Assembly: GCA_900199505.1 (NCBI GenBank)
Contig: FZQV01000009.1
Coordinates: 1-64,000, forward strand
Reading direction: 5' to 3'
Length of the DNA stretch: 64,000 nucleotides
From: Ruaniaceae bacterium KH17
GTDB taxonomy: Bacteria; Actinomycetota; Actinomycetes; Actinomycetales; Actinomycetaceae
Made by a program: the position numbers and the translations under genes. The notes under the pieces were generated by a model. That model was not told where the DNA came from. It searched no databases and saw only the letters and a list, made by a program, of their open reading frames with translations. This document shows, in pieces, positions 1-64,000 of this stretch. Positions within the stretch are counted from its first letter, which is position 1. Each line of letters begins with the position of its first letter.

Positions 1-107
1 AAAACCACATTCGGATCCTCACCCACAAGACACGCCTTAATACGCGTCGAACCGAGTTCAATGCCGAGCGTCGCACGACCCAGCTCGATCGTCTCCGTCG
101 TTTTCAT
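1..107 (-). CDS. FGGY-family carbohydrate kinase, N-terminal fragment
   Basis: The gene runs off the left edge; only the first 35 codons are visible. The peptide begins MKTTETIELGRATLGIELGS and continues TRIKACLVGEDP, the phosphate-1 loop of the FGGY sugar-kinase fold (GIELGSTRIKA type). The family phosphorylates sugars such as ribulose or xylulose with ATP. It starts 14 bases after the ribitol dehydrogenase stop on the same strand and is the last visible gene of the pentitol operon. D-ribulose, the product of ribitol oxidation, is the natural candidate substrate, but that is inference from context; the substrate-determining part lies outside the window. Confidence 0.8.
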   Translation of the reverse strand, partial: MKTTETIELGRATLGIELGSTRIKACLVGEDPNVV

Positions 108-121
108 CTCGATCGTCGTCC

Positions 122-850
122 TTACAGGTCGAGGCTCGTCGGGAGAATCGTCAGATCGCGGATGACGATGTTGCGGGGACGACTCAGCATGAAAAGGACC
201 GCTTCGGCAACATCCGTCGGCTGCATCAGACTTCCTGCGGCGAGGGCCTCCTCCATCTTGGCCTTCGGCCAATCATCGATGAGGGCGGTGACCACTGGAC
301 CGGGCAGAACACACCCCACGCGAACCCCCTTGTCCAGCAGTTGCCTCCGCGTCGAATGAGCGAAGGCCTGGACGGCAAACTTGGAGGCCGTGTAGATAGG
401 CTCCCAGACCACCGGCACAACGCCTGAAATCGAGCTGGTGAACAAGATATCGCCGCTTCCACGCTCGACCATGTACGGAAGGACGGCTCGAACACAGCGG
501 AAGGCTGCGGCATTATTCAGCTGGAGCGCCCGTTCCCATTCATTGGGATCGCCATCCACTGCAGGGCCGCCGACGTACATACCAGCATTGACATGCAGCG
601 CATCCAGCGTGCCGGCGACCTCAAGAATACGGTCCAGCATTGCGTCCACTTGGTCGTTGTCCAGCAGATCGAGAGTGATTGTGCGCGCCTGTGGACCCAA
701 CTCCGCTTGGAGCTGCTCCAGCCGCTCAGAGTCACGATCGATGAGGACAGCGGTGGCGCCCTCGCGAAGCATGGTTCTGGCACACTCCAACCCGATTCCA
801 GATGCGGCTCCCGTGACCGCAACGATCTTGTCCTTCATGAGATTGGACAT
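122..850 (-). CDS. rbtD: ribitol 2-dehydrogenase (short-chain dehydrogenase)
   Basis: 242-residue classical SDR that should oxidise ribitol to D-ribulose with NAD+. Visible are the cofactor motif TGAASGIG near the N-terminus, NAG after strand 4, the catalytic Ser in FTSSISG, and YTASK with the catalytic Tyr and Lys. The stretches [26 protein letters not shown] and the end TILPTSLDL closely match what I recall of Klebsiella ribitol dehydrogenase, so I call it more narrowly than SDR. The start at 850 (MSNLMKDK) is chosen because AGGAG lies about seven bases upstream; the open frame extends to 952 without a ribosome site. It lies between a zinc dehydrogenase and an FGGY kinase, fitting a ribitol-to-ribulose-5-phosphate route. 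Confidence 0.85.
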
Positions 851-964
851 CCTTGTCTCCTGCACTAGTTCGATTAACTCAGACGTGTGGCGGCCCACCG
901 TAGGGCCCAGAGGCAGAGTGGCAAGCGGAGGAGTCCCACCACTCTGCCCCAAGAGGTATGTGAC

Positions 965-1981
965 TCAACCCCGAACGAGCACCTTGCCGCTGGTGAACTT
1001 GGCTGCCTGTGCAAATGCTTCAGCACCTTCGTCCAATGGGTAGATCGCTGAAACGATCTCGTCGGCCGGGATCCGATCTGCCATCGCGATCGCGGTCTCG
1101 ACATCGGCTTCGTTGTAGTTCGCACAACCCTGGATGCGGAGCTCCCAGTCCTGGATCCAGCCCATCGGAACCGGGTACTCTCCACTAGGCACACCTACGA
1201 TGCAAATCGTGGCGCCGTGGCGAACGAGCCGAGTCCACTGCTGTGCCGCTCTCGCATTCGTTACACAATCGAACAGTACGTCCGCACGGCCACCCAGCAG
1301 CCCAAGAACCTGCTCGTCAAAGTCTTCAGCTGAACCGTCCACTGCCCCTGTTGCGCCCAGCCGCACCGCACGATCTCGCTTCGACGCTTCCAAATCGGTT
1401 GCAACGATCGCGTCGGCTCCGGCCGCGCGAGCGGCGATCACCTGCAGCACACCAATCGTGCCAGCGCCGAGCACCACAACCTTCTTACCTTTCAGGTCTC
1501 CGGCGATCCGTGCCGCGTGGATTGGGGTAGCGAAGCACTCAATCAGGGCCGCCTGTTCATCGGTGACTGCATCGGAAATGGGATACACATAGTCGGCCGG
1601 AGCAACAAAGAACTCTGACATCGCGCCGGGAAGCTTCCCGGTGATGTCACACCCGATCCACCGCAGAGTCTGGCACGCGTTCGAGCGGTCTTCGAGACAT
1701 GGAATGCACTCGCCACACTTGATGTTGGGCTTGAGCATGATGCGCTGTCCGACCACGCTCTCATCCACGCCCTCGCCCACGGAATCGACGACGCCTGTCG
1801 CCTCGTGGCCAGGGACGTAAGGTGGCGCGAGGAATGCATGCTGACCGGCGACACCGTGAGTGTCCGATCCACAGATACCTGCGTAGATGGTGCGCACCCG
1901 CACCTCACCAACACTAGGCTCAGGGACCGCCACCTCGCGCACGACAACGTGGTTTAGTTCGTCCGCGAACACTTGCTTCAT
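965..1981 (-). CDS. zinc-dependent polyol/alcohol dehydrogenase (MDR family)
   Basis: 338-residue medium-chain dehydrogenase. Cys37 in GICGSD and His59-Glu60 in PGHEATG are the catalytic zinc ligands. Cys89, 92, 95 and 103 form the structural zinc site. VLGAGTIG is the nucleotide-binding turn, with DLE further on suggesting NAD preference. The family includes sorbitol, xylitol, L-iditol and threonine dehydrogenases; the exact substrate cannot be read. It sits in the pentitol operon, 41 bases after the permease and 114 bases before the ribitol dehydrogenase, so it probably oxidises a second polyol (for example xylitol or arabitol). Length is normal for the family. Confidence 0.85.
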   Translation of the reverse strand: MKQVFADELNHVVVREVAVPEPSVGEVRVRTIYAGICGSDTHGVAGQHAFLAPPYVPGHEATGVVDSVGEGVDESVVGQRIMLKPNIKCGECIPCLEDRSNACQTLRWIGCDITGKLPGAMSEFFVAPADYVYPISDAVTDEQAALIECFATPIHAARIAGDLKGKKVVVLGAGTIGVLQVIAARAAGADAIVATDLEASKRDRAVRLGATGAVDGSAEDFDEQVLGLLGGRADVLFDCVTNARAAQQWTRLVRHGATICIVGVPSGEYPVPMGWIQDWELRIQGCANYNEADVETAIAMADRIPADEIVSAIYPLDEGAEAFAQAAKFTSGKVLVRG

Positions 1982-2023
1982 TGTGTTTCTCCAATCTGTA
2001 ATTGTGACTGAACCACAGCGGTC

Positions 2024-3004
2024 CTAGTTGTCTCGGTTGCGCGATGCAATGATCACGGCAACGATGATGATGGCGCCTTTGATGACGCGCTGCGTATACG
2101 GGGAGACGCCAATAAAGTTGAGTCCACTACTCAGAACCGCAAGGGTGAGTGCGCCGATCAGGGTTCCCCAGATAATGCCCTTTCCTCCGGCGATCGAGGT
2201 GCCACCCAAGACGACCGCAGCGATCGCGTCGAGTTCGAACCCCGTACCGATGGCGGGCTGCCCGGAACTCATACGCGACGCAGCAATGGCGCCGCCCAGG
2301 GCGGCTGTGAAGCCGCTGATGACGAACGGCAGGGCCTTGAAGATCTTGACGTTGATACCCGACAGGCGAACCGCTTCCTCATTTCCGCCGAGCGCATAGA
2401 TGTAGCGGCCCACGGGGGTCCGGTTCAAGACGAGGAAGGCAAGAATGTAGAGGATCACGGTGATCACGAGCGGTGTGGGCAGTGGACCGATGTTGCCATT
2501 GCCAAGCCATGAGAATGACGCCGGGACGCCCGAGAGCGGGTACCCGCCGGTGTAGAGAAGTGCGAGGCCTCTCGTAATCTCCATCATTCCGAGCGATGCA
2601 ATAATGCCCGGCACCGCCAGGTAGGCGACAGTGGTACCCGTGACAAGGCCACAGATCCCACCAATGATCAGTCCCAAGAACACGGCGAGGAAGGGGTTCA
2701 TGTTGTTGTTCACCATGAACCCGGCCATCATGGTTCCCGAAAGTGCGACGACCGAGCCGACGGAGAGATCCACGCTTCCCTCAAGAATCACGAACGTCAT
2801 CCCGACGGCGATGATGGCATTAACTGACGCCTGACGCGTAATGTTTCCCAGGTTCTGCCACGAGAGGAAGTCGGGATTCAGGATCGACATCACGACGATC
2901 AGGAGCGCGAGGGCCGCCACAGTCAGTGTCAGCGAATTCCGAAGAAGATACGCGGTTCGAGATCCCCAGTTGGGGGACGACGTCATCGGGCTAGTCATTG
3001 ACAT
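2024..3004 (-). CDS. sugar/polyol ABC transporter permease (RbsC type)
   Basis: 326-residue very hydrophobic protein of the ribose-type (CUT2) permease family, with about ten membrane segments. Family landmarks include ITRQASVNAIIAVGMTFVIL, GSVDLSVGSV and a C-terminal IAGGKGIIWGTLIGA. It forms the channel for a solute delivered by the lipoprotein encoded upstream. The start at 3004 (MSMTSP) is chosen because GGAGGA lies upstream; it overlaps the ATPase stop by 14 bases, so the two are probably translationally coupled. A longer frame to 3076 lies wholly inside the ATPase gene and is unlikely. Confidence 0.9.
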   Translation of the reverse strand: MSMTSPMTSSPNWGSRTAYLLRNSLTLTVAALALLIVVMSILNPDFLSWQNLGNITRQASVNAIIAVGMTFVILEGSVDLSVGSVVALSGTMMAGFMVNNNMNPFLAVFLGLIIGGICGLVTGTTVAYLAVPGIIASLGMMEITRGLALLYTGGYPLSGVPASFSWLGNGNIGPLPTPLVITVILYILAFLVLNRTPVGRYIYALGGNEEAVRLSGINVKIFKALPFVISGFTAALGGAIAASRMSSGQPAIGTGFELDAIAAVVLGGTSIAGGKGIIWGTLIGALTLAVLSSGLNFIGVSPYTQRVIKGAIIIVAVIIASRNRDN

Positions 3005-4553
3005 GTGAGGTTCCTCCAGTCGCGTGAAGCATGACATTCTCGGCGTCAATCTCGGCGCCAGCAAGTTCGGCCGCAATTCGGCCGTTGTAAACGACGTAAA
3101 CTCGATCGCTCAGACCCAAGACTTCGGGGAGGTCTGAAGAGACAATGATGATCGATGTTCCGCTCTCACTCAGTTGACGGATGAGTCGATAAATCTCGTC
3201 TCGAGCGCCAATATCAATTCCGCGTGTTGGCTCATCGAAGATCAGTACGCGCGCCCCGGTGTTGAGCCATTTTGCCAAGACAACCTTCTGCTGGTTTCCA
3301 CCGGAAAGGTTCTTCACCTTCTGGTTGATCGTGGGGGCCTTTGTCCGCAAGTCCGCTACCGACTTCTCAACCATGCCCCGTTCGAGCTTGCCCTTGATAA
3401 GCCCGAAAAAGCTCGTGAGTTCCCGCACAACAGAGATTGTGCTGTTCTCCTTGACCGACATCCCGAGGATGAGTCCCTGCCTCTTTCTGTCTTCAGGGAT
3501 TAGTCCGAAACCGAGCTTGGTGGCAGTCTTCGGGCTATCAATCTTGACGGACTTGCCGTCGAGTTCCACGTCCTGGACGATGGTCTTATCGGCGCCGATC
3601 AGCGCTCGGATGATCTCAGTCCTTCCGGAACCAACCACGCCTGCGAACCCGATAATCTCACCCGGCCGAAGCTCGAACTTCACCGCGGAGATCTTCGAGG
3701 TCGTGAGATCGTTGACCACCAAGAATGGGTCCGCGTCGATCGGAGTCACCCGCGGTGGGAACTCGGCGATGACTTCGCGCCCCACCATCATCTTGATCAT
3801 CTCGCCCTGGGAGGTGGTCGACGTGTCCCTGGTCCCGATGTACTGGCCATCACGGAGCACGGAGAACCGATCCGACAGTGTGTAGATCTCGTCGAGGTGA
3901 TGGGAAATGTAGAGAATCGTTGTGCCCTCATCGCGCAGCCTGAAGATCAGCTTGAAGAGACTGTCAACTTCGTTTCCGGTCAGCGCGGCTGTCGGTTCGT
4001 CGAAGATGAGGATGTCCTTCTTGTCGACTGTTGCCTTCGCAATCTCAATCAGCTGCTGTTCGGCGACACTGAGGTGATTGACCGGAATCTTGACATCAAT
4101 CTCGGCGTCAAGTTGTGCGAGCAGCTCACGCGCGCGCGTTGCCATCGCCTTCCGCGACGAGAGGCCCGCCTTCTGCAATTCGCGGCCGAGGTAGATGTTC
4201 TCGTATGCGTTGAGGTACGGGACAAGGCTGAACTCCTGATTAATGATGCCGATTCCGTAGGTTTCGGAAGCATCCTGGGGCCCGGAGATCTTGGCCTCTT
4301 CGCCATTGATCAGCAGCCTCCCGTTCGTGGGGAGGTACTGCCCAGAAAGAATCTTCATCAGCGTCGACTTACCCGCGCCATTCTCTCCGACGATCGCGTG
4401 AATCTCTCGTCGCCGAATCGAGAGGTTCACGTTGTCAAGCGCTCGGACGCCAGAGAAGGACATGCCGATGTCATGCGTTTCGATGGCGTAATCGTCTGTC
4501 GCCAACGAAGCGGCAGTTTCTCGGACAGTCGGAAGCTCTTCGCTCATTCCCAC
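2991..4553 (-). CDS. sugar/polyol ABC transporter ATP-binding protein (RbsA/MglA type)
   Basis: 520-residue protein with two tandem ABC domains, the form used by CUT2 transporters. Domain 1 has Walker A GENGAGKST, signature LSVAEQQL and Walker B ILIFDEPTAAL. Domain 2 has the usual degenerate Walker A (GVVGSGRTEI), LSGGNQQKVVLAKWL and VLIFDEPTRGID. It powers uptake of the operon's polyol or pentose. The frame starts with GTG at 4553 and has an ATG two codons later at 4547; both are preceded by a purine-rich stretch and the choice is open. It follows the binding-protein gene by 161 bases that contain a strong stem-loop. Confidence 0.92.
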   Translation of the reverse strand: MGMSEELPTVRETAASLATDDYAIETHDIGMSFSGVRALDNVNLSIRRREIHAIVGENGAGKSTLMKILSGQYLPTNGRLLINGEEAKISGPQDASETYGIGIINQEFSLVPYLNAYENIYLGRELQKAGLSSRKAMATRARELLAQLDAEIDVKIPVNHLSVAEQQLIEIAKATVDKKDILIFDEPTAALTGNEVDSLFKLIFRLRDEGTTILYISHHLDEIYTLSDRFSVLRDGQYIGTRDTSTTSQGEMIKMMVGREVIAEFPPRVTPIDADPFLVVNDLTTSKISAVKFELRPGEIIGFAGVVGSGRTEIIRALIGADKTIVQDVELDGKSVKIDSPKTATKLGFGLIPEDRKRQGLILGMSVKENSTISVVRELTSFFGLIKGKLERGMVEKSVADLRTKAPTINQKVKNLSGGNQQKVVLAKWLNTGARVLIFDEPTRGIDIGARDEIYRLIRQLSESGTSIIIVSSDLPEVLGLSDRVYVVYNGRIAAELAGAEIDAENVMLHATGGTSHVND

Positions 4554-4660
4554 TCAGCCTCTCTCGTGCTCTCTCACGGTGCGCATCTCAACTCGATATG
4601 ACGACATGCTCGAGCCCTCGAAAGCACCTAGCTCTGGCAACGTCACTACCTGTGCACGTG

Positions 4661-4696
4661 ATGCGCGCGGATCGAATGCACCCGATCCGCGCGCAT
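4661..4696 (-). terminator. intra-operon stem-loop between binding protein and ATPase
   Basis: A perfect 14-bp inverted repeat (ATGCGCGCGGATCG and its complement) with an 8-base loop lies 19 bases after the binding-protein stop codon and 108 bases before the ATPase start. There is no following U-run. Stem-loops in this position are known to protect or partly terminate the transcript so that binding protein is made in excess over the membrane components; that role is inferred here. Confidence 0.7.
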
Positions 4697-4714
4697 CCGC
4701 GCGGTCATCGGAAA

Positions 4715-5692
4715 CTACCAGCTGAAGTCCGCAGCATTGCTCTGCACCACTGAGTGCACATCGACGGGCACGACCTCGGGGACAACGGTCGCTCCCCAGT
4801 ACTTCGCGAGCGCCATGCCAAGACCGATCCGCACCTGGTCGCGTGGGAACTGGGCGCTGGTCTGCTTGAAGGCTCCACCCTCAGCAATCGCCGCGACCGC
4901 CTCGGGGGCGCCGTCAACGCTGTAGATCAAGGTGTCCGAACCCGAGGCCTGGACGGCGGCCAATGCGCCCATCGAGCCCGTGTAGTTCACTGAGAAGATT
5001 GCAGCCAGGTCCTTGTTGGCCGACAGCATGTTCTCGACCACGCCGAGAGCGATGTCACGCTCCTGCTTGCCATTCTGGATGTCGACGATCTCGATGCCCG
5101 GCGCCTCTGCGACGGCATCCTTGAATCCAGCCACGCGGTCAAGGATCGGCGTCACCGGGATGCCATCAAGGATTGCGACCTTTCCTTCACCGTTCAGGTC
5201 CTCGATCATCTGCTGTCCAGACATGTATCCGGCGTCGTAGTTCTTCGAGCCGACGAAGGTGTCCACTGGACCGTCGGCTTGAGCGTCGATCGCAACGATG
5301 ATCACGCCTGCGTCATGCGCGGTCTGCATCGCACCCGCAATGCCAGCGGTATCTGCCGGGTTGATCAGAAGGATGTCGATTCCCTGCTGAATCATGTCTT
5401 CTACCTGGCTGATCTGCTTCGCAACATCGTGGGACGCGTCCGTCTCGATGTGTTTGGCGCCGATCGACTCAGCCGCCTCAACGAAGGCTTCCTGCATCAC
5501 AACGAAGTACTCGTTGTTCATCTCCTGGAACGCCATGCCGATGGTGAGTTCGCTGTTACTGGTGGCGCCGCCACCACCCGCATCGGTTGCGTCCCCTGTA
5601 GAACCGCCACCTGCGTCACCATTCGAACATGCGCTCAGCACCAGTGCAGACGCCGCGATAGCGGACAGGATTCCCGCTGCCTTCTTATTCAT
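4715..5692 (-). CDS. sugar/polyol ABC transporter substrate-binding lipoprotein
   Basis: 325 residues. The N-terminus has basic residues, a hydrophobic stretch and the lipobox LSAC, followed by a Gly/Ser/Thr-rich linker, so it is a membrane-anchored lipoprotein outside the cytoplasmic membrane. The body is a type I periplasmic-binding fold of the ribose/galactose class (IGMAFQEMNNEYFVVMQEA at the start of the domain, LLINPADTAG, DGIPVTPILDRVAGF). The start at 5692 (MNKKAAG) is preceded by AAGGAG at six bases. It is the first gene of the pentitol operon; because the neighbouring dehydrogenase is a ribitol-type enzyme, ribitol or a related pentitol is the likely ligand. Confidence 0.88.
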   Translation of the reverse strand: MNKKAAGILSAIAASALVLSACSNGDAGGGSTGDATDAGGGGATSNSELTIGMAFQEMNNEYFVVMQEAFVEAAESIGAKHIETDASHDVAKQISQVEDMIQQGIDILLINPADTAGIAGAMQTAHDAGVIIVAIDAQADGPVDTFVGSKNYDAGYMSGQQMIEDLNGEGKVAILDGIPVTPILDRVAGFKDAVAEAPGIEIVDIQNGKQERDIALGVVENMLSANKDLAAIFSVNYTGSMGALAAVQASGSDTLIYSVDGAPEAVAAIAEGGAFKQTSAQFPRDQVRIGLGMALAKYWGATVVPEVVPVDVHSVVQSNAADFSW

Positions 5693-6085
5693 TCCTATCT
5701 CCTTCGATATCACTTGCGTGGTGTGCCGGAACAGCAATGGTGCTGCGCCTCGACGCAGCCGTTCGAGGTCCGTTCCCCGAGATGAGTGGCTCCTACGCCA
5801 CTACCAAGCACTTGTGCCAACGGATAGATCCTGACACGTCAAAGGACTTCTTGCAAGTCATTTTATAAAATCGTAATATAGAAGTTGCTTGGGGCCAAGC
5901 TGGAGCTATCTCCTTACCGATACACCCTTCCACCCGAACACCCTCAAGCTCAACGGTTATCCTGAACGGATGGCGCCCCGCAGTGATGAGAGGGAAGAAA
6001 CGTTGGCTGCATCTCAGGAAGTTCGGCCCCACCCACCACTGTCTCGATCGCCCGGCTCTCACACGCAGGCGGAGAGTGGTCAGCC
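5693..6085. promoter_or_regulatory. divergent control region of the pentitol operon and ROK regulator
   Basis: About 390 bases between the divergent binding-protein and ROK genes without a credible gene. The central part (5856-5883) is strikingly AT-rich for this genome and contains the perfect 12-bp palindrome ATTTTATAAAAT at 5860-5871, next to -10-like TATATT/TATAAA words on the minus strand. ROK repressors bind AT-rich palindromes, so this is the best operator candidate. An open frame on the minus strand (5793-6062) has no family resemblance and is disregarded. Confidence 0.5.
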
Positions 6086-7252
6086 GTGAGCGCGACCCCC
6101 GGGATCACTGGCCGCACACAGCGAGAGGTCTTCGACTACATCAGGTTCAACGCGCCCGTCACGAAGAACGAGATCGTGCAGGAACTCGATCTCTCCCTTC
6201 CCACCGTGCAGAAGTACCTGAACCACTTCATCAATGAGGGATGGATTGTGAAGGGAGACACGCTGCCGTCACGAGGCGGCCGTTCGCCTCGAACCTTTCT
6301 CATGAATCAGAATGGTCGCATCGCTGTGGGCGTGGACATTACTCGTGACGGAGTCGCGTCCGTCATCGTGAATCTCGAACGCAAAGTCGTGTACAAGTCC
6401 ACCATCGAGGCCTACTACGAACGGAGCGAACCATACCTCGCGATGGTGGGCCGGCATGTGGAAGAAACCGTCACCCGCTCGGGTGTCGATCGTTCGCGCA
6501 TCCTCGGCGTCGGATTCGGCATGCCTGGTTTGGTCAGCCGCCAGACTGAGACCGTAACGTACGGTGGCGTCATCGACAACCTCGGGTTGTCACATGAGGA
6601 TTTCGAGCGGCACATCAGCTTCCCTGCACACCTGGTTCACGATGTCGACGCAGCGGCGCTTTCCGAATTCTGGCCGCAAGGAGCATTCGAAAACGCCGTG
6701 TACATGAACATCTCCAGGACGCTCGGTGGCTCGGTTCTCATCAACGGGTCCCTCTACTGGGGAGATGGCTCATATGCCGGCGAGATTGGACATATCTCGC
6801 TTCACGCGGGCGGACTCAAGTGCTACTGCGGGAATTACGGGTGTATGGACCCTTACTGCAGCACCAAGGTGCTCGCGCGCCACACTGGCGGCTCACTCAC
6901 CGCATTCTTCGACGCGCTCGCCGCGAATGAGACCACCATCCGACGGGTGTGGTCGGGATATCTCGCGGACCTTTCTCGCGCCATTCTCAACGTTCGGATG
7001 CTATTTGGTTGCACCGTAATCATCGGGGGGGAACTGGGCACGCACGTGGGACCGTATCTCGACGAAATCCGGTTGGCGGTGGACAAGTTGAGCTTCTACA
7101 ACCCGAACGCTCATGAATACCTCTTCACGAGCACGTATACGAATGAGCCGGTCGCAACGGGTGCGGCACTCTACTTCATCGACGAGTTCTTCTCCAGCCT
7201 CGGAAGCGCGGGCAGCCGCCGCTGGCCAACCACCCATACGACAAGAACGTAG
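6086..7252 (+). CDS. ROK-family transcriptional regulator
   Basis: 388 residues. The N-terminal winged helix (about residues 5-65, TQREVFDYIRFNAPVTKNEI and LPTVQKYLNHF) binds DNA. The remainder is a ROK sugar-kinase-like domain with GVDITRDG, LGVGFGMPGLV and the zinc-binding cluster in which His of GEIGHI is followed by CYCGNYGCMDPYCS. GTG at 6086 is the start, with GGAGA about ten bases upstream. It is transcribed divergently from the pentitol operon, so it most likely represses that operon and is released by a pathway sugar or sugar phosphate. Whether the kinase-like domain is catalytic cannot be judged. Confidence 0.88.
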   Translation: MSATPGITGRTQREVFDYIRFNAPVTKNEIVQELDLSLPTVQKYLNHFINEGWIVKGDTLPSRGGRSPRTFLMNQNGRIAVGVDITRDGVASVIVNLERKVVYKSTIEAYYERSEPYLAMVGRHVEETVTRSGVDRSRILGVGFGMPGLVSRQTETVTYGGVIDNLGLSHEDFERHISFPAHLVHDVDAAALSEFWPQGAFENAVYMNISRTLGGSVLINGSLYWGDGSYAGEIGHISLHAGGLKCYCGNYGCMDPYCSTKVLARHTGGSLTAFFDALAANETTIRRVWSGYLADLSRAILNVRMLFGCTVIIGGELGTHVGPYLDEIRLAVDKLSFYNPNAHEYLFTSTYTNEPVATGAALYFIDEFFSSLGSAGSRRWPTTHTTRT

Positions 7253-7331
7253 CACGCGGGTGCCGGGTCTCGTCTCGGCTACGCCTCGCTCGACCCTCGA
7301 GAGTCTCGGCCGGCGCCCCCGCGCATAGCGA

Positions 7332-7361
7332 GGGGGCCAGCTCACGAATGAGCCGGCCCCC
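7332..7361. terminator. bidirectional stem-loop between ROK gene and rplI
   Basis: GGGGGCC, a mismatch and GCTCA pair with TGAGC, a mismatch and GGCCCCC around a CGAA loop, between two converging genes (ROK stop 7252, rplI stop 7375). It can serve as a terminator for both; no long U-run is present. Confidence 0.7.
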
Positions 7362-7374
7362 TTGCGCGTATGGG

Positions 7375-7824
7375 TTACTTGCCCGGGCGTACCTTCACGG
7401 CCACCTTGGCGTCCACCTCGTCGTGCAGGCGCACGACCACGTCGTAGTCACCAACAGCCTTGATCGGCTGCGCGATCTGAACGCGGCGCTTGTCCACGTT
7501 CACCTTGCGCTCGGCCAGGGCCGCGGCGACGTCCGTGGCGGTCACGGCGCCAAACAGGCGGCCAGACTCGCCGGCGCGGACGCGCAGCACGATGGCGTCG
7601 CCGCCCTGCAGCTCGTCACGCAGCGCGCGGGCGTCGTCAATCGAAGCGATCTCGCGGGCCTTGCGGGCCGCCTTCATCTGCTCGATCTGGCGGCCGGCGC
7701 CCTTGGTCCACGGGGTGGCAAAGCCACGCGGGATGAGGTAGTTACGGGCGTAGCCGTCCTTGACCTCGACGATGTCGCCGGCCGCGCCGAGCGCGTCCAC
7801 TTCCTGGGTGAGAATGAGCTTCAT
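7375..7824 (-). CDS. rplI: 50S ribosomal protein L9
   Basis: 149 residues. The N-terminal rRNA-binding domain (MKLILTQEVDALGAAGDIVE, DGYARNYLIPRGFA) is followed by a connecting helix and the C-terminal domain. It binds 23S rRNA near the L1 stalk and helps maintain reading frame. It is the last gene of rpsF-ssb-rpsR-rplI, 11 bases after rpsR. Confidence 0.97.
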   Translation of the reverse strand: MKLILTQEVDALGAAGDIVEVKDGYARNYLIPRGFATPWTKGAGRQIEQMKAARKAREIASIDDARALRDELQGGDAIVLRVRAGESGRLFGAVTATDVAAALAERKVNVDKRRVQIAQPIKAVGDYDVVVRLHDEVDAKVAVKVRPGK

Positions 7825-7835
7825 GTCTTCTCTCC

Positions 7836-8066
7836 TTAGCGAGCCGAGCTCGAGTAGGGCAGAAGCGCCATCTCGCGGGCGTTCTTCACGGCCTTCGCGA
7901 TCTTGCGCTGATCCTGAACGCTCGCACCGGTCACGCGGCGGGCGCGGATCTTGCCGCGGTCCGAGATGAACTTGCGAAGCGTCGAAATGTCCTTGTAATC
8001 AACGTGAATCGGCACCTTGATCGGTGCAACGGGCTTCACGGGCTTGCGAATCTCTCGCCGTGCCAT
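7836..8066 (-). CDS. rpsR: 30S ribosomal protein S18 (cysteine-free form)
   Basis: 76 residues with the S18 signature [18 protein letters not shown] and [22 protein letters not shown]18 pairs with S6 on the platform of the small subunit. The N-terminal part reads [16 protein letters not shown] and has no cysteine at all, whereas many actinobacterial S18 proteins carry a CxxC zinc ribbon there; this is therefore the zinc-independent type. It lies between ssb (53-base gap) and rplI (11-base gap). Confidence 0.96.
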
Positions 8067-8119
8067 GGTGTCTCCTTAAAAAGTCTGTGTGCTGGACGAC
8101 GGCTGCGCCGTCGGAATAT

Positions 8120-8659
8120 CTAGAACGGGGGCTCGTCAGTGAAGTTGGTGCCGGTGGTCGCCCACGGGTCATCGGCCTGCCCGCCCGAAGGGGCGCCGTA
8201 GTTACCCTGCGAGCCGCCACCTTGGTGGCCGCCCTGCTGGCCGCCGCCGTAACCACCCTGGCCGCCGCCAGAGAAGTTGCCGCCGCCACCACCGCGCTGG
8301 GCGCGGGTGACCTTGGCCGAGGCGTAACGGAGCGAGGGACCAACCTCATCAACCTGAAGCTCGACGACGGTCTGGCGCTGGCCGTCCCGGTTCTCGTAGC
8401 TACGCTGAGTGAGCCGGCCGCTGACGATCACGCGGGTCCCCTTAGTGAGGGACTCGGCGACGTTCTCCGCCGCCTCGCGCCAAATCGAGCAGCGCATGAA
8501 CAGCGTGTCGCCGTCCTTCCACTCGTTCGCCTGGCGGTCGAAGGTACGCGGCGTCGAGGCAACGGTGAAGTTAGCGACCGCCGCGCCGGATGCCGTGAAA
8601 CGGAGTTCAGGGTCAGCAGTCAGGTTCCCCACGACTGTGATGATCGTGTCGCCTGCCAT
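8120..8659 (-). CDS. ssb: single-stranded DNA-binding protein
   Basis: 179 residues. The OB-fold domain (about 1-115; [35 protein letters not shown]) binds single-stranded DNA as a tetramer. A glycine/glutamine-rich linker (about 120-160) follows, and the tail ends DEPPF, the acidic tip through which SSB recruits replication and repair partners. It starts five bases after the rpsF stop in the usual ribosomal-ssb operon. Confidence 0.97.
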
Positions 8660-8664
8660 CGTAG

Positions 8665-8955
8665 TTACTTCGCGTCCGGGCGCAGCAGCTTCGTGCGAAG
8701 CACGGACTCGGACAGAGTCAGCTGGCGGTCGAGCTCCTTGGCGTCCTCCGGCGTCGTGGTCATGTTGACGACGGCGTAGTAGCCTTCCGAGCGCTTCTTG
8801 ATGTCGTATGCGAGGCGGCGCTTGCCCCAGATGTCGACGTTGTCAATCGTCCCGCCACCCTTGGTGATCACGGTGAGGAACTTGTCCAGCGACGGTGCGA
8901 GCGTGCGCTCGTCAATCTCGGGGTCGAGAATCACCATCAGTTCATATGCACGCAT
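8665..8955 (-). CDS. rpsF: 30S ribosomal protein S6
   Basis: 96 residues, [20 protein letters not shown] with the RNP-like strands of S6 ([20 protein letters not shown]). It binds S18 and 16S rRNA. It is the first gene of the rpsF-ssb-rpsR-rplI operon, so the operon promoter must lie in the 167 bases between it and the penicillin-binding protein gene. Confidence 0.96.
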
Positions 8956-9122
8956 AGAAACGACCCATCTCCTTCGGTCTTAACGGTCACGGTCGGTCCG
9001 TGACAGGAGGGTGTAATGCACTGCGTGGCACGCGGAAGCGAGCACACGCGGAGATAACTCTATGCCATCGACGCGCCAATTCCACAGCCGACGGCGTCCC
9101 CTCACCTCGTGAGATCGGGCAC

Positions 9123-11234
9123 TTAGCCGTCGGCGTCATCGGTAGGCTCGTCGGTCGGTTCCGGATCCGGCGTCGGTTCCGGATCTGGCGTTGGCTCCGG
9201 ATCCGGCGTTGGTGAGGGGCTCGGTGAAGGACTCGGCGTCGCCTCCTCGGTCGGCTCATCCGTGGGTTCCTCGGTCTCTTCGTCCGTGGGTTCCTCGGTC
9301 GGCGTGGGGCTCGGCGCTGGTGGCGGAGTCTTGGTGGGCTCCGAGATCACGGGATCGGGGAACTCCTCGACGTCGAGGCCCGCCACGGCCACTTTCATGT
9401 AGTCCGTCCAGATGCGGGTGGGGAAGGTGCCTCCGGCGATCGGGTTCTGGCCACCGAATGGCGTGAGCGCCTCCGCCTTCGTGCCATCGTCGGACACCTG
9501 ATACATCGCAACGGCCGTCACGATTTGCGGCACGAATCCCACGAACCACGCCGAACGATACGAGTTCGAGGAACCGGTCTTGCCGGCGGCGGGCCGGCCC
9601 AGCTCCATCGCGGTCTTGCCGGTCCCGCCGTTGACCACGGCCTGCATCGCGTATGTGGCATTCGCGATCACGTTCGCGTCGACAACCCGTTCACCGCTGG
9701 TGCTGCCCTGGAAACGGAGGTTGTCGTTGGCATCGCGCACCTCGCGCACGATGTGGGGATCATGGCGCACGCCGCCGGTGGCGAGCGTGCCGTATGCCCG
9801 CGCCATATCAATCACGTGCGGACTCGCGTTCCCGAGCACGTTCGAGGGAACGTCTTCGAGTCCAACCGTGTCCTCCGGAAGGCCGAGCCGCGTCGCCACC
9901 TCTATCGTGTTCGCCGGCCCGTATTCCACGTTCAACTGGCCGTACACCGTGTTCACGGAGTTCTGAGTGGCGGCGATCAGATCGATCTTGCCGCGATTGA
10001 CCGAGTCAAAGTTATTGAGCTTCCAGACTTTCCCGTTATCGTCGATCTCCATCGGCGAGTACGAGGCGTACTGATCCTTCAGCGAGGCGCCCTGCTCCAG
10101 CGCCGAGATCAGCGCGAAGGGCTTGAACGTCGAGCCGCCCTCGGCAATGTCCTGCGTCGCCGTGTTCCGCTGCCGCTCCAGGTAATCCGCGCCACCATAC
10201 ACAGCGAGGAGTTCACCGTTGTTCGGGTCCATGGAGACCAGGCCAACATAGTTGTTATCGGGCCGGTCGTCCGGCAGCGCATCCACCGCGGCGACGGCGG
10301 CCTCCTGCTTCACCGGATCGATCGTGCTGATGATCGTGAGCCCGCCCGTATCGATCTCAGCTTCAGTCAGGCCAGCCGTGTTGATGAGCTCGTCGCGCAC
10401 CATCCGCAGCAGGTACCCGTTCGTTCCCGCATACGCGTCCGACGGGACGTAGTCGATCGCCTCGGGGAATTCCTGGGCGTCACGTTCCTGCTGGGTGATG
10501 TGCCCATCCTCGACCATCAGATCGAGGACCCGGTTCCAGCGCTGCTCCGCCCGCTCCGGGCTCTTCGCCGGGTCCCAGTTGGACGGGGAGGGAATGATGC
10601 CCGCAAGCATCGCCGACTCGGACAGCGTGAGCTCGGACGCGGGCTTGTCGAAGTAGCGCTGCGCGGCCATCTCGATACCGTATGCGCCGCGGCCGAAGTA
10701 GATCGTATTGAGGTAGCCGGAGAGGATCTCGTCCTTCTCACGCTCACTACTGATTTTCACCGCGAGCAGGGCTTCCTTCAGCTTCCCCACCAGATCGGTG
10801 GTGGTGCCGAGGTAGTACCGCTCCACGTACTGCTGCGTGATCGTTGAGCCACCTTGGGTGGGGTTGCCCTGCACGTTGTTGATGAACGCACGCAGGATGC
10901 CTTTCAGATCGACACCGTCATTCGTGAAGAACGTGCGATCCTCAGATGCGACGACGGCGAGTCCCACGTGTTCTGGGAGGCTCGCCCCGTCCACGATCAC
11001 CCGGGCATACTCCGAGAAGGTGCCCATGGAGGTGGTGCCGTCCGAGAAGTAGACCTCGGTGGACTGCGCTTGGGCGAAGTCGTCCGGATCGGGCACCTCG
11101 ATCGTGAGATAGGCGACCACGAACACTCCCGCGGCCAGCGCCATGCCCGAGAGGATCACGGCCAGCGGCCACCGCCACCAACGGCTGCGCCGCTTGGCGG
11201 GACTCTGTTTCTTCGTTGGGGCCTTCTGAGCCAC
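9123..11234 (-). CDS. class A penicillin-binding protein (glycosyltransferase/transpeptidase)
   Basis: 703 residues from the GTG at 11234. A basic cytoplasmic N-terminus and one membrane segment (about 23-45) come first. The GT51 domain polymerises lipid II (catalytic Glu near residue 98 in SEDRTFF, then GGSTITQQYVERYYLG). The transpeptidase domain cross-links peptides: SxxK at STFK (369-372), SxN at SVN (427-429), KTGSS near 560. The last 90 residues are an extended Pro/Glu/Asp/Thr tail with DPEPTP repeats. A TTG at 11261 also opens the frame, but GGGAGA/AGGAA upstream favours 11234. It is a divergent neighbour of ino1 and comes before the rpsF operon. Confidence 0.92.
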   Translation of the reverse strand: MAQKAPTKKQSPAKRRSRWWRWPLAVILSGMALAAGVFVVAYLTIEVPDPDDFAQAQSTEVYFSDGTTSMGTFSEYARVIVDGASLPEHVGLAVVASEDRTFFTNDGVDLKGILRAFINNVQGNPTQGGSTITQQYVERYYLGTTTDLVGKLKEALLAVKISSEREKDEILSGYLNTIYFGRGAYGIEMAAQRYFDKPASELTLSESAMLAGIIPSPSNWDPAKSPERAEQRWNRVLDLMVEDGHITQQERDAQEFPEAIDYVPSDAYAGTNGYLLRMVRDELINTAGLTEAEIDTGGLTIISTIDPVKQEAAVAAVDALPDDRPDNNYVGLVSMDPNNGELLAVYGGADYLERQRNTATQDIAEGGSTFKPFALISALEQGASLKDQYASYSPMEIDDNGKVWKLNNFDSVNRGKIDLIAATQNSVNTVYGQLNVEYGPANTIEVATRLGLPEDTVGLEDVPSNVLGNASPHVIDMARAYGTLATGGVRHDPHIVREVRDANDNLRFQGSTSGERVVDANVIANATYAMQAVVNGGTGKTAMELGRPAAGKTGSSNSYRSAWFVGFVPQIVTAVAMYQVSDDGTKAEALTPFGGQNPIAGGTFPTRIWTDYMKVAVAGLDVEEFPDPVISEPTKTPPPAPSPTPTEEPTDEETEEPTDEPTEEATPSPSPSPSPTPDPEPTPDPEPTPDPEPTDEPTDDADG
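9157..9210 (-). repeat. 18-bp tandem repeat in the PBP tail
   Basis: Three adjacent 18-bp units of the form GGTTCCGGATCCGGCGTC with two or three substitutions between units. They encode the EPTPDP steps of the acidic proline tail. Slippage at these units would change tail length without shifting the frame. Confidence 0.85.
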
Positions 11235-11403
11235 GCTTCCTGCTCTCCCGGCGCGGTCCAACGCCGTGTCGGAACCCAGGCTAGTACCGATTGCCGCGTC
11301 TTCGGCGTCTCATCCCTGACCTGTGGCCCAGATCTCGGCCTTATCGGCGGATAGGATCAAGCTCGTACTATGCCGCGCAGATCCTCACTCTCAAGGAGAA
11401 TTC

Positions 11404-12483
11404 ATGAGTCACATCCGCGTTGCCATCGTTGGAGTTGGCAACTGCGCGTCATCGCTGGTTCAAGGCGTTCACTACTACCGGGACGCCGATCCAAGCACCA
11501 CCATCCCGGGCCTCATGCATGTGACCTTTGGCGACTATCACGTCAGTGACATCGAGTTCGTTGCCGCGTTCGACGTCGATGCCACGAAGGTGGGCAAAGA
11601 CCTCTCCGAGGCCATCAACTCATCGCAGAACAACACGATCAAGATTTGCGACGTCCCCGAGACCGGGATCATTGTCCAGCGTGGCGTGACCCACGACGGC
11701 CTCGGCAAGTACTACCGAGAGACCATTACGGAGTCTGCCGAGGAGCCCGTGGACGTTGTTGCCGCGCTGAAGGCCGCCAGCGTGGATGTTGTTGTCTGCT
11801 ACCTGCCTGTCGGTAGCGAGACGGCCGCGAAGCACTACGCTCAGTGCGCGATCGACGCCGGCTGCGCCTTCGTGAATGCGTTGCCCGTGTTCATCGCCTC
11901 GACCGAAGAGTGGGGCCAAAAGTTCGCCGACGCCGGCCTTCCAATTGTGGGCGATGACATCAAGTCCCAGGTGGGTGCCACGATCACGCACCGCGTGCTT
12001 GCGCGCCTCTTCGAGGAGCGCGGAGTGGAGATTCAGCGGACCTACCAGCTGAACGTGGGCGGCAACATGGACTTCAAGAACATGCTGGAGCGCGAGCGCC
12101 TGCAGTCGAAGAAGATCTCCAAGACGCAGGCCGTCACCTCAAACATCGACACCAAGCTTGAGGACCGGAACGTCCACGTGGGGCCCTCCGACTATGTCGA
12201 GTGGCTGGACGATCGCAAGTGGGCATTCGTGCGACTTGAAGGCAAGACCTTCGGTGATGTTCCGCTGAACCTCGAGTACAAGCTTGAGGTGTGGGATTCC
12301 CCGAACTCCGCCGGAATCATCATTGACGCGGTGCGCGCAGCCAAGATCGGACTCGATCGTGGAATTGGCGGTCCGCTACTCTCCCCCTCGGCATACTTCA
12401 TGAAGTCGCCACCCGAACAGCGTCCGGATGACATCGGCCGTGAGAAGGTCGAAGCCTTCATCCGCGGCGAGGTTGAGCGCTAG
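11404..12483 (+). CDS. ino1: myo-inositol-1-phosphate synthase
   Basis: 359 residues. Converts glucose 6-phosphate to 1L-myo-inositol 1-phosphate using NAD+, feeding phosphatidylinositol and mycothiol synthesis. The N-terminal Rossmann turn is [25 protein letters not shown] and [12 protein letters not shown] are core motifs of the actinobacterial enzyme. ATG at 11404 has AAGGAGAATTC directly upstream. TACTAT at 11366-11371 is a plausible -10 element. The stop codon overlaps the converging cca stop by four bases. Confidence 0.95.
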
Positions 12484-13922
12484 TCCCGGGAAGACCACCA
12501 GGTGAGGAGGCGCTCACGGGCGGCCTCCTCACCGATCAGGCCCTCCTCCATCCGTAGCTCCAGAAGGAACTTGTAGGCCGCACCGACCTCACGGCCAGGA
12601 GCGATCCCAAGAATCTCCATGATCTGCTGGCCGTCGAGCTCGGGTCGCACCGCATCCAGCTCTTCCTGCTCCTTCAACGCGGCGATCCGCGCCTCCAGAT
12701 CGTCGTAGGCTGCGGACAGCCGCATCGCCTTACGCTGATTGCGGGTGGTGCAATCGGCGCGAGTGAGCCGATGCAACCGCTCCAACTGGGAGCCCGCGTC
12801 CGTGACATACCGGCGCACCGCCGAATCAGACCACGTGGCCTCGCCATACCCATGGAACCGCTGGTGCAGCTCCACGAGCTTCGTCACCTCTTTGATGGTC
12901 TGCTTATCGAACCGAAGCGCCTGCATCCGGGCGCGCGTCATCTTCGCCCCCACAATCTCGTGGTGGTGGAAGGTGACTTGGCCGTTCGCCTCGAATCGAC
13001 GCGTTGCCGGCTTGCCCACATCGTGCATGAGGGCAGCGAAACGCAACACGAAATCCGGACTGGGGACGGCGCCGTCGGGCCCGGTCTCCAAGTCGATCGC
13101 CTGCTCGAGCACCGTGAGCGAGTGCTCGTAGACGTCCTTGTGCCGATGCTGCGGGTCCACGGCCTCTTGCAAGCCGGAGAGCTCGGGGAGCACCAGATCG
13201 GCGACGCCCGTGTAGACGAGGAGCTCGAGGCCCTTACGTGGCCACGGCGAGATCATGAGCCGCTCCAACTCGGAACGGATGCGCTCGGCCGAGACGATCT
13301 CCAGTCGCGGCGCGAGAGTGGACATCGCCGCCATGGTCTGCTCCTCGACGTCGAAGCCCAGTTGGGCCGCGAACCGGGCGGCGCGCATGATCCGCAGCGG
13401 ATCGTCATCAAACGACTGCTCTGGGGCGGCGGGCGTGACCAAGAGTTGATCGGCTAGATCCTCCTGGCCGCCCGTCGGATCCACGAACTCGAGGCTCGGC
13501 AGACGCACGGCCATCGCGTTCACGGTGAAATCGCGGCGGGTGAGATCGCCCTCGAGAGTGTCGCCGTACTCGACGTGCGGCTTGCGCGAACCCACCTCGT
13601 ACTCGTCGGACCGGTAGGTGGTCACCTCGACCACCGTGTCCCCCTTGCGGGCGGCGATCGTGCCGAACTCGCGGCCCACGTCCCAATGCGCATCGCCCCA
13701 GGCGGCGAGGATCTTCAGCGTCTCCTCGGGATGTGCCGAGGTGGCGAAGTCGAGATCGTGGCTCACGTGACCAAGGAACGCATCGCGCACCGGCCCGCCC
13801 ACGAGCGCCAACTCGTGCCCGGCCGCCTCAAAACGGCGCGCCATCTCGAAGACGTCACTGGGCAGCTGGCTCACGGTGTATGCGGCGATCCGCTGGAGCT
13901 GCTCAAGGGTGGGCACATTCAC
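12480..13922 (-). CDS. cca: CCA tRNA nucleotidyltransferase
   Basis: 480 residues. Adds or repairs the 3' CCA end of tRNAs. The head domain carries [12 protein letters not shown] and the metal-binding DLD in [20 protein letters not shown] and the RxxR helix region follow. An HD domain is present (ALMHDVGKP). GTG at 13922 or a second GTG at 13916 is the start; GAGGG lies at a better distance from the second. At least one tRNA in this window (Ala) does not encode its full CCA end, so the enzyme is needed. Confidence 0.95.
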
Positions 13923-13955
13923 GCCCTCTAGCGTACGTGGGCCCCGCCCCCAACC

Positions 13956-13983
13956 CGAACTCGTGCGGTGGGTGCACGATTCG
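13956..13983. repeat. imperfect inverted repeat in the cca/nudix divergent region
   Basis: CGAACTCGTGC pairs with GCACGATTCG (one bulged base) around GGTGGGT. It lies 34 bases upstream of cca and about 126 bases upstream of the nudix gene, so it may be an operator or a member of the palindrome set seen in the right arm. Confidence 0.5.
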
Positions 13984-14109
13984 CGGTGATGCGCGTGGTC
14001 ACCGCCTGCACGGGGGGCTCACGTCCGGGGAGAAGGGCGGGAGAGTGAGGGGTGCGACTGTGCCGGGCGGGGCGAGAGTCCACCCAAATAGCGAGCCGTT
14101 GACTACAGT

Positions 14110-14628
14110 GTGAATATGTCCACCGTTGAGTCTGGTCCGGTGCGTGTGCCTCATCCGCCGCGCCGCAGCTCTGCGCGCCCGTTCCTTCCCGTGGTCGATG
14201 AGACCTCGGCGGGCGGGCTCATTGTGGATGTGGTCGACGGCGAAGCGGTCACCGTGGTGATCGCGCGGCGGAACCGAGGGGGCCGGCTTGAGTGGTGCCT
14301 GCCCAAGGGCCACATCGAACACGGCGAGACCCCGTCTGAGACGGCCGAACGTGAGGTGTTCGAGGAGACCGGCATCGAGGGCCGCGCGATCGTGCACCTC
14401 GCAACCATCGATTACTGGTTCGCCGCGGCCGACCGCCGCGTTCACAAGCTCGTGCACCATTACCTTCTTGAGGCACTCGGCGGCGAGCTGACGGTGCTGA
14501 ACGATCCGGACCGCGAAGCGGAGGAGGCGGCATGGGTGCCGCTCAACACCGTCGCTACCCGCCTGGCCTACCCGAACGAGCGCCGCGTGGTGGCGGCCGC
14601 GCGGGACGTCTTGGCCGGCAGAGCATGA
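14110..14628 (+). CDS. NUDIX hydrolase (MutT4-like by position)
   Basis: 172 residues. The Nudix box is complete: GHIEHGE then REVFEETG with the spacing G-x5-E-x7-REVxEExG. The family hydrolyses nucleoside diphosphates linked to another group. The gene is divergent from cca and leads nudix-DUF6049-murJ, the same order as mutT4-Rv3909-mviN of mycobacteria. GTG at 14110 or ATG at 14116 may be the start; TACAGT at 14104-14109 is a good -10 element that would place the transcript start at the ATG, so a leaderless message is possible. Substrate unknown. Confidence 0.85.
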   Translation: MNMSTVESGPVRVPHPPRRSSARPFLPVVDETSAGGLIVDVVDGEAVTVVIARRNRGGRLEWCLPKGHIEHGETPSETAEREVFEETGIEGRAIVHLATIDYWFAAADRRVHKLVHHYLLEALGGELTVLNDPDREAEEAAWVPLNTVATRLAYPNERRVVAAARDVLAGRA

Positions 14629-16529
14629 AAATACGCGCACTCCTCGCCGGCGCGGCGGCCCTTCTCGTTCCCGCGCTCCTCGCCAGTTCCACCACCGCCG
14701 CCACTCCGCACGCCGCCGTGAGCGATCTCGCACCGCTGGACATCGAGATCACGGGAATCGAACCGCTCGTCCTCGTTGAGGGCGACACCGCTGTGATCAC
14801 CGCACGTCTCGAGAACCGCTCGCAGGACACGTTGACCGAGGTCAGCGTCCTCCTCACCGCTCAGGGATGGACCGCGAACTCCCGCCCCACCTTAGTGCGC
14901 TGGCTGGACGGTGACTCGTACGATCCGGCCATCTACCTCGGCAGTGAGGGGTACGACGAGCTCGCGCCCGGCGCCCGAATCACGGTGCGGTTCGAAGTTC
15001 CCGCCGAGGACTTCCAGTTCAACACGTGGGGACCGCGCGGCATCGAGCTCACCGCGAGCGCCGCGGACACCGCCAGCGATCGTGAGCGCAGTTTCGTGCT
15101 CTGGTGGAACGAGCCCACTGTGGAGTCAACGAGTGTGAGCGTGGTTGCACCCGTCGCCCAAACGGCACGAGAACTCTCCTCGCTCTCCACCGAACGCGTG
15201 GACGAACTCCTCGCGGCAGATCCCGTCCCCGGGCTGACCTTGATCACCGATTCCACGCTCGCCGGCGCTTTCACCTCCGGCGCCGTGCTGCCCGAGTTCA
15301 ACGCCGACCCCGAGGGGCTGCTGACCGCGGCACCTGAGGAGTACACGGCGGCCGTCGAGGCGGCCGCCGCCACCGGGCGGCCCGTGGTCACCTGGCTCGG
15401 CGCGCCCTCGGAGGAACTCCTCGCCACCGGGGCGGACCTTGGCGACGTGGTCCTCGTGCCCTCCAGCGCCGTCAGCCTGGACAGCGAGACCACGCCGAAC
15501 GCCGTCCTGCGCACCGAGCCAACAACACTCGCGATGATCGACGACGAATTGTCTCAACTCCTCGCGGGGTCCACCACGGTGGACGAGACAACGTACGAAC
15601 TGAACGCCGTCGAGCAACGCCAGCTCTTGGCGGCGTTGACCGCCGTGATCGGCCGTGAGCGTCCCTGGGCGGGGGGGCGCAGCATGATCGCGTCGCTACC
15701 GTCGACCTGGAGCACGGAGAACACCGCGGTCCTCTCCGTGCTGTCGGACGCCCCCTGGGTGGTGCCAGTCTCGCTGGATGCGGCGCTCGAGAGTGAGCCG
15801 AGCACCGCCTCCGCAACACTGCCCACGACCGCGGAACTGCCCGAGGGGACGTCCGTGGAGGGAGTGCCGGAGAAGATTCGCGAGATGCAGGACATCATCG
15901 CGGATCTCGCCACCCTGGCACCGGACGTCGCCAAACGCACGGCGTCCGCATCGGAGCGGTTGAATCAACTCGTCTCGCGCGCCTACCGGGAGGATCCGGA
16001 CGCGCGAGAGCGTAGCTTCAACGAAGCTCAGTGGTTGGTCGATTTCTATCTCACCGGCATCGCGGTCGCCGGGCCAAGTTCCATCAACATGATCTCGACC
16101 GAGTCCGAGTTCCCGGTCAACGTGACGAACAGTCTCGCCCATGACGTCGATGTGAAGGTGTCGCTCACGCCCTCGGACCCGCGCCTGCAGATCCTGGACG
16201 ACGTCGAGGCGACCCTCCCCGCGGGACAGACGGTTCGCGTGATGGTCCCCGTGGCGGGGGTGGGCTGGGGTGACTTTGATGTCTCGGCGCGCGTTCTCAC
16301 CACGTCCGGCAGAGATCTGACTGCGGCGTTCCCGATCGACGTGCGGCTCCGCGCGAACTGGGAGGACACTGGGCTAATCGCCATCGTGGCCGTGGCCGTG
16401 GCCGCGCTCGCGTTCGGCATCTTCCGCACGGTGCAACGCAACCGCAAGATGGGGCGCAGCGAGATTATCGACGCCGCAGCCGAAGAACTCGACGAGATTC
16501 TCGAAGCGGAACGGGGGGAAACGAAGTGA
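14625..16529 (+). CDS. DUF6049-type secreted/membrane-anchored protein
   Basis: 634 residues from ATG 14625, which overlaps the nudix stop (ATGA). An N-terminal signal peptide (MKIRALLAGAAALLVPALLA) leads into a long extracytoplasmic part with immunoglobulin-like beta segments (about 40-160 and 500-590), and one membrane segment near the C-terminus (GLIAIVAVAVAALAFGIFRT), with a short basic/acidic tail inside. Homologues sit between the nudix gene and murJ across actinobacteria, which points to cell-envelope work with MurJ; no enzymatic motif is visible. Confidence 0.82.
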   Translation: MKIRALLAGAAALLVPALLASSTTAATPHAAVSDLAPLDIEITGIEPLVLVEGDTAVITARLENRSQDTLTEVSVLLTAQGWTANSRPTLVRWLDGDSYDPAIYLGSEGYDELAPGARITVRFEVPAEDFQFNTWGPRGIELTASAADTASDRERSFVLWWNEPTVESTSVSVVAPVAQTARELSSLSTERVDELLAADPVPGLTLITDSTLAGAFTSGAVLPEFNADPEGLLTAAPEEYTAAVEAAAATGRPVVTWLGAPSEELLATGADLGDVVLVPSSAVSLDSETTPNAVLRTEPTTLAMIDDELSQLLAGSTTVDETTYELNAVEQRQLLAALTAVIGRERPWAGGRSMIASLPSTWSTENTAVLSVLSDAPWVVPVSLDAALESEPSTASATLPTTAELPEGTSVEGVPEKIREMQDIIADLATLAPDVAKRTASASERLNQLVSRAYREDPDARERSFNEAQWLVDFYLTGIAVAGPSSINMISTESEFPVNVTNSLAHDVDVKVSLTPSDPRLQILDDVEATLPAGQTVRVMVPVAGVGWGDFDVSARVLTTSGRDLTAAFPIDVRLRANWEDTGLIAIVAVAVAALAFGIFRTVQRNRKMGRSEIIDAAAEELDEILEAERGETK

Positions 16530-19500
16530 GTTCGCTCGCCGCCGCCACCTCCAAGATGTTCTCGGGCACGCTCGTCTCCCGGCTCCTCGGCCAGGTCCGG
16601 CTCATCGTCCTGATCGCGGCGCTCGGCGCCACCGCGCAAGGGGACGCCTTCCAGACGGCGAACACCCTGCCCAACATCATCTACAACCTGATCGCGGCCG
16701 GCGTCATGAACGCGATCCTTGTGCCGCACATCGTACGAGCGATGAAGCGGGATGATGACGAGTTCGTCAACAAGCTGCTCACGATGGCCGGCACAATCCT
16801 GTTCGGGCTCACGGTGGTGTTGACCGCGGGTTCGTCGATCCTGCTAACGATCTACGCCTCGCAGATGGCGCCGGAATGGTTCGATCTGGCGGTCGCCTTC
16901 TCGCTGTGGTGCATCCCCCAAGTGTTCTTCTACGGGATCTACACCCTGATCGGAAACGTGCTGAACGCACGCAACGTCTTCGGGCCCTACATGTGGGCGC
17001 CGGTGGTCAACAACATCATCGCGATCATTGGGCTCGTCCTGTACATCGTGGTCTACGGCGGTCCCGGGCCTTCGGGAGTGACCGATCCGGGCGTGTGGGA
17101 TGCCACCCGCATCGCGATGGTGGGTGGCTTCGCCACGCTCGGCGTGGCCGCGCAGGCGCTGGTTCTGATCTACCCGCTGCGCAAGTCCGGCTTCAAGTTC
17201 AGGTTCTCGTGGGGGCTGCGCGGCTCGGGACTCGGGAGCGCCTCGCGGATGGCCGGCTGGGTGTTCGCGGCGCTCGGAGTGGGCCAGCTCGGCTACCTCG
17301 TGCTGGTCAACGTTGCCTCGGCCGCGAACGGCGCCGCGACAGCCGCCGCGCCTGGCGGACCATTCATCCCCTCGTATGTTGCCTACACCGGCGCGTTCGC
17401 GATCTACATGCTGCCGCACTCGCTGATCACGGTCTCCCTGGTCACGGCGCTGTTCACGCGGATGGCCGAGAATGCCGCGGACCGAAACATCGCCGGGGTC
17501 CGCCGCGATCTCTCATTCGGCCTACGCGGGGTGGGCGTCTTCACCGTATTCGCCGGCGCCGCCTTCGCCGTCTTGTCGATCCCACTCGTCCAGGCAACTC
17601 TGTTCATCTTCCGCCCGGGCGAAGCGGAAGGCTTCGGCGCGATCCTCTTCGCGCTCTCGCTCGGCATCCCTGGCTTGGCAGTGTGGGCGATGGTGCAACG
17701 CGTCTCGTATGCCTTCGAGGATGCCCGCACCCTCTTCTTCATCCAGATCCCGATGGCCGTGATCATGTTGCTCGCCGGGACTTGCGTGTTCGTCGCGCCG
17801 CCACACCTGTGGATGCCGATCATGTGCCTCGGGACTGCGGCCTCGCAATGGTTCGGCGGGATCGTCGGCTACCTCGCGTTGCGGCCGAAGCTCCGCCTGC
17901 TCGATGGTGGCCGGATTCTGCGCACCTACTTCCGCCTGTTCCTTGCGGTGCTACCTGCGGCCGCCGTGGGCTGGCTGATACTGCACTTCTGGGGTGCCGT
18001 CTCGGAGGGAACCAAACTCCAGGCCTTCGCGTTGGGCGCCACCAAAGTGGTCGTCGTCGGGCTGATCATGGCCGCGATCTATTTCGTACTGTTGCGCGCG
18101 CTCGATGTGCGCGAACTCGACGAGATCCTGGCTCCGATCCTGCGGCGGCTTGGCCGCGGGCATGGCGGCGAGAGCGGCTCGTCCACGACTCCCAGTACCA
18201 TGGGGGCAATGCCTGAACGGAAGGAGTCGGCTGTGGTCCCATTGGGTGCCGGTGATCTCCTGTCCAACCGTTTCCGGCTCGACGCCCTCACTCACGTGAC
18301 CGATTCCGGCGCGGAACTGTGGCACGCCCGCGATACCGTCATGGGCCGGAGCGTCCGCGCACTCGTGGTCCCGGAAGAGATTCGCGAGGCCGTGCTCGAT
18401 GGTGCCCGCCGTGCCGCCATCCTCACCGATCCGCGCCTGGCCGCGATTGTCGACGTCGGCGAAGAAGGCACCGCTGGATACGTCGTCTGCGCGGAGGTGC
18501 CCGGCCGTAGTGCCGCCGAACTGACCGTTGACGATGACACCGCCCGCGCCATCGTCGGCGAGGCCGCCGCTGCCCTGGACTCGGGCCGCAAGCGCGGCGT
18601 GCACCATGGTGCACTCACCCCCACCTGCGTCACCATATCGCCGCAGGGCGATGTCGTGATTCTAGGCCTCGGCTACCTCGGGACGGCTGGCGTGCTCCAC
18701 GCCGCTGACGCCGATTCGGCCGACGGCGCCGCCGCGGAACCGCTGTCGGGTGTCAGTGACGAAGCCATCGAGTCACGCGACCCCGTGGAGCGTTCGATCG
18801 CCCGCTCGCAGCGAGATGCGGATGCGCTTGTCGCGCTTCGCGCCGCTCTTGGCGGTTCCAGCGACCCGCTCCTAGCGCGCAACGCGTCCGAAGTGATGCG
18901 CGCCATGGCGCCGTGGGGCAACATTGTGCTTCCGCCCGAGCCGGAACCCGCGAGGGCCGTGCCACGTTGGACGAGGTTCCGGCACACCCCGCCCGCCGCG
19001 GAGGCGGTTCCCGGCGCGGACGCGTCCAGCGCGGCGGAGCCGATCGGTGTCGGGCCGGCTGCTGCGAGCAACGGTCCACGCGCCGGGACGGCCGGACCCG
19101 CTGCAGCCACGATGGACCCCTCCACATGGCGGCTTCCGGCGCCGGCGGATGAGCCTGCTCCCGAGTTCGACAACATCTTCGACGAGGACGATGAGAGCCG
19201 CGCAGTCGCGCCGATGCACGTCGGCCAGGAACTCCCGGCGAGCGCCGTCGCAGCAGAGGCCGCGGCCGCGGCGGCCAGCGCCACGGGAGTCGCCGTCTCG
19301 AAGTTCGCGAAAGCGAGTGCCGAGTTCGCGAAGACGAGCGCCGAGTACGCCAAGACACAAGCGGAGAAGGCCAAGGAGCTCGCGAACCGGCGCGCCCAGG
19401 AGCGCGCCGAGCGCAAGGCGGCCCAGGAAGCGTCCGAGGCGGCGGAACAGCTGCCCGGCTCGGATGCGCCGGCGCCTGTCGATGCCGCGCATCCCACGTA

Positions 19501-20197
19501 CACCCCCGTTCGCACCGCGCCACAGCTGCGTCCCGCCTCCGATCCCACGCCTGCGCCACAGGGTGGGCGGCGCTGGGGCGCGATCGTGCTGGCGCTCACG
19601 GTGCTCGCTACCCTCCTGGCGATCGTGTGGGCGCGCGGGGTGCTGGAGACCAAGGGCACGCCGGTGACCCTCCCGCCGCGCACCGATCCGGTGGTGGTCG
19701 AGACTGTCGAGCCAACGCCCACCGAAGAGTCGCAGGAGCCCGAGGAGTCGCAGGAGCCCGAGGTCGTTGTGGCGATACCCACGATCAAGGAGATCACTGT
19801 CCTGGACCCCGAGGGTGATGGGGCGGAGAACCAGGACCTCACGGGCCGAGCGTTCGACGGCGATGACAGCACCTTCTGGCGTTCGCGCTCCTATGTGAGC
19901 CCCACCTATGGCATGAAGTCGGGGATCGGCCTCGACATCGTGCTGAAGGAGAAGGCGCTGGTGTCAACAATCACGCTCGAGCTTCATGGCGAGGGTGGCC
20001 ACGTTCAGATCAAGACCGATCCGAAGACAGCGAATCGCGCCGATCCGATCGCGGAAGCGGACATGAAGCGCACCACCACCATCGAACTGGATAAGCCCAC
20101 CGAGCTGTCTCGCGTGGTGCTCTGGTTCACGTCGCTGCCCACGGCCGATTCGGATGGCAAGAACCGGGTGGAGCTGCTCGAAGTCTCCATTGACTGA
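16526..20197 (+). CDS. murJ: lipid II flippase MurJ fused to a pseudokinase and a discoidin-like domain
   Basis: 1223 residues, GTG start overlapping the previous stop. Residues about 1-530 are the multi-spanning MurJ/MviN flippase that moves lipid II outward. About 568-780 is a protein-kinase-like region without recognisable kinase motifs (a pseudokinase). An Ala/Glu/Lys-rich probable coiled coil follows (about 925-975), then a membrane segment (about 1017-1040), a Pro/Glu linker and a C-terminal beta domain resembling galactose-binding/discoidin folds (about 1085-1223). The mycobacterial MviN has the same plan, and its pseudokinase docks the FHA protein FhaA after phosphorylation; a similar control of wall synthesis is likely here. 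Confidence 0.92.
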   Translation: MSSLAAATSKMFSGTLVSRLLGQVRLIVLIAALGATAQGDAFQTANTLPNIIYNLIAAGVMNAILVPHIVRAMKRDDDEFVNKLLTMAGTILFGLTVVLTAGSSILLTIYASQMAPEWFDLAVAFSLWCIPQVFFYGIYTLIGNVLNARNVFGPYMWAPVVNNIIAIIGLVLYIVVYGGPGPSGVTDPGVWDATRIAMVGGFATLGVAAQALVLIYPLRKSGFKFRFSWGLRGSGLGSASRMAGWVFAALGVGQLGYLVLVNVASAANGAATAAAPGGPFIPSYVAYTGAFAIYMLPHSLITVSLVTALFTRMAENAADRNIAGVRRDLSFGLRGVGVFTVFAGAAFAVLSIPLVQATLFIFRPGEAEGFGAILFALSLGIPGLAVWAMVQRVSYAFEDARTLFFIQIPMAVIMLLAGTCVFVAPPHLWMPIMCLGTAASQWFGGIVGYLALRPKLRLLDGGRILRTYFRLFLAVLPAAAVGWLILHFWGAVSEGTKLQAFALGATKVVVVGLIMAAIYFVLLRALDVRELDEILAPILRRLGRGHGGESGSSTTPSTMGAMPERKESAVVPLGAGDLLSNRFRLDALTHVTDSGAELWHARDTVMGRSVRALVVPEEIREAVLDGARRAAILTDPRLAAIVDVGEEGTAGYVVCAEVPGRSAAELTVDDDTARAIVGEAAAALDSGRKRGVHHGALTPTCVTISPQGDVVILGLGYLGTAGVLHAADADSADGAAAEPLSGVSDEAIESRDPVERSIARSQRDADALVALRAALGGSSDPLLARNASEVMRAMAPWGNIVLPPEPEPARAVPRWTRFRHTPPAAEAVPGADASSAAEPIGVGPAAASNGPRAGTAGPAAATMDPSTWRLPAPADEPAPEFDNIFDEDDESRAVAPMHVGQELPASAVAAEAAAAAASATGVAVSKFAKASAEFAKTSAEYAKTQAEKAKELANRRAQERAERKAAQEASEAAEQLPGSDAPAPVDAAHPTYTPVRTAPQLRPASDPTPAPQGGRRWGAIVLALTVLATLLAIVWARGVLETKGTPVTLPPRTDPVVVETVEPTPTEESQEPEESQEPEVVVAIPTIKEITVLDPEGDGAENQDLTGRAFDGDDSTFWRSRSYVSPTYGMKSGIGLDIVLKEKALVSTITLELHGEGGHVQIKTDPKTANRADPIAEADMKRTTTIELDKPTELSRVVLWFTSLPTADSDGKNRVELLEVSID

Positions 20198-20220
20198 TCC
20201 ATCACGCCCCTCGGGAATAT

Positions 20221-20237
20221 CGGATCGTCGCGATCCG
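20221..20237. repeat. short hairpin between murJ and trxB
   Basis: CGGATCG-TCG-CGATCCG, perfect seven-base arms, 24 bases after the murJ stop and 30 bases before trxB. It may attenuate read-through or bind a regulator; there is no U-run. Confidence 0.5.
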
Positions 20238-20266
20238 TTGACCCTGGCAGACCAAGAAGGAAGTTT

Positions 20267-21199
20267 ATGACCACGCACGACGTCATCATCGTTGGATCCG
20301 GTCCTGCCGGCTATACCGCAGCAATCTACACCGCCCGCGCCGGCCTCAAGCCGATCGTGTTCGCCGGCGCGATCACCGCCGGTGGCGCCCTCATGAACAC
20401 CACGGAGGTCGAGAACTTTCCCGGCTTCCCCGAGGGCGTGATGGGCCCCGATCTCATGGTGAAGCTCCAGGAGCAGGCCGAGCGGTTCGGCGCCGAGGTG
20501 CGATACGAGGATGTGACCGCGCTGGATCTCACCGGGGACCTCAAGACCGTCACGAATGACGACGACGAGACGTTCTCGGCGCGTTCGGTGATCCTTGCGC
20601 TGGGTTCGGAATACCGCAAACTTGGCGTGGAGCACGAGGAGACCTACTCGGGCCGCGGCGTCTCCTACTGCGCCACCTGCGATGGCTTCTTCTTCAAGGA
20701 CCAGCACATCGCCGTCGTCGGCGGTGGCGACTCGGCGATGGAGGAGGCCACGTTCCTTTCCCGCTTCGGCTCGAAGGTGACGATTATTCACCGCCGTGAC
20801 GAGCTACGCGCCTCGAAGATCATGGCGGATCGCGCCCTGAACGATCCAAAGATCGACTTCGCGTGGAACAGCGAGGTCACCGAGCTGCATGGTGATGGTC
20901 AACTTTCGAGCCTCACACTGCGTGACACCGTGACCGGTGAGACCCGGGAGCTGGACGCAACGGGCCTCTTCGTGGCGATTGGGCACCTGCCTCGCTCTGG
21001 CGTCGTTGCGGGCCAGGTGACGCTGGACGACGCGGGCTACGTACTCGTGGATCACCCCTCGACCCGCACCAACATCCCCGGCGTCTTCGCCTGCGGCGAT
21101 GTCGTCGACCACACCTACCGCCAGGCCATCACGGCCGCCGGTACGGGGTGCGCGGCGGCACTGGACGCTGAGCGTTTCCTCGCCGCGCTGGACTCCTGA
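20267..21199 (+). CDS. trxB: thioredoxin-disulfide reductase
   Basis: 310 residues. FAD- and NADPH-dependent flavoprotein that reduces thioredoxin. [12 protein letters not shown] is the FAD site, CATC (Cys135/Cys138) the redox pair, [14 protein letters not shown] the NADPH site and GVFACGDV the second FAD motif. ATG at 20267 is preceded by AAGAAGGAAG. trxA follows after 12 bases. Confidence 0.97.
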
Positions 21200-21211
21200 A
21201 AGGACTCACTC

Positions 21212-21541
21212 ATGGTTGTGAAGCCCACCGCCGTTACGGATGACACGTTCAAGGCCGAGGTACTCGATTCTGAGCTACCCGTCCTGGTCGATTTCTGGGC
21301 CGCATGGTGCGGTCCGTGCCGTCAGATGGAGCCGATCATCAACGATCTTGCGATTGAGCTGGACGGTGCGGTGCGGGTCGCGAAGATGGACGTCGACGAG
21401 AACCAGGAGACCCCCCGCGCGTACGGGATCGTCTCGATTCCCACGTTCAACGTGTATCGGAACGGTGAGCTCGTGACGTCGATTGTGGGTGGCCGTCCCA
21501 AGAAGGTCCTGCGCGAGGCCATTACCGACGCCCTCGCGTAG
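21212..21541 (+). CDS. trxA: thioredoxin
   Basis: 109 residues with the active site WCGPC (Cys33/Cys36) and the cis-proline region VSIPTFNVY. General dithiol reductant, reduced by the trxB product encoded 12 bases upstream; the two form one transcription unit. Confidence 0.97.
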   Translation: MVVKPTAVTDDTFKAEVLDSELPVLVDFWAAWCGPCRQMEPIINDLAIELDGAVRVAKMDVDENQETPRAYGIVSIPTFNVYRNGELVTSIVGGRPKKVLREAITDALA

Positions 21542-21607
21542 TCACCGCTGGTTGAACGAGGGCCACGGGTCGAGGCGACTCGTGCAGCCCGCCGATATCC
21601 TGTTCTC

Positions 21608-22510
21608 ATGCTGACGCCTGGGGATCGGATCGAACTCGTCGCCAACTCCGATGGGCTCGGTGAGCGTGGCCTTGCCGAAGTCTCTGCGCTTCGTGTGACC
21701 CTGGAAGCGAGGGGCCTGCACGTCACACAGGGCCTCGCTATCGATCGCTCCTACGGCGAGTCTCTGACGCCCCCGACAGCGCATCCCGTGCCCGACGACG
21801 CCCGGGCCGAGCACCTCATGGCCTCCCTGGAGGACCCCGAGATCGCGGCAGTCTTTGACGTCTCGGGTGGGTCCTTGGCCACGGGGGTTCTGAGCTACCT
21901 CGATCCGGAGCGCCTTGCGCGGACGCAGGGCTACTTCATGGGCTTTAGCAATCTGACCACGATTGCCAACGCGATCTACGCCAGCGGGGGTGGGCCTTCG
22001 CTCCTGCTGAATCCGCGGCTTCTCGGCAGCTCCCCCTCGGTGCGCGACGCCTTCACGACGGCATGCTTCGGCGGCTCTTCTGAGCTGCCCGCGGCACGCG
22101 GGAGCGCTTTCGTGACGCCTGAGGTCACCTTCGTGCGCGGGACCGCGCTCCGCGGCACCGTGGTGGGCGGGAATCTCACTGCGATCCTCACCCTCGTGGG
22201 GACGCCGTGGTTCCCGCCGCTCGAGGGCTCGATCCTCGCGATCGAGGCGATGAGCCCCAGCTACACCGCTATCGCCGTGGGCTTGCATCAGCTGCGTCAG
22301 ATGGGCGTCTTCGAACGTGTTTCGGGGGTGCTCCTCGGTCAGTTCACCGCTGTAGATCGGGAACACGGACCAGACGCGGTTCCACAACTCGCGCGAGAGA
22401 TCATTCCGGTCGCGCCTGTCGCCACGACTCGTCACTTCGGTCATTCGAGTGATTCGCTCGCTCTAGCTATTGGCGAGAAGCTGGATATGAATTTGTGCTC
22501 GCTTTACTAA
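21608..22510 (+). CDS. S66-family (LD-carboxypeptidase/MccF-like) protein, nucleophile apparently lost
   Basis: 300 residues. The family cleaves L,D-peptide bonds of muropeptides or microcin-type adducts with a Ser-Glu-His triad. Family landmarks are LTPGDRIELVA at the start, DPEIAAVFDVSGG, GYFMGFSNLTT, EGSILAIEA (Glu) and TRHFGHSSDSLALAIG (His). The nucleophile is normally the fifth residue of GGYGS or GGDDS; here the segment reads GGSLA, so Ala91 occupies that place. The start at 21608 leaves a 66-base gap after trxA. In mycobacteria a cell-wall amidase-like gene follows trxC, so an envelope role fits the position. Confidence 0.75.
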   Translation: MLTPGDRIELVANSDGLGERGLAEVSALRVTLEARGLHVTQGLAIDRSYGESLTPPTAHPVPDDARAEHLMASLEDPEIAAVFDVSGGSLATGVLSYLDPERLARTQGYFMGFSNLTTIANAIYASGGGPSLLLNPRLLGSSPSVRDAFTTACFGGSSELPAARGSAFVTPEVTFVRGTALRGTVVGGNLTAILTLVGTPWFPPLEGSILAIEAMSPSYTAIAVGLHQLRQMGVFERVSGVLLGQFTAVDREHGPDAVPQLAREIIPVAPVATTRHFGHSSDSLALAIGEKLDMNLCSLY

Positions 22511-22557
22511 TATGCGCAGATTGATGGTACTCTTTTTGTAGGCATTCACGAACTGAG

Positions 22558-22575
22558 GCCCTCCTTCGGGAGGGC
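22558..22575. terminator. terminator between S66 gene and parB
   Basis: GCCCTCC-TTCG-GGAGGGC followed by TTTACTTTTTG on the plus strand: a textbook intrinsic terminator with a UUCG loop. It lies one base beyond the parB stop, so it can serve both converging genes. Confidence 0.88.
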
Positions 22576-22576
22576 T

Positions 22577-23536
22577 TTACTTTTTGTTGAGTAGATCGAC
22601 GATGCGGTCGAGATCCTCAACCGATGCGAAATCGATCGTCATCCGGCCTCGGCGCGCACCCATTGTCACTTTGACACGCGTGTCCAGGCGGTCGGCGAAG
22701 GTCGCAGCGATCTCGTTGAGTTGATCCTGTTGCGGGTGGGCCACGGGCCGCCGCCGGAGCTCCGGTTGTACGACATCACCCATCGCCACGATTTCTTCTG
22801 TCGTTCTGACAGAAAGCCCCTCGGCCACGATCCGCTGGGCCAGGCGCTCCATTGCGGCAGCATCATCCAATCCGAGGAGCGCCCGCGCATGGCCGGCAGA
22901 GAGGACGCCTGCCGCCACTCGCCGCTGTACAAGCGGAGGAAGCTTGAGGAGACGGAGCGTGTTCGAGATTTGCGGGCGTGAGCGAGCGATCCGTCGTGCC
23001 AGCTCTTCCTGTGTGCAGTTAAAGTCCTCCAGAAGTTGCTGATAGGCGGATGCCTCTTCGAGTGGGTTCAGCTGCGCGCGGTGCAGATTCTCCAGCAGAG
23101 CATCGCGGAGCATGTCGGTGTCATCGGTCTCGCGAATGATCGCGGGAATGGTCTCCATCTCCGCGAGACGTGCCGCGCGGAAGCGCCGTTCGCCCATGAT
23201 CAGCTCATACGGCGCGCCGGATCCCGGTGGGGCCGGCCGTACCACGATCGGCTGTAGCAATCCGACCTCTTGGAGAGACGCCGCAAGCTCGGCGAGGTCA
23301 TCTTCGTCAAACACCTGGCGCGGGTTCAGGCGGTTCGGGACGATGTCGGCGATCGCCAGTTCGGCCGCACGCACACCGGGAATCGGCGCGAGGGTTTCAC
23401 GTGAAACACTCTCGTCAGCCGTCGGCTCCGTTTCACGTGAAACATCGAAGAACAGGTCGCTCGGACGCTTTGTTGCGTCGGCTGTGGGAATCAGTGCCTC
23501 AATGCCACGACCCAGTCCCCTGCGCTTCTCAGCCAT
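22577..23536 (-). CDS. parB: chromosome partitioning protein ParB
   Basis: 319 residues. Begins MAEKRRGLGRGIEALIP, the ParA-stimulating N-terminus, then the CTPase/spreading domain with GERRFRAARL, a helix-turn-helix (TQEELARRIARSRPQISNTL) that reads parS, and a C-terminal dimerisation domain. ATG at 23536 has AAGGAG upstream and overlaps the parA stop by eight bases. Two parS sites lie inside the gene and give the repeated peptide VSRET near residues 33 and 44. Confidence 0.96.
   Translation of the reverse strand: MAEKRRGLGRGIEALIPTADATKRPSDLFFDVSRETEPTADESVSRETLAPIPGVRAAELAIADIVPNRLNPRQVFDEDDLAELAASLQEVGLLQPIVVRPAPPGSGAPYELIMGERRFRAARLAEMETIPAIIRETDDTDMLRDALLENLHRAQLNPLEEASAYQQLLEDFNCTQEELARRIARSRPQISNTLRLLKLPPLVQRRVAAGVLSAGHARALLGLDDAAAMERLAQRIVAEGLSVRTTEEIVAMGDVVQPELRRRPVAHPQQDQLNEIAATFADRLDTRVKVTMGARRGRMTIDFASVEDLDRIVDLLNKK
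23394..23407. other. parS site 1, inside parB
   Basis: GTTTCACGTGAAAC, the perfect 14-bp core of the bacterial parS consensus; the flanks give 15 of 16 positions. ParB binding here may also affect expression of its own gene. Confidence 0.93.
23430..23443. other. parS site 2, inside parB
   Basis: Perfect GTTTCACGTGAAAC core, 36 bp from site 1 centre to centre, so both sites lie almost on the same face of the helix. Confidence 0.93.
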
Positions 23537-24422
23537 TCCCGTTCTCCTTTGCTCCACGCTCGGCAATCTCACGAGCGGCTGATCTGTAGGCGAGCGAACC
23601 CGCCGAGTTACGATCGTACGTGATCACCGTTTGTCCAAAACTGGGCGCCTCGGAGATCCGCACCGATCGCGGAATTGGCGTGCGTAGTGTCTGCTCCGGG
23701 AAGTGCGCACGTACATCATCGGCGACCTGCTGTGAGAGGTTTGTGCGCTTGTCGTACATCGTGAGCAAGATCGTCGAGACGTGCAGATCGCCGTTGAGGT
23801 GGGCGCGGATCAGATTGACGTTCTTCAAAAGTTGAGAGAGGCCTTCAAGCGCGTAGTACTCGCACTGAATGGGAATGAGTACCTCGCGCGCGGCCACGAA
23901 GGCGTTGATCGTCAGCAAGCCGAGGCTTGGGGGACAGTCGATCAAGACGTAGTCATAGTCACTCGCGGCCACGTAGTTGTCAATCGCCGTCTTCAGTCGA
24001 GTCTCGCGTGCAACCATCGAGACGAGTTCGATCTCCGCGCCCGAGAGGTCGATCGTCGCCGGCGCGCAGTACAGGTTGTCCACGTCCGGACATGGTCGGA
24101 CGATCTCGCTCAGCGGGGTCTCGTTCACGATGACGTCGTAGACCGAGGGTGTGCCCGAATGGTGCTCGATGCCCAGCGCTGTTGACGCGTTCCCTTGAGG
24201 ATCGTTATCCACGAGGAGGACCTTTAGTCCGCCCGAGGCGAGCGCAGCGGCAACATTCACTGCAGTGGTCGTCTTTCCAACCCCGCCCTTCTGGTTTGAG
24301 ACCGTGATAACACGGGTCTGTGCTGGAGACTCGAACCGAACTCCGCGGAGTTCCCGTGCCAGGCGCAGTTCCTCATCGAGTTGCGTCGCCAGAGGCGTGG
24401 CCGCATCGAACGAATCCACCAT
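23529..24422 (-). CDS. parA: chromosome partitioning ATPase ParA
   Basis: 297 residues. Deviant Walker A KGGVGKTTT, LLVDNDPQGNAST (switch I) and DYVLIDCPPSLG (Walker B). Moves ParB-parS complexes over the nucleoid. ATG at 24422 (MVDSFDAATP) is preceded by GAGAGG; the frame continues to 24515 but without a ribosome site. Leads the parA-parB operon, eight-base overlap. Confidence 0.96.
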   Translation of the reverse strand: MVDSFDAATPLATQLDEELRLARELRGVRFESPAQTRVITVSNQKGGVGKTTTAVNVAAALASGGLKVLLVDNDPQGNASTALGIEHHSGTPSVYDVIVNETPLSEIVRPCPDVDNLYCAPATIDLSGAEIELVSMVARETRLKTAIDNYVAASDYDYVLIDCPPSLGLLTINAFVAAREVLIPIQCEYYALEGLSQLLKNVNLIRAHLNGDLHVSTILLTMYDKRTNLSQQVADDVRAHFPEQTLRTPIPRSVRISEAPSFGQTVITYDRNSAGSLAYRSAAREIAERGAKENGNG

Positions 24423-24539
24423 GTGTACCTCTCGTTTGCGCCCCGCCAGATTTTGACCTTCCAATACTACGGTGTTTGCACGGCCTCGCCACCTCTGTGG
24501 ATGCAGTTCGAACAATCGTTGAAACTACAGCGATGTACT

Positions 24540-24559
24540 TGTGGATAACCTGTGGACGG
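24540..24559. promoter_or_regulatory. DnaA boxes upstream of parA
   Basis: TGTGGATAA, complement of the consensus TTATCCACA, followed two bases later by TGTGGACGG (seven of nine), about 120 bases before the parA start. DnaA could tie parAB expression to initiation; inferred only. Confidence 0.6.
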
Positions 24560-24632
24560 ATCTCCACCCGGTAAACCTGTGTGACCGGGACCGAGCCGGC
24601 CGGTCCTGTCTCGCCCTCGATGATGCCGTGCC

Positions 24633-24646
24633 GTTTCACGTGAAAC
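24633..24646. other. parS site 3
   Basis: Perfect GTTTCACGTGAAAC core in the gap between parA and the acetyltransferase gene. Confidence 0.93.
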
Positions 24647-24963
24647 GGCTCTGCGCACCATCGGGCCTGGACCAAGCGGCCCTGCCCTCGGACCTGCGCT
24701 CACTCCTTCGCGCGGACGTAGCGACCTGTGTCAGGGTCTGGTTAAGCGTACGTAGCGCTGTTCGCGGTAGACGGTTGTGTCCGAAGGGCCGTGTGTGGCG
24801 CTGCGCACCTGCAACCCCTGCGCTCGCTCGGAACGCCTGAACGCAAGCGTTCAGCTCCTCGCTCTTTTGGGGTGAACACCGCCACGCGCATGTGTGGCGG
24901 CGGGTCCGAGGGCATGGCCGTCTGCCGCGTACCAATACAAGAGAGCCGTTGATGCCGGTCGAT

Positions 24964-24977
24964 GTTTCACGTGAAAC
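24964..24977. other. parS site 4
   Basis: GTTTCACGTGAAAC core with T on the left flank (15 of 16 positions of the extended consensus), three bases beyond the acetyltransferase stop. Confidence 0.93.
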
Positions 24978-24979
24978 GG

Positions 24980-25498
24980 TCATGTGGCCGGGCGGTCCAC
25001 ACCGAACGCGAGGTGCGGCATCTCCACGCCCCGGTAGTGCTTAGCGAATCGGGAACGCACGGTCATACCGATCCGGATAGCAACGTTCATTGATGCGAGG
25101 TTCGTATCGCGGACGTGCGCGAACACTGTGTGAACACCGAGCTCAGCGAACGCGAAGTCGCGTGACGCCGCCGCGGCTTCGGTTGCATATCCCTGATGCC
25201 AGTACTCGCGGTTGAACAGGTACCCAACCTCGTGGACCTTTGTTCCCGCTTGGTCCTGGAGCGTGATACCGCACTGGCCGATCATCGCGCACGTGTCCCT
25301 CAGGGTCACGGCCCACATCCCAAAGCCGTCGCGCTGGTATCGGGTCAACATCCGAGCCAACCAAGCATCGACCTCGGCGTCAGCGAACGGCCCTTCGTAC
25401 GCACTCATGGTGACGGAATCCTGCAGGATCGCCGCCAAGGCCGGGCGGTCATCTCCCGTGATGCGGCGGAGGACCAGTCTGTCCGTTTCCATCTGCAT
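24980..25498 (-). CDS. GNAT-family N-acetyltransferase (RimJ/RimL type)
   Basis: 172 residues. METDRLVLRRITGDDRPAL is the typical start; EVGYLFNREYWHQGYATEAA is the acetyl-CoA binding motif and LASMNVAIRIGM the last strand-helix. Such enzymes acetylate protein N-termini or small molecules; the substrate is unknown. It is inserted between rsmG and parA, where many actinobacteria have no gene, and parS sites flank both ends. Confidence 0.85.
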   Translation of the reverse strand: MQMETDRLVLRRITGDDRPALAAILQDSVTMSAYEGPFADAEVDAWLARMLTRYQRDGFGMWAVTLRDTCAMIGQCGITLQDQAGTKVHEVGYLFNREYWHQGYATEAAAASRDFAFAELGVHTVFAHVRDTNLASMNVAIRIGMTVRSRFAKHYRGVEMPHLAFGVDRPAT

Positions 25499-25528
25499 CC
25501 CGTTCCTGCCTCCTCACGGACCTAGCTT

Positions 25529-25542
25529 GTTTCACGTGAAAC
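25529..25542. other. parS site 5, across the rsmG stop codon
   Basis: Perfect GTTTCACGTGAAAC core with T on the left flank. It covers the rsmG stop at 25532-25534. Confidence 0.93.
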
Positions 25543-26170
25543 GGCGACGTACCTCAACGATGTTCGTGGTTGAGCCGTCGAGCGGCGAGGGGACCTCGTG
25601 CAAGCGGGCCGCGACCTTGAACTTGCGTAGCACCTTCTGTGCCGCGTCGATCTCCTCAGCAGCCTTTCCGCCCTTCATCGCCAAGATCGCGCCATCCTCC
25701 GCAACGAGCGGCCACGTCCACCGCAGCAGTTTGTCGAGGGCCGCCACGGCACGCGCGGTCACGAACGCGAACTCCTGCGCGCCGTCGTACTCTTCTGCGC
25801 GTCCGCGGAGAACTGTGACATTCGGCGGCGTTAATGTCTCTATGACATGATTAAGCCAGTCGCAGCGGCGCTCCATCGTCTCGATCAGTGTGACGTCGAC
25901 ATGAGGCCGCGCGATCGCAAGGACGATACCCGGGAATCCGGCGCCGCTGCCAACGTCACCCACACGAGCGCCGTCGGGGATGAATCCGCTGATCGCCAGT
26001 GAGTTGATCAGATGCCGGGACCAGAGCCGCGGGAGCTCACGGGGACCAATCAACCCGCGCAACTCACCCTCGGCCTGGAGCATCTGCGCAAACTGTTCCA
26101 GCTTCGCCCACGAGGCGTCGTCGGGAACGAGTTCGCGCACGGCGGCCGGGAACTGCGTTGGGTCTTCCAT
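25532..26170 (-). CDS. rsmG: 16S rRNA (guanine-527 N7)-methyltransferase
   Basis: 212 residues. SAM site DVGSGAGFPGIVLAI, then TLIETMERRCDWLNHV and the family motif VTARAVAALDKLL. Methylates G527 of 16S rRNA; its loss gives low-level streptomycin resistance in other bacteria. ATG at 26170 is preceded by AAGGAG. Its C-terminal codons are shared with parS site 5. Confidence 0.95.
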   Translation of the reverse strand: MEDPTQFPAAVRELVPDDASWAKLEQFAQMLQAEGELRGLIGPRELPRLWSRHLINSLAISGFIPDGARVGDVGSGAGFPGIVLAIARPHVDVTLIETMERRCDWLNHVIETLTPPNVTVLRGRAEEYDGAQEFAFVTARAVAALDKLLRWTWPLVAEDGAILAMKGGKAAEEIDAAQKVLRKFKVAARLHEVPSPLDGSTTNIVEVRRRFT

Positions 26171-26195
26171 CGCGATCTCCTTCCTGACACCAGTC

Positions 26196-26226
26196 ACTCT
26201 TCGACTCGCTCCGCTCGGTCAACGAG
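26196..26226. repeat. REP-like inverted repeat downstream of jag
   Basis: The stretch TTCGACTCGCTCCGCTCGGT and following CAACGA forms a short GAGC-rich stem. Related words occur at about 7266-7298, 32240-32265, 33955-33985 and 48597-48623, all between genes. This is the common actinobacterial dispersed GGTTGA...TCGAA element. The rest of the 259-base gap before jag (26227-26429) shows nothing else. Confidence 0.5.
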
Positions 26227-26429
26227 CTAGATTCTCCTGCTCGATGGCCCCTGGTTTTGACGCCGACCTACGTCCTCCACTCAACCACCGGTGGGCGAGT
26301 CTTCGGGCGGAGCCCTGCGAACCTCCGTTCAACCATCTTGGAGCAGGCTGGCATTCGAAGGACCAAACGGCGCCGCCCGCATGGCGGCAGCTGGTTCCTT
26401 TTCCAAGCCCAGCGAAAGACCGTGGGCTG

Positions 26430-26921
26430 CTACGCGGGCTCGATGACCACGTAGCGGTTCGGCTCCACGCCGGCCGAGTTTGAGCTGAGACCAGCCGCCT
26501 TGACGGCGTCGTGCACAACCTTGCGCTCGAAGGGGTTCATCGGATCCATCGATTGTGCCTCCCCGGACTCCTTGACACGCGCGATCGCCTCGCTCGCCTG
26601 CTTCTGCAGCTGCTCCTTGATCCCCTTGCGGTAATCCGCCACGTCAAGCATCAGCCGCGAGCGGTCACCGGTCTTCGCCTGCACGGCGAGACGGGTCAGC
26701 TCCTGAAGCGCATCGAGTACCTCACCGTCGCCGCCAACGAGACGCTTTAGCCACCGATCACCATACTCCTCGGACACGATCGCCACGATGGAGCGGCCGT
26801 TCTCCACGTCGATGTCGAGATCGCCGTCAAGATCGGTGATGTCCAAAAGCTCCTCAAGATAATCCGCGGCGATCTCGCCTTCTTCTTCGAGCCGGGCGAG
26901 GCCCGTCTTCTCCTCAGTCAT
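26430..26921 (-). CDS. jag: KH/R3H RNA-binding protein Jag (KhpB)
   Basis: 163 residues. A central KH-like domain (about 40-95, DVENGRSIVAIVSEEYGDRW and LVGGDGEVLDALQEL) is followed by a C-terminal R3H domain (RLMLDVADYR, then MNPFERKVVHDAV). It binds RNA and is linked to cell-division and envelope control in Gram-positive bacteria. 90 bases after yidC, usual order. Confidence 0.93.
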   Translation of the reverse strand: MTEEKTGLARLEEEGEIAADYLEELLDITDLDGDLDIDVENGRSIVAIVSEEYGDRWLKRLVGGDGEVLDALQELTRLAVQAKTGDRSRLMLDVADYRKGIKEQLQKQASEAIARVKESGEAQSMDPMNPFERKVVHDAVKAAGLSSNSAGVEPNRYVVIEPA

Positions 26922-27011
26922 TGTGACTCCTAGTGTGGTGGGATGTTGCTTGCATGTTGGCTGGCGCTTCCGTGGATGTGGAGCACGGCCGACGAGTGAT
27001 GGCGAGCCGCT

Positions 27012-28226
27012 CTATTCCTTGTTGTACTTCCCCTTGGCGTTGCCCGCCTGCTTACGCTTCCGTTCGGCCGCGAGACGCTTCTCCTTCGCGGCGGCCCGCT
27101 CGGCTGCCCGAGCTTCGTAGCGCTTGCGCGCACGCTCTTCGTCCGTGAGCCCGTCCTTGCCCACCTTGACGCCGCCTTCATCACCTTCGCCGACGGCGTC
27201 GGCCTCCGTGGCCTCTTCAGCCGAGTCAGCAGAGTCTGACTCTTGCTCCACGGGGGCGCCACCCTGGACGCCCTTCTTCTTAGCCCGGTTCTTCCCAACG
27301 GGCTGGACGCGCTGGCCCACTTGCTGGACTTCTTCGGGCCGAGCGGGATCGTCCTCGATTGGTGGCAGGCCCTTCTTGGCGCGCTTGGCGGCATCGCGAG
27401 CCTGCTTCGCCTTGTACGCTTCGGAACCCGGAGCGGGCTGGCGGCGCACGGTGTACCCCTGCTGGCCCATCGCCCAGAAGTTGGACACCGTCCAGTAAAT
27501 CAACACACCGATCGGGAACATCACGCCCGAAACCGCGAAGACCACGGGCATCACGTACAGCATCATCTTCTGCTGGCGCATGATCGGGTTGTCCATCGAC
27601 GAGGCCGGCATGTTCTTCATCGAAAGCTGCTTGATCGAGATGAACTGCGTGACACCCATAACCACCACGAGGATGGCCGCGACGACCTTCACCATGATGT
27701 CGTCTGCCGTCATGAACGAGGCGGACAGCGGCGCGCCGAGGAACTGAGAGTCCTGGATGTTCTGCGCCATCGCCCGGGTCAGGGGACCAATCGCCTCGTG
27801 ACCGCCCGGCGTCAGTCCCGTCTGTGCAAGATCCCCCACCTGGTAGAGCACACGGAACAGTGCGAAGAAGATCGGCATCTGGAGCAGCATCGGCAGACAT
27901 GAGGAGAAGGGGTTGGCGTTGTGCTTCTGGTACAGCGCCATCATCTCTTCCTGCTGCGCCTGGCGGCTCACAGGATCGGTCTTACCCTTGTACTTCTTTT
28001 GCAACGCTTGCAGCTCGGGCTGCATCAATTGCATTCCCCGCGACGCGCGAATCTGCTTGAAGAACAGCGGCATGATCAGCAGGCGAATCGTGATCGTCAG
28101 TCCCACGATGCTGAGCACCCACGCCCAGCCTGGGCCGTCGCTCATGCCGAGCCACACGAGGCCCTTGTGGATATTGACCATAATCCAAGCAACCGCGATT
28201 TGGATCGGCCAGAGAATCGTATCCAT
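27012..28226 (-). CDS. yidC: membrane protein insertase YidC
   Basis: 404 residues. Five membrane segments of the Oxa1/YidC core (VLSIVGLTITIRLLIMPLFF with the conserved Arg in the groove, NPFSSCLPMLLQMPIFFALF, MGVTQFISIKQ). A long, highly charged Lys/Arg/Glu tail (about 305-404) is inside the cell and probably contacts the ribosome. The start at 28226 overlaps the yidD stop (TGATG), so translation is coupled. Confidence 0.96.
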   Translation of the reverse strand: MDTILWPIQIAVAWIMVNIHKGLVWLGMSDGPGWAWVLSIVGLTITIRLLIMPLFFKQIRASRGMQLMQPELQALQKKYKGKTDPVSRQAQQEEMMALYQKHNANPFSSCLPMLLQMPIFFALFRVLYQVGDLAQTGLTPGGHEAIGPLTRAMAQNIQDSQFLGAPLSASFMTADDIMVKVVAAILVVVMGVTQFISIKQLSMKNMPASSMDNPIMRQQKMMLYVMPVVFAVSGVMFPIGVLIYWTVSNFWAMGQQGYTVRRQPAPGSEAYKAKQARDAAKRAKKGLPPIEDDPARPEEVQQVGQRVQPVGKNRAKKKGVQGGAPVEQESDSADSAEEATEADAVGEGDEGGVKVGKDGLTDEERARKRYEARAAERAAAKEKRLAAERKRKQAGNAKGKYNKE

Positions 28227-28522
28227 CAGTGAATATGCTCCGTCTCGCATTTCTCCGCACGCGCGGAGGCCGCCTCAGGCGGCTGTGTCACGGACAGCGT
28301 GCTCCCCGGGGGGAAGTCCACTCCGCCGCGGGACCACGGATTACACCGCAGCAATCGCCACGCCGCCAATCCGAGGCCCTTAAAAAATCCTTGAACCTTA
28401 ATCGCCTCGATCGCGTATGCGCTACACGAGGGGTAGTACTTGCAGGTCCGGGGAAGCATCGGCGAGATGACGCGCTGGTACACGCGAATCAGCCCATATG
28501 CTATCCACTGCAATGGGTTCAT
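28226..28522 (-). CDS. yidD: membrane protein insertion efficiency factor YidD
   Basis: 98 residues with the family core [20 protein letters not shown] and [10 protein letters not shown] and [10 protein letters not shown]. Small inner-face membrane-associated protein that helps YidC insertion. Overlaps rnpA by four bases (ATGA) and yidC by one base. Confidence 0.95.
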
Positions 28523-28860
28523 GCGCGCACCCCCTTGCGCTCAGCTCGGGCCAATGCCGCCATCAGGTCCTTCCTCAACTCGTCGCTAGACGAATCTGCC
28601 GCTGCCGGTAATGCTCTCACAACAAGATGTCCGATCGCCTGGGTGCCCAGGAGATCGCGGACGATATGCCTCAGTTTTCGGGATACTCGGTGGCGAACCA
28701 CCGAATTTCCCACGGCCTTAGATACGACAAACCCCACCAAGGGCGATTCCTTGGTGAGGTCGACGTGCACAACAAGCCGTTGCGAGCTACCTCTCGACCC
28801 GCGCCGAATCGTTGCAGCGAAGTCCGAGGACTGCCGCATCCGGTTGCGGGCCGGAAGCAT
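28519..28860 (-). CDS. rnpA: ribonuclease P protein component
   Basis: 113 residues. [20 protein letters not shown] at the N-terminus and the RNR-type helix [16 protein letters not shown], which binds the RNase P RNA. Matures tRNA 5' ends. Three bases after rpmH. Confidence 0.95.
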
Positions 28861-28863
28861 TGC

Positions 28864-29001
28864 TTAGGCCGACAGGCTGGCGCGTCCCTTAGAACGGCGC
28901 GCCGCAAGTGTGGCGCGGCCAGCGCGGGTACGCATGCGGGCGCGGAAACCGTGCTTCTTGGCGCGGCGACGGTTGTTCGGCTGGTAAGTGCGCTTGCTCA
29001 T
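28864..29001 (-). CDS. rpmH: 50S ribosomal protein L34
   Basis: 45 residues translated by hand: [20 protein letters not shown] then [20 protein letters not shown] and ASLSA. AGGAG lies seven bases before the ATG at 29001. First gene of rpmH-rnpA-yidD-yidC-jag-rsmG and the left border of the dnaA region. Confidence 0.97.
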
Positions 29002-29354
29002 GGCAATCTCCTACCTTCTGTAAGTGATCGGTGCTGCTAATGCGTTGAATTCCCAGTCGTTTCGGGCGCATGCGGCCTCACAACGCTACGCGAACGGGTA
29101 GCGTGGGGTCAACCCAGTGAACGGTGGAGCGCGTCACGTTCAGGGCGCCACCCACCACCTATTGTCAGGAGAATACAAGCCCACATTTCATCCCCAGGAG
29201 CGCGCCCGCATGATGACGCAATTGTGGATATTCTTGGCGAGTCGTCTTGACAACCGCATGAGATCGCCACTGAGGCCTGGTCTCGGGCGCTAAGATGATG
29301 GACTGAGTTACCCACATCTGTGGAAAACTATGTGAACAACGAAGGGGGATCACG
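29002..29354. promoter_or_regulatory. rpmH/dnaA divergent region with DnaA boxes
   Basis: 353 bases, no gene. An inverted repeat ACGCTAC/GTAGCGT lies at 29083-29104. A DnaA-like word TGTGGATAT is at 29223-29231. TTGACA at 29247-29252 and TAAGAT at 29291-29296 are promoter-like words, though not at ideal spacing to each other. Three DnaA boxes lie close to the dnaA start: TTACCCACA 29308-29316, TGTGGAAAA 29319-29327 and TGTGAACAA 29331-29339, suggesting autoregulation. Confidence 0.65.
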
Positions 29355-30746
29355 ATGGCGGAGCGGCTCACTCAATTGTGGGATGACGTCGTCCGTAGCC
29401 TCGGTGATAAGGATGAGATCACCTCCGCGGATCTCGCCTTCACGCGCATGGCGCAGCCTGTTGGCATTCTCGACGGCACCTTGTTGATCGCTGTCCCCTC
29501 GGGCCTGGTGCGTGATCGTCTCGAGATCAAGCTTCGTGAGAACCTCATGTCGATCCTTCGCGAGGTTTCAGACGAGCCCGTTGACCGGTTCGCAATCACC
29601 GTTGATGAGGACATGCACGATTCCGAGGACGACGGCGAACCCGAACCAGAGCCCGAACCCGTCCTTGATCTTCCCGCGCCTCGCCCGGCTCCCTCACCAC
29701 TGACGGCCGATCCATCCCGCTTGAACCCGAAGTACACCTTCGAGACCTTCGTGATCGGATCTTCCAACCGCTTTGCCCATGCCGCGGCGCGCGCTGTCGC
29801 CGAAGCTCCCGCGCGTGCGTATGACCCCCTCTTCATCTACGGCGGCTCCGGACTCGGCAAGACCCACCTCTTGCACGCAATCGGTCACTATGCCCGGCAC
29901 CTCTTCCGCGGAATCCAGGTTCGATACGTGAACTCCGAAGAGTTCACAAACGATTTCATCAACTCAATCCGCGATGACAAGGCGGAGAGCTTCCAGCGCC
30001 GTTACCGCCAAGTCGATGTGCTCCTCATCGACGACATCCAGTTCCTTGGCGGTAAAGAGCAAACCGTTGAGGAGTTCTTCCACACCTTCAACTCTCTTCA
30101 CAACGCCAACAAGCAGGTCGTCATCACCTCGGATACTTCACCAAAGAAGCTGCAGGGCTTCGAGGATCGCCTGATCTCTCGCTTCGAGTGGGGCCTGCTG
30201 ACGGATGTGCAGCCGCCGGACCTCGAGACCCGCATCGCGATCCTGCGAAAGAAGGCTCAGACCGAGAGTCTCCAGGCTTCGGACGAGGTTCTCAGCTACA
30301 TTGCCTCCCGCATTTCCACCAACATTCGCGAACTCGAGGGTGCCCTCATTCGCGTGACGGCCTTTGCAAACCTCAACAACCAACCCGTCGAGTTGTCACT
30401 CGCCGAGCTCGTGTTGCGTGACATGGTGACGGATGATGACGCCCAAGAAGTCACCGCACCTCTCATCATGAAGGAGACGGCGGACTACTTCTCCATCAGC
30501 ATTGATGCGTTGCAGAGCGCGGAACGAACCCGCGTTCTCGTCACCGCCCGCCAGATCGCGATGTACCTCTGCCGCGAACTCACGGATCTGTCACTTCCGA
30601 AGATTGGCCAGCTCTTTGGCGGCCGCGATCACACCACGGTGATGCACGCCTACCGCAAGATCACCGAGCAGATGCAGGAGAAGCGAATCATCTTCAACCA
30701 AGTGACTGAACTCACCAACCGCATCAAGAACAACAACCTGAACTAA
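29355..30746 (+). CDS. dnaA: chromosomal replication initiator protein DnaA
   Basis: 463 residues. Domain I (1-85) for self-interaction and helicase loading; a short acidic/proline domain II; the AAA+ domain III with Walker [16 protein letters not shown] and Walker [12 protein letters not shown]; domain IV with the box-reading signature [18 protein letters not shown] at 29355 is preceded by GAAGGGGG. Binds DnaA boxes and opens oriC. Confidence 0.98.
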
Positions 30747-31102
30747 CAGGGCCTGTGAATTCCCGTGTATATCGCCCCACTTCCTGTGTGTAACCCGACC
30801 TCCGCTGTGTGGAGTGTTGTGCGTGTGCCGTCGAATCCACACAGCCTCGCCGTTGCCCACAGTCTGTCCGCATCCCCCATCCACAGCTGTGATCGCCGAC
30901 GCTCCAACGAATTTCGTGGTTTCCCACAGAATCCACAGGAGCTATGACGATGACTACTTATCTATTCATGAGATTGATGTGGACAAGCACCTGAACCTGG
31001 ATCGACCCCCTTCTGGCGAAGAACGGGGCTCCATGGACCCTCCCACCTCCGCCCCGGCCCGAAACATGACATATTTGGACTATCAATCAGAAAGGCACCA
31101 CC
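30747..31102. other. probable replication origin oriC
   Basis: 356 bases between dnaA and dnaN. DnaA-like words include TGTGTGTAA 30785-30793 (one mismatch), GAATCCACA 30833-30841, TTGCCCACA 30853-30861 (one mismatch), CCATCCACA 30877-30885, TTTCCCACA 30920-30928, GAATCCACA 30929-30937, and a perfect TGTGGACAA (reverse of TTGTCCACA) at 30978-30986. The AT-rich stretch 30944-30977 between the last boxes is a candidate unwinding element. This position is oriC in other actinobacteria. Confidence 0.8.
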
Positions 31103-32233
31103 GTGAAGTTCCGTGTGGATCGTGACGTTCTTGCAGAAGCCGTCGCGTGGACTGCCCGTTCGTTGCCCGCGCGCCCACCTGTTCCCGTACTCGCGGGAGT
31201 TCTACTGACGGCAGCCGACGACGGAACGCTGACAATCTCCAGCTTCGACTACGATGTGTCCGCGCGCAATGAGGTGCCGGCCAGCGTCAGTGTTGCAGGG
31301 ACCTCGGTTGTTCAGGGGCAGATGCTCGCGCAGATTGCAAAGTCGCTCCCAAACAAGCCGGTCGATGTGGAACTCGAGGGGACGCGCCTGGTCATTACCT
31401 GTGGCGCCTCGCGCTTCGCACTGCACACCATGCCCATCGATGATTACCCCGCGCTGCCGGATATGCCGGAAGCCGCCGGAACCGTGGATGCGAGCGCGTT
31501 CAATGAGGCCGTCCTTCAGGTCACGACGGCCGCCGGTCGTGACGAGACGCTCCCGCTGCTCACGGGCGTGCGGATGGAGATTGAGGGCGAGAAGATCACC
31601 TTCATGGCGACCGACCGCTACCGCCTCGCGTTGAAGGAGCTCCTGTGGTCCCCGGCCGATCCGAAGATCTCCGAAGTTGCCCTGGTGCGGGCCCGGACCC
31701 TCTCGGATGTCGCGAAGTCCATGACCTCCGCGGGAACTATCGACGTCTCCTTGCAGACGGATGGCGGCAAGCAGATTATTGGATTCGAGTCCGGAGGACG
31801 GCACACAACGTCCCAGCTCATTGAAGGCGATTATCCGCCGGTGCGCAGGCTCTTCCCGGATTCCACCCCCACCTTCGCGGTCGCGAAGACGGCAGATCTG
31901 GTGGAATCGGCACGCCGCGTGGCGCTCGTGGCCGAGCGAAACACCCCGATTCGGCTCACCTTCACGGATGGTCAGGTCACGCTCGAAGCGGGCCAAGGTG
32001 ACGAGGCGCAGGCGTCCGAAGTGATCGAGGCGAGCCTCACGGGCGAAGAGATCACCACCGCGTTCAACCCCGCGCTCTTCCTTGAGGGCCTCGGCGCACT
32101 TGGTACCGAGTATGTTCGGTTGGGATTCACACATCCGAGCAAGCCCGTGTTGGTCTCCGGCCAGAAGGCCGACGGCGAAGCGGAACTCGGCAGCTTCCTG
32201 TACCTCCTGATGCCCATTAGGTTCGCATCGTAA
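31103..32233 (+). CDS. dnaN: DNA polymerase III sliding clamp
   Basis: 376 residues, three repeated clamp domains. GTG at 31103 (MKFRVDRDVLAEAVAW). Late landmarks: FPDSTPTFAVAKTADL and the C-terminal LMPIRFAS, close to the usual MPMR end. Encircles DNA and tethers the polymerase. recF follows without gnd, unlike in streptomycetes and mycobacteria. Confidence 0.97.
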   Translation: MKFRVDRDVLAEAVAWTARSLPARPPVPVLAGVLLTAADDGTLTISSFDYDVSARNEVPASVSVAGTSVVQGQMLAQIAKSLPNKPVDVELEGTRLVITCGASRFALHTMPIDDYPALPDMPEAAGTVDASAFNEAVLQVTTAAGRDETLPLLTGVRMEIEGEKITFMATDRYRLALKELLWSPADPKISEVALVRARTLSDVAKSMTSAGTIDVSLQTDGGKQIIGFESGGRHTTSQLIEGDYPPVRRLFPDSTPTFAVAKTADLVESARRVALVAERNTPIRLTFTDGQVTLEAGQGDEAQASEVIEASLTGEEITTAFNPALFLEGLGALGTEYVRLGFTHPSKPVLVSGQKADGEAELGSFLYLLMPIRFAS

Positions 32234-32334
32234 TTGTCGTTGGTCGAGCAGAGCGCAGCGGCGTCGAAATCACCAGGAACTCTGGTTTTGACTGAGGCCT
32301 GTGGCCTCCGCTCACGCAATGGATGGTGAGGGCG

Positions 32335-33441
32335 ATGTACGTCTCCGATCTTGCGCTGAGTGACTATCGAAACTACGCCGATCAGGTGGTGCGGTTCGAG
32401 CGCGGAGTCACCATGCTGGTGGGACGCAACGGTCAGGGCAAGACGAACCTAGTTGAAGCAATTGCGTATCTTGCGACGTTCTCTTCGCACCGTGTTTCGG
32501 CGGATGCCGCACTCGTCAGATCCGGCGCCCCGGGTGCGGTGATCCGGGCGAAAGCCGTGGAAGCAGGCCGTGAGCGAGTGATCGAGCTGGAGATCATCGC
32601 GGGCCGGGCGAACCGTGCCAAGCTCAACCGCTCCCCGGTGAAGACTCGCGAGATTCTGGGAATCGTGCGCACGGTGACCTTCGCGCCCGAGGATCTCGCG
32701 CTCGTGAAGGGAGACCCCGCCGAACGGCGGCGCTTCCTCGACGAGATCGCGATCATGCGGATGCCTCGTTATGCCGATCTCAAGTCTCGATACGACAAGA
32801 TCGTGCGGCAACGGGCGGCGCTCCTGAAATCGGGGAGAACCTCGGGCCTCGAGGTGTGGGATCTTCAGCTCGCCTCCGCAGGCGCGGAGATTTCGCAGAT
32901 TCGCGCGCAACTCGTGGCGGACCTCGCCCCGCACGTTGCCGAGGCATATGCCGCACTCGCAGAGGGAGCCGTGGCCGGTGTCCAGCTCGCACCGTCACTG
33001 GAAACCACAGAAGAGCGCTACGGACTGGAGACCGGGGCGGCGTCCCTCGAGCAGAGGATGCTCACCGCCGTACAGAAGGTGCGGCAGCGCGAGCTGGACC
33101 GCGGCCTGTGCCTGGTTGGTCCGCACCGGGATGAGCTCGCCCTCTCGATTGGGGACCTGCCGGCCCGCGGATACGCCTCGCATGGTGAGTCCTGGTCGCT
33201 GGCTCTCGCTCTGCGCCTCGCATCCTTCACCCTCTTGGCCGACGACGATCCACCGATCTTGATCCTTGACGATGTCTTCGCCGAACTGGACTCCCGGCGC
33301 CGCTCACGCTTGGCCCAGATGGTGGGAGCGGCGGAACAGGTCTTCGTCACCGCCGCCGTCGAAGGGGATGTCCCGGAGGAACTGGTGGGGCGTACGCTTC
33401 GAGTAGACGCCGGCACGGTGACGGAGGTGAGCGATGAGTGA
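32335..33441 (+). CDS. recF: DNA replication and repair protein RecF
   Basis: 368 residues. MYVSDLALSDYRNYADQVVR is the usual RecF start, so I use the ATG at 32335; upstream ATG/GTG codons at 32323-32328 are in frame. Walker A GRNGQGKTNLVEAI, ABC-like signature GESWSLALALRLASF and Walker B ILILDDVFAELD. Loads RecA at gapped DNA. The stop overlaps the next gene by eight bases. Confidence 0.95.
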   Translation: MYVSDLALSDYRNYADQVVRFERGVTMLVGRNGQGKTNLVEAIAYLATFSSHRVSADAALVRSGAPGAVIRAKAVEAGRERVIELEIIAGRANRAKLNRSPVKTREILGIVRTVTFAPEDLALVKGDPAERRRFLDEIAIMRMPRYADLKSRYDKIVRQRAALLKSGRTSGLEVWDLQLASAGAEISQIRAQLVADLAPHVAEAYAALAEGAVAGVQLAPSLETTEERYGLETGAASLEQRMLTAVQKVRQRELDRGLCLVGPHRDELALSIGDLPARGYASHGESWSLALALRLASFTLLADDDPPILILDDVFAELDSRRRSRLAQMVGAAEQVFVTAAVEGDVPEELVGRTLRVDAGTVTEVSDE

Positions 33442-33940
33442 GGACCCCACGGCCGCATTCCAGGCGCTCGAGCGTGCCCGCGCGATGGCGAAGAATCCGG
33501 GAGTTGGACGCCGCACGAAACGCCTGCCGCGCGCTGAAGCCGGGCCGGGACTTGGGGATCCGGGCTCGGGTGCGCGCCCATCCACCCGCGATCCGCAGAC
33601 GTTTAGTGATCTCGCCGCGCACCTGGTTGGCGATCGCGGATGGGAGCACCACCTCAAAGACGCGGATGTTGTGACTCGCTGGCCGGACGTCGTCGGGGAG
33701 AGCATTGCGGCACACACCGTGATTGAGTCGTTCAAGGACGGCGAGCTGATCATTCGAGCAAGTTCCACCGCGTGGGCCACCCAGGTGAACCTGCTGCGGC
33801 CGCAGTTGCAGCAGAAGCTTGCAGCCGAGCTCGGTGACGATCGCGTCAGCAAGATCGTGGTGCTCGGCCCTGCGGGCCCGAGCTGGAAACACGGTATTCG
33901 GTCCGTCAAGGGCCGCGGCCCGCGCGACACCTACGGGTAG
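33434..33940 (+). CDS. DUF721 (DciA-like) protein
   Basis: 168 residues. The DUF721 domain occupies about 55-160 (TFSDLAAHLVGDRGWEHHLK, WPDVVGESIAAHTV, LIIRASSTAWATQVNLLRP). DciA, the founding member, loads the replicative helicase in bacteria lacking DnaC/DnaI; this gene position between recF and gyrB is the standard actinobacterial one. Overlaps recF by eight bases. Confidence 0.9.
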   Translation: MSEDPTAAFQALERARAMAKNPGVGRRTKRLPRAEAGPGLGDPGSGARPSTRDPQTFSDLAAHLVGDRGWEHHLKDADVVTRWPDVVGESIAAHTVIESFKDGELIIRASSTAWATQVNLLRPQLQQKLAAELGDDRVSKIVVLGPAGPSWKHGIRSVKGRGPRDTYG

Positions 33941-34071
33941 CGTGCGTCGATTCTCATTGGTTGATCGAGACGAGCGGTGAGCCACACAGAAGGCCGTCTG
34001 AGCGCCTGACCTTGCGTTCAGGTGGGGGTAGACATTCCGCACCTCAAAGCGCCTCAGCGCCCATTGAGGGG

Positions 34072-34077
34072 TACAAT
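34072..34077 (+). promoter_or_regulatory. candidate -10 element of gyrB
   Basis: TACAAT, the best match in the 215 bases between DUF721 and gyrB, 79 bases before the gyrB start. No good TTGACA is seen at 16-18 bases upstream. Confidence 0.4.
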
Positions 34078-34155
34078 GGAAGAGCGAGCCCGTCCGAAAA
34101 TGACGGGCTCCCGCGTGTCTGCACGATACGCGTTTGACGATGAGGAGATCTCTGC

Positions 34156-36165
34156 GTGGCTGAATACGGCGCGTCAAACATCACGGTACTCGAAGGCCTG
34201 GAAGCGGTGCGCAAGCGCCCCGGTATGTATATCGGTTCCACGGGGGAGCGTGGACTGCATCACTTGGTCTATGAGGTGGTGGATAACTCGGTCGATGAGG
34301 CTCTCGCGGGCTACGCGGACACCATTCAGGTAACTCTCCAGCCCGACGGCGGCGTGCGGGTTTCGGACAACGGCCGCGGTATCCCTGTGGACATCCACCC
34401 CACGGAGGGCATCCCCACGGTCGAAGTGGTGATGACGATCCTGCACGCGGGCGGAAAATTCGGTGGCGGCGGCTACGCGGTCTCCGGTGGCCTGCACGGC
34501 GTGGGCGTCTCCGTGGTGAACGCGCTGTCGAGTCGCGTAGAGACCGAGGTGCGCCGGCAGGGGCACGTGTGGCGGCAGACCTTCGCGAACGGCGGGCACC
34601 CCCAGGGCACCCTCGTCAAGGGGGAGGCCACGGACGAGACGGGAACAACCCAGACCTTTTACGCGGATCCCGAGATCTTCGAGACCACGCACTACGACTT
34701 CGAGACACTGCGCGCCCGCTTCCAGCAGATGGCCTTCCTGAACAAGGGCCTGCGGATCACGCTCACGGACGAGCGGCCGGACGCAACCGATGCCGGAGAC
34801 GAGGTCACCGGTGACGAGCGCGGAACCGCGGACGATCCGGTGCCCGGCCGCCGCCAGGTGAGCTACAAGTTCGACAACGGCCTGATCGATTACGTCACCT
34901 ACCTGAACTCGGCGAAGAAGGCCGAGGTGGTGCACCCCGAGATCATCTCGCTGGAGGCAGAGGACACCGAGCGGGTGATTTCGCTCGAGATTGCGATGCA
35001 GTGGACCACCGCCTACTCCGAGACTGTGCACACCTATGCGAACACGATCAACACCTCCGAGGGTGGCACGCACGAAGAGGGCTTCCGTTCGGCGCTCACC
35101 TCGCTGATCAACCGCTACGCCCGCAACAACAACCTCCTCAAGGAGAAGGACGAGAACCTCACCGGTGACGACATCCGAGAGGGTCTCACCGCCGTGATCT
35201 CGGTGAAGCTCGGCGAGCCACAGTTCGAGGGACAGACCAAGACGAAGCTCGGCAACACCGAGGCGCGTACCTTTGTGCAGCAGCAGATGACCTCGCACTT
35301 CGGCGACTGGCTGGACTCGCACCCGTCCGAGGCGAAGGAGATCATTCGCAAGGCGCAGCAGGCCTCGGCGGCCCGAATCGCGGCACGCAAGGCGCGCGAA
35401 GCCACTCGCCGCAAGGGTGCGCTCGAGAGCGCATCGATGCCCGGCAAGTTGAAGGATTGCACCACGCGGGACGCCACCAAGTCCGAGATTTTCATCGTGG
35501 AGGGTGACTCCGCGGGTGGCTCCGCCGTCCAGGGCCGGGATCCGGAAACCCAGGCGATCTTGCCCCTGCGCGGAAAGATTCTGAATGTCGAGAAGGCGCG
35601 TCCAGACCGTGCCCTCTCGAGCGAAGCGATTCAGTCGTTGATTACCGCTCTCGGGACCGGCGTCGGCGAAGAATTCGATCTCGGGAAGCTGCGCTACTGG
35701 AAGATTGTACTGATGGCCGACGCCGATGTGGACGGCCAGCACATCACCACCCTTCTGCTCACGGTCCTGTTCCGCTACATGAAGCCGCTGATCTCCGAAG
35801 GCCACGTGTATCTGGCCGCGCCGCCACTGTTCCGGCTGAAGTGGACGAACGCGCCGCACGAATACGTGTATTCGGAAAGGGAGCGCGATGCGCTGATGGC
35901 CGCAGGCATTGAGGCGGGCAAGCGCCTGCCGGCAAACAAGTCCTCCGATGGCGGCATCCAGCGGTACAAGGGTCTCGGCGAGATGAACGACAAGGAGCTC
36001 TGGGAGACAACCATGAACCCCGAGACTCGCACGCTGCGCCAGGTCACCGTGGGCGAGGCTGCCGCTGCCGATGAGATCTTCACGATTCTGATGGGTGAAG
36101 ACGTCGATTCGCGCCGTTCCTTCATCCAGCGCAACGCTAAAGACGTGCGCTTCCTCGACATCTAA
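34156..36165 (+). CDS. gyrB: DNA gyrase subunit B
   Basis: 669 residues. GHKL ATPase ([48 protein letters not shown]), transducer, and TOPRIM domain ([20 protein letters not shown]). GTG at 34156 has GAGGAG eight bases upstream. Contains a charged loop (about 215-235, [19 protein letters not shown]) typical of actinobacterial GyrB. Partner of gyrA, ten bases downstream. Confidence 0.98.
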
Positions 36166-36174
36166 GGACTGCTT

Positions 36175-38745
36175 GTGAGCGACGAAGAAACCTACGAAGG
36201 CGACGAGATCGCCGTTTCCACCGAGGGGCGTCAGTCAATCGAGCAGGTGGATCTGCAAACGGAGATGCAGCGCTCCTACCTCGACTACGCGATGAGCGTG
36301 ATCGTGGGCCGCGCTCTTCCGGATGTGCGCGATGGCCTCAAGCCCGTGCACCGGCGCGTGCTGTACGCGATGTATGACGGCGGCTACCGCCCCACCTCCG
36401 CGTTCTCCAAGTGCGCACGCGTGGTGGGCGACGTGATGGGTAACTACCACCCGCACGGTGACGCGGCGATCTATGACGCGCTCGTGCGCCTCGTGCAGCC
36501 GTGGTCGCTGCGCTACCCGCTCGTGCAAGGACAAGGCAACTTCGGTTCGGCCGGTAACCTTTCCGCCGCCGCCCAGCGCTACACCGAGTGCCGGATGGCG
36601 CCGCTGGCGATGGAGATGGTGCGCGATATCGATCGCGACACCGTGGACTTCCAGGACAACTACGACGGTCGCAACCAGGAGCCCACCGTGCTCCCGGCCC
36701 GATTCCCCAACCTGCTGGTGAATGGTTCGGAGGGGATCGCCGTCGGCATGGCCACGAAGATTCCGCCGCACAACCTCCGCGAGGTGGCCGACGGCGTCAA
36801 CTGGCTCCTGGACAACCCGGAGGCCACGAAGGAGGAGATCCTCGAGGCGCTGATGCAGCGCATCAAGGGCCCGGACTTCCCCACGGGTGCCACGATTCTC
36901 GGCACCCAGGGCATCGACGACGCCTACCGAACCGGGCGCGGCTCGATCACGCAGCGCGCGGTGGTGGCCGTGGAGGAGATCCACAACCGCCAGTGCCTCG
37001 TGGTCACCGAGCTGCCGTATCAGGTGAACCCGGACAACCTCGTGGACAAGATCGCCATGCAGGTGCGCGATGGCAAGCTCGCGGGCATCGCGGACATCCG
37101 CGACGAGTCCTCCGGCCGCGCCGGCCTGCGGATCGTGATCGTGCTGAAGCGCGACGCGATCGCCAAGGTGGTCCTCAACAACCTCTACAAGCACACGCAG
37201 CTCCAGGACAACTTCCCGGCGAACATGCTGGCCCTGGTCGACGGCGTTCCGCGCACCCTCTCGCTCGACGGTTTCGTGCGCTACTGGGTGCGGCACCAGC
37301 TCGAGGTCGTGGTGCGGCGCACGCAGTTCTTGCTCGCCGAGGCCGAGAAGCGGCTGCACATTCTCGAGGGTTACCTGAAGGCGCTCGACGCCCTGGACGA
37401 GGTGATCGCGCTGATCCGCGCCTCCGCCTCCGCCGATGCTGCACGAGTCGGCTTGATGGAGCTGCTGGACATCGACGAGAAGCAGGCCGAGGCCATCCTC
37501 TCGATGCAGCTACGCCGCCTCGCCGCAATGGAGCGCCAGAAGATCCTCGACGAGCACGCCGAGGTCTCCGAGCGAGTGAAGGACTACCGCGACATCCTCG
37601 CGAAGCCCGAGCGGCAGCGGGACATCGTGCGCACCGAACTGCGCGAGATCGTCGACAAGTACGGCGACGAGCGCCGCACCCACATCCTCCCGTATGACGG
37701 CGACATGTCCGCGGAGGACCTGATCCCCGAGGAGGACGTGGTCGTCACGATCACACACGGCGGGTATGCGAAGCGCACGCGAACCGATAACTACCGTTCC
37801 CAACGGCGCGGGGGTAAGGGTGTGCGCGGGGCCTCCCTGCGGGGGGACGACGTCGTCGACCACTTCTTCGTGACCACCACCCACCACTGGCTACTGTTCT
37901 TCACGAACCTCGGCCGCGTGTACCGAGCGAAGGGCTACGAACTGCCGGAGGGCGGCCGCGATTCCAAGGGCCAGCACGTGGCGAATCTGCTTGCGTTCCA
38001 ACCCGACGAGCGGATCGCTCAGGTGCTCGCCATTCGCGACTACGAGCAGGCGGATTACCTGGCGCTCGCCACGCGCAGTGGCCTCGTGAAGAAGACCCGG
38101 CTCGCCGAGTACGACTCCAACCGCACCGGTGGCGTGATCGCGATCAACCTACGCGAAGACGAGTCTGGGACCCCCGACGAGGTGGTGGGCGCTCAGCTCG
38201 TAAATGCGGATGAAGACTTGCTGCTGGTCTCCCGGCGCGGGATGTCGCTGCGGTTCACGGCGGACGATTCGCAGCTGCGGCCCATGGGGCGCCCAACCTC
38301 CGGTGTGCGGGGCATGGCGTTCCGTGAGGGTGACTCGTTGCTCACCATGGAGAAGGTGCTACCGGAGTCCGATCTGTTTGTGGTGACCGAGGGCGGCTTC
38401 GCGAAGCGCACGGCGGTGACCGAGTACCGGGTGCAGGGCCGTGGCGGCCTCGGCATCAAGGTGGCGAACCTCGTGGAATCGCGCGGCGATCTCGTGGGCG
38501 CGCTGATCCTTGAGCCCGGCCAGGACGTGCTCGTGATCATGGAGCGCGGCAAGATCGTGCGCTCGTCGATGGACGAGGTGAACCGAACCGGTCGCAACAC
38601 CCAGGGTGTCACTTTCGCGAAGCCCGACGACGGCGATCGCATCATCGCGGTGGCGCGAAACATTGAAGACGACGAGGACGCGGAAGAGGAAACCCTCGGC
38701 TCTGGCGTAGACTCTGACGAGGCCGAAACGGCAGAGGAGAACTGA
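36175..38745 (+). CDS. gyrA: DNA gyrase subunit A
   Basis: 856 residues. Catalytic Tyr136 in QRYTECR; the quinolone region reads [16 protein letters not shown]; the GyrA box QRRGGKG opens the DNA-wrapping beta-pinwheel; an acidic tail follows. Position Ala97 corresponds to Ser83 of the E. coli protein, and Asp101 to Asp87. GTG start at 36175, preceded by AAGGA. The stop overlaps the DUF3566 start (TGATG). Confidence 0.98.
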
Positions 38746-39341
38746 TGAGTAGCTCGGCACCGCCACCTCCCCCCGAGGACACGACGGGGAGCCCTGAATC
38801 CACGGGAAGCGAACCCACGGCGACCTTCCCCACGCGGGCGAGCACCGTCACGGATGAGCCCACGTCGAGTTTCGACGCGGATGTGCTTGCCGAGCCAACC
38901 GTTACTGTGAGCGCGCCTGCAGCAACGCGGAGCATGGTACAGACCGAGCGCCCGCAGTTGCGTGGGGCGCCCAGCTCGGCCGGCCCGCGCCGTGTGCGGA
39001 TGTCGATCACGCACGTCGATCCGTGGTCTGTGATGAAGCTGGCGTTCCTGCTCTCGGTGGCGATCGGCATCATGACCGTGGTTGCGGCCGCGCTCGTGTG
39101 GTCCGTGCTGGATTCGATGGAGGTGTTCGGGAAGATCTCCGAACTCCTCGAAGAGCTGCGCGTTCCGAAGCTGCTGGAGCTGATGCAATTCGTCGAGTTC
39201 GATTCGGTGCTCTCGATCTCTGTGCTGATCTCCGTGCTCAACATCGTGTTGATGACGGCGCTTTCCGCGATCATGGCGTTGCTGTACAACATCACCGCCG
39301 CGCTCGTGGGCGGCGTGCACATCACGATGATGGACGAGTAG
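38745..39341 (+). CDS. DUF3566 membrane protein
   Basis: 198 residues. A disordered Pro/Ser/Thr N-terminal half leads into the DUF3566 core: RVRMSITHVDPWSVMKLAFL, a membrane segment, an amphipathic stretch, a second membrane segment and HITMMDE. Conserved directly after gyrA in actinobacteria; function unknown. One-base overlap with the gyrA stop indicates coupling. Confidence 0.88.
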   Translation: MSSSAPPPPPEDTTGSPESTGSEPTATFPTRASTVTDEPTSSFDADVLAEPTVTVSAPAATRSMVQTERPQLRGAPSSAGPRRVRMSITHVDPWSVMKLAFLLSVAIGIMTVVAAALVWSVLDSMEVFGKISELLEELRVPKLLELMQFVEFDSVLSISVLISVLNIVLMTALSAIMALLYNITAALVGGVHITMMDE

Positions 39342-39433
39342 CCGTCCGAGCGGGTGAGACACCTTCCACACCCAACCAGTTTGAGTCAGAGCCCCGATTC
39401 GGGATACTCTTTCTTGGCGCCATCTGGTGCATC

Positions 39434-39510
39434 GGGCCTATAGCTCAGTCGGTTAGAGCGCTTCCCTGATAAGGAAGAGGTCCCGCGTTCAAGTCGCGGT
39501 AGGCCCACCA
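39434..39510 (+). tRNA. tRNA-Ile (GAT)
   Basis: 77 bases including encoded CCA. Acceptor GGGCCTA/TAGGCCC, D-arm TAGCTCAGTCGGTTAGAGCG, anticodon stem CTTCC/GGAAG with loop CTGATAA (anticodon GAT at 39468-39470), T-arm with GTTCAAGTC. No 16S or 23S gene is near. Confidence 0.97.
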
Positions 39511-39586
39511 TTGAATGCGAGCGGGGAGTGATGTGCTCCCGGTTCCCGGGCGGCATGATGCCGGACAACCGAGAATGGAGTTGACC

Positions 39587-39730
39587 ATGAAGAAGTTCGT
39601 GCTGATCGCTGTTGGGGCGGCGGCCGGCTGGATTGTCTGGTCGCGGGTGCAGCAGGAGCGCGCGGAGCGTGAGCTCTGGGCCGAGGTGACCGATTCCTTC
39701 GGCGAGACCCCCGAGTCCTACCGCGTGTAG
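39587..39730 (+). CDS. DLW-39 family small membrane protein
   Basis: 47 residues: MKKFVLIAVGAAAGWIVWSR, then a charged helix VQQERAERELWAEVTD. One membrane segment. Resembles the short actinobacterial DLW-39 proteins, which sit near the gyrA tRNA-Ile in many genomes; function unknown. ATG with GGAG seven bases upstream. Confidence 0.75.
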   Translation: MKKFVLIAVGAAAGWIVWSRVQQERAERELWAEVTDSFGETPESYRV

Positions 39731-39741
39731 CGCCGTCCCCC

Positions 39742-39817
39742 TCCAAACTTGTGCTCTGGGTGCACCTTTTTGACGCTCAACACCCCCAAACCGTGCACCT
39801 ACAGCACAAGTTTGGGA
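39742..39817. repeat. intergenic inverted repeat A1 (CTTGTGCT family)
   Basis: CCAAACTTGTGCT pairs with AGCACAAGTTTGG (13 bp), and inner GGTGCAC with GTGCACC (7 bp), around 27 bases. It fills almost the whole space between converging DLW-39 (12 bases away) and SorC (11 bases away) stop codons. The same outer arms occur at 56075-56142. Confidence 0.75.
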
Positions 39818-39827
39818 ATGGGTGGGG

Positions 39828-40784
39828 TTAGTGGCTGAGGACTGAGCGGGCGAGGCCTTCGTCCACCACCAGCTCGGTAATCAATCCTGCGGCGAGAGCG
39901 CCCTCGAGGCTCTGCCGCTTCGTGCGTCCGGAGACCACGCACAGCCGGTGCGGTATCTGCCGGATCGTGTCGAGCGGCGGCCCGCTTGAGCGCCCGTTGA
40001 GCGCGAGCCCATCGTCGCTGCCGTCGATTCGATAGAACACGGTGGCGCAATCTCCCACGATCCCGGAGTCCATGATCTCGGCCATGTCGACGGCGTCGAG
40101 GTAGCCGTCCGTATACACATGCGAGGGGACCTCCCCCTTAGGTGCGCCGAGTCCGAAAAAGAACAGGCCGACGTCGGCCTGGATGTCGAGCACACTTCGC
40201 ACCGAACGCTCGCGCCACATGGCGAGTTTGGTCTCCGGATTGTCGAAGAAGGCGGGCACGGGGAACTCGTGGAGGGTTGCACCGAGCGCGTCGGCATAGC
40301 GGCCGAGTAGGTCGCCGGCGTAGGAGAGGCCCTCGGTGCGTAGGTTCATGGCGCCGTTCATCTGGACAACATGGACATCGTGCAACGGCTTGCTGGGCAG
40401 GTTCCGGGCCACGGCGGAGAGCGTGGCCCCCCACGCGAGTCCCACGGTGAGGTTGGAGCGCACCGCGGTGGCGAGGACCCCGGCGGCGGTGCGAGCCGTT
40501 CGCTGGAGGCGCTCGTAGCTCGAGGATGATGTGGGAACGGGAACCACGTGGGCGGTGACGCCGTAGCGATCGGAGAACTGTGCCTCGAGGTGGTTCCGCG
40601 CTTCCTGCGGCGAGTGGATCTTGATCTCCACGAGGCCAGTCTCGCGCGCGGCAGAAAGCAGTCGGGAGACGGAGGAACGTGAGGTGCTCAGCTCGCGCGC
40701 GATCGCGTCCATCGTCATGTCCTGCACGTAGTACAGCTGTGCGGCCTGGAGTGCGAGCCTGGTCCGGCCCGGGTCACTGATCAT
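39828..40784 (-). CDS. SorC-family sugar-responsive transcriptional regulator
   Basis: 318 residues. N-terminal helix-turn-helix (about 13-55, ALQAAQLYYVQDMTMDAIAR and TSRSSVSRLLSAARE) and the large sugar-phosphate-binding domain of SorC/DeoR-type proteins (VGLAWGATLSAVARNL, HEFPVPAFFDNPETKLAM, GLGAPKG). ATG at 40784 follows AAAGGG. No sugar operon is adjacent, so its targets are elsewhere or it acts on itself and the divergent small gene. Confidence 0.85.
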   Translation of the reverse strand: MISDPGRTRLALQAAQLYYVQDMTMDAIARELSTSRSSVSRLLSAARETGLVEIKIHSPQEARNHLEAQFSDRYGVTAHVVPVPTSSSSYERLQRTARTAAGVLATAVRSNLTVGLAWGATLSAVARNLPSKPLHDVHVVQMNGAMNLRTEGLSYAGDLLGRYADALGATLHEFPVPAFFDNPETKLAMWRERSVRSVLDIQADVGLFFFGLGAPKGEVPSHVYTDGYLDAVDMAEIMDSGIVGDCATVFYRIDGSDDGLALNGRSSGPPLDTIRQIPHRLCVVSGRTKRQSLEGALAAGLITELVVDEGLARSVLSH

Positions 40785-40850
40785 CGGCGGTCCCTTTCCC
40801 ACTCAAGTATGCACGCCCGTTCGCTTCACTTCCCCTCCTTTCCCAACCGA

Positions 40851-40904
40851 ACTGGTTAGAGCTCTGGCGTGCCGAGGTCCAGAGACGCCAGAGCTGCAAC
40901 CACT
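40851..40904. repeat. intergenic inverted repeat D1
   Basis: AGCTCTGGCGT (40860-40870) pairs perfectly with ACGCCAGAGCT (40885-40895); outer ACTGGTT and AACCACT pair with one mismatch, giving a 54-base span. It lies in the divergent region 67 bases upstream of the SorC gene. The right half CCAGAGCTGCAACCACT recurs with one change at 49753-49769. Confidence 0.75.
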
Positions 40905-40988
40905 TCTTGCTCGATCAGTGTGAGGGGGGTCGCGTTCAGGGGAACGGGTAGCGACGGTAGAATGGGCGAGGTCAATGAAGGAGACGTA

Positions 40989-41093
40989 GTGGAGCAGGAC
41001 CGCCGGAAGCGGCGCCAGAGGATGATCGCGTGGATCGCGATCTTCGCGATGGTCGCGACCCCGCTCTTTGGCGTGGTTCTGTCACAGTTCTGA
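40989..41093 (+). CDS. small single-pass membrane protein
   Basis: 34 residues from GTG 40989: a basic stretch VEQDRRKRRQR followed by one membrane segment MIAWIAIFAMVATPLFGVVL. AAGGAG lies five to six bases upstream, which decides the start. No family recognised. Its position just before tRNA-Ala and the good ribosome site support it being real. Confidence 0.55.
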   Translation: MEQDRRKRRQRMIAWIAIFAMVATPLFGVVLSQF

Positions 41094-41132
41094 GGGACTG
41101 CTACGATACTCATCGTGCCTTCGGGTTGACGA

Positions 41133-41205
41133 GGGGCTATGGCGCAATTGGTAGCGCACCTGCTTTGCAAGCAGGGGGTTACGGGTTCGAGTCCCGTTAG
41201 CTCCA
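41133..41205 (+). tRNA. tRNA-Ala (TGC)
   Basis: 73 bases. Acceptor GGGGCTA/TAGCTCC, D-arm TGGCGCAATTGGTAGCGCA, anticodon stem CCTGC/GCAGG with loop TTTGCAA (anticodon TGC at 41166-41168), T-arm with GTTCGAGTC. The genome continues ACCG, so the final CCA is not fully encoded. Confidence 0.97.
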
Positions 41206-41692
41206 CCGAAATATCAACGACTATCAGCCCTTGAGGGCTGGCTACTGGCTCCCGGTCCCACGGAAACCCCACGGACTGAAAACGAAACCCGCAAACTCGA
41301 GCCCACCGGCGGCCGGATATTTGCGGCCTCGCCCGCGAAAGACAGGGGCGGGGATCCCGCTGCGCATGACAGAGAACGCGCGGCCCGAACGCGGCCGGGC
41401 ATGACAAGAGCCGGTGAGCTGTGCACGAGCACTGCCTCCGGCTCTTGTCAGTGAGAGCGGCTCAGCTGTCGAAGGGGACTGCCTGCCGCCCGCACCGTCT
41501 CCAGTGCTACCCGCTCGCCGACCGTCCGTGGTCACCATTCGCCCCACGGATATGGATCCGTGCCCTGAGCGGTCGCAGTCCGCCCCACTCTGCGGCGGTG
41601 GCTCTGCGGCCACGAGCCACGTGGGGATCCGCGGGGAATAAACCGCCGCGATCGCGCGTAGTGTCGGCAGAGAATTACCGAAGGAGGGACGC
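41206..41692. other. 487-base gap after tRNA-Ala
   Basis: No gene is supported. CAGCCC-TTGA-GGGCTG at 41225-41240 is a possible tRNA transcript terminator. A larger inverted repeat is at 41402-41450. A long open frame on the minus strand through this gap and the antiporter gene has the composition of a shadow frame. No clear attachment-site duplication of the tRNA end is seen. Confidence 0.6.
41402..41450. repeat. intergenic inverted repeat upstream of the antiporter
   Basis: TGACAAGAGCCGG pairs perfectly with CCGGCTCTTGTCA (13 bp), and inner GTGC with GCAC. It is 243 bases before the antiporter start and not next to a stop codon. Confidence 0.75.
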
Positions 41693-43201
41693 GTGACCGC
41701 AGTCCTGATTGGTGTTATCGCCGTACTTGTTGTGACGGCGGCGGCGGAACTGCTGTCCGAGAGGACCCGGATCGCCGCACCCATCCTGCTCCTCGCGATC
41801 GGCGCCGCCGTGGCGCGCATCCCCAATATGCCCGAGTTCGAGATCGATCCGGAACTCGTGCTCATGGTGATCCTGCCGCCACTGCTGTACTCCGCGGCGG
41901 TCAACATGCCGATCAATGAGTTCCGGCGGAACCTCATGCCGATCGGCACGCTCGCCATTGTGCTCGTGGCGGTCTCGGCCGCCGTGATCGGCTTCGTGGG
42001 CCGCGTGATGATCTGGATGCGCTCGAAGATCCACGAGGTCACGCCGGATACCGTGCTCTCGCTGGCCACCCCATTCGTTGCCTTCCTTCCCGCCGAGCAC
42101 CTGCACGCTTCGGGCCTGGTGGCCGCCGTCGTCGCCGGGCTCGTGGCCAGCAGCCGGGGCCCGCGCGTTCTCACCCCCACGCAGCGCATGTCCTCCAAGA
42201 CCACGTGGAACTCGCTGATGATGATCCTCGAATCGTCCGTTTTTCTGCTGATGGGCCTGGAACTCACCGCCGTCGTGGACGATCTACACGGCGACTCTTA
42301 CGGCTGGCAGCTCGCCGCCGGGATCGCCGCGCTTGCCCTTGTGCTGTCGCTGGTGCTGCGCACGATCGTGGTCTTCCCGCTCTTGAGATGGCTCGCCCGC
42401 CGCTCGGAACGCCGCTCGCAGTACCGCCCGCAGCTCGAGAAGGCAACGCAACGTGTCGATGCCGCACTTGATTCTCCCGACGGCGCACCGGCCAACCCTG
42501 GGCGGGTGGCGGAGTTCCGGCAGCGCATGACGCGAATGATCTCGGATCTCGACTACCACTCGGATCACGCTCTCGGCCCGCGTGAAGGCGCAGTGATGAT
42601 CTGGGCTGGCATGCGCGGGGCGATCACTCTGGCCGCCGCGCAGACCCTGCCGCTGGCCACGCCCCACCGGTCGTTCCTGATCTTCGTTGCATTCCTCGTG
42701 GCGGCGGGTTCGCTTCTGATCCAGGGCACCACGCTCAATCTCGCAGTGAAGCTGATCCGGCCGAGGGAGGCCGGAGAGGTCAATCCTGAGGAACACGAGG
42801 AGCTTCGGGCCATCTTGCGCGGCGCCGTACGGACGGCAACGCCGCCCCAACCGATCCAGGACCTCCTCGCAAAGATGGATCCGGATGCCGATTCGGAGGA
42901 GCTCCGCAAGGCGGCCGTCGCCCTCGCCCGCCAGCAGTTCGAGGCGATGCGCGCCCATTCCGCCGACGACGTCGGGCCGGGCGGTCCACCATCGCCCCTT
43001 TCGAAAATCTCTCCCGAGGAACGACGTGCCGTGGTCCAGACCTCCTACGACTACGCACTCGCGCTCATCTCGGCGCAGCGTGACGCCCTGCTGGATGCGA
43101 ATGACACGGGCGTGTTCAGCCCCGAGGCGATCGGCGAAGCACTCGACCGGCTCGACGCGGACCAGCTCTCGCTAGAGACCCGCGCCGTCTCGCTCAACTG
43201 A
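41693..43201 (+). CDS. CPA1-type Na+/H+ antiporter homologue lacking the central ion-binding region
   Basis: 502 residues. Flanking parts are clearly CPA1: IDPELVLMVILPPLLYSAAV, the later half SLATPFVAFLPAEHLHASG, FLLMGLEL and WAGMRGAITLAAA. Between residue 99 and 104 the sequence passes from AAVIGFV straight to GRVMIWMRSK, omitting about 100 residues where the family has SPTDAVA and the EGESLVND pair that binds the ion. The frame is intact, so this is an in-frame internal loss. The C-terminal cytosolic tail (about 360-502) is normal. GTG at 41693 has AAGGAGG upstream. Transport activity is doubtful. Confidence 0.82.
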   Translation: MTAVLIGVIAVLVVTAAAELLSERTRIAAPILLLAIGAAVARIPNMPEFEIDPELVLMVILPPLLYSAAVNMPINEFRRNLMPIGTLAIVLVAVSAAVIGFVGRVMIWMRSKIHEVTPDTVLSLATPFVAFLPAEHLHASGLVAAVVAGLVASSRGPRVLTPTQRMSSKTTWNSLMMILESSVFLLMGLELTAVVDDLHGDSYGWQLAAGIAALALVLSLVLRTIVVFPLLRWLARRSERRSQYRPQLEKATQRVDAALDSPDGAPANPGRVAEFRQRMTRMISDLDYHSDHALGPREGAVMIWAGMRGAITLAAAQTLPLATPHRSFLIFVAFLVAAGSLLIQGTTLNLAVKLIRPREAGEVNPEEHEELRAILRGAVRTATPPQPIQDLLAKMDPDADSEELRKAAVALARQQFEAMRAHSADDVGPGGPPSPLSKISPEERRAVVQTSYDYALALISAQRDALLDANDTGVFSPEAIGEALDRLDADQLSLETRAVSLN

Positions 43202-43227
43202 CGGCCGCTGTGGGCCGCGCGTTCCAC

Positions 43228-43282
43228 AAGTTGCGTGCTGGTCCCGTAATGACTCAGGTTTGGCGGGACGTGGACGCAAGTT
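43228..43282. repeat. intergenic inverted repeat A2
   Basis: AAGTTGCGT/ACGCAAGTT (one mismatch) with inner GTCCCG/CGGGAC, between converging stop codons of the antiporter (27 bases away) and VIT gene (32 bases away). The outer arms resemble the CTTGTG/CACAAG theme of repeat A1. Confidence 0.65.
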
Positions 43283-43313
43283 CGTGCATCAGGGCCGGCG
43301 GGGCCACGCGCGG

Positions 43314-43991
43314 CTAGCCAATCAGGTTGCCCGCTACGACGGCGGCGCCCAACGCGGCGGCTCCGATCAGGAGGGACCGCAGAATCGTGGGGAGCACGCG
43401 TGTGTGGCCGAGCTTCGAGAGGACGAGCGCGGTGATCACGAGCGATATCGCCACACCCACGACGATGTACTCCTCGACCCACATCCGAGGGACGAAGAAG
43501 GAGACGAGCACCGGCACGAGCGATCCCAGGAGGAAGAACAAGCCGGAGCCGAGCGCTTCACGGAATGGCTCGCTGGGAGTGAGCACCTCCGTAATCCCGT
43601 ACTCCGTCTCGAGTTGGGCAGAGAGGGCATCGACAGCGCTGAGTTCCTCGGCGACAGCGCGCGCGGTGTCCTGACTCAAGCCCTTCGCCTGGAAGTGCTC
43701 CACCAGCTCCGCGATCTCTTCCTCGGGGCTCAGCTCTAGCAGGCGTTGCTCTTCGCGAATCAGGTCCCGCTGAACCTCCAGCTCCGCCGCCTCTTCGCTG
43801 TATTTCGCGCCACCCACCGAAACAGCACCGGCCAGGGCAGCAACGGAGGCGATGATCGGCACGAAGCCCACGTCCATGACCGCCAAACCTTCGGCCAGGC
43901 CCCCGACTGCAAGGACGCCGTCGTTCACATCGGCCACACGCGAGCGGATCATCTCGGGGGAGGGCTGGAAGCGACCAAGTGCGCCGGGCAT
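43314..43991 (-). CDS. VIT1/CCC1-family manganese/iron transporter
   Basis: 225 residues. RVADVNDGVLAVGGLAEGLA is the first membrane helix with the ND pair; AGAVSVGGAKYSEEAAELEV leads into the cytoplasmic helical metal-binding insert rich in Glu (about 65-135); three further membrane segments close the protein. Members export or sequester Fe2+/Mn2+. The start ATG at 43991 has only a weak ribosome site. Divergent from the lipoprotein gene. Confidence 0.8.
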   Translation of the reverse strand: MPGALGRFQPSPEMIRSRVADVNDGVLAVGGLAEGLAVMDVGFVPIIASVAALAGAVSVGGAKYSEEAAELEVQRDLIREEQRLLELSPEEEIAELVEHFQAKGLSQDTARAVAEELSAVDALSAQLETEYGITEVLTPSEPFREALGSGLFFLLGSLVPVLVSFFVPRMWVEEYIVVGVAISLVITALVLSKLGHTRVLPTILRSLLIGAAALGAAVVAGNLIG

Positions 43992-44229
43992 GACGCTACA
44001 TCCCAGCTATCACAACGGTCTCGCTCACACCGGAAGTGTATTCCAGGTGGCCCGCAATTGAGGCTCGCTACGTTGTGTGGGGCCGCAAGATCCGAGGCTG
44101 TGCCAGCCGGCGTTGCCAGCTAACTCCCAGAGAACTCGTAGGAGAGGCACATGGCCGGTACAGGCTCCGCGCAGACTCGGTTGGTTGTCTTGTCTTGGAC
44201 GGGCAGACCCGCCCCACACAGAAGGAACG

Positions 44230-45489
44230 ATGATGAAACGCCGCCTCACCACCCAAGCCACCGCTTCACTCGCCGCGATCCTGCTCATCGCCGGGTGCTC
44301 AGCTGGCGCCTCGGATGACACCATAGCAACGTCTCCGGGCGAAGCCGCGGCAGTCGAGACGACCACCGAACCCACCGAGGAATCGAACGAAACAGCCGAT
44401 GCTGCGGGACCCGCGACCAGTACGTCCGCTACGTCCGAGCTGGTGGACGTGGACTGGGACTCCCTGCCCACCACTGAGGTTGAACTGACCGACGACGGCC
44501 TGACCATTACTGAAGCCGGCACCTATGTGCTGACCGGCGAATCCGCCGGCCAGGTCGCCGTGGATACGGACGGCTACGTGCGGCTGATCCTCGACGGCGT
44601 CACCATTAACTCCGCCGAAGGTGCCGCCATCCAGATCGACAACGCCGAACTCGCCGTGATCGAGCTTGCGGACGGGGCCACTAACACGATCTCCGATTCC
44701 GCCACCCGTAGTGACGAAGAGATCGATGGCGCGATCTATTCGTCCGATGGCCTCGTCGTCACCGGCACCGGCACCCTGAACGTAACCGCGAACTTCGCCG
44801 ACGGCGTCGTGGGCAAGGACGATCTGTGGATCGAATCCGGCACCATCAACGTGACCAGTGTTGACGACGGCATCCGTGGGAAGGATTCGCTGAATATCTC
44901 CGGCGGGACCATCACGATCGACGCACAGGGCGACGGCATGAAGTCCTCGAATGACACCGATCTTGGCCTCGGCCAGCTGAACATCACCGGCGGCGACATC
45001 ACGATCACCACCGGCGACGACGCGATCAAGGCCGAGCAGGCGCTTACGATCAGTGGCGGGACGATCGAGATCGTCTCCTCTGTGGAGGGCATTGAGGCGC
45101 CCGTCATCGTGATTGACGGCGGTGACATCAGCGTCAACGCCTCCGACGACGGCATAAACGCCTCCGCCTCCGACATCGTCCTCGAGGGGCTGAGCATCAC
45201 CATCAACGACGGCAACATCACGATCGTGATGGGCGCCGGTGACACAGACGCGATTGACTCCAACGGCGACTTGACGGTCAACGGTGGCACGCTCAACATC
45301 ACCGCGCAATCCGCGTTCGATTACGACGGCACCGGGACCCTGACCGGCGGCACGATCAACGTGAACGGCGAGGCGTGGACCGAACTCACCCAGACTGGCC
45401 CCGGCGCCGGCGGGATGGGCGGCGGCATGGGCGGCCCCGGCGGCGGCCAGCCCGGCGGTGACATGGGCGGTCCTGGGCAGAACGGCTAA
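44230..45489 (+). CDS. carbohydrate-binding beta-helix lipoprotein (Cthe_2159 type)
   Basis: 419 residues. Lipobox LIAGC after the signal segment, a Thr/Glu/Ser linker (about 30-75), then a right-handed beta-helix with rungs such as ISGGTITID, ITGGDITITTGDDAIKA and VNGGTLNITAQ. The founding member binds polygalacturonate and cellulose with calcium. The tail is almost pure Gly/Met/Pro (GGMGGGMGGPGGG). ATG 44230, preceded by AAGGAA. No enzymatic site is evident, so it is a surface binding or adhesion protein. The 238 bases before it show no further feature. Confidence 0.82.
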   Translation: MMKRRLTTQATASLAAILLIAGCSAGASDDTIATSPGEAAAVETTTEPTEESNETADAAGPATSTSATSELVDVDWDSLPTTEVELTDDGLTITEAGTYVLTGESAGQVAVDTDGYVRLILDGVTINSAEGAAIQIDNAELAVIELADGATNTISDSATRSDEEIDGAIYSSDGLVVTGTGTLNVTANFADGVVGKDDLWIESGTINVTSVDDGIRGKDSLNISGGTITIDAQGDGMKSSNDTDLGLGQLNITGGDITITTGDDAIKAEQALTISGGTIEIVSSVEGIEAPVIVIDGGDISVNASDDGINASASDIVLEGLSITINDGNITIVMGAGDTDAIDSNGDLTVNGGTLNITAQSAFDYDGTGTLTGGTINVNGEAWTELTQTGPGAGGMGGGMGGPGGGQPGGDMGGPGQNG

Positions 45490-45572
45490 CCCCCCACACG
45501 CGCAGCTCTCCGGTGGCGCGGAGACTCGCAGAGCAGATGCCCCGACCGATGAGGCCGGGGCATCGTCGCGCT

Positions 45573-45628
45573 GTTGTGGAGTTCTCATCCTTCTATTCGG
45601 CGCAATAGAAGGGCGAGAACTCCACAAC
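45573..45628. repeat. 46-bp-class palindrome B1, upstream of the asparaginase gene
   Basis: GTTGTGGAGTTCTC pairs with GAGAACTCCACAAC, and CTTCTATT with AATAGAAG, with three mismatched positions between and a six-base centre. Plan: TGTGGAG, 11 variable bases, CTATT, six bases, AATAG, 11 bases, CTCCACA. It lies 83 bases after the lipoprotein stop. Repeat B2 has the same plan. Confidence 0.85.
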
Positions 45629-45717
45629 GTGAGCGTGGCCCTCCGTTGCGCTTACTCGTCGAGCTTCTGGGCGTCGCGGGGCGGGGTGGGGTGCGCGGGT
45701 AGGCCTACGATGAACCC

Positions 45718-46692
45718 ATGACCCGCTATCCCCTCACTGTTGACGGCGCCGTCGAACTTGCCGTCGTTGATCGCGGCGGTTTCGACGAATCGCGTCATAT
45801 TGGAGCCGCCGTGGTGGTTGACGCGTCCGGCAACGTCCTGCGCGAGCTGGGCGATGGCGGCGCGAGCATCTACCCGCGCTCCTCGATGAAGCCATTCCAG
45901 GCGCTCGCCGTACGCCGCAGTGGCGCGGTTTTCCGGGACGCCGAGCTGGCCCTCTCGAGTGCGAGCCACGCGGGGAGCCTGCGGCACCAGGAGGTTGTGT
46001 CCGCGATGCTCGCCGCACACGGCAACACCGAGGACGATCTCGGCTGCCCGCCTGCGTATCCTCTCGATCCCGACGGCGCCCGGCTGGCCTCCGGTGAACG
46101 TCGCCTGGCGATGAACTGCTCGGGCAAACACGCCGCAATGCTGGCCGCGTGCCGCGTCAACGGTTGGGACCTGGCCAGCTATCTCGACCCGGCCCATCCC
46201 CTCCAAACGACGGTGATCGCCGTCGTCCAAGAATTCATGGGCGAGCGGATCGACCATACTGCCCCCGACGGCTGTGGGGCGCCCGTGTTCCCGGTGACTC
46301 TGCGCGGGCTCGCGGGCGGGATTGGGCGTCTCGTGAACGGGGGCGATCCGGACACGCAGGAGCTCGTCGCGGCGGTGCTCGCGAACCCGTGGGCGATCGA
46401 CGGCGAGGGGCGCGCGGATACCACCGTGATCGAGTCACTCGGGGTCTACTCCAAGGGTGGCGCAGAGGGCGTGATGACGATGGGCGTGCCAGGTGGCCCT
46501 GCGGTAGCGGTGAAGACCCTCGATGGCTCGCCGCGCGCCGGAACCCTCGCGGCGCTGACCCTGCTCGTGAGTGTGGGCGCGCTCGATGCCGACGCCGTTG
46601 CGCCCGTGCTCGAGAAGGCGGTGTCACCAGTACTCGGCCGCGGTAAGCGTGTTGGTCGCGTCCGCCCCGGGGCCGCGCTCACCGCTCGTTGA
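45718..46692 (+). CDS. asparaginase (Rhizobium etli AsnA-II/PF06089 family)
   Basis: 324 residues. Motifs are RSSMKPFQALA (Ser and Lys of the catalytic SxxK), SSASHAGS, LAMNCSGKHAAML, DGCGAPVFPV and YSKGGAEGVM. Hydrolyses asparagine to aspartate and ammonia by a mechanism unrelated to the classical bacterial type. The ATG at 45718 lacks a ribosome site, and TACGAT ten bases upstream is a good -10 element, so the transcript is probably leaderless. Flanked on both sides by palindromes of identical plan. Confidence 0.88.
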   Translation: MTRYPLTVDGAVELAVVDRGGFDESRHIGAAVVVDASGNVLRELGDGGASIYPRSSMKPFQALAVRRSGAVFRDAELALSSASHAGSLRHQEVVSAMLAAHGNTEDDLGCPPAYPLDPDGARLASGERRLAMNCSGKHAAMLAACRVNGWDLASYLDPAHPLQTTVIAVVQEFMGERIDHTAPDGCGAPVFPVTLRGLAGGIGRLVNGGDPDTQELVAAVLANPWAIDGEGRADTTVIESLGVYSKGGAEGVMTMGVPGGPAVAVKTLDGSPRAGTLAALTLLVSVGALDADAVAPVLEKAVSPVLGRGKRVGRVRPGAALTAR

Positions 46693-46744
46693 GCGAGGGC
46701 GCGAACGGCCACAGCGAACTGACCTAGCGTCAGATCCGTGCGGA

Positions 46745-46796
46745 TGTGGAGCAAATGGCCATCTATTCCGCGGAATAGATGGCCATCTGCTCCATG
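46745..46796. repeat. 46-bp-class palindrome B2, downstream of the asparaginase gene
   Basis: A perfect 32-bp palindrome (46755-46786, centre CCGCGG) inside GGAGCA/TGCTCC arms. Same plan and spacing as B1: TGTGGAG, 11 bases, CTATT, six bases, AATAG, 11 bases, CTCCA. It lies between converging stop codons (asparaginase, 53 bases; methyltransferase, 69 bases). Confidence 0.88.
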
Positions 46797-46865
46797 AGAC
46801 GCGCTCGTTGACGCGCGGGTAGAGTGCGTGGCTGTTGGTGGTCGAAGAGCGACCCCCAGCGACGC

Positions 46866-48449
46866 TCAGACGGTGGGCTTCTCGGCCACGAGCAGAACGT
46901 TGGTCCAGGACCAGGGATCGGGGGCGCCGTCGGACAGGAACACTTCGGCCGCTGGAGCAAAGCGATTCGCGATCAGCCACGGGTTCTGGATCGGCCGCGC
47001 GTCCGGCGTGACCACGAACCCCGCGCCCTCGAGCCGCGCCACCCAATCGGCCGGAGAGAAGAAGCAGAACCTCTCGTGCGCCTCGGAATACCAGGAGTTC
47101 AGGTAGTCCTTCTTCGACAGGAACTCGTACAGATCCGCCCGCCGCAGCTCCACGTACTCCTCGCCCCCGACGGCGACCTCCCGGTAGGAGATCTGGTCGC
47201 CCTCCTCGCGGCGGAAGTCCTGGGCGAACTGCCTGAAACGCGCCGCGGAAGAAAGCCCGCCAAGCTCGGACGCGCTCAACTGTGCCACGTGCGAGCCCGA
47301 GCGCCCTGCCAGCTGCGCCGATCGGTCATCCGGTGTCGGCCCGCCTGGGGCGCCATCGTCGGAACGGAAGCGGACCAGCACGGGTTCGTCACCGCCGTCG
47401 GGCCCCACCACATCGAAGTTGATCCACACGCCGCCCGGCCGCAGCATCGTGAACACCCGCTCGCAGAACTCCTCGAGCGCCACCGGGCCGAGGTAGGAGT
47501 AGATCTCGTGCGTGAGCGCCATCGTGATCACGGTGTCCAGCGAGTTTGGCTCGAACAGCGTGGTCTGCATGATGTTGCGCTGGTGGAAGAAGACGTTCGC
47601 GTCCCCAAACTCGCCGATTGCCGCCCGCTGCAGGCAGATCTCGTATAGCGGCCGCGCCACCTCCACCCCGTAGAAGTCGGACTCGAACAGCGCCGGACGC
47701 TCGCTCAGGAGCTTGATTGTCTGGCCGGTTGCGCAGCCAACGTCCACGATCCGGCCCGGCCGCACCAGATGCGCGAACTCGCCCACCTTGCGCCACGCGT
47801 TGTCCTCGAACGCGGCGCGATAGCTGGCGTAATCGCGGGTGATGGTGATGTCGCCGTCGTCGGAATCGATGAGCGGATCGGCGTAGACCTGCCGGATCGT
47901 CTCCGCGAGCCCGTAGCGGCGATAGTGGGCGAGCGCCGCGGGGTGTATGGCCTGGATGACGCTCGGATCCTCCAGCCCGACGGCGATCACTCGCTCCACG
48001 AGGTCCCACGGCCTGGGCAGGTCCTCGCCATCGGGTGTGGCGCCGAGCTCGAAGGTGTCGATCGTGTAGCCGAGGCGCTCGTAATCGGCGATCACGGCTG
48101 GGGTGGAGCAGGCCACGATCGTGGTGGTGGGGGTCATGGTGACCGCGCCGCCGCTCTGCGTGCGGATCTCCTCAATGACGTAATGCGCGAAGTCCGGTTT
48201 TGGCTGACGGTTGGCGATCAGGAACGTGCGCGAGGGGAGCTCCTCCACCGCCGCGACCGCCTCGATCAGGCCGAGCCGGCGCGTGCCAGGGATGGGGTTG
48301 CGCTGTGTGCCGCCGTGGTTGGCGCTGGTGATCGCCCAGATCACCTCGGCGCCGGGGTGTGCCGCCAGGAGTTGCTGGAGGCGCGCCACCTGGAACCTAG
48401 TCACCAGGTGGTGCCGCCCGGGGAAGAGAATGTACCGCACGTGAATCAC
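46866..48449 (-). CDS. nucleotidyltransferase (NMNAT-like) fused to a SAM methyltransferase
   Basis: 527 residues. The N-terminal part (1-165) looks like a nicotinamide-nucleotide adenylyltransferase-type nucleotidyltransferase: ILFPGRHHLVTRFQVARLQ, WAITSANHGGTQRNP and PGTRRLGLIEAV match the order of NadM motifs, although a clean HxGH is not present. The C-terminal part (about 200-527) is a class I methyltransferase: IVDVGCATGQT, FYGVEVARP, ITMALTHEIYSYLG and a FTMLRPGGVW strand. I do not recognise a characterised fusion. GTG start at 48449 has no ribosome site. An NrtR-like NUDIX regulator lies 439 bases upstream on the same strand. Confidence 0.65.
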   Translation of the reverse strand: MIHVRYILFPGRHHLVTRFQVARLQQLLAAHPGAEVIWAITSANHGGTQRNPIPGTRRLGLIEAVAAVEELPSRTFLIANRQPKPDFAHYVIEEIRTQSGGAVTMTPTTTIVACSTPAVIADYERLGYTIDTFELGATPDGEDLPRPWDLVERVIAVGLEDPSVIQAIHPAALAHYRRYGLAETIRQVYADPLIDSDDGDITITRDYASYRAAFEDNAWRKVGEFAHLVRPGRIVDVGCATGQTIKLLSERPALFESDFYGVEVARPLYEICLQRAAIGEFGDANVFFHQRNIMQTTLFEPNSLDTVITMALTHEIYSYLGPVALEEFCERVFTMLRPGGVWINFDVVGPDGGDEPVLVRFRSDDGAPGGPTPDDRSAQLAGRSGSHVAQLSASELGGLSSAARFRQFAQDFRREEGDQISYREVAVGGEEYVELRRADLYEFLSKKDYLNSWYSEAHERFCFFSPADWVARLEGAGFVVTPDARPIQNPWLIANRFAPAAEVFLSDGAPDPWSWTNVLLVAEKPTV

Positions 48450-48888
48450 CTTAGTGTGCCAGTCTGGGCACGACTCTACTCACGACGTATTCCGGCCGCT
48501 CCTGATCGATTCGCGAGATAGGCGGGCAATCGAGGGCGTGTCTCCCTATTCCACGGCTACTACGCGTCGGCGTGTGGGCGGATGGCTTCGTTGTCGTCGG
48601 TCAACGATGCTTCGGCATCGACTCCCTCCTTCCGCCTCGCCAGCCACTCCACACACCACCTAACCAAGTACCACTAGTCGCGGGTTGAGCTCGAACCCAC
48701 CGATCGGCGTGCTCCTGAAAGGTGTTTCCTGAGTGCGCCGCAGACACGCGAGTGGAAACGTGGCATGTGGTGTCTTCACCCGTTGGATGCCTGACCGCGG
48801 GCGCGCCTTCCGGGCCGCTCTCACTGCATCTCCGCTCGCCCCGTTGGCTCGGTCAACGCGCTTCACGTGCGCATCGGTGGATTCAGGC
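48450..48888. other. 439-base gap between the fusion gene and the NUDIX regulator gene
   Basis: No gene seen. CGATGC-TTCG-GCATCG at 48605-48620 is a stable hairpin within a REP-like repeat. GGGTT-GAGCTC-G-AACCC lies at 48682-48698. Promoter of the fusion gene must be in the left part, but no clear -35/-10 pair stands out. Confidence 0.5.
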
Positions 48889-49578
48889 TCAAGGAGCGTC
48901 CGGGGCAGTGTCCCGCATGATTGGCGGGTGTAGCGAGGTCGCGTCCCCGGCCCGGTACAGTGTGGCTGGCCGGCCCCGCCCACCGGAGCGGACGCCGTCG
49001 TCCTCGACGAAACCTCTCGAGGTGAGCACCTTCCGCGAGAAGTTACGCGGATCGAGCTCCACGCCCCACGCGGCCTCGTAGACACTCCGCAGCTCACTCA
49101 TTGTGAACTGGGGTGGGCAGAAGCGCGTGGCGATCGTGGTGTACTCGAGCTTCGACTTGGCGCGTTCCAGCCCGACGGCGGCGATCGAGTCGTGATCGAA
49201 GGCGAGGGTGGGGAGGTCGTTGACTGGGCACCAGCGGGCGCCGCGCGCGTCCGAGCCGGCTGCCAAGTCACCGAGTTCCGCCGCGAGCACGAGGTAGGCC
49301 ACGGAGACGACGCGGCCACGCGGGTCGCGATCCACCGCGCCGAACGAGGCGAGCTGCTCCAGGTGCGCGACCTCGAGATCGAGCCCGGTCTCTTCCTTCA
49401 GCTCGCGGAGCGCGGCTTCGTCGAGAGATTCGCCCTCGAGCACGAAGCCGCCGGGGAGTGCCGGCTGGTCCTCGAACGGCGGGATGCCGCGGTCCACGAT
49501 CGCGAGGTTGAGGACGCCGTCGGCCATCGTCAGGACCACGAGGTCCACGGCAACGGCCAGCTTCGGAATCTCCACCAC
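48889..49578 (-). CDS. NrtR-like NUDIX transcriptional regulator
   Basis: 229 residues. The NUDIX domain (about 5-130) has a complete box: Gly44, Glu50 and RELKEETG at 58-65. The C-terminal winged helix (about 140-215; LEYTTIATRFCPPQFTMSEL, VYEAAWGVELDPRNFSRKVL) is that of NrtR. NrtR proteins sense ADP-ribose or related nucleotides and repress NAD metabolic genes. Unlike many NrtR members the box seems catalytically intact. Divergent from the SPFH gene, with TGTCA-GGT-TGACA upstream of that gene as a possible operator. Confidence 0.82.
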   Translation of the reverse strand: MVEIPKLAVAVDLVVLTMADGVLNLAIVDRGIPPFEDQPALPGGFVLEGESLDEAALRELKEETGLDLEVAHLEQLASFGAVDRDPRGRVVSVAYLVLAAELGDLAAGSDARGARWCPVNDLPTLAFDHDSIAAVGLERAKSKLEYTTIATRFCPPQFTMSELRSVYEAAWGVELDPRNFSRKVLTSRGFVEDDGVRSGGRGRPATLYRAGDATSLHPPIMRDTAPDAP

Positions 49579-49715
49579 TCCAGATTAGCGTCACCCTGAC
49601 ACGCCCGTGAGCGGTTCGGCGGGGTGCGCCGCCTCCCGTGCCGAGGCACCCGTGCCGCTCCCGCTTGCGGCGCTGGCACCACCCGGGCACGCACCGCGCA
49701 CGGCTCGCACGCCGA

Positions 49716-49769
49716 AGTGGTAGCCGTGTTGGCGCCTCGCGGCGCTGGCGTGCCAGAGCTACAACCACT
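49716..49769. repeat. intergenic inverted repeat D2
   Basis: AGTGGTAGC and GCTACAACCACT form the outer arms (three-base bulge) with GGCGC/GCGC pairs inside; the span is 54 bases, the same as D1. The right part CCAGAGCTACAACCACT differs from D1 at one base. In the divergent promoter region of the NUDIX regulator and SPFH gene. Confidence 0.7.
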
Positions 49770-49787
49770 CGCTCCACACGCAATAAA

Positions 49788-49824
49788 TGTCAGGTTGACA
49801 CATTAGGGATGTGGAGAATAGTGT
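49788..49824 (+). promoter_or_regulatory. promoter with overlapping palindrome before the SPFH gene
   Basis: TTGACA (49795-49800) with TAGTGT (49819-49824) 18 bases later forms a fair promoter 30 bases before the SPFH start. TGTCA-GGT-TGACA (49788-49800) overlaps the -35, so a bound repressor would block RNA polymerase. Confidence 0.55.
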
Positions 49825-49853
49825 CTAAGTGACGTAAAACAAAGGAGGACACC

Positions 49854-50855
49854 ATGACTACCATCCGCCGCTTCCCGTTCGTCTCACACGCAACGAGCAC
49901 CGCCACCCGCGTCCTGATCCAGGCGCGCGGCGGAACTCTCATCCCGCGCGGTGCGGGCGCCTCGTTCTGGTTCCGCCCGCTCGGCACCACGCTCTCCGAG
50001 GTACCGGTGGAGGACCTCGAGCTCGGCACGATCTTCACCGTCACCACCGTGGACCGGCAGGAGGTGAGCGTGCAGGCCGCGCTGACCGTCCGGATCGCGA
50101 ACCCCGAGGCTGCCGCGCGCCGCATGGACTTCAGCGTGGCCCCGGTGACTGGCGAGTGGAATGGCCGCCCCCTCCAGCAACTGCACGATCGCATCGCCGA
50201 ACTCGCTCGGCAGTACGCCACCCGCGCCTGCGCCTCGCTCACCCTCGAGGCCGTCCTCGAGAGCGGACTCGTCACCATGCGTGAGGCCATCGCCGAGGGC
50301 ATTGCGGCGGAGACCAACCTGCGTGAGGCGGGGATCGACGTCGTCGGAATCCGTGTGGTGGCAGTCCGGCCCGACGACGAGATCGAACGGGCCCTCCAGA
50401 ACAAGGTCCGCGAGGCGATCCACGCCGAGTCCGACCGTGCCACTTACGATCGCCGCGCGCAGGCCGTGGACCGCGAGCGCGCAATCAAGGAGAACGAGCT
50501 GAACAACCGCACCGAGCTCGCCCGCCGCGAGGCCGAACTGGTGGAGCTCTCGGGTGCGAATGAGCGCCGCAGGACCGAGCAGGAGCTGGAACGTGATGAG
50601 CTACGTACCCGCGCCGTCGTCGCGAACAAGAAGCTCGGCGTGGACGCTCGCGTGGACGAGATCGTGCGCGTGGCCGAGGCCGAGAACACGGCGCTCGCCA
50701 CCCGGCTGGAGGAGTACCGTGGTGCGGATCTGCCCGCGTTACTCGCGGCAATCGCCCCGGACGTGCTGGCGGCTCTGCCCTCGGTCGAGTCGCTCACAAT
50801 CACGCCCGACATGCTGGCCGGCGCGCTCGGCAAGGTCCTGGAGCAGGCGCGATGA
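49854..50855 (+). CDS. SPFH/band-7 domain protein without a membrane anchor
   Basis: 333 residues. SPFH domain (about 20-190; LIPRGAGASFWFRPL, VTTVDRQEVSVQAALTVRI, GIDVVGIRVVAVRPDDEIE), a charged coiled coil (about 195-275) and a hydrophobic C-terminal end. No N-terminal membrane helix is seen. Such proteins form oligomeric cages or membrane-organising rings. AAGGAGG precedes ATG 49854. The NAD-kinase-like gene follows 190 bases downstream on the same strand, probably co-transcribed. Confidence 0.85.
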   Translation: MTTIRRFPFVSHATSTATRVLIQARGGTLIPRGAGASFWFRPLGTTLSEVPVEDLELGTIFTVTTVDRQEVSVQAALTVRIANPEAAARRMDFSVAPVTGEWNGRPLQQLHDRIAELARQYATRACASLTLEAVLESGLVTMREAIAEGIAAETNLREAGIDVVGIRVVAVRPDDEIERALQNKVREAIHAESDRATYDRRAQAVDRERAIKENELNNRTELARREAELVELSGANERRRTEQELERDELRTRAVVANKKLGVDARVDEIVRVAEAENTALATRLEEYRGADLPALLAAIAPDVLAALPSVESLTITPDMLAGALGKVLEQAR

Positions 50856-50918
50856 GCGCCCCGCGGTGGCGCGAGCGCCCGTCCCAGCTCCGCCACGTGC
50901 GCCCCACTGCACACAAAT

Positions 50919-50963
50919 GGAGCAAGACTCGACCCACGACGCGTCGAGGGTCGAATCCTGCTC
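50919..50963. repeat. 46-bp-class palindrome C1
   Basis: GGAGCAAGACTCGACCC pairs (two mismatches) with GGGTCGAATCCTGCTC around the palindromic centre CGACGCGTCG. From GGAG to the end of the paired CTC position is the same 46-base span as B1, B2 and C2. 64 bases after the SPFH stop. The right arm is identical to that of C2 at 60291-60336 over 16 bases. Confidence 0.85.
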
Positions 50964-51045
50964 AGATAGTGCTCGCGGCAGGGGCGGTGCGCGGGGAACC
51001 AGTGCTCCAGCCCACGCGGACGGGTATTTCTCTCGGAGGTGTGCC

Positions 51046-51924
51046 GTGAGCGCGCCGCGGCTCGTTGTGGTGCATCGCCGCACGCAGCTGGCGGAGCTGC
51101 TCGCCGAGCACTCCACCATGGCGGCGGTCGAGTTCTTCCTGGAGACCAGGGGGCAACGCACCGAGCCGCTCGTGGCTGCGGACGAGGCGCAGAACATCGC
51201 CCTCGCCGCGGCCACGAACGCCGTGCCGGTCGAGTGGCGGCAGGCCATCGTGGAGCGCGCGCAGCTCAGCCGCTTTCTCTTCGAGCCCGACGACGTCGTG
51301 GTAGTCGTGGGCCAGGACGGGCTCGTTCCCAACGTGGCCAAGTACCTCGACGCGCAGCTCGTGTTCGGGGTGAGCCCCGGGGCGCCCGGACTACTCTGCC
51401 CACACGGCGTGGCCGAGCTGAAGCCGTTCTTCGGGGGCACCGCCGAATTCGCGGTGGGGGAGCGGCAGATGGTTGAGGCTCAGGTGGACGATGGCCAGTC
51501 GCTCATCGCGCTCAACGAGATCTTCGTGGGCGACCGCGGGCACCAGTCTGCGCGGTATCGGATAGAGGTGGGCGAGCGGGACGAGATGCAGTCCTCCTCC
51601 GGGCTGATCGTGGGCACCGGCACCGGTGCCACCGGGTGGCTCGCCTCGCTGTGGGCGCAGTCCCGTCCCAGATTCACTCTGCCCGCGCCGGGCTCTGCGG
51701 ACCTGGCCTACTTCGTGCGCGAGGCCTGGCCATCGCCGTCGACAGGGACCAGCCTCGTGGCGGGTCTCATCGAGCCCGACGGCGAGGTGCGGCTCCGCTC
51801 GCAGTCCTCCTTGGTCGCGTTCGGGGATGGCATCGAGCGCGATCACCTCCGCATCGAGTGGGGGCAGGAAGTAACGCTCCGCCGCTCCAAGCGCACGCTT
51901 CGGCTCGCGACGATTTCTCGCTGA
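51046..51924 (+). CDS. NAD-kinase-like protein
   Basis: 292 residues from GTG 51046, GGAGG upstream. The NAD-kinase fold is recognisable: VVVVVGQDGLV (family GGDG motif, here Gly89-Gln90-Asp91-Gly92), FGVSPGAPGLL, ALNEIFVG (Asn-Glu at 157-158) and GTGTGATGW (190-198). The family phosphorylates NAD or, in relatives, sphingosine or sugars. The GGDG to GQDG change and its pairing with an SPFH gene set it apart from the housekeeping NAD kinase, so the substrate is uncertain. Confidence 0.75.
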   Translation: MSAPRLVVVHRRTQLAELLAEHSTMAAVEFFLETRGQRTEPLVAADEAQNIALAAATNAVPVEWRQAIVERAQLSRFLFEPDDVVVVVGQDGLVPNVAKYLDAQLVFGVSPGAPGLLCPHGVAELKPFFGGTAEFAVGERQMVEAQVDDGQSLIALNEIFVGDRGHQSARYRIEVGERDEMQSSSGLIVGTGTGATGWLASLWAQSRPRFTLPAPGSADLAYFVREAWPSPSTGTSLVAGLIEPDGEVRLRSQSSLVAFGDGIERDHLRIEWGQEVTLRRSKRTLRLATISR

Positions 51925-51928
51925 AATC

Positions 51929-51985
51929 CGTACACCAGCTGGTCAAAACACCCCTCAGAGGCGGCTAATTGCCTACTGGTGTACG
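51929..51985. repeat. intergenic inverted repeat between NAD-kinase-like gene and guaB1
   Basis: CGTACACCAG/CTGGTGTACG, perfect ten-base arms, 37-base loop, with weaker CTGA.../...TCAG pairing outside. Five bases after one stop codon and 53 bases after the converging guaB1 stop: a likely shared transcript end. Confidence 0.75.
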
Positions 51986-52038
51986 AATCTCAGCGGATTG
52001 CCTGAGTGAGGCTCCCACTCAGTTTCCAGGTTGGCGAG

Positions 52039-54445
<2,407 letters not shown>

Positions 54446-54647
54446 ACGGGGGACTCTACATAGCCCCGGCCCGACGGCGTCGGGCCATCTCAGGAGTTGA
54501 TGCTCAGTTGGGTTACGGCACCGATGTTAGGGAGGGACAGGGGCGGCCGGGGGCAGGTGGGGCGAGAGTTGGGAAGGCCCGGAGGGAGAGCTGTTACTCG
54601 GTTGGATTGTTCAGCGGAGTGAGCAACGGAGCCGCGCAAGCGTGGAG

Positions 54648-54688
54648 CTTGGCAGTTGATGAACGCTGAGCGTTCATGGAGTGCCAAG
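54648..54688. repeat. intergenic inverted repeat after the MFS gene
   Basis: CTTGGCA/TGCCAAG outside and ATGAACGCT/AGCGTTCAT inside, one-base centre, three bases after the MFS stop codon. A likely transcript end. The rest of 54446-54647 shows only G-rich tracts. Confidence 0.78.
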
Positions 54689-54690
54689 AT

Positions 54691-55986
54691 CTAGTCCGTG
54701 AGGAGTTCCTCGACGCCGTGGTCGCCATGGGTGGAAACCCAGAACCAGCCGGCCAGGATGAGGCCGATGATCAGGAGCACGCTGGTGAGGATGAACGGCC
54801 AGGTGCGGTGCACGCTCGAGAGCCCGCCGGCGATCCAGCCGAAGGGTGCGGTCACGAGCATCACGCCCGTGCGCTGAATCGCCATCACGCGCGAGCGCTC
54901 CTCCTTGTTGACGTGCAGCGCCACGAGGGATTCGGAGAGCATGAACATGATGCCCATCCCGAACGCGTCGAAGAGGAGGCAGAGCGCGAGGAGGCCGTAG
55001 ACGGTGGTGGTGGCGACGCCGTCGGGGGCTGGAATCAGGACGAGGAGAACCTGGCCGAGCAAATACACCGCGAAACCGAGGATGGTGGGCAGCCGCAAGC
55101 TTCGGCGGTTCAGCAACGGCGGAATGATCGTGAAGAAGAAGATGACCGAGAGGATCGAGCGAACCATCGGGGCGAAGGGCAGCAATGCCACGGGCACGTT
55201 CAGGTGCTCACTGACGACCACCTGCCAGAACGTGGTGTTAATGATCGAGACCGCCCCCACGATCGCCATGATCACCAGCGAGAAGATGGTGCCCTTCGAG
55301 TGGATGATCAGGGGGATGACGTTGCCGTATTCACGCAGCGACTTCCAGATGCTCACGCCCTTGGTTTCGCGCATGCGGACCATGCCGGTGGCGGTCTCGG
55401 TGCTGTAGCGGAACAGGAGCCAGACCTTCAGCGACATGATGATCGCGGCGTTCACGTAGAGGATACGGACCGCCGGCTCGAGGCCGAGGTTCGAGACGAG
55501 GAGGGCGGCGATGGGGGCGAAGAGTGCCGAGGTGTCGGCGGCGACTTTGACGAGGGAGTAGACGCGGGGAATCTGGGCGCGGTTCACATCCTCAACCAGC
55601 AGGCAGTCCCACGAGTTCTGCGTGACCTGCCAGACGCCGTTGATGAGGGAGGCGATGAGGAACCACCAGAAGTTCTGTGCGAGCGCCCAGATGATGCAGG
55701 GCACCACCCACGCGATCACGTCGAAGAGTGCGGTGGTGACGCGGCGACCAAGCTTGTCCGTGATGACGCCGCTGAGCAGGCCGAACACCATCTGCGAGAG
55801 CATCGACACCGTGGCGAGGAAGCCGATCTGGGCGTCTTTCAGGCCGAGCGCGAGCATGTAGACGGACGCATACGGCAGCACCAGCTGCATCGACAGGCCC
55901 CACATGGGCTCCGTAAAGACGGCCGCACGCCCGTTCCCGCGGAGAGTGAGCAGGGTGTGAATTAGGGAATTACGCGAGCGAGGCAC
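54691..55986 (-). CDS. MFS transporter
   Basis: 431 residues with about twelve membrane segments. GLLSGVITDKLGRRVTTAL is the family loop between helices 2 and 3, and ALHVNKEERSRVMAIQRTGV the corresponding loop of the second half. Substrate cannot be inferred. GTG start at 55986. It is followed by a palindrome three bases after the stop. Confidence 0.85.
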   Translation of the reverse strand: MPRSRNSLIHTLLTLRGNGRAAVFTEPMWGLSMQLVLPYASVYMLALGLKDAQIGFLATVSMLSQMVFGLLSGVITDKLGRRVTTALFDVIAWVVPCIIWALAQNFWWFLIASLINGVWQVTQNSWDCLLVEDVNRAQIPRVYSLVKVAADTSALFAPIAALLVSNLGLEPAVRILYVNAAIIMSLKVWLLFRYSTETATGMVRMRETKGVSIWKSLREYGNVIPLIIHSKGTIFSLVIMAIVGAVSIINTTFWQVVVSEHLNVPVALLPFAPMVRSILSVIFFFTIIPPLLNRRSLRLPTILGFAVYLLGQVLLVLIPAPDGVATTTVYGLLALCLLFDAFGMGIMFMLSESLVALHVNKEERSRVMAIQRTGVMLVTAPFGWIAGGLSSVHRTWPFILTSVLLIIGLILAGWFWVSTHGDHGVEELLTD

Positions 55987-56074
55987 CAGGCAAGACTACG
56001 GCCTGCCGCGTGATTCCAACGATTCCGCGGGAGCCTCGCCCCGGCTTTACGCCCGCTCCCTCCCGCTCTTCCCA

Positions 56075-56142
56075 AACTTGTGCTGCTCGTCCCAGTCTTC
56101 GCGGGCTGTTAGCGCTCACGTATGGGATGAACAGCACAAGTT
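56075..56142. repeat. intergenic inverted repeat A3 (CTTGTGCT family)
   Basis: AACTTGTGCTG/CAGCACAAGTT (11 bp) with inner TCCCA/TGGGA and AGCGCT in the loop; 55 bases after the P450 stop. The outer arms are the same as in A1 at 39742-39817, and the span (68 versus 67 bases) is nearly equal. Confidence 0.78.
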
Positions 56143-56197
56143 CTCTGGTGGTTGCTGGTGGGCCGGGTGCTCGCCGGTTCGGTTGGAAAGGCGCCGC

Positions 56198-57367
56198 CTA
56201 GCCCGCGATCTGGTGGGGATCCAGCACGATCGGGACTCGTGCCCAACCGCTACCCGGGGCCAGCTCGCGGACCGGACCTCGCTCGTGGGACATGCCGATC
56301 GCCGTCGTGCCCTCGAGCAGTGCCCAGATGATGACGCGCAGCTCCATCAGCGTGAGCGCCCGGCCGGGGCACACGTGAGGGCCGATCCCGAACACGAGGT
56401 TCGCGGCGGCGTGCTCCGCTGGGTTGAAGGAGTCCGGCTCCTCGAAGACCTCGGGGTCGCGATTCGCGGCGGTCCAGTTGAGAATCACCCGCGTCCCGAC
56501 GGCGATCGACTCACCCCGCACTTCCGTGTCCCGTGTGGTGATGCGACGGTTGGACACGAAGGGATCGTCGATGCGGAGGATCTCCTCGATTGCGTCCTCG
56601 AAGTCCTGTGTGCGGCCGGCGGCAACGAGGCCGCGAAGGTGGCTCTGGAGCGCCACATCGGTGGCGAGGTGATGCACGATCACGCCCACGGATGCGGCGA
56701 GGGAGCCGAGATCTCCGGCGGTCCAGTTGCGCAGGATCGAGACGATCTCGGCGTCCTCGAGGGGGCGGCCGTCCACCGTGTCCCGCATGAGTCGGGAGGT
56801 GACGTCATCGATCTCGCCGGAGCGGCGCGGCTCGAGAAGGGAGCGGATGATCGCGTCGAACCGCTCAGCGACCGCCGCCATGCGGGCGCGATCGCCGGAG
56901 CGGGTGGCGGCGTGGTTATCGGCCACCCATTGCACGAGTTCGTCCTCGATCTCGCGTGGCCAGCCGAGCCAGGTACTCTGCGTGCGCACGGCGAAGGGGG
57001 TGCCGATGTCGAGGACGGTGCGCACGGTGACGCCGCGGGGGAGCGCGGCCACGATCGCTGTGGCGTGGTCGCGGGCTTGGGGCTCCTGTGCCGCCACCTC
57101 GTCGTCGGTCAGATAGGTGTCGATGAGGTCCCGGTAGGCGCGGTGCTCGGCGCCGTCGAGGCTGTTGGGGAGGGCTCGGTGTGCCGAGACCGCGCTGGAG
57201 AAAGTCTCCGGATCGAGCGCGGCGCTCGCCACATCGAAGTGATTGAGCAGCATGACCGAGCCATCGGCGTGTCGCACCACGGGGCATTCGGCACGCTGCG
57301 CATCCAGCTGAACGCGCAGGTCCGGGTACGTTCCGGCCTCGGCATGGGGGTCAACCTGAGGGTCCAT
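56198..57367 (-). CDS. cytochrome P450
   Basis: 389 residues. Heme ligand loop FGIGPHVCPGRALTLMEL with the axial Cys; ExxR at EEILR; PDSFNPAEH. The I-helix reads WTAGDLGSLAAS, which lacks the usual acid-Thr pair. A soluble bacterial P450 needing external redox partners; none is encoded nearby. ATG/GTG choice: 57367 is used, with no strong ribosome site. Function unknown. Confidence 0.88.
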   Translation of the reverse strand: MDPQVDPHAEAGTYPDLRVQLDAQRAECPVVRHADGSVMLLNHFDVASAALDPETFSSAVSAHRALPNSLDGAEHRAYRDLIDTYLTDDEVAAQEPQARDHATAIVAALPRGVTVRTVLDIGTPFAVRTQSTWLGWPREIEDELVQWVADNHAATRSGDRARMAAVAERFDAIIRSLLEPRRSGEIDDVTSRLMRDTVDGRPLEDAEIVSILRNWTAGDLGSLAASVGVIVHHLATDVALQSHLRGLVAAGRTQDFEDAIEEILRIDDPFVSNRRITTRDTEVRGESIAVGTRVILNWTAANRDPEVFEEPDSFNPAEHAAANLVFGIGPHVCPGRALTLMELRVIIWALLEGTTAIGMSHERGPVRELAPGSGWARVPIVLDPHQIAG

Positions 57368-57425
57368 GCCTCGAGCCTACGCCCGCCGCCTCGCGACCTC
57401 CTCCTGTTCGGTCTCGCACGGCACT

Positions 57426-57477
57426 AGTTGAGCCGTGGGGTACGCATCAGCGCTGATACGTCCCGCACAGCTCAACT
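57426..57477. repeat. 46-bp-class palindrome, near the P450 start
   Basis: AGTTGAGC/GCTCAACT outer arms and ACG-c-ATCAGCGCTGAT-a-CGT in the centre, where ATCAGCGCTGAT (57446-57457) is a perfect palindrome. TGAGC to GCTCA spans 46 bases, as in the B and C repeats. 74 bases after the PPK2 stop and 58 bases upstream of the P450 start. Confidence 0.78.
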
Positions 57478-57551
57478 TCCGTACAGCTCGGCGGCGCGGG
57501 GAGAGGGCGAGCGCGATTGGGGTAGGGAGAGAGTGCGCGGGGAGAGGCGGG

Positions 57552-58421
57552 CTACGGCCAGGTGAGACCGAGCGTTCCCTCGACTCGGGCGCGCTCGTCC
57601 GCAATCGAGAAGTCCACCTCGGGCCAGCCGGGGTGCATCGTCTCGAGGTGGGAGATCACGATCCGCTGCACGGCGGCGCGGGCGTACCACTTGTTGTTGG
57701 CGGGAATCACGAACCACGGCGCGTGCGGCGCGCTGGTGCGGTCAAGCGCGATCTGGAACGCCTCCATGTAGTCGTCCCACAGCTCGCGTTCGTCGATGTC
57801 ACCGGGGTTGTACTTCCAGTGCTTCTCGGGATCGTCGAGGCGTGCGAGCAGCCGCGCCGCCTGCTCTTCGGGCGAAATGTGGAGCATGAACTTCACAATC
57901 CGGACGCCGTCGTCGGCGATCCGCTTCTCGAAATCGGCGATCGCCCCATAGCGGCGCTCGATCTCCTCCGGCGGGGCGAAGCCGCGCACTCGCTGGATCA
58001 GCACGTCCTCGTAGTGTGAGCGATCGAAGACCCCGATCATGCCCGGCTCCGGCACCCGCGGCTCCACGCGCCAGAGGAAGTCGTGCTTACGCTCCTCCTC
58101 GTTCGGCTTCTTGAATGAGGTCAGCTGCAGGCCGTACGGCTCGATCAGCGAGAACACGTGGTTCACGATCCCGCCCTTGCCCGCGGCGTCCATCGCCTGG
58201 AGCACCACCAGCAACCGGTCGACGGCGTCCCCCCGGCTTTGGGCGAACAGTTTCTCCTGGTGTTCGCGCAACTCTTGGGCTGAGTCCGCGAGTTCCTTCT
58301 CTGCCTCCTTCTTGTCAGCTTTCGTTCCCGGCGTGGAGCCCGGATCGACCGCGGACAGCTCGAAGCCTTCGCTCACGCGCAACAGCTCGGCGGGGGACTC
58401 TTTCCAAAACTTCTTTGCCAT
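57552..58421 (-). CDS. ppk2: polyphosphate kinase 2 family protein
   Basis: 289 residues. Walker A-like QAMDAAGKGG, Walker B FDRSHYEDVL, lid region with ERRYGAIADFEKRI, and the family end NNKWYARAAVQRIVISHL. PPK2 enzymes make nucleotides from polyphosphate or the reverse. Subclass is not certain; the one-domain length fits classes I and III. Divergent from the Pr6Pr gene. Confidence 0.9.
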   Translation of the reverse strand: MAKKFWKESPAELLRVSEGFELSAVDPGSTPGTKADKKEAEKELADSAQELREHQEKLFAQSRGDAVDRLLVVLQAMDAAGKGGIVNHVFSLIEPYGLQLTSFKKPNEEERKHDFLWRVEPRVPEPGMIGVFDRSHYEDVLIQRVRGFAPPEEIERRYGAIADFEKRIADDGVRIVKFMLHISPEEQAARLLARLDDPEKHWKYNPGDIDERELWDDYMEAFQIALDRTSAPHAPWFVIPANNKWYARAAVQRIVISHLETMHPGWPEVDFSIADERARVEGTLGLTWP

Positions 58422-58578
58422 GGTGCCTCCTTGGGGTCTCCCCGATTATGTCCCACGAAGACATAACGTTGACCGGCATGCTCGGAAGATTGCCTAGGAA
58501 CGCCACGTTTTCGCGTTACGTTTCCGTTACCTTTGCTCTATCATTATCAAAAATGTGAGCAATCAAAGGAGAGTGTTC

Positions 58579-59352
58579 GTGTCGTGTGGCATCCCCGGGC
58601 CATCTCCTTCTGTGCGATCGGTGTCACGGACCGCCGTCGGGCTGATCCGGCTCTTCTCCGGCGTGGGAATTCTTGCCGTGCTCGGCTACACATATGCGTT
58701 GGGGATTGTGGCCGGGCGGACCAGCCTGCTGAACTTCTTCGGATTCTTCACGAACAGCTCGAGCCTACTCGCGGCACTCGTCCTCATTACGGCCGGGACC
58801 CATCTCGCGATCGGATCGGAGGCACCTTCGTGGCTCGCCACGGCGCGCGCGGCCATTGGCACCGCCCTCCTCGTGGTGGGGGTGGGCTACAACGCGTCGG
58901 GGCTTGTGGGAACGGCGCCCGCATGGGTGAGCCTACTCCTGCACACGATCGTGCCGATCGCGATGCTCCTCGATTGGGCGCTGATAGGGGATCGTGGCCC
59001 GCTCGCGTGGCGCCACCTGTGGCGCGTGCTGGTCTACCCGGCTGCGTGGCTGATGATGATCCGCTGGCGCTGGAACGCGCACGAGTGGGTGCCGTATGAG
59101 TTCCTGCGCCCGACCCACGGACCGCTCGCGCTGATGCTCGCGCTCGCTGTCCTCCTTGCGGGCATGCTCCTCGCGGCCGGGCTCTTCTGGGCGCTCAGCC
59201 GTTACAGAGGGCTCGCGCTTTCGCCGGCCACGATCTCCTCCGCCTCTTCGCCGACGCCGTCCGGTTCAGTTGTGGACGTTTCGCTGGCAGCGCTGGGCTC
59301 GTCTTCGCCGTCGGCCGTGGGATCCCCGCGGTCATCGATGCCGGCCTTCTGA
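58579..59352 (+). CDS. Pr6Pr family membrane protein
   Basis: 257 residues, six membrane segments. LLNFFGFFTNSSSLLAALVL is the hallmark segment; HEWVPYEFLRP ends the membrane part. I use GTG at 58579 because AAAGGAG lies six bases upstream; in-frame GTGs at 58555 and 58573 are alternatives. The last 50 codons are Ser/Ala-rich and read the opposite strand of the lgt tail (151-base overlap of converging genes). Function unknown. Confidence 0.72.
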   Translation: MSCGIPGPSPSVRSVSRTAVGLIRLFSGVGILAVLGYTYALGIVAGRTSLLNFFGFFTNSSSLLAALVLITAGTHLAIGSEAPSWLATARAAIGTALLVVGVGYNASGLVGTAPAWVSLLLHTIVPIAMLLDWALIGDRGPLAWRHLWRVLVYPAAWLMMIRWRWNAHEWVPYEFLRPTHGPLALMLALAVLLAGMLLAAGLFWALSRYRGLALSPATISSASSPTPSGSVVDVSLAALGSSSPSAVGSPRSSMPAF

Positions 59353-60155
59353 GCCCAGATCATCAGGGCGGCGCCCGCGAGAATCATGGGCACGCAGAGC
59401 CACTGGCCCATACTCATGCCGAGCGAGAGGATGCCGAGGTGGGCATCCGGCTCGCGGAAGAACTCACCGATGAAGCGCAGCGTGCCGTAGCCGAGCAGGA
59501 ACGCGCCCGAGACCAGGCCACGGGGCTTCCATTTCCGTGCGAACAGCCAGAGGATCACGAAGAGCAGCACGCCTTCGAGGAGTGCTTGGTAGAGCTGTGA
59601 GGGGTGGCGGGGGATGTCGCCGCCGGTGGGGAAGATCATCGCCCAGGGCAGGCTTTCGGAGGCCTCCCGGCCCCAGAGCTCGCCGTTGATGAAGTTGCCG
59701 AGGCGGCCCGCGGCGAATCCGAGAGGCACGGCCGGGGCGAGGAAATCGCCGTACTGCAGGAAAGGCCGGCCGCGGAGTTTCGCGAGGATTGCGAGCGCGA
59801 TCAGCACACCGATCACGCCGCCGTGGAAGCTCATCCCGCCGTCACGAATCCCGGTGATGATCTCCAGCGGATTGGCGAGGTAGTAGGAGGGCTTGTAGAA
59901 GAAGCAGTAGCCGAGGCGGCCGCCGAGCAGCACGCCGATGATGGAGTAGAACAGGATGTCATCCACGTCCTCGGAGACCCACGGCTTCGGCGTCGTGTTC
60001 GAGCGGAACGGCTCGTGGTGCAGGCGCCGCCGCATCAGGACGTATGCGATTACGAACGCGAGGATGTACGTGAGCGCGTACCAGTAGATCGGCTGGCCGA
60101 ACACGGTGAAGGCCACCGGATCGAGGTCCGGGTACTGCAGGACGAATGGATTCAC
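59202..60155 (-). CDS. lgt: prolipoprotein diacylglyceryl transferase
   Basis: 317 residues. Seven membrane segments; the Lgt signature around GRLGNFINGELWGRE, with DGGMSFHGGVIG before and HPSQLYQALLEG after. Transfers diacylglycerol from phosphatidylglycerol to the lipobox cysteine; substrates in this window include the binding protein at 4715 and the beta-helix lipoprotein. The tail after about residue 265 is acidic and low in complexity and overlaps the Pr6Pr gene on the other strand. GTG at 60155, no ribosome site. Confidence 0.93.
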   Translation of the reverse strand: MNPFVLQYPDLDPVAFTVFGQPIYWYALTYILAFVIAYVLMRRRLHHEPFRSNTTPKPWVSEDVDDILFYSIIGVLLGGRLGYCFFYKPSYYLANPLEIITGIRDGGMSFHGGVIGVLIALAILAKLRGRPFLQYGDFLAPAVPLGFAAGRLGNFINGELWGREASESLPWAMIFPTGGDIPRHPSQLYQALLEGVLLFVILWLFARKWKPRGLVSGAFLLGYGTLRFIGEFFREPDAHLGILSLGMSMGQWLCVPMILAGAALMIWAQKAGIDDRGDPTADGEDEPSAASETSTTEPDGVGEEAEEIVAGESASPL

Positions 60156-60290
60156 GTTGTTTAGTCTCGCACGGACGGGCCGAACCGTGCTCCCGCGTGC
60201 CGCCTGCCCCGCTCGCGCGCGGCGTCAAACCCCGCTCCCACGAGGCGCGAGGAGGCGCGGTTCGGGCACTGGCGGCTATCGAACGGAACA

Positions 60291-60336
60291 GGAGCGAGAT
60301 CCGACCCTCAACGCGTCTTGGGTCGAATCCTGCTCC
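60291..60336. repeat. 46-bp-class palindrome C2
   Basis: GGAGCGAGATCCGACCC pairs with GGGTCGAATCCTGCTCC around a centre containing ACGCGT; exactly 46 bases from GGAG to CTCC. 67 bases after the flavin-reductase stop. Sister of C1 at 50919-50963. Confidence 0.85.
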
Positions 60337-60403
60337 GATCGGCGCAGTCGAGATACAGCAACGCGCCCCGCTTGTGAGAGCGGGGCGCGTGCAGCGGTGC
60401 GGC

Positions 60404-60961
60404 TCAGACGGCCGGGACGAGGTTCTTTGCGGTGGCGGCGATTAGCTGATCGAGCATTACGCCCGCCTCGGCTTCGCGGCGCTCGAATGGAACCAGCGCG
60501 CCGTCCTCGAACTCCATGAAGTTGAACAGCGCCACGGTGCCGCGCACGCCCACCATCTGGAAGTTGGCCACGATTTGGCGCCAGTGCTCGGTGGCACGCA
60601 CTCCGCCGTCGGCACCGTAGGAGACGAACGCGACGGTCTTGCCGGCCCACTCGGGGCCGAGTGAGTCCACGGCGTTCTTGAACGCGCCCGGCACGGAGTG
60701 GTTGTACTCGGCGGTCACAAAGATGAAGCCGTCGTAGGAGTCGATCGTCTCGCCCCATGCTGTCACGCGCGGGTCGTCGTACTTGCGCTTCGCTGCGCCC
60801 GGCACGGTGGCGGTGGTCAGCAGCGGGAGATCGAAGCTCTTCAGGTCGACGATGTCGAACTCGGCTTCGTCTCGCTTGCTCGCGATGGAGTGCACCCACT
60901 GGGCAACCTGCTCGCCTCGGCGTCCCTCACGGATGGACCCGAGGATGATTCCGATCTTCAT
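60404..60961 (-). CDS. NADPH-dependent FMN reductase-type flavoprotein
   Basis: 185 residues, flavodoxin-like. MKIGIILGSIREGRRGEQVA contains the FMN phosphate loop, and FVTAEYNHSVPGAFKNAVD is the family's second motif (usually PEYN; here AEYN). Reduces quinones, flavins or azo compounds. ATG at 60961 preceded by AAGG; a frame upstream to 60994 is not favoured. Confidence 0.88.
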   Translation of the reverse strand: MKIGIILGSIREGRRGEQVAQWVHSIASKRDEAEFDIVDLKSFDLPLLTTATVPGAAKRKYDDPRVTAWGETIDSYDGFIFVTAEYNHSVPGAFKNAVDSLGPEWAGKTVAFVSYGADGGVRATEHWRQIVANFQMVGVRGTVALFNFMEFEDGALVPFERREAEAGVMLDQLIAATAKNLVPAV

Positions 60962-61205
60962 ACGCACCTTCTTCTCAAGTAGTTCTGATTTCAACTATAT
61001 GCCCGTTCTGGGCGCCCACAACCGCCCACCCCTGTGGCATCGAACACCTCCCGCGGCCGTTGCGAGAGGGTCATTGAGAGGGCCGTTCTGGGTGAGACCT
61101 GCCATTTCTCCCTCATCCATGACCGCCCTCGCGGCGGGGGGAGCCGCAATGGAAGGGAGAGTCGCTATGCTCATTCCAATTGCACCTACATGTCGAAGGA
61201 ACATC

Positions 61206-61727
61206 GTGAGCGAGAACCCCTACAACAACCAGGATCCGGCGAACCCCTACGGCGTCCCGCCCGTGGACCCCACCGCGCAGCAGCCGAGTAGCCAGCCATA
61301 CGGCGAGTCTGCATACGGCCAGAGCTACGCCGATCCTCGTCAGTTCGCGAACTCGAGCGATCCCTCGGCGCAGCAGGTTCCGCCGGCCGGGCAGAACCCG
61401 TACGGCCAGCCGCCCGCGGGCCAGGCTCCGTACGGCCAGCCGGGCTACGGAGTTGCCGCACCTCAGGGCGGCTGGAGCGACAAGTCGAAGCTTGTCGCGG
61501 GTCTCCTCGGCATCTTCCTCGGCGCGTTTGGTGTGCATAACTTCTATCTCGGCAACACCGGCAAGGCCGTCGCACAGTTGGCGATCACCGTGCTCAGCCT
61601 CGGAACGCTCTCGTGGATCTCGGCGATCTGGGGATTGATCGAGGGGATCATGATCCTTGCCGCAGCTCCCGGCACCCAGTGGAGCCTGGACCGCGAGGGC
61701 AAACCACTGCGCCCCAGCAACGTCTGA
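61206..61727 (+). CDS. TM2 domain-containing protein
   Basis: 173 residues. Long disordered Pro/Gln/Tyr/Gly N-terminal part (about 1-90, PYGQP repeats), then the TM2 domain: KLVAGLLGIFLGAFGVHNFY, LGNTGKAVAQLAITVLSLG and a second membrane helix WISAIWGLIEGIMIL. GTG at 61206 is preceded by AAGGA. Function of the family is unknown. Confidence 0.87.
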   Translation: MSENPYNNQDPANPYGVPPVDPTAQQPSSQPYGESAYGQSYADPRQFANSSDPSAQQVPPAGQNPYGQPPAGQAPYGQPGYGVAAPQGGWSDKSKLVAGLLGIFLGAFGVHNFYLGNTGKAVAQLAITVLSLGTLSWISAIWGLIEGIMILAAAPGTQWSLDREGKPLRPSNV

Positions 61728-61756
61728 GGCGCCAGCCGCACGTAGCCGCGTTGAGC

Positions 61757-62722
61757 TCAGGAGTTGAGGGCGTCCGTGAGCGCGGCCGGGAGGGCGGCCT
61801 GCCACCACAGCACATCGTGCCCGCCGGGGTGCTCGCGGTAGTCGATCAATGCGTCCTGGGCACGCAGCAAGGCGGCGGCGGGCCGGGCGAACTCCACCAC
61901 TCCGGCGTCGATCGTGCCGGCCTCGATCAGGATGGGGGAGTCGGCGAGCGCGGCCCGCTCCTCGAACCAGCCCTCTCCCTTCGCAACCCAGGGAGAGGGC
62001 GCACTCGGCCACCAGAGCGACGCCGATTGGGCCACCCCCGCACGCACCCACTGCGGATGCCGGGTTGCCGCGAGCGCCGCGAAGAGCCCGCCGAGGCTCT
62101 GCCCCGCCACGATCCAGGGAATGTCCGGGACCACTCCCGACGACGCCGCCCGCGCGGCGGCCAGCAACGCGCCAGTTTCGGAGGCGGACCCGGGGTAGTC
62201 GAGCTGGCGCTGCATCGGCCCGCCGGAATCGAGGAAGAGCAGGTGCGCGGGACTCACCCCCGCCCGGTTCTCCAGCGCCGCGGCAACCGGGAACTGCTCG
62301 CGCCACACCTCGCCGTCGAGCAGCAGAATGACGGGCGAATCGAGGCCCGCGCCCGGCATGGCGTAGTGGGAGAGCGCGAGCGGAGCACCACTCAGCGGAC
62401 TCGGCACCGGATCCAATGCCGTCACGGGTGTTGGCTCGGCCGTCCACAGCGAGTCGCGCGGCGCATCCGGCCCCCGCAAGGCCGCATATTCGGGGATCGC
62501 GCGCCCGGCAGTCGACACCGCGGCCTTGCTCGGAATCAGCTCCCGCGCGAAGCGATCCGCCTGCGCAAACCGCGCGAAGGCGGCGACCATCCGGAAGTCG
62601 ATCGGCTCGTGTAACACCGGCGGCACCGGCTGCGGCAGCACCGCGAAGAGGTAGCTTCCCAGCCAGTCGGCGGGTAGCCGTAGCGTCAGTGCGCGGCGCT
62701 GGTGGCCGCCGTCTGGCAGCAT
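61757..62722 (-). CDS. esterase of the enterochelin-esterase (Fes) family, probably 5'-truncated
   Basis: 321 residues. Catalytic Ser in AGQSLGGLFA, acid region ILIEAGTIDAG and His in HPGGHDVLWW. Fes-type enzymes hydrolyse ferric siderophore esters. The visible start MLPDGGHQRRALTLRLP lies inside the N-terminal domain, and codons further upstream (WRGRADVR) still resemble that domain before the frame meets the decayed ABC gene on the opposite strand. The gene may therefore have lost its beginning by deletion. Activity uncertain. Confidence 0.68.
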   Translation of the reverse strand: MLPDGGHQRRALTLRLPADWLGSYLFAVLPQPVPPVLHEPIDFRMVAAFARFAQADRFARELIPSKAAVSTAGRAIPEYAALRGPDAPRDSLWTAEPTPVTALDPVPSPLSGAPLALSHYAMPGAGLDSPVILLLDGEVWREQFPVAAALENRAGVSPAHLLFLDSGGPMQRQLDYPGSASETGALLAAARAASSGVVPDIPWIVAGQSLGGLFAALAATRHPQWVRAGVAQSASLWWPSAPSPWVAKGEGWFEERAALADSPILIEAGTIDAGVVEFARPAAALLRAQDALIDYREHPGGHDVLWWQAALPAALTDALNS

Positions 62723-63166
62723 CCGGACATCCGCTCTTCCGCGCCACGGTGCTTGATGAGGTGCGCGCGGCGCTCGATTATCGTCTCACCCCGCCCGACG
62801 ACGCCACGCGCCGGGGACCTCATGCTGACAACGCGGGTGATCGATGAGGTGTCCAGCGCGATCGCGCACGGCGCCACTGGTACGGATGAGCAGACCCGCC
62901 TGCAGGCCACAGAGTTGCTCGCGGCAGTCGGCCTTGCCGAATACGCCGAGTCCCACCCGCTGCGGCTCTCCTCGCGGCTGCTGATCCCGGTGCTGATGCG
63001 CTCGTTCTCGCACGCGGACGAGCTCTCCATTGCCATGGAGGCGCGCGGCTTTGGGGCGCTGACGACGCGCACGGTCCACGAGTCGCAGCCGTTCCGCGTG
63101 CCCGACGGCGCCGTGGTCGCCCTGGTCTGGGCGGTGTCGATCGGTGCCGCCGTCCTCGTGGCATAG
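62702..63166 (+). pseudogene. remnant of an ECF transporter (ATPase pieces joined to EcfT C-terminus)
   Basis: The plus strand shows pieces of an energy-coupling transporter. VWQHPD (Q-loop) reads in one frame and HPLFRATVLDEVRAALDYRL in the next, consistent with one lost base near 62729. Further on, LTTRVIDEVSSAIAHG through LAAVGLAEYAESHPLRLS is a second ATPase segment that stops right where the signature GGE/Q should follow. It is fused to SRLLIPVLMRSFSHADELSI and AMEARGFG, the C-terminus of EcfT. No complete Walker A/B or EcfT remains, so this is a deletion-scarred pseudogene. Confidence 0.72.
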
Positions 63167-63385
63167 GAGACTGCTGGATAATCCTGGTCCGGCTGCGGCG
63201 TCCCAGATCGGGCGATCTACGACCCCAATCTCTTGGGGTGTACTCCCGCCGCTGCCGTGCATGATCTCGTACGTCTCACGCACGTGGGGCAGACCAGATC
63301 ACGCACGGCTCGCTCTGACCGACGGCGTAGTGCCCCGGTGTGGACGGAATCGGATGGCGTGCGTGAGCCCTGAGAGAATGGGCGC

Positions 63386-64000
63386 ATGAGCCCTCAGCCA
63401 TACACCGGTGGCGCCGCGGATATCCGAATGGTCGTCACGGACATGGACGGCACCCTGGTTCAGAGCGACCACCGGATTCCCGATTCGCTGTGGCCGGTCC
63501 TGGATGCGATGCGTGAGCGCGGGATTCTCTTCGTGCCCGCGTCCGGCCGCCAGTACGCGAACATCTCGTACCTGTTCCCAGATCACACGGGCATGGCGTT
63601 CGTGGCCGAGAACGGCGGATACGTGCGCCTCGGTGAGAACGAGATCTTCAGCGCCTCGCTCGACCGCTCGGCGGCGAACTCCGCAATCGCACGAGTCCGT
63701 GAGCTTGCCGATCCGAACGTTGGCGCGGTGTTCTGCAGTAAGCATGTGGCATTCGTTGAGAACGATGACGATGAGTTCTTGACCCAGGTACGCCACTACT
63801 TCCGCGCGCTCGAGATCGTTCCGGATTTGGATGCCGTCGAGGAGGATCCGCTGAAGATAGCGATCTTCTCGTTCGATGACATCGCGCAGACCGTCTACCC
63901 GCATATGGGTGGGCTCGCTACCTCCCCGCAGGTAGTGGTCTCGGCGCGGAACTGGATCGACATCATGAATCCGGCCGTCAACAAGGGCGTGGGCTTGCGC
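63386..64000 (+). CDS. HAD-superfamily (Cof-type) phosphatase, 3' end outside the window
   Basis: 205 residues visible, still open at the right edge. HAD motif I VTDMDGTLV, VPASGRQYANI (motif II region), DPLKIAIF with the motif III Lys region and NPAVNKGVGL near the end. Acts on sugar or cofactor phosphates. ATG at 63386 without a ribosome site but with GAGAAT nearby, which suggests a leaderless transcript. Confidence 0.85.
   Translation, partial: MSPQPYTGGAADIRMVVTDMDGTLVQSDHRIPDSLWPVLDAMRERGILFVPASGRQYANISYLFPDHTGMAFVAENGGYVRLGENEIFSASLDRSAANSAIARVRELADPNVGAVFCSKHVAFVENDDDEFLTQVRHYFRALEIVPDLDAVEEDPLKIAIFSFDDIAQTVYPHMGGLATSPQVVVSARNWIDIMNPAVNKGVGLR

Follow-up and report, generated by a model that had tools for sequence, protein, structure and literature searches.

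Two palindromes around an asparaginase gene belong to an intergenic family of fixed-length palindromes with partly covarying arms

We analysed a 64,000-nucleotide stretch of DNA (the window) from the actinomycete Ruaniaceae bacterium KH17, in which two palindromes, B1 and B2, bracket an asparaginase gene. B1 and B2 are members of a genome-wide family of palindromes that have a fixed length, conserved boxes, covarying arms and intergenic placement and fall into two classes, and in two cases homology breaks off at the palindrome centre. They are probably two copies of a dispersed, non-autonomous palindromic repeat, REPIN-like or minimal-MITE-like, with a fixed length of 52 bases, conserved end boxes and a stem that is free to vary if it stays mostly paired.

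Results

Palindromes at the asparaginase locus

The first-pass annotation had described B1 and B2 as palindromes of one plan on either side of the asparaginase gene. This was confirmed, both being near-perfect palindromes of 52 bases. The features of the locus are as follows (classes are defined in the next section):

44230–45489, + strand: Cthe_2159 carbohydrate-binding domain protein, left neighbour
45573–45628, no strand: B1, class-A palindrome with GT/AC outer extension, between the Cthe_2159-type gene and the asparaginase gene
45577–45581, no strand: conserved outer box TGGAG of B1; complement CTCCA at 45620–45624
45582–45588, no strand: variable, covarying segment in the left arm of B1; partner 45613–45619
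45589–45597, no strand: inner conserved block CCTTCTATT of B1, with C15, C19, T20 and A21 present in 64–67 of 68 arms
45718–46692, + strand: L-asparaginase II gene (PF06089), bracketed; 324 aa, intact; E 8.1e-91 over residues 16–316
46745–46796, no strand: B2, class-A palindrome, between the convergent asparaginase and methyltransferase genes
46747–46751, no strand: conserved outer box TGGAG of B2; complement CTCCA at 46790–46794
46752–46758, no strand: variable, covarying segment in the left arm of B2; partner 46783–46789, one mismatch
46866–48449, − strand: methyltransferase-domain protein, right neighbour

The plan common to B1 and B2 is TGGAG-N7-CCWT-CTATT-N6 followed by its complement. 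Read in register, the two share TGTGGAG, differ at seven left-arm positions, and then have CC, one variable base, T, CTATT, a mostly common centre and the complements. The statement that their 11-base arms differ completely was not correct: the inner four bases are CCTT versus CCAT, and only the seven bases at arm positions 8–14 differ throughout in the left arms. On both strands B1 and B2 fold with energies between −38.2 and −40.4 kcal/mol (z between −9.4 and −10.4), and none of 200 shuffles was equally stable.

The asparaginase gene itself has a patchy distribution, with a homologue in 10 of 212 other family genomes, in each case at most 50% identical, and the window's neighbour genes were absent at those 10 loci in the 1.5 kb examined on each side. 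Asparaginase is one of four genes that are singly bracketed by palindromes; it is not the point of the structure, and any effect on it is incidental.

Size of the family

A literal-pattern search of the genome and a covariance model had both been proposed for finding further copies. Literal patterns recovered B1 and B2 in the 2.72 Mb of the window's genome, together with one unrelated short palindrome (C67:19660) and no further copy, which, under the literal condition set in the annotation, would count as a refutation; such patterns miss the family because its inner boxes vary. The covariance model was built, and it yielded a family of about 43 sites in the genome. With E values up to 10 allowed, its first form (R1, from B1 and B2) matched 43 places; C54:15166 was dropped from these as a false positive. 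The second model (R2) was built on 39 of the R1 places, with a gapless alignment of 56 columns, and matched at least 45 places, each reaching an E of 8e-8 or better on one or both strands; after this sharp gap the candidate ranked next had 0.13. The figure of 45 is a lower bound because 150 of 1507 first-look candidates were scored. It corresponds to 43 sites, since C42/C50 and C31/C32 are the same DNA at contig ends (100% overlaps).

All 43 sites match R2 at full model length. B1 was matched at 45573–45628 on both strands (E 2.7e-17 and 2.3e-16), and B2 at 46743–46798 (E 3.7e-15 and 4.0e-14). Position 3 of the outer box divides the sites into 32 with TGTGGAG (T, class A) and 11 with TGGGGCG (G, class B). 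Look-alike hairpins flanking one gene can thus be members of a genome-wide family, and literal pattern searches can miss families with variable arms. C60:29852 (E 0.6) is probably one more copy, in degenerate form, and stands outside the count. Several palindromes lie within 170 bases of the ends of contigs C42, C50, C31, C32, C33 and C14, probably because they break the assembly.

Conserved boxes and covariation of the arms

The outer boxes of the family read GWTGTGGAG or TTGGGGCG, and the inner box is CC-NTCTA. TGGAG (positions 3–7) was invariant in 68 of 68 class-A arms, a count that includes contig-end duplicates and is made on copies chosen by GGAG in the left arm. The flanking GW and the central G are also strongly conserved in class-A arms, while positions 9–11, 14, 17 and 22–25 are variable. 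Across both classes, G6, G7, G9 and C48, C50, C51 were invariant in the 39-row alignment. The strict class-A half-site pattern, which could mark an autonomous relative with the same ends, had 59 matches in the genome, and the reversed-pattern control gave 5. Two of the 59 lie away from any palindrome, one at C42:78118 in a truncated tandem copy and the other at C45:89105.

Pairing between the arms exceeded that in shuffled alignments. Paired cells made up 82.7% of the 39 ungapped rows versus 73.8 ± 0.9 after shuffling (0/500 shuffles reached the observed value), a percentage that is biased upward because the copies were found with a model assuming pairing. Cells in which both partners had changed numbered 110 versus 51.4 ± 6.4 in shuffled alignments (39 rows; 0/500). 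Two weaker measures pointed the same way, namely 17 column pairs with a double change versus 13.7 ± 1.5 (13/500 shuffles) and 43 further pair types versus 37.1 ± 2.3 (5/500), and in controls with the partner slid by 1–3 columns 38–49% of cells were paired. The class box changes jointly on both sides, as column pair 5/52 was T-A in 32 and G-C in 7 of the 39 rows with no exception, and column pair 8/49 was A-T in 32, C-G in 6 and broken in one.

Agreement between the arms of a copy was in excess over part of the arm. Over positions 8–14, the two arms matched each other at 4.29 of the 7 positions, compared with 2.84 ± 0.25 after random dealing of arms among copies; at positions 15–26 there was no excess of within-copy agreement over dealt arms. 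Constant blocks with covarying arms, as first seen in B1 and B2, therefore hold family-wide by the double-change count, with covariation that is partial. The conclusion drawn from them, that pairing itself is selected and the palindromes are not a protein site alone, is partly supported: covariation is not what a fixed double-strand site would produce by itself. Selection is not the sole possible source: copies could alternatively be made or repaired as palindromes, which would give covariation, the arms are often mismatched, and arm variants recur across sites.

Folding of 42 sites gave a mean of −29.6 kcal/mol (range −10.8 to −50.4). The half-arms (n = 84) had a mean folding z of −0.12 versus letter shuffles, and 8% of them had z below −1.5.

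Genomic placement

None of 42 places lay inside a gene (40 distinct sites, with C22 and C67 left out, and genes predicted by a crude home-made caller); a single apparent 22-base overlap disappears with a better start codon. A coding origin of the palindromes was rejected on this count. The gaps that contain copies were tandem in 17 cases, convergent in 11 and divergent in six. Convergent gaps were over-represented, with 11 of 34 among gaps containing copies versus 22 of 157 among gaps lacking them in the same loci (Fisher p 0.02). In the part of the flanking genes that was scanned, many neighbours were ordinary, unrelated genes: ferrochelatase, UDP-glucose pyrophosphorylase, glutamine synthetase, DNA ligase, IMP dehydrogenase, MoeA/MoaC and E1-alpha/E1-beta.

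The palindromes might be bidirectional transcript ends or stabilisers of mRNA 3′ ends, with pairing selected in the RNA, a reading that we consider unlikely. It would account for the high stability of the hairpins on both strands, for the arm covariation and for the convergent-gap excess, which mild terminator function would also predict. An intrinsic terminator shares the stable hairpin of B1 and B2, but the T-tract after the stem is lacking: a T-rich tail (at least 4 T in the 8 bases after the stem) followed 3 of 84 ends. Moreover, terminators need no conserved internal boxes, six divergent gaps contain copies, and copies also lie between genes of the same direction, one between moeA and moaC and another separating E1-alpha from E1-beta and followed by a clear ribosome-binding site and start. 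On the transcribed strand G-U was not clearly favoured over A-C (33:22, p 0.18). With these tails, this ratio and the E1-alpha/E1-beta copy, the RNA role that had been suggested for the pairing was unsupported. Searching the window against Rfam at gathering score returned two tRNAs and no palindrome match.

A second reading, that the palindromes are binding sites of a chromosome-organising or regulatory protein that reads the boxes, appears improbable. It fits the presence of TGGAG in every class-A arm and of a near-invariant C-CTA at fixed spacing; two classes are as expected for two paralogous proteins, and both arms belong to the same class at column pair 5/52. However, a dimer site does not predict covariation at unconserved positions, the copies are not concentrated upstream of genes, and the family appears restricted to one lineage. 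A regulator operator as the sole explanation was rejected by the covariation at unconserved positions together with the placement.

Bracketed genes and breakpoints at palindrome centres

Six distances between neighbouring sites were 1.3 kb or less among the 43 sites, versus 0.87 expected under uniform scatter. One of these close pairs is a local duplication (C60), one is an adjacent class-A and class-B pair (C58), and four bracket one gene each, namely asparaginase, a GNAT acetyltransferase, an APH-type phosphotransferase and DUF559. HipA genes adjoin two more sites, and most copies are solitary. The DUF559 nuclease-like gene (L054 4051–4968, contig C14) has a low codon score and a GC content of 0.597 versus a mean of 0.660, and lies between two class-B palindromes.

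The DUF559 block lies at the DUF58–SpoIIM junction, which in this genome is about 1.29 kb long and holds palindrome, DUF559 and palindrome. SpoIIM was matched in 62 other genomes among 100 searched, and the loci of 29 relatives were compared. The distance between DUF58 and SpoIIM was less than 100 bases in 12 of them, 188 in one and 458–1372 in nine, and seven had no convergent DUF58 in reach; among 16 relatives with SpoIIM of at least 60% identity, two had less than 100 bases. DUF559 was found at the junction in none of the 29. As no family palindrome was found there in the nine relatives with 458–1372 bases, the junction often takes other DNA too, and it provides weak evidence for insertion of a palindrome-bounded block as a unit.

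Arms were compared over the 19 inner positions. Class-A arms at different sites differed at a mean of 8.25 positions and the two arms of one class-A site at a mean of 6.4 (1 to 12), with 22 of 32 class-A copies having arms that differ at 6–12. The nearest arm elsewhere differed at a mean of 3.35 positions, below the 4.29 ± 0.11 obtained with columns shuffled; arm variants therefore recur as blocks across sites. At two places homology breaks off at a palindrome centre or no more than three bases from it. In the first, the right half and flank of C25:48145 resemble the left half and flank of C35:13311 (86% over 139 bases, starting at the centre), with the other halves unmatched. In the second, a stretch duplicated in tandem at the end of contig C42 breaks off three bases beyond a palindrome centre. 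The C14 pair around the DUF559 gene consists of near-inverted copies of each other; it was dropped as proof of crossover at the centre, since two inverted copies of one imperfect palindrome look identical to such a product.

The palindromes could also be the places where a site-specific recombination system crosses over, at the dyad centre, and thereby carries accessory genes from palindrome to palindrome as cassettes, but we regard this as quite doubtful. We give a similarly low probability to its fuller form, in which there are several classes of about 50 bases, each with its own outer boxes and class-specific exchange, and a recombinase or transposase joins dyad centres, reassorts arms and traps single accessory genes (asparaginase, acetyltransferase, phosphotransferase, DUF559). 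If true, this would be a cassette system unlike integrons. The number of close pairs, the bracketing of single accessory-type genes, the two further sites next to HipA, the C25:48145/C35:13311 homology that begins at a palindrome centre, and the position of the DUF559 block where 12 of 29 relatives have less than 100 bases all agree with exchange. On the other hand, two of the six close pairs are the C60 duplication and the C58 mixed-class pair, inverted duplication of a single imperfect palindrome accounts for the DUF559 pair equally well, arm exchange was absent in B1/B2 and in the C19 pair, the nine longer junctions lack a family palindrome as far as found, and solitary copies predominate.

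Covariation as a by-product of DNA processing, in which template switching corrects quasi-palindromes toward perfect ones with pairing unselected, is very improbable: it accommodates the coexistence of matched and badly mismatched arms (sister distances 1 to 12) and the breakpoints at centres, but leaves the conserved boxes, the fixed 52-base length and the copy number unexplained and needs a further process to spread the copies.

Discussion

Comparison with known repeats

The reading that we prefer is the dispersed, mobile repeat. Its copies would spread through an enzyme, supplied in trans, that acts on the hairpin or the end boxes, and either hairpin copying or selection for pairing during spread would explain the covariation of the arms. 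Several observations count against it: the absence of a consistent target-site duplication, the scarcity of near-identical copies, the half-arms that do not fold alone, the convergent-gap excess, the varied length of the DUF58–SpoIIM junction in relatives, and a mobilising enzyme not seen in the 52% of the genome that was searched by motif. Among 42 sites no target-site duplication was consistent; in 104 tests the top excess was a match of two bases at a single offset, observed 9 times against an expected 2.8. No near-identical recent copies were found besides local and contig-end duplicates, the pair C60:31813/C13:1320 and the inverted C14 pair.

MITEs are minimal inverted-repeat elements, small and non-coding, that are mobilised by a transposase in trans. 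The palindromes resemble them in being small and non-coding, with terminal inverted repeats and intergenic spread, and differ in having no consistent target-site duplication and almost no interior between the repeats.

The hairpins of integron attC sites have short conserved boxes and variable paired stems and lie beside accessory genes. The outer boxes of attC are oriented opposite to those of the palindromes here, whose outer ends are GTT...AAC, whose sites are scattered rather than arrayed, and whose breakpoints lie at the centre.

REPINs are described from Pseudomonas, E. coli and Nostoc, where they occur with RAYT transposases, and Bertels and Rainey describe REPIN hairpins as keeping their pairing through compensatory changes (PMC3116915). 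In the features given in that account, the palindromes are alike in being intergenic and multi-copy, with conserved inverted ends, a fixed length and several sequence groups per genome (PMC3116915). They also share a variable interior and hairpin pairing kept by compensatory change (110 versus 51.4 ± 6.4 double-change cells, subject to the bias of the pairing model). They differ in length, at 52–56 bases versus the 71-base spacing described for GI doublets, and in number, with tens of copies versus hundreds (PMC3116915). In addition, each end of a REPIN is a REP, itself a small palindrome, whereas the half-arms here do not fold alone (z −0.12). A search for a RAYT by its HUH motif found none in 1,423,718 of the genome's 2,724,385 bases (52%), with E. 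coli RayT found as a control, and tblastn with RayT had a best E of 1.8. The family is accordingly said to work like a REPIN or a minimal MITE, and not to be a REPIN proper, because its half-arms do not fold as a REP.

Cozzuto et al. (2008) reported 92 stem-loop repeat families of bacterial genomes, two thirds of them intergenic with shared structure (PMC2267715). BIME, ERIC and these stem-loop families resemble the palindromes in being repeated stem-loops. As a difference, the main text of that paper contains no word that starts with 'compensat', and Corynebacterium and Mycobacterium are the only high-GC Gram-positives in the part of its genome table considered here (PMC2267715).

If our reading is right, the palindromes are an independent case, in a high-GC lineage, of several palindrome classes with fixed length and covarying arms and with no recognised mobiliser. 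Such a lineage would be useful for asking what copies and maintains these repeats.

Occurrence in other genomes

Over 213 family genomes, with 26–27 first-look candidates scored per genome, R1 matched the window's own genome and gave two weak matches elsewhere (E 0.004 and 0.09). With the same number of candidates scored per genome, R2 matched a further 22 family genomes with E no worse than 0.5, the best value being 1.1e-5. Two of these 22 share boxes with the family, G028 having a GTTGTGGAG arm and G109 a CCGTCTATG inner box; in the other 20, the best palindrome per locus (not always the model's own match) had no class-A boxes at both ends. The G109 palindrome (L085, C1:2592078–2592135), from another genus, is perfect, with 30-base arms, the CCGTCTATG inner box and different ends. 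G028, also of another genus, has a single 48-base palindrome with a GTTGTGGAGCTCACGCCCATC arm (L087, C17:4062–4109) that is a possible diverged relative.

A census of the inner box in the 213 genomes gave 15 per strand in the window's genome (reversed-pattern control 3) versus 0–3 elsewhere (controls 0–7). Of the 43 own sites, 22 fit the strict class-A pattern. Among 84,980 species genomes this pattern was found in one contig, labelled as a Tessaracoccus flavescens MAG. That contig (L065) is 97.1% identical to the C35 region of the window's genome over 2162 bases and carries the same 52 bases; it may be misbinned, given this identity. The strict pattern had no match in viral contigs, and BLAST of plasmids (with B1 and one class-B copy) and of phages (with B1) gave chance-level matches only. 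In a literature search that covered few subscription journals, no paper was found on REPIN/RAYT in Actinobacteria, on extragenic palindromic repeats in Actinomycetaceae or on palindromic intergenic miniature inverted-repeats in Actinomyces. As far as searched, class-A and class-B palindromes are apparently restricted to their own lineage.

Other palindrome classes

Palindromes were clustered over 844 kb of the same genome by a procedure that was insensitive, catching four class-A and class-B copies only. Further palindrome classes of similar size, and some smaller ones, share the genome:

TGATCTTGGCA...TGCCAAGATCA, about 47 bases, eight copies in 844 kb: window 54645–54691; L181 4449; L183 19628; L187 15874 and 16168; L196 2147, 3294 and 5071
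GAAGTGGTTG...CAACCACTTC, six copies in 844 kb
class around GAAGTGGTTGC with TTGGCG/CTGGCG boxes, short variable segments mostly matching between arms: window 40849–40906; L061 6162–6221; L063 6915–6968; L186 10792–10861 and 12751–12812; L198 15847; L212 4466
GGAGCA(A/G)GA-TCGAC...TCCTGCTC, four copies: window 50920–50963; L195 12179; L207 1249 and 10681
AGT[GT]GAGC...GCTC[AC]ACT, two copies in the clustering and a third found separately, 52 bases, variable arms, conserved GTACGCATCAGCGCT interior in 2 of 3: window 57426–57477; L055 6515–6566; L176 18488–18539

Two relatives were sampled at 200 kb each. G002 had a two-copy class, GGGTGAGAT...ATCTCACCC, with another outer box, and the 200 kb of G012 had no such palindrome class.

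By BLAST, stretches related to the GGAGCA(A/G)GA-TCGAC class lie near window position 60272 and at L032 2854. A dispersed repeat of about 130 bases occupies window 24778–24907, with copies at L055 1594 and 2565, L108 4058 and L031 5397. Finally, two GTTTCACGTGAAAC palindromes stand 36 bases apart at window 23394–23443. They look like ParB binding sites, and because of this resemblance the window may be near the replication origin.
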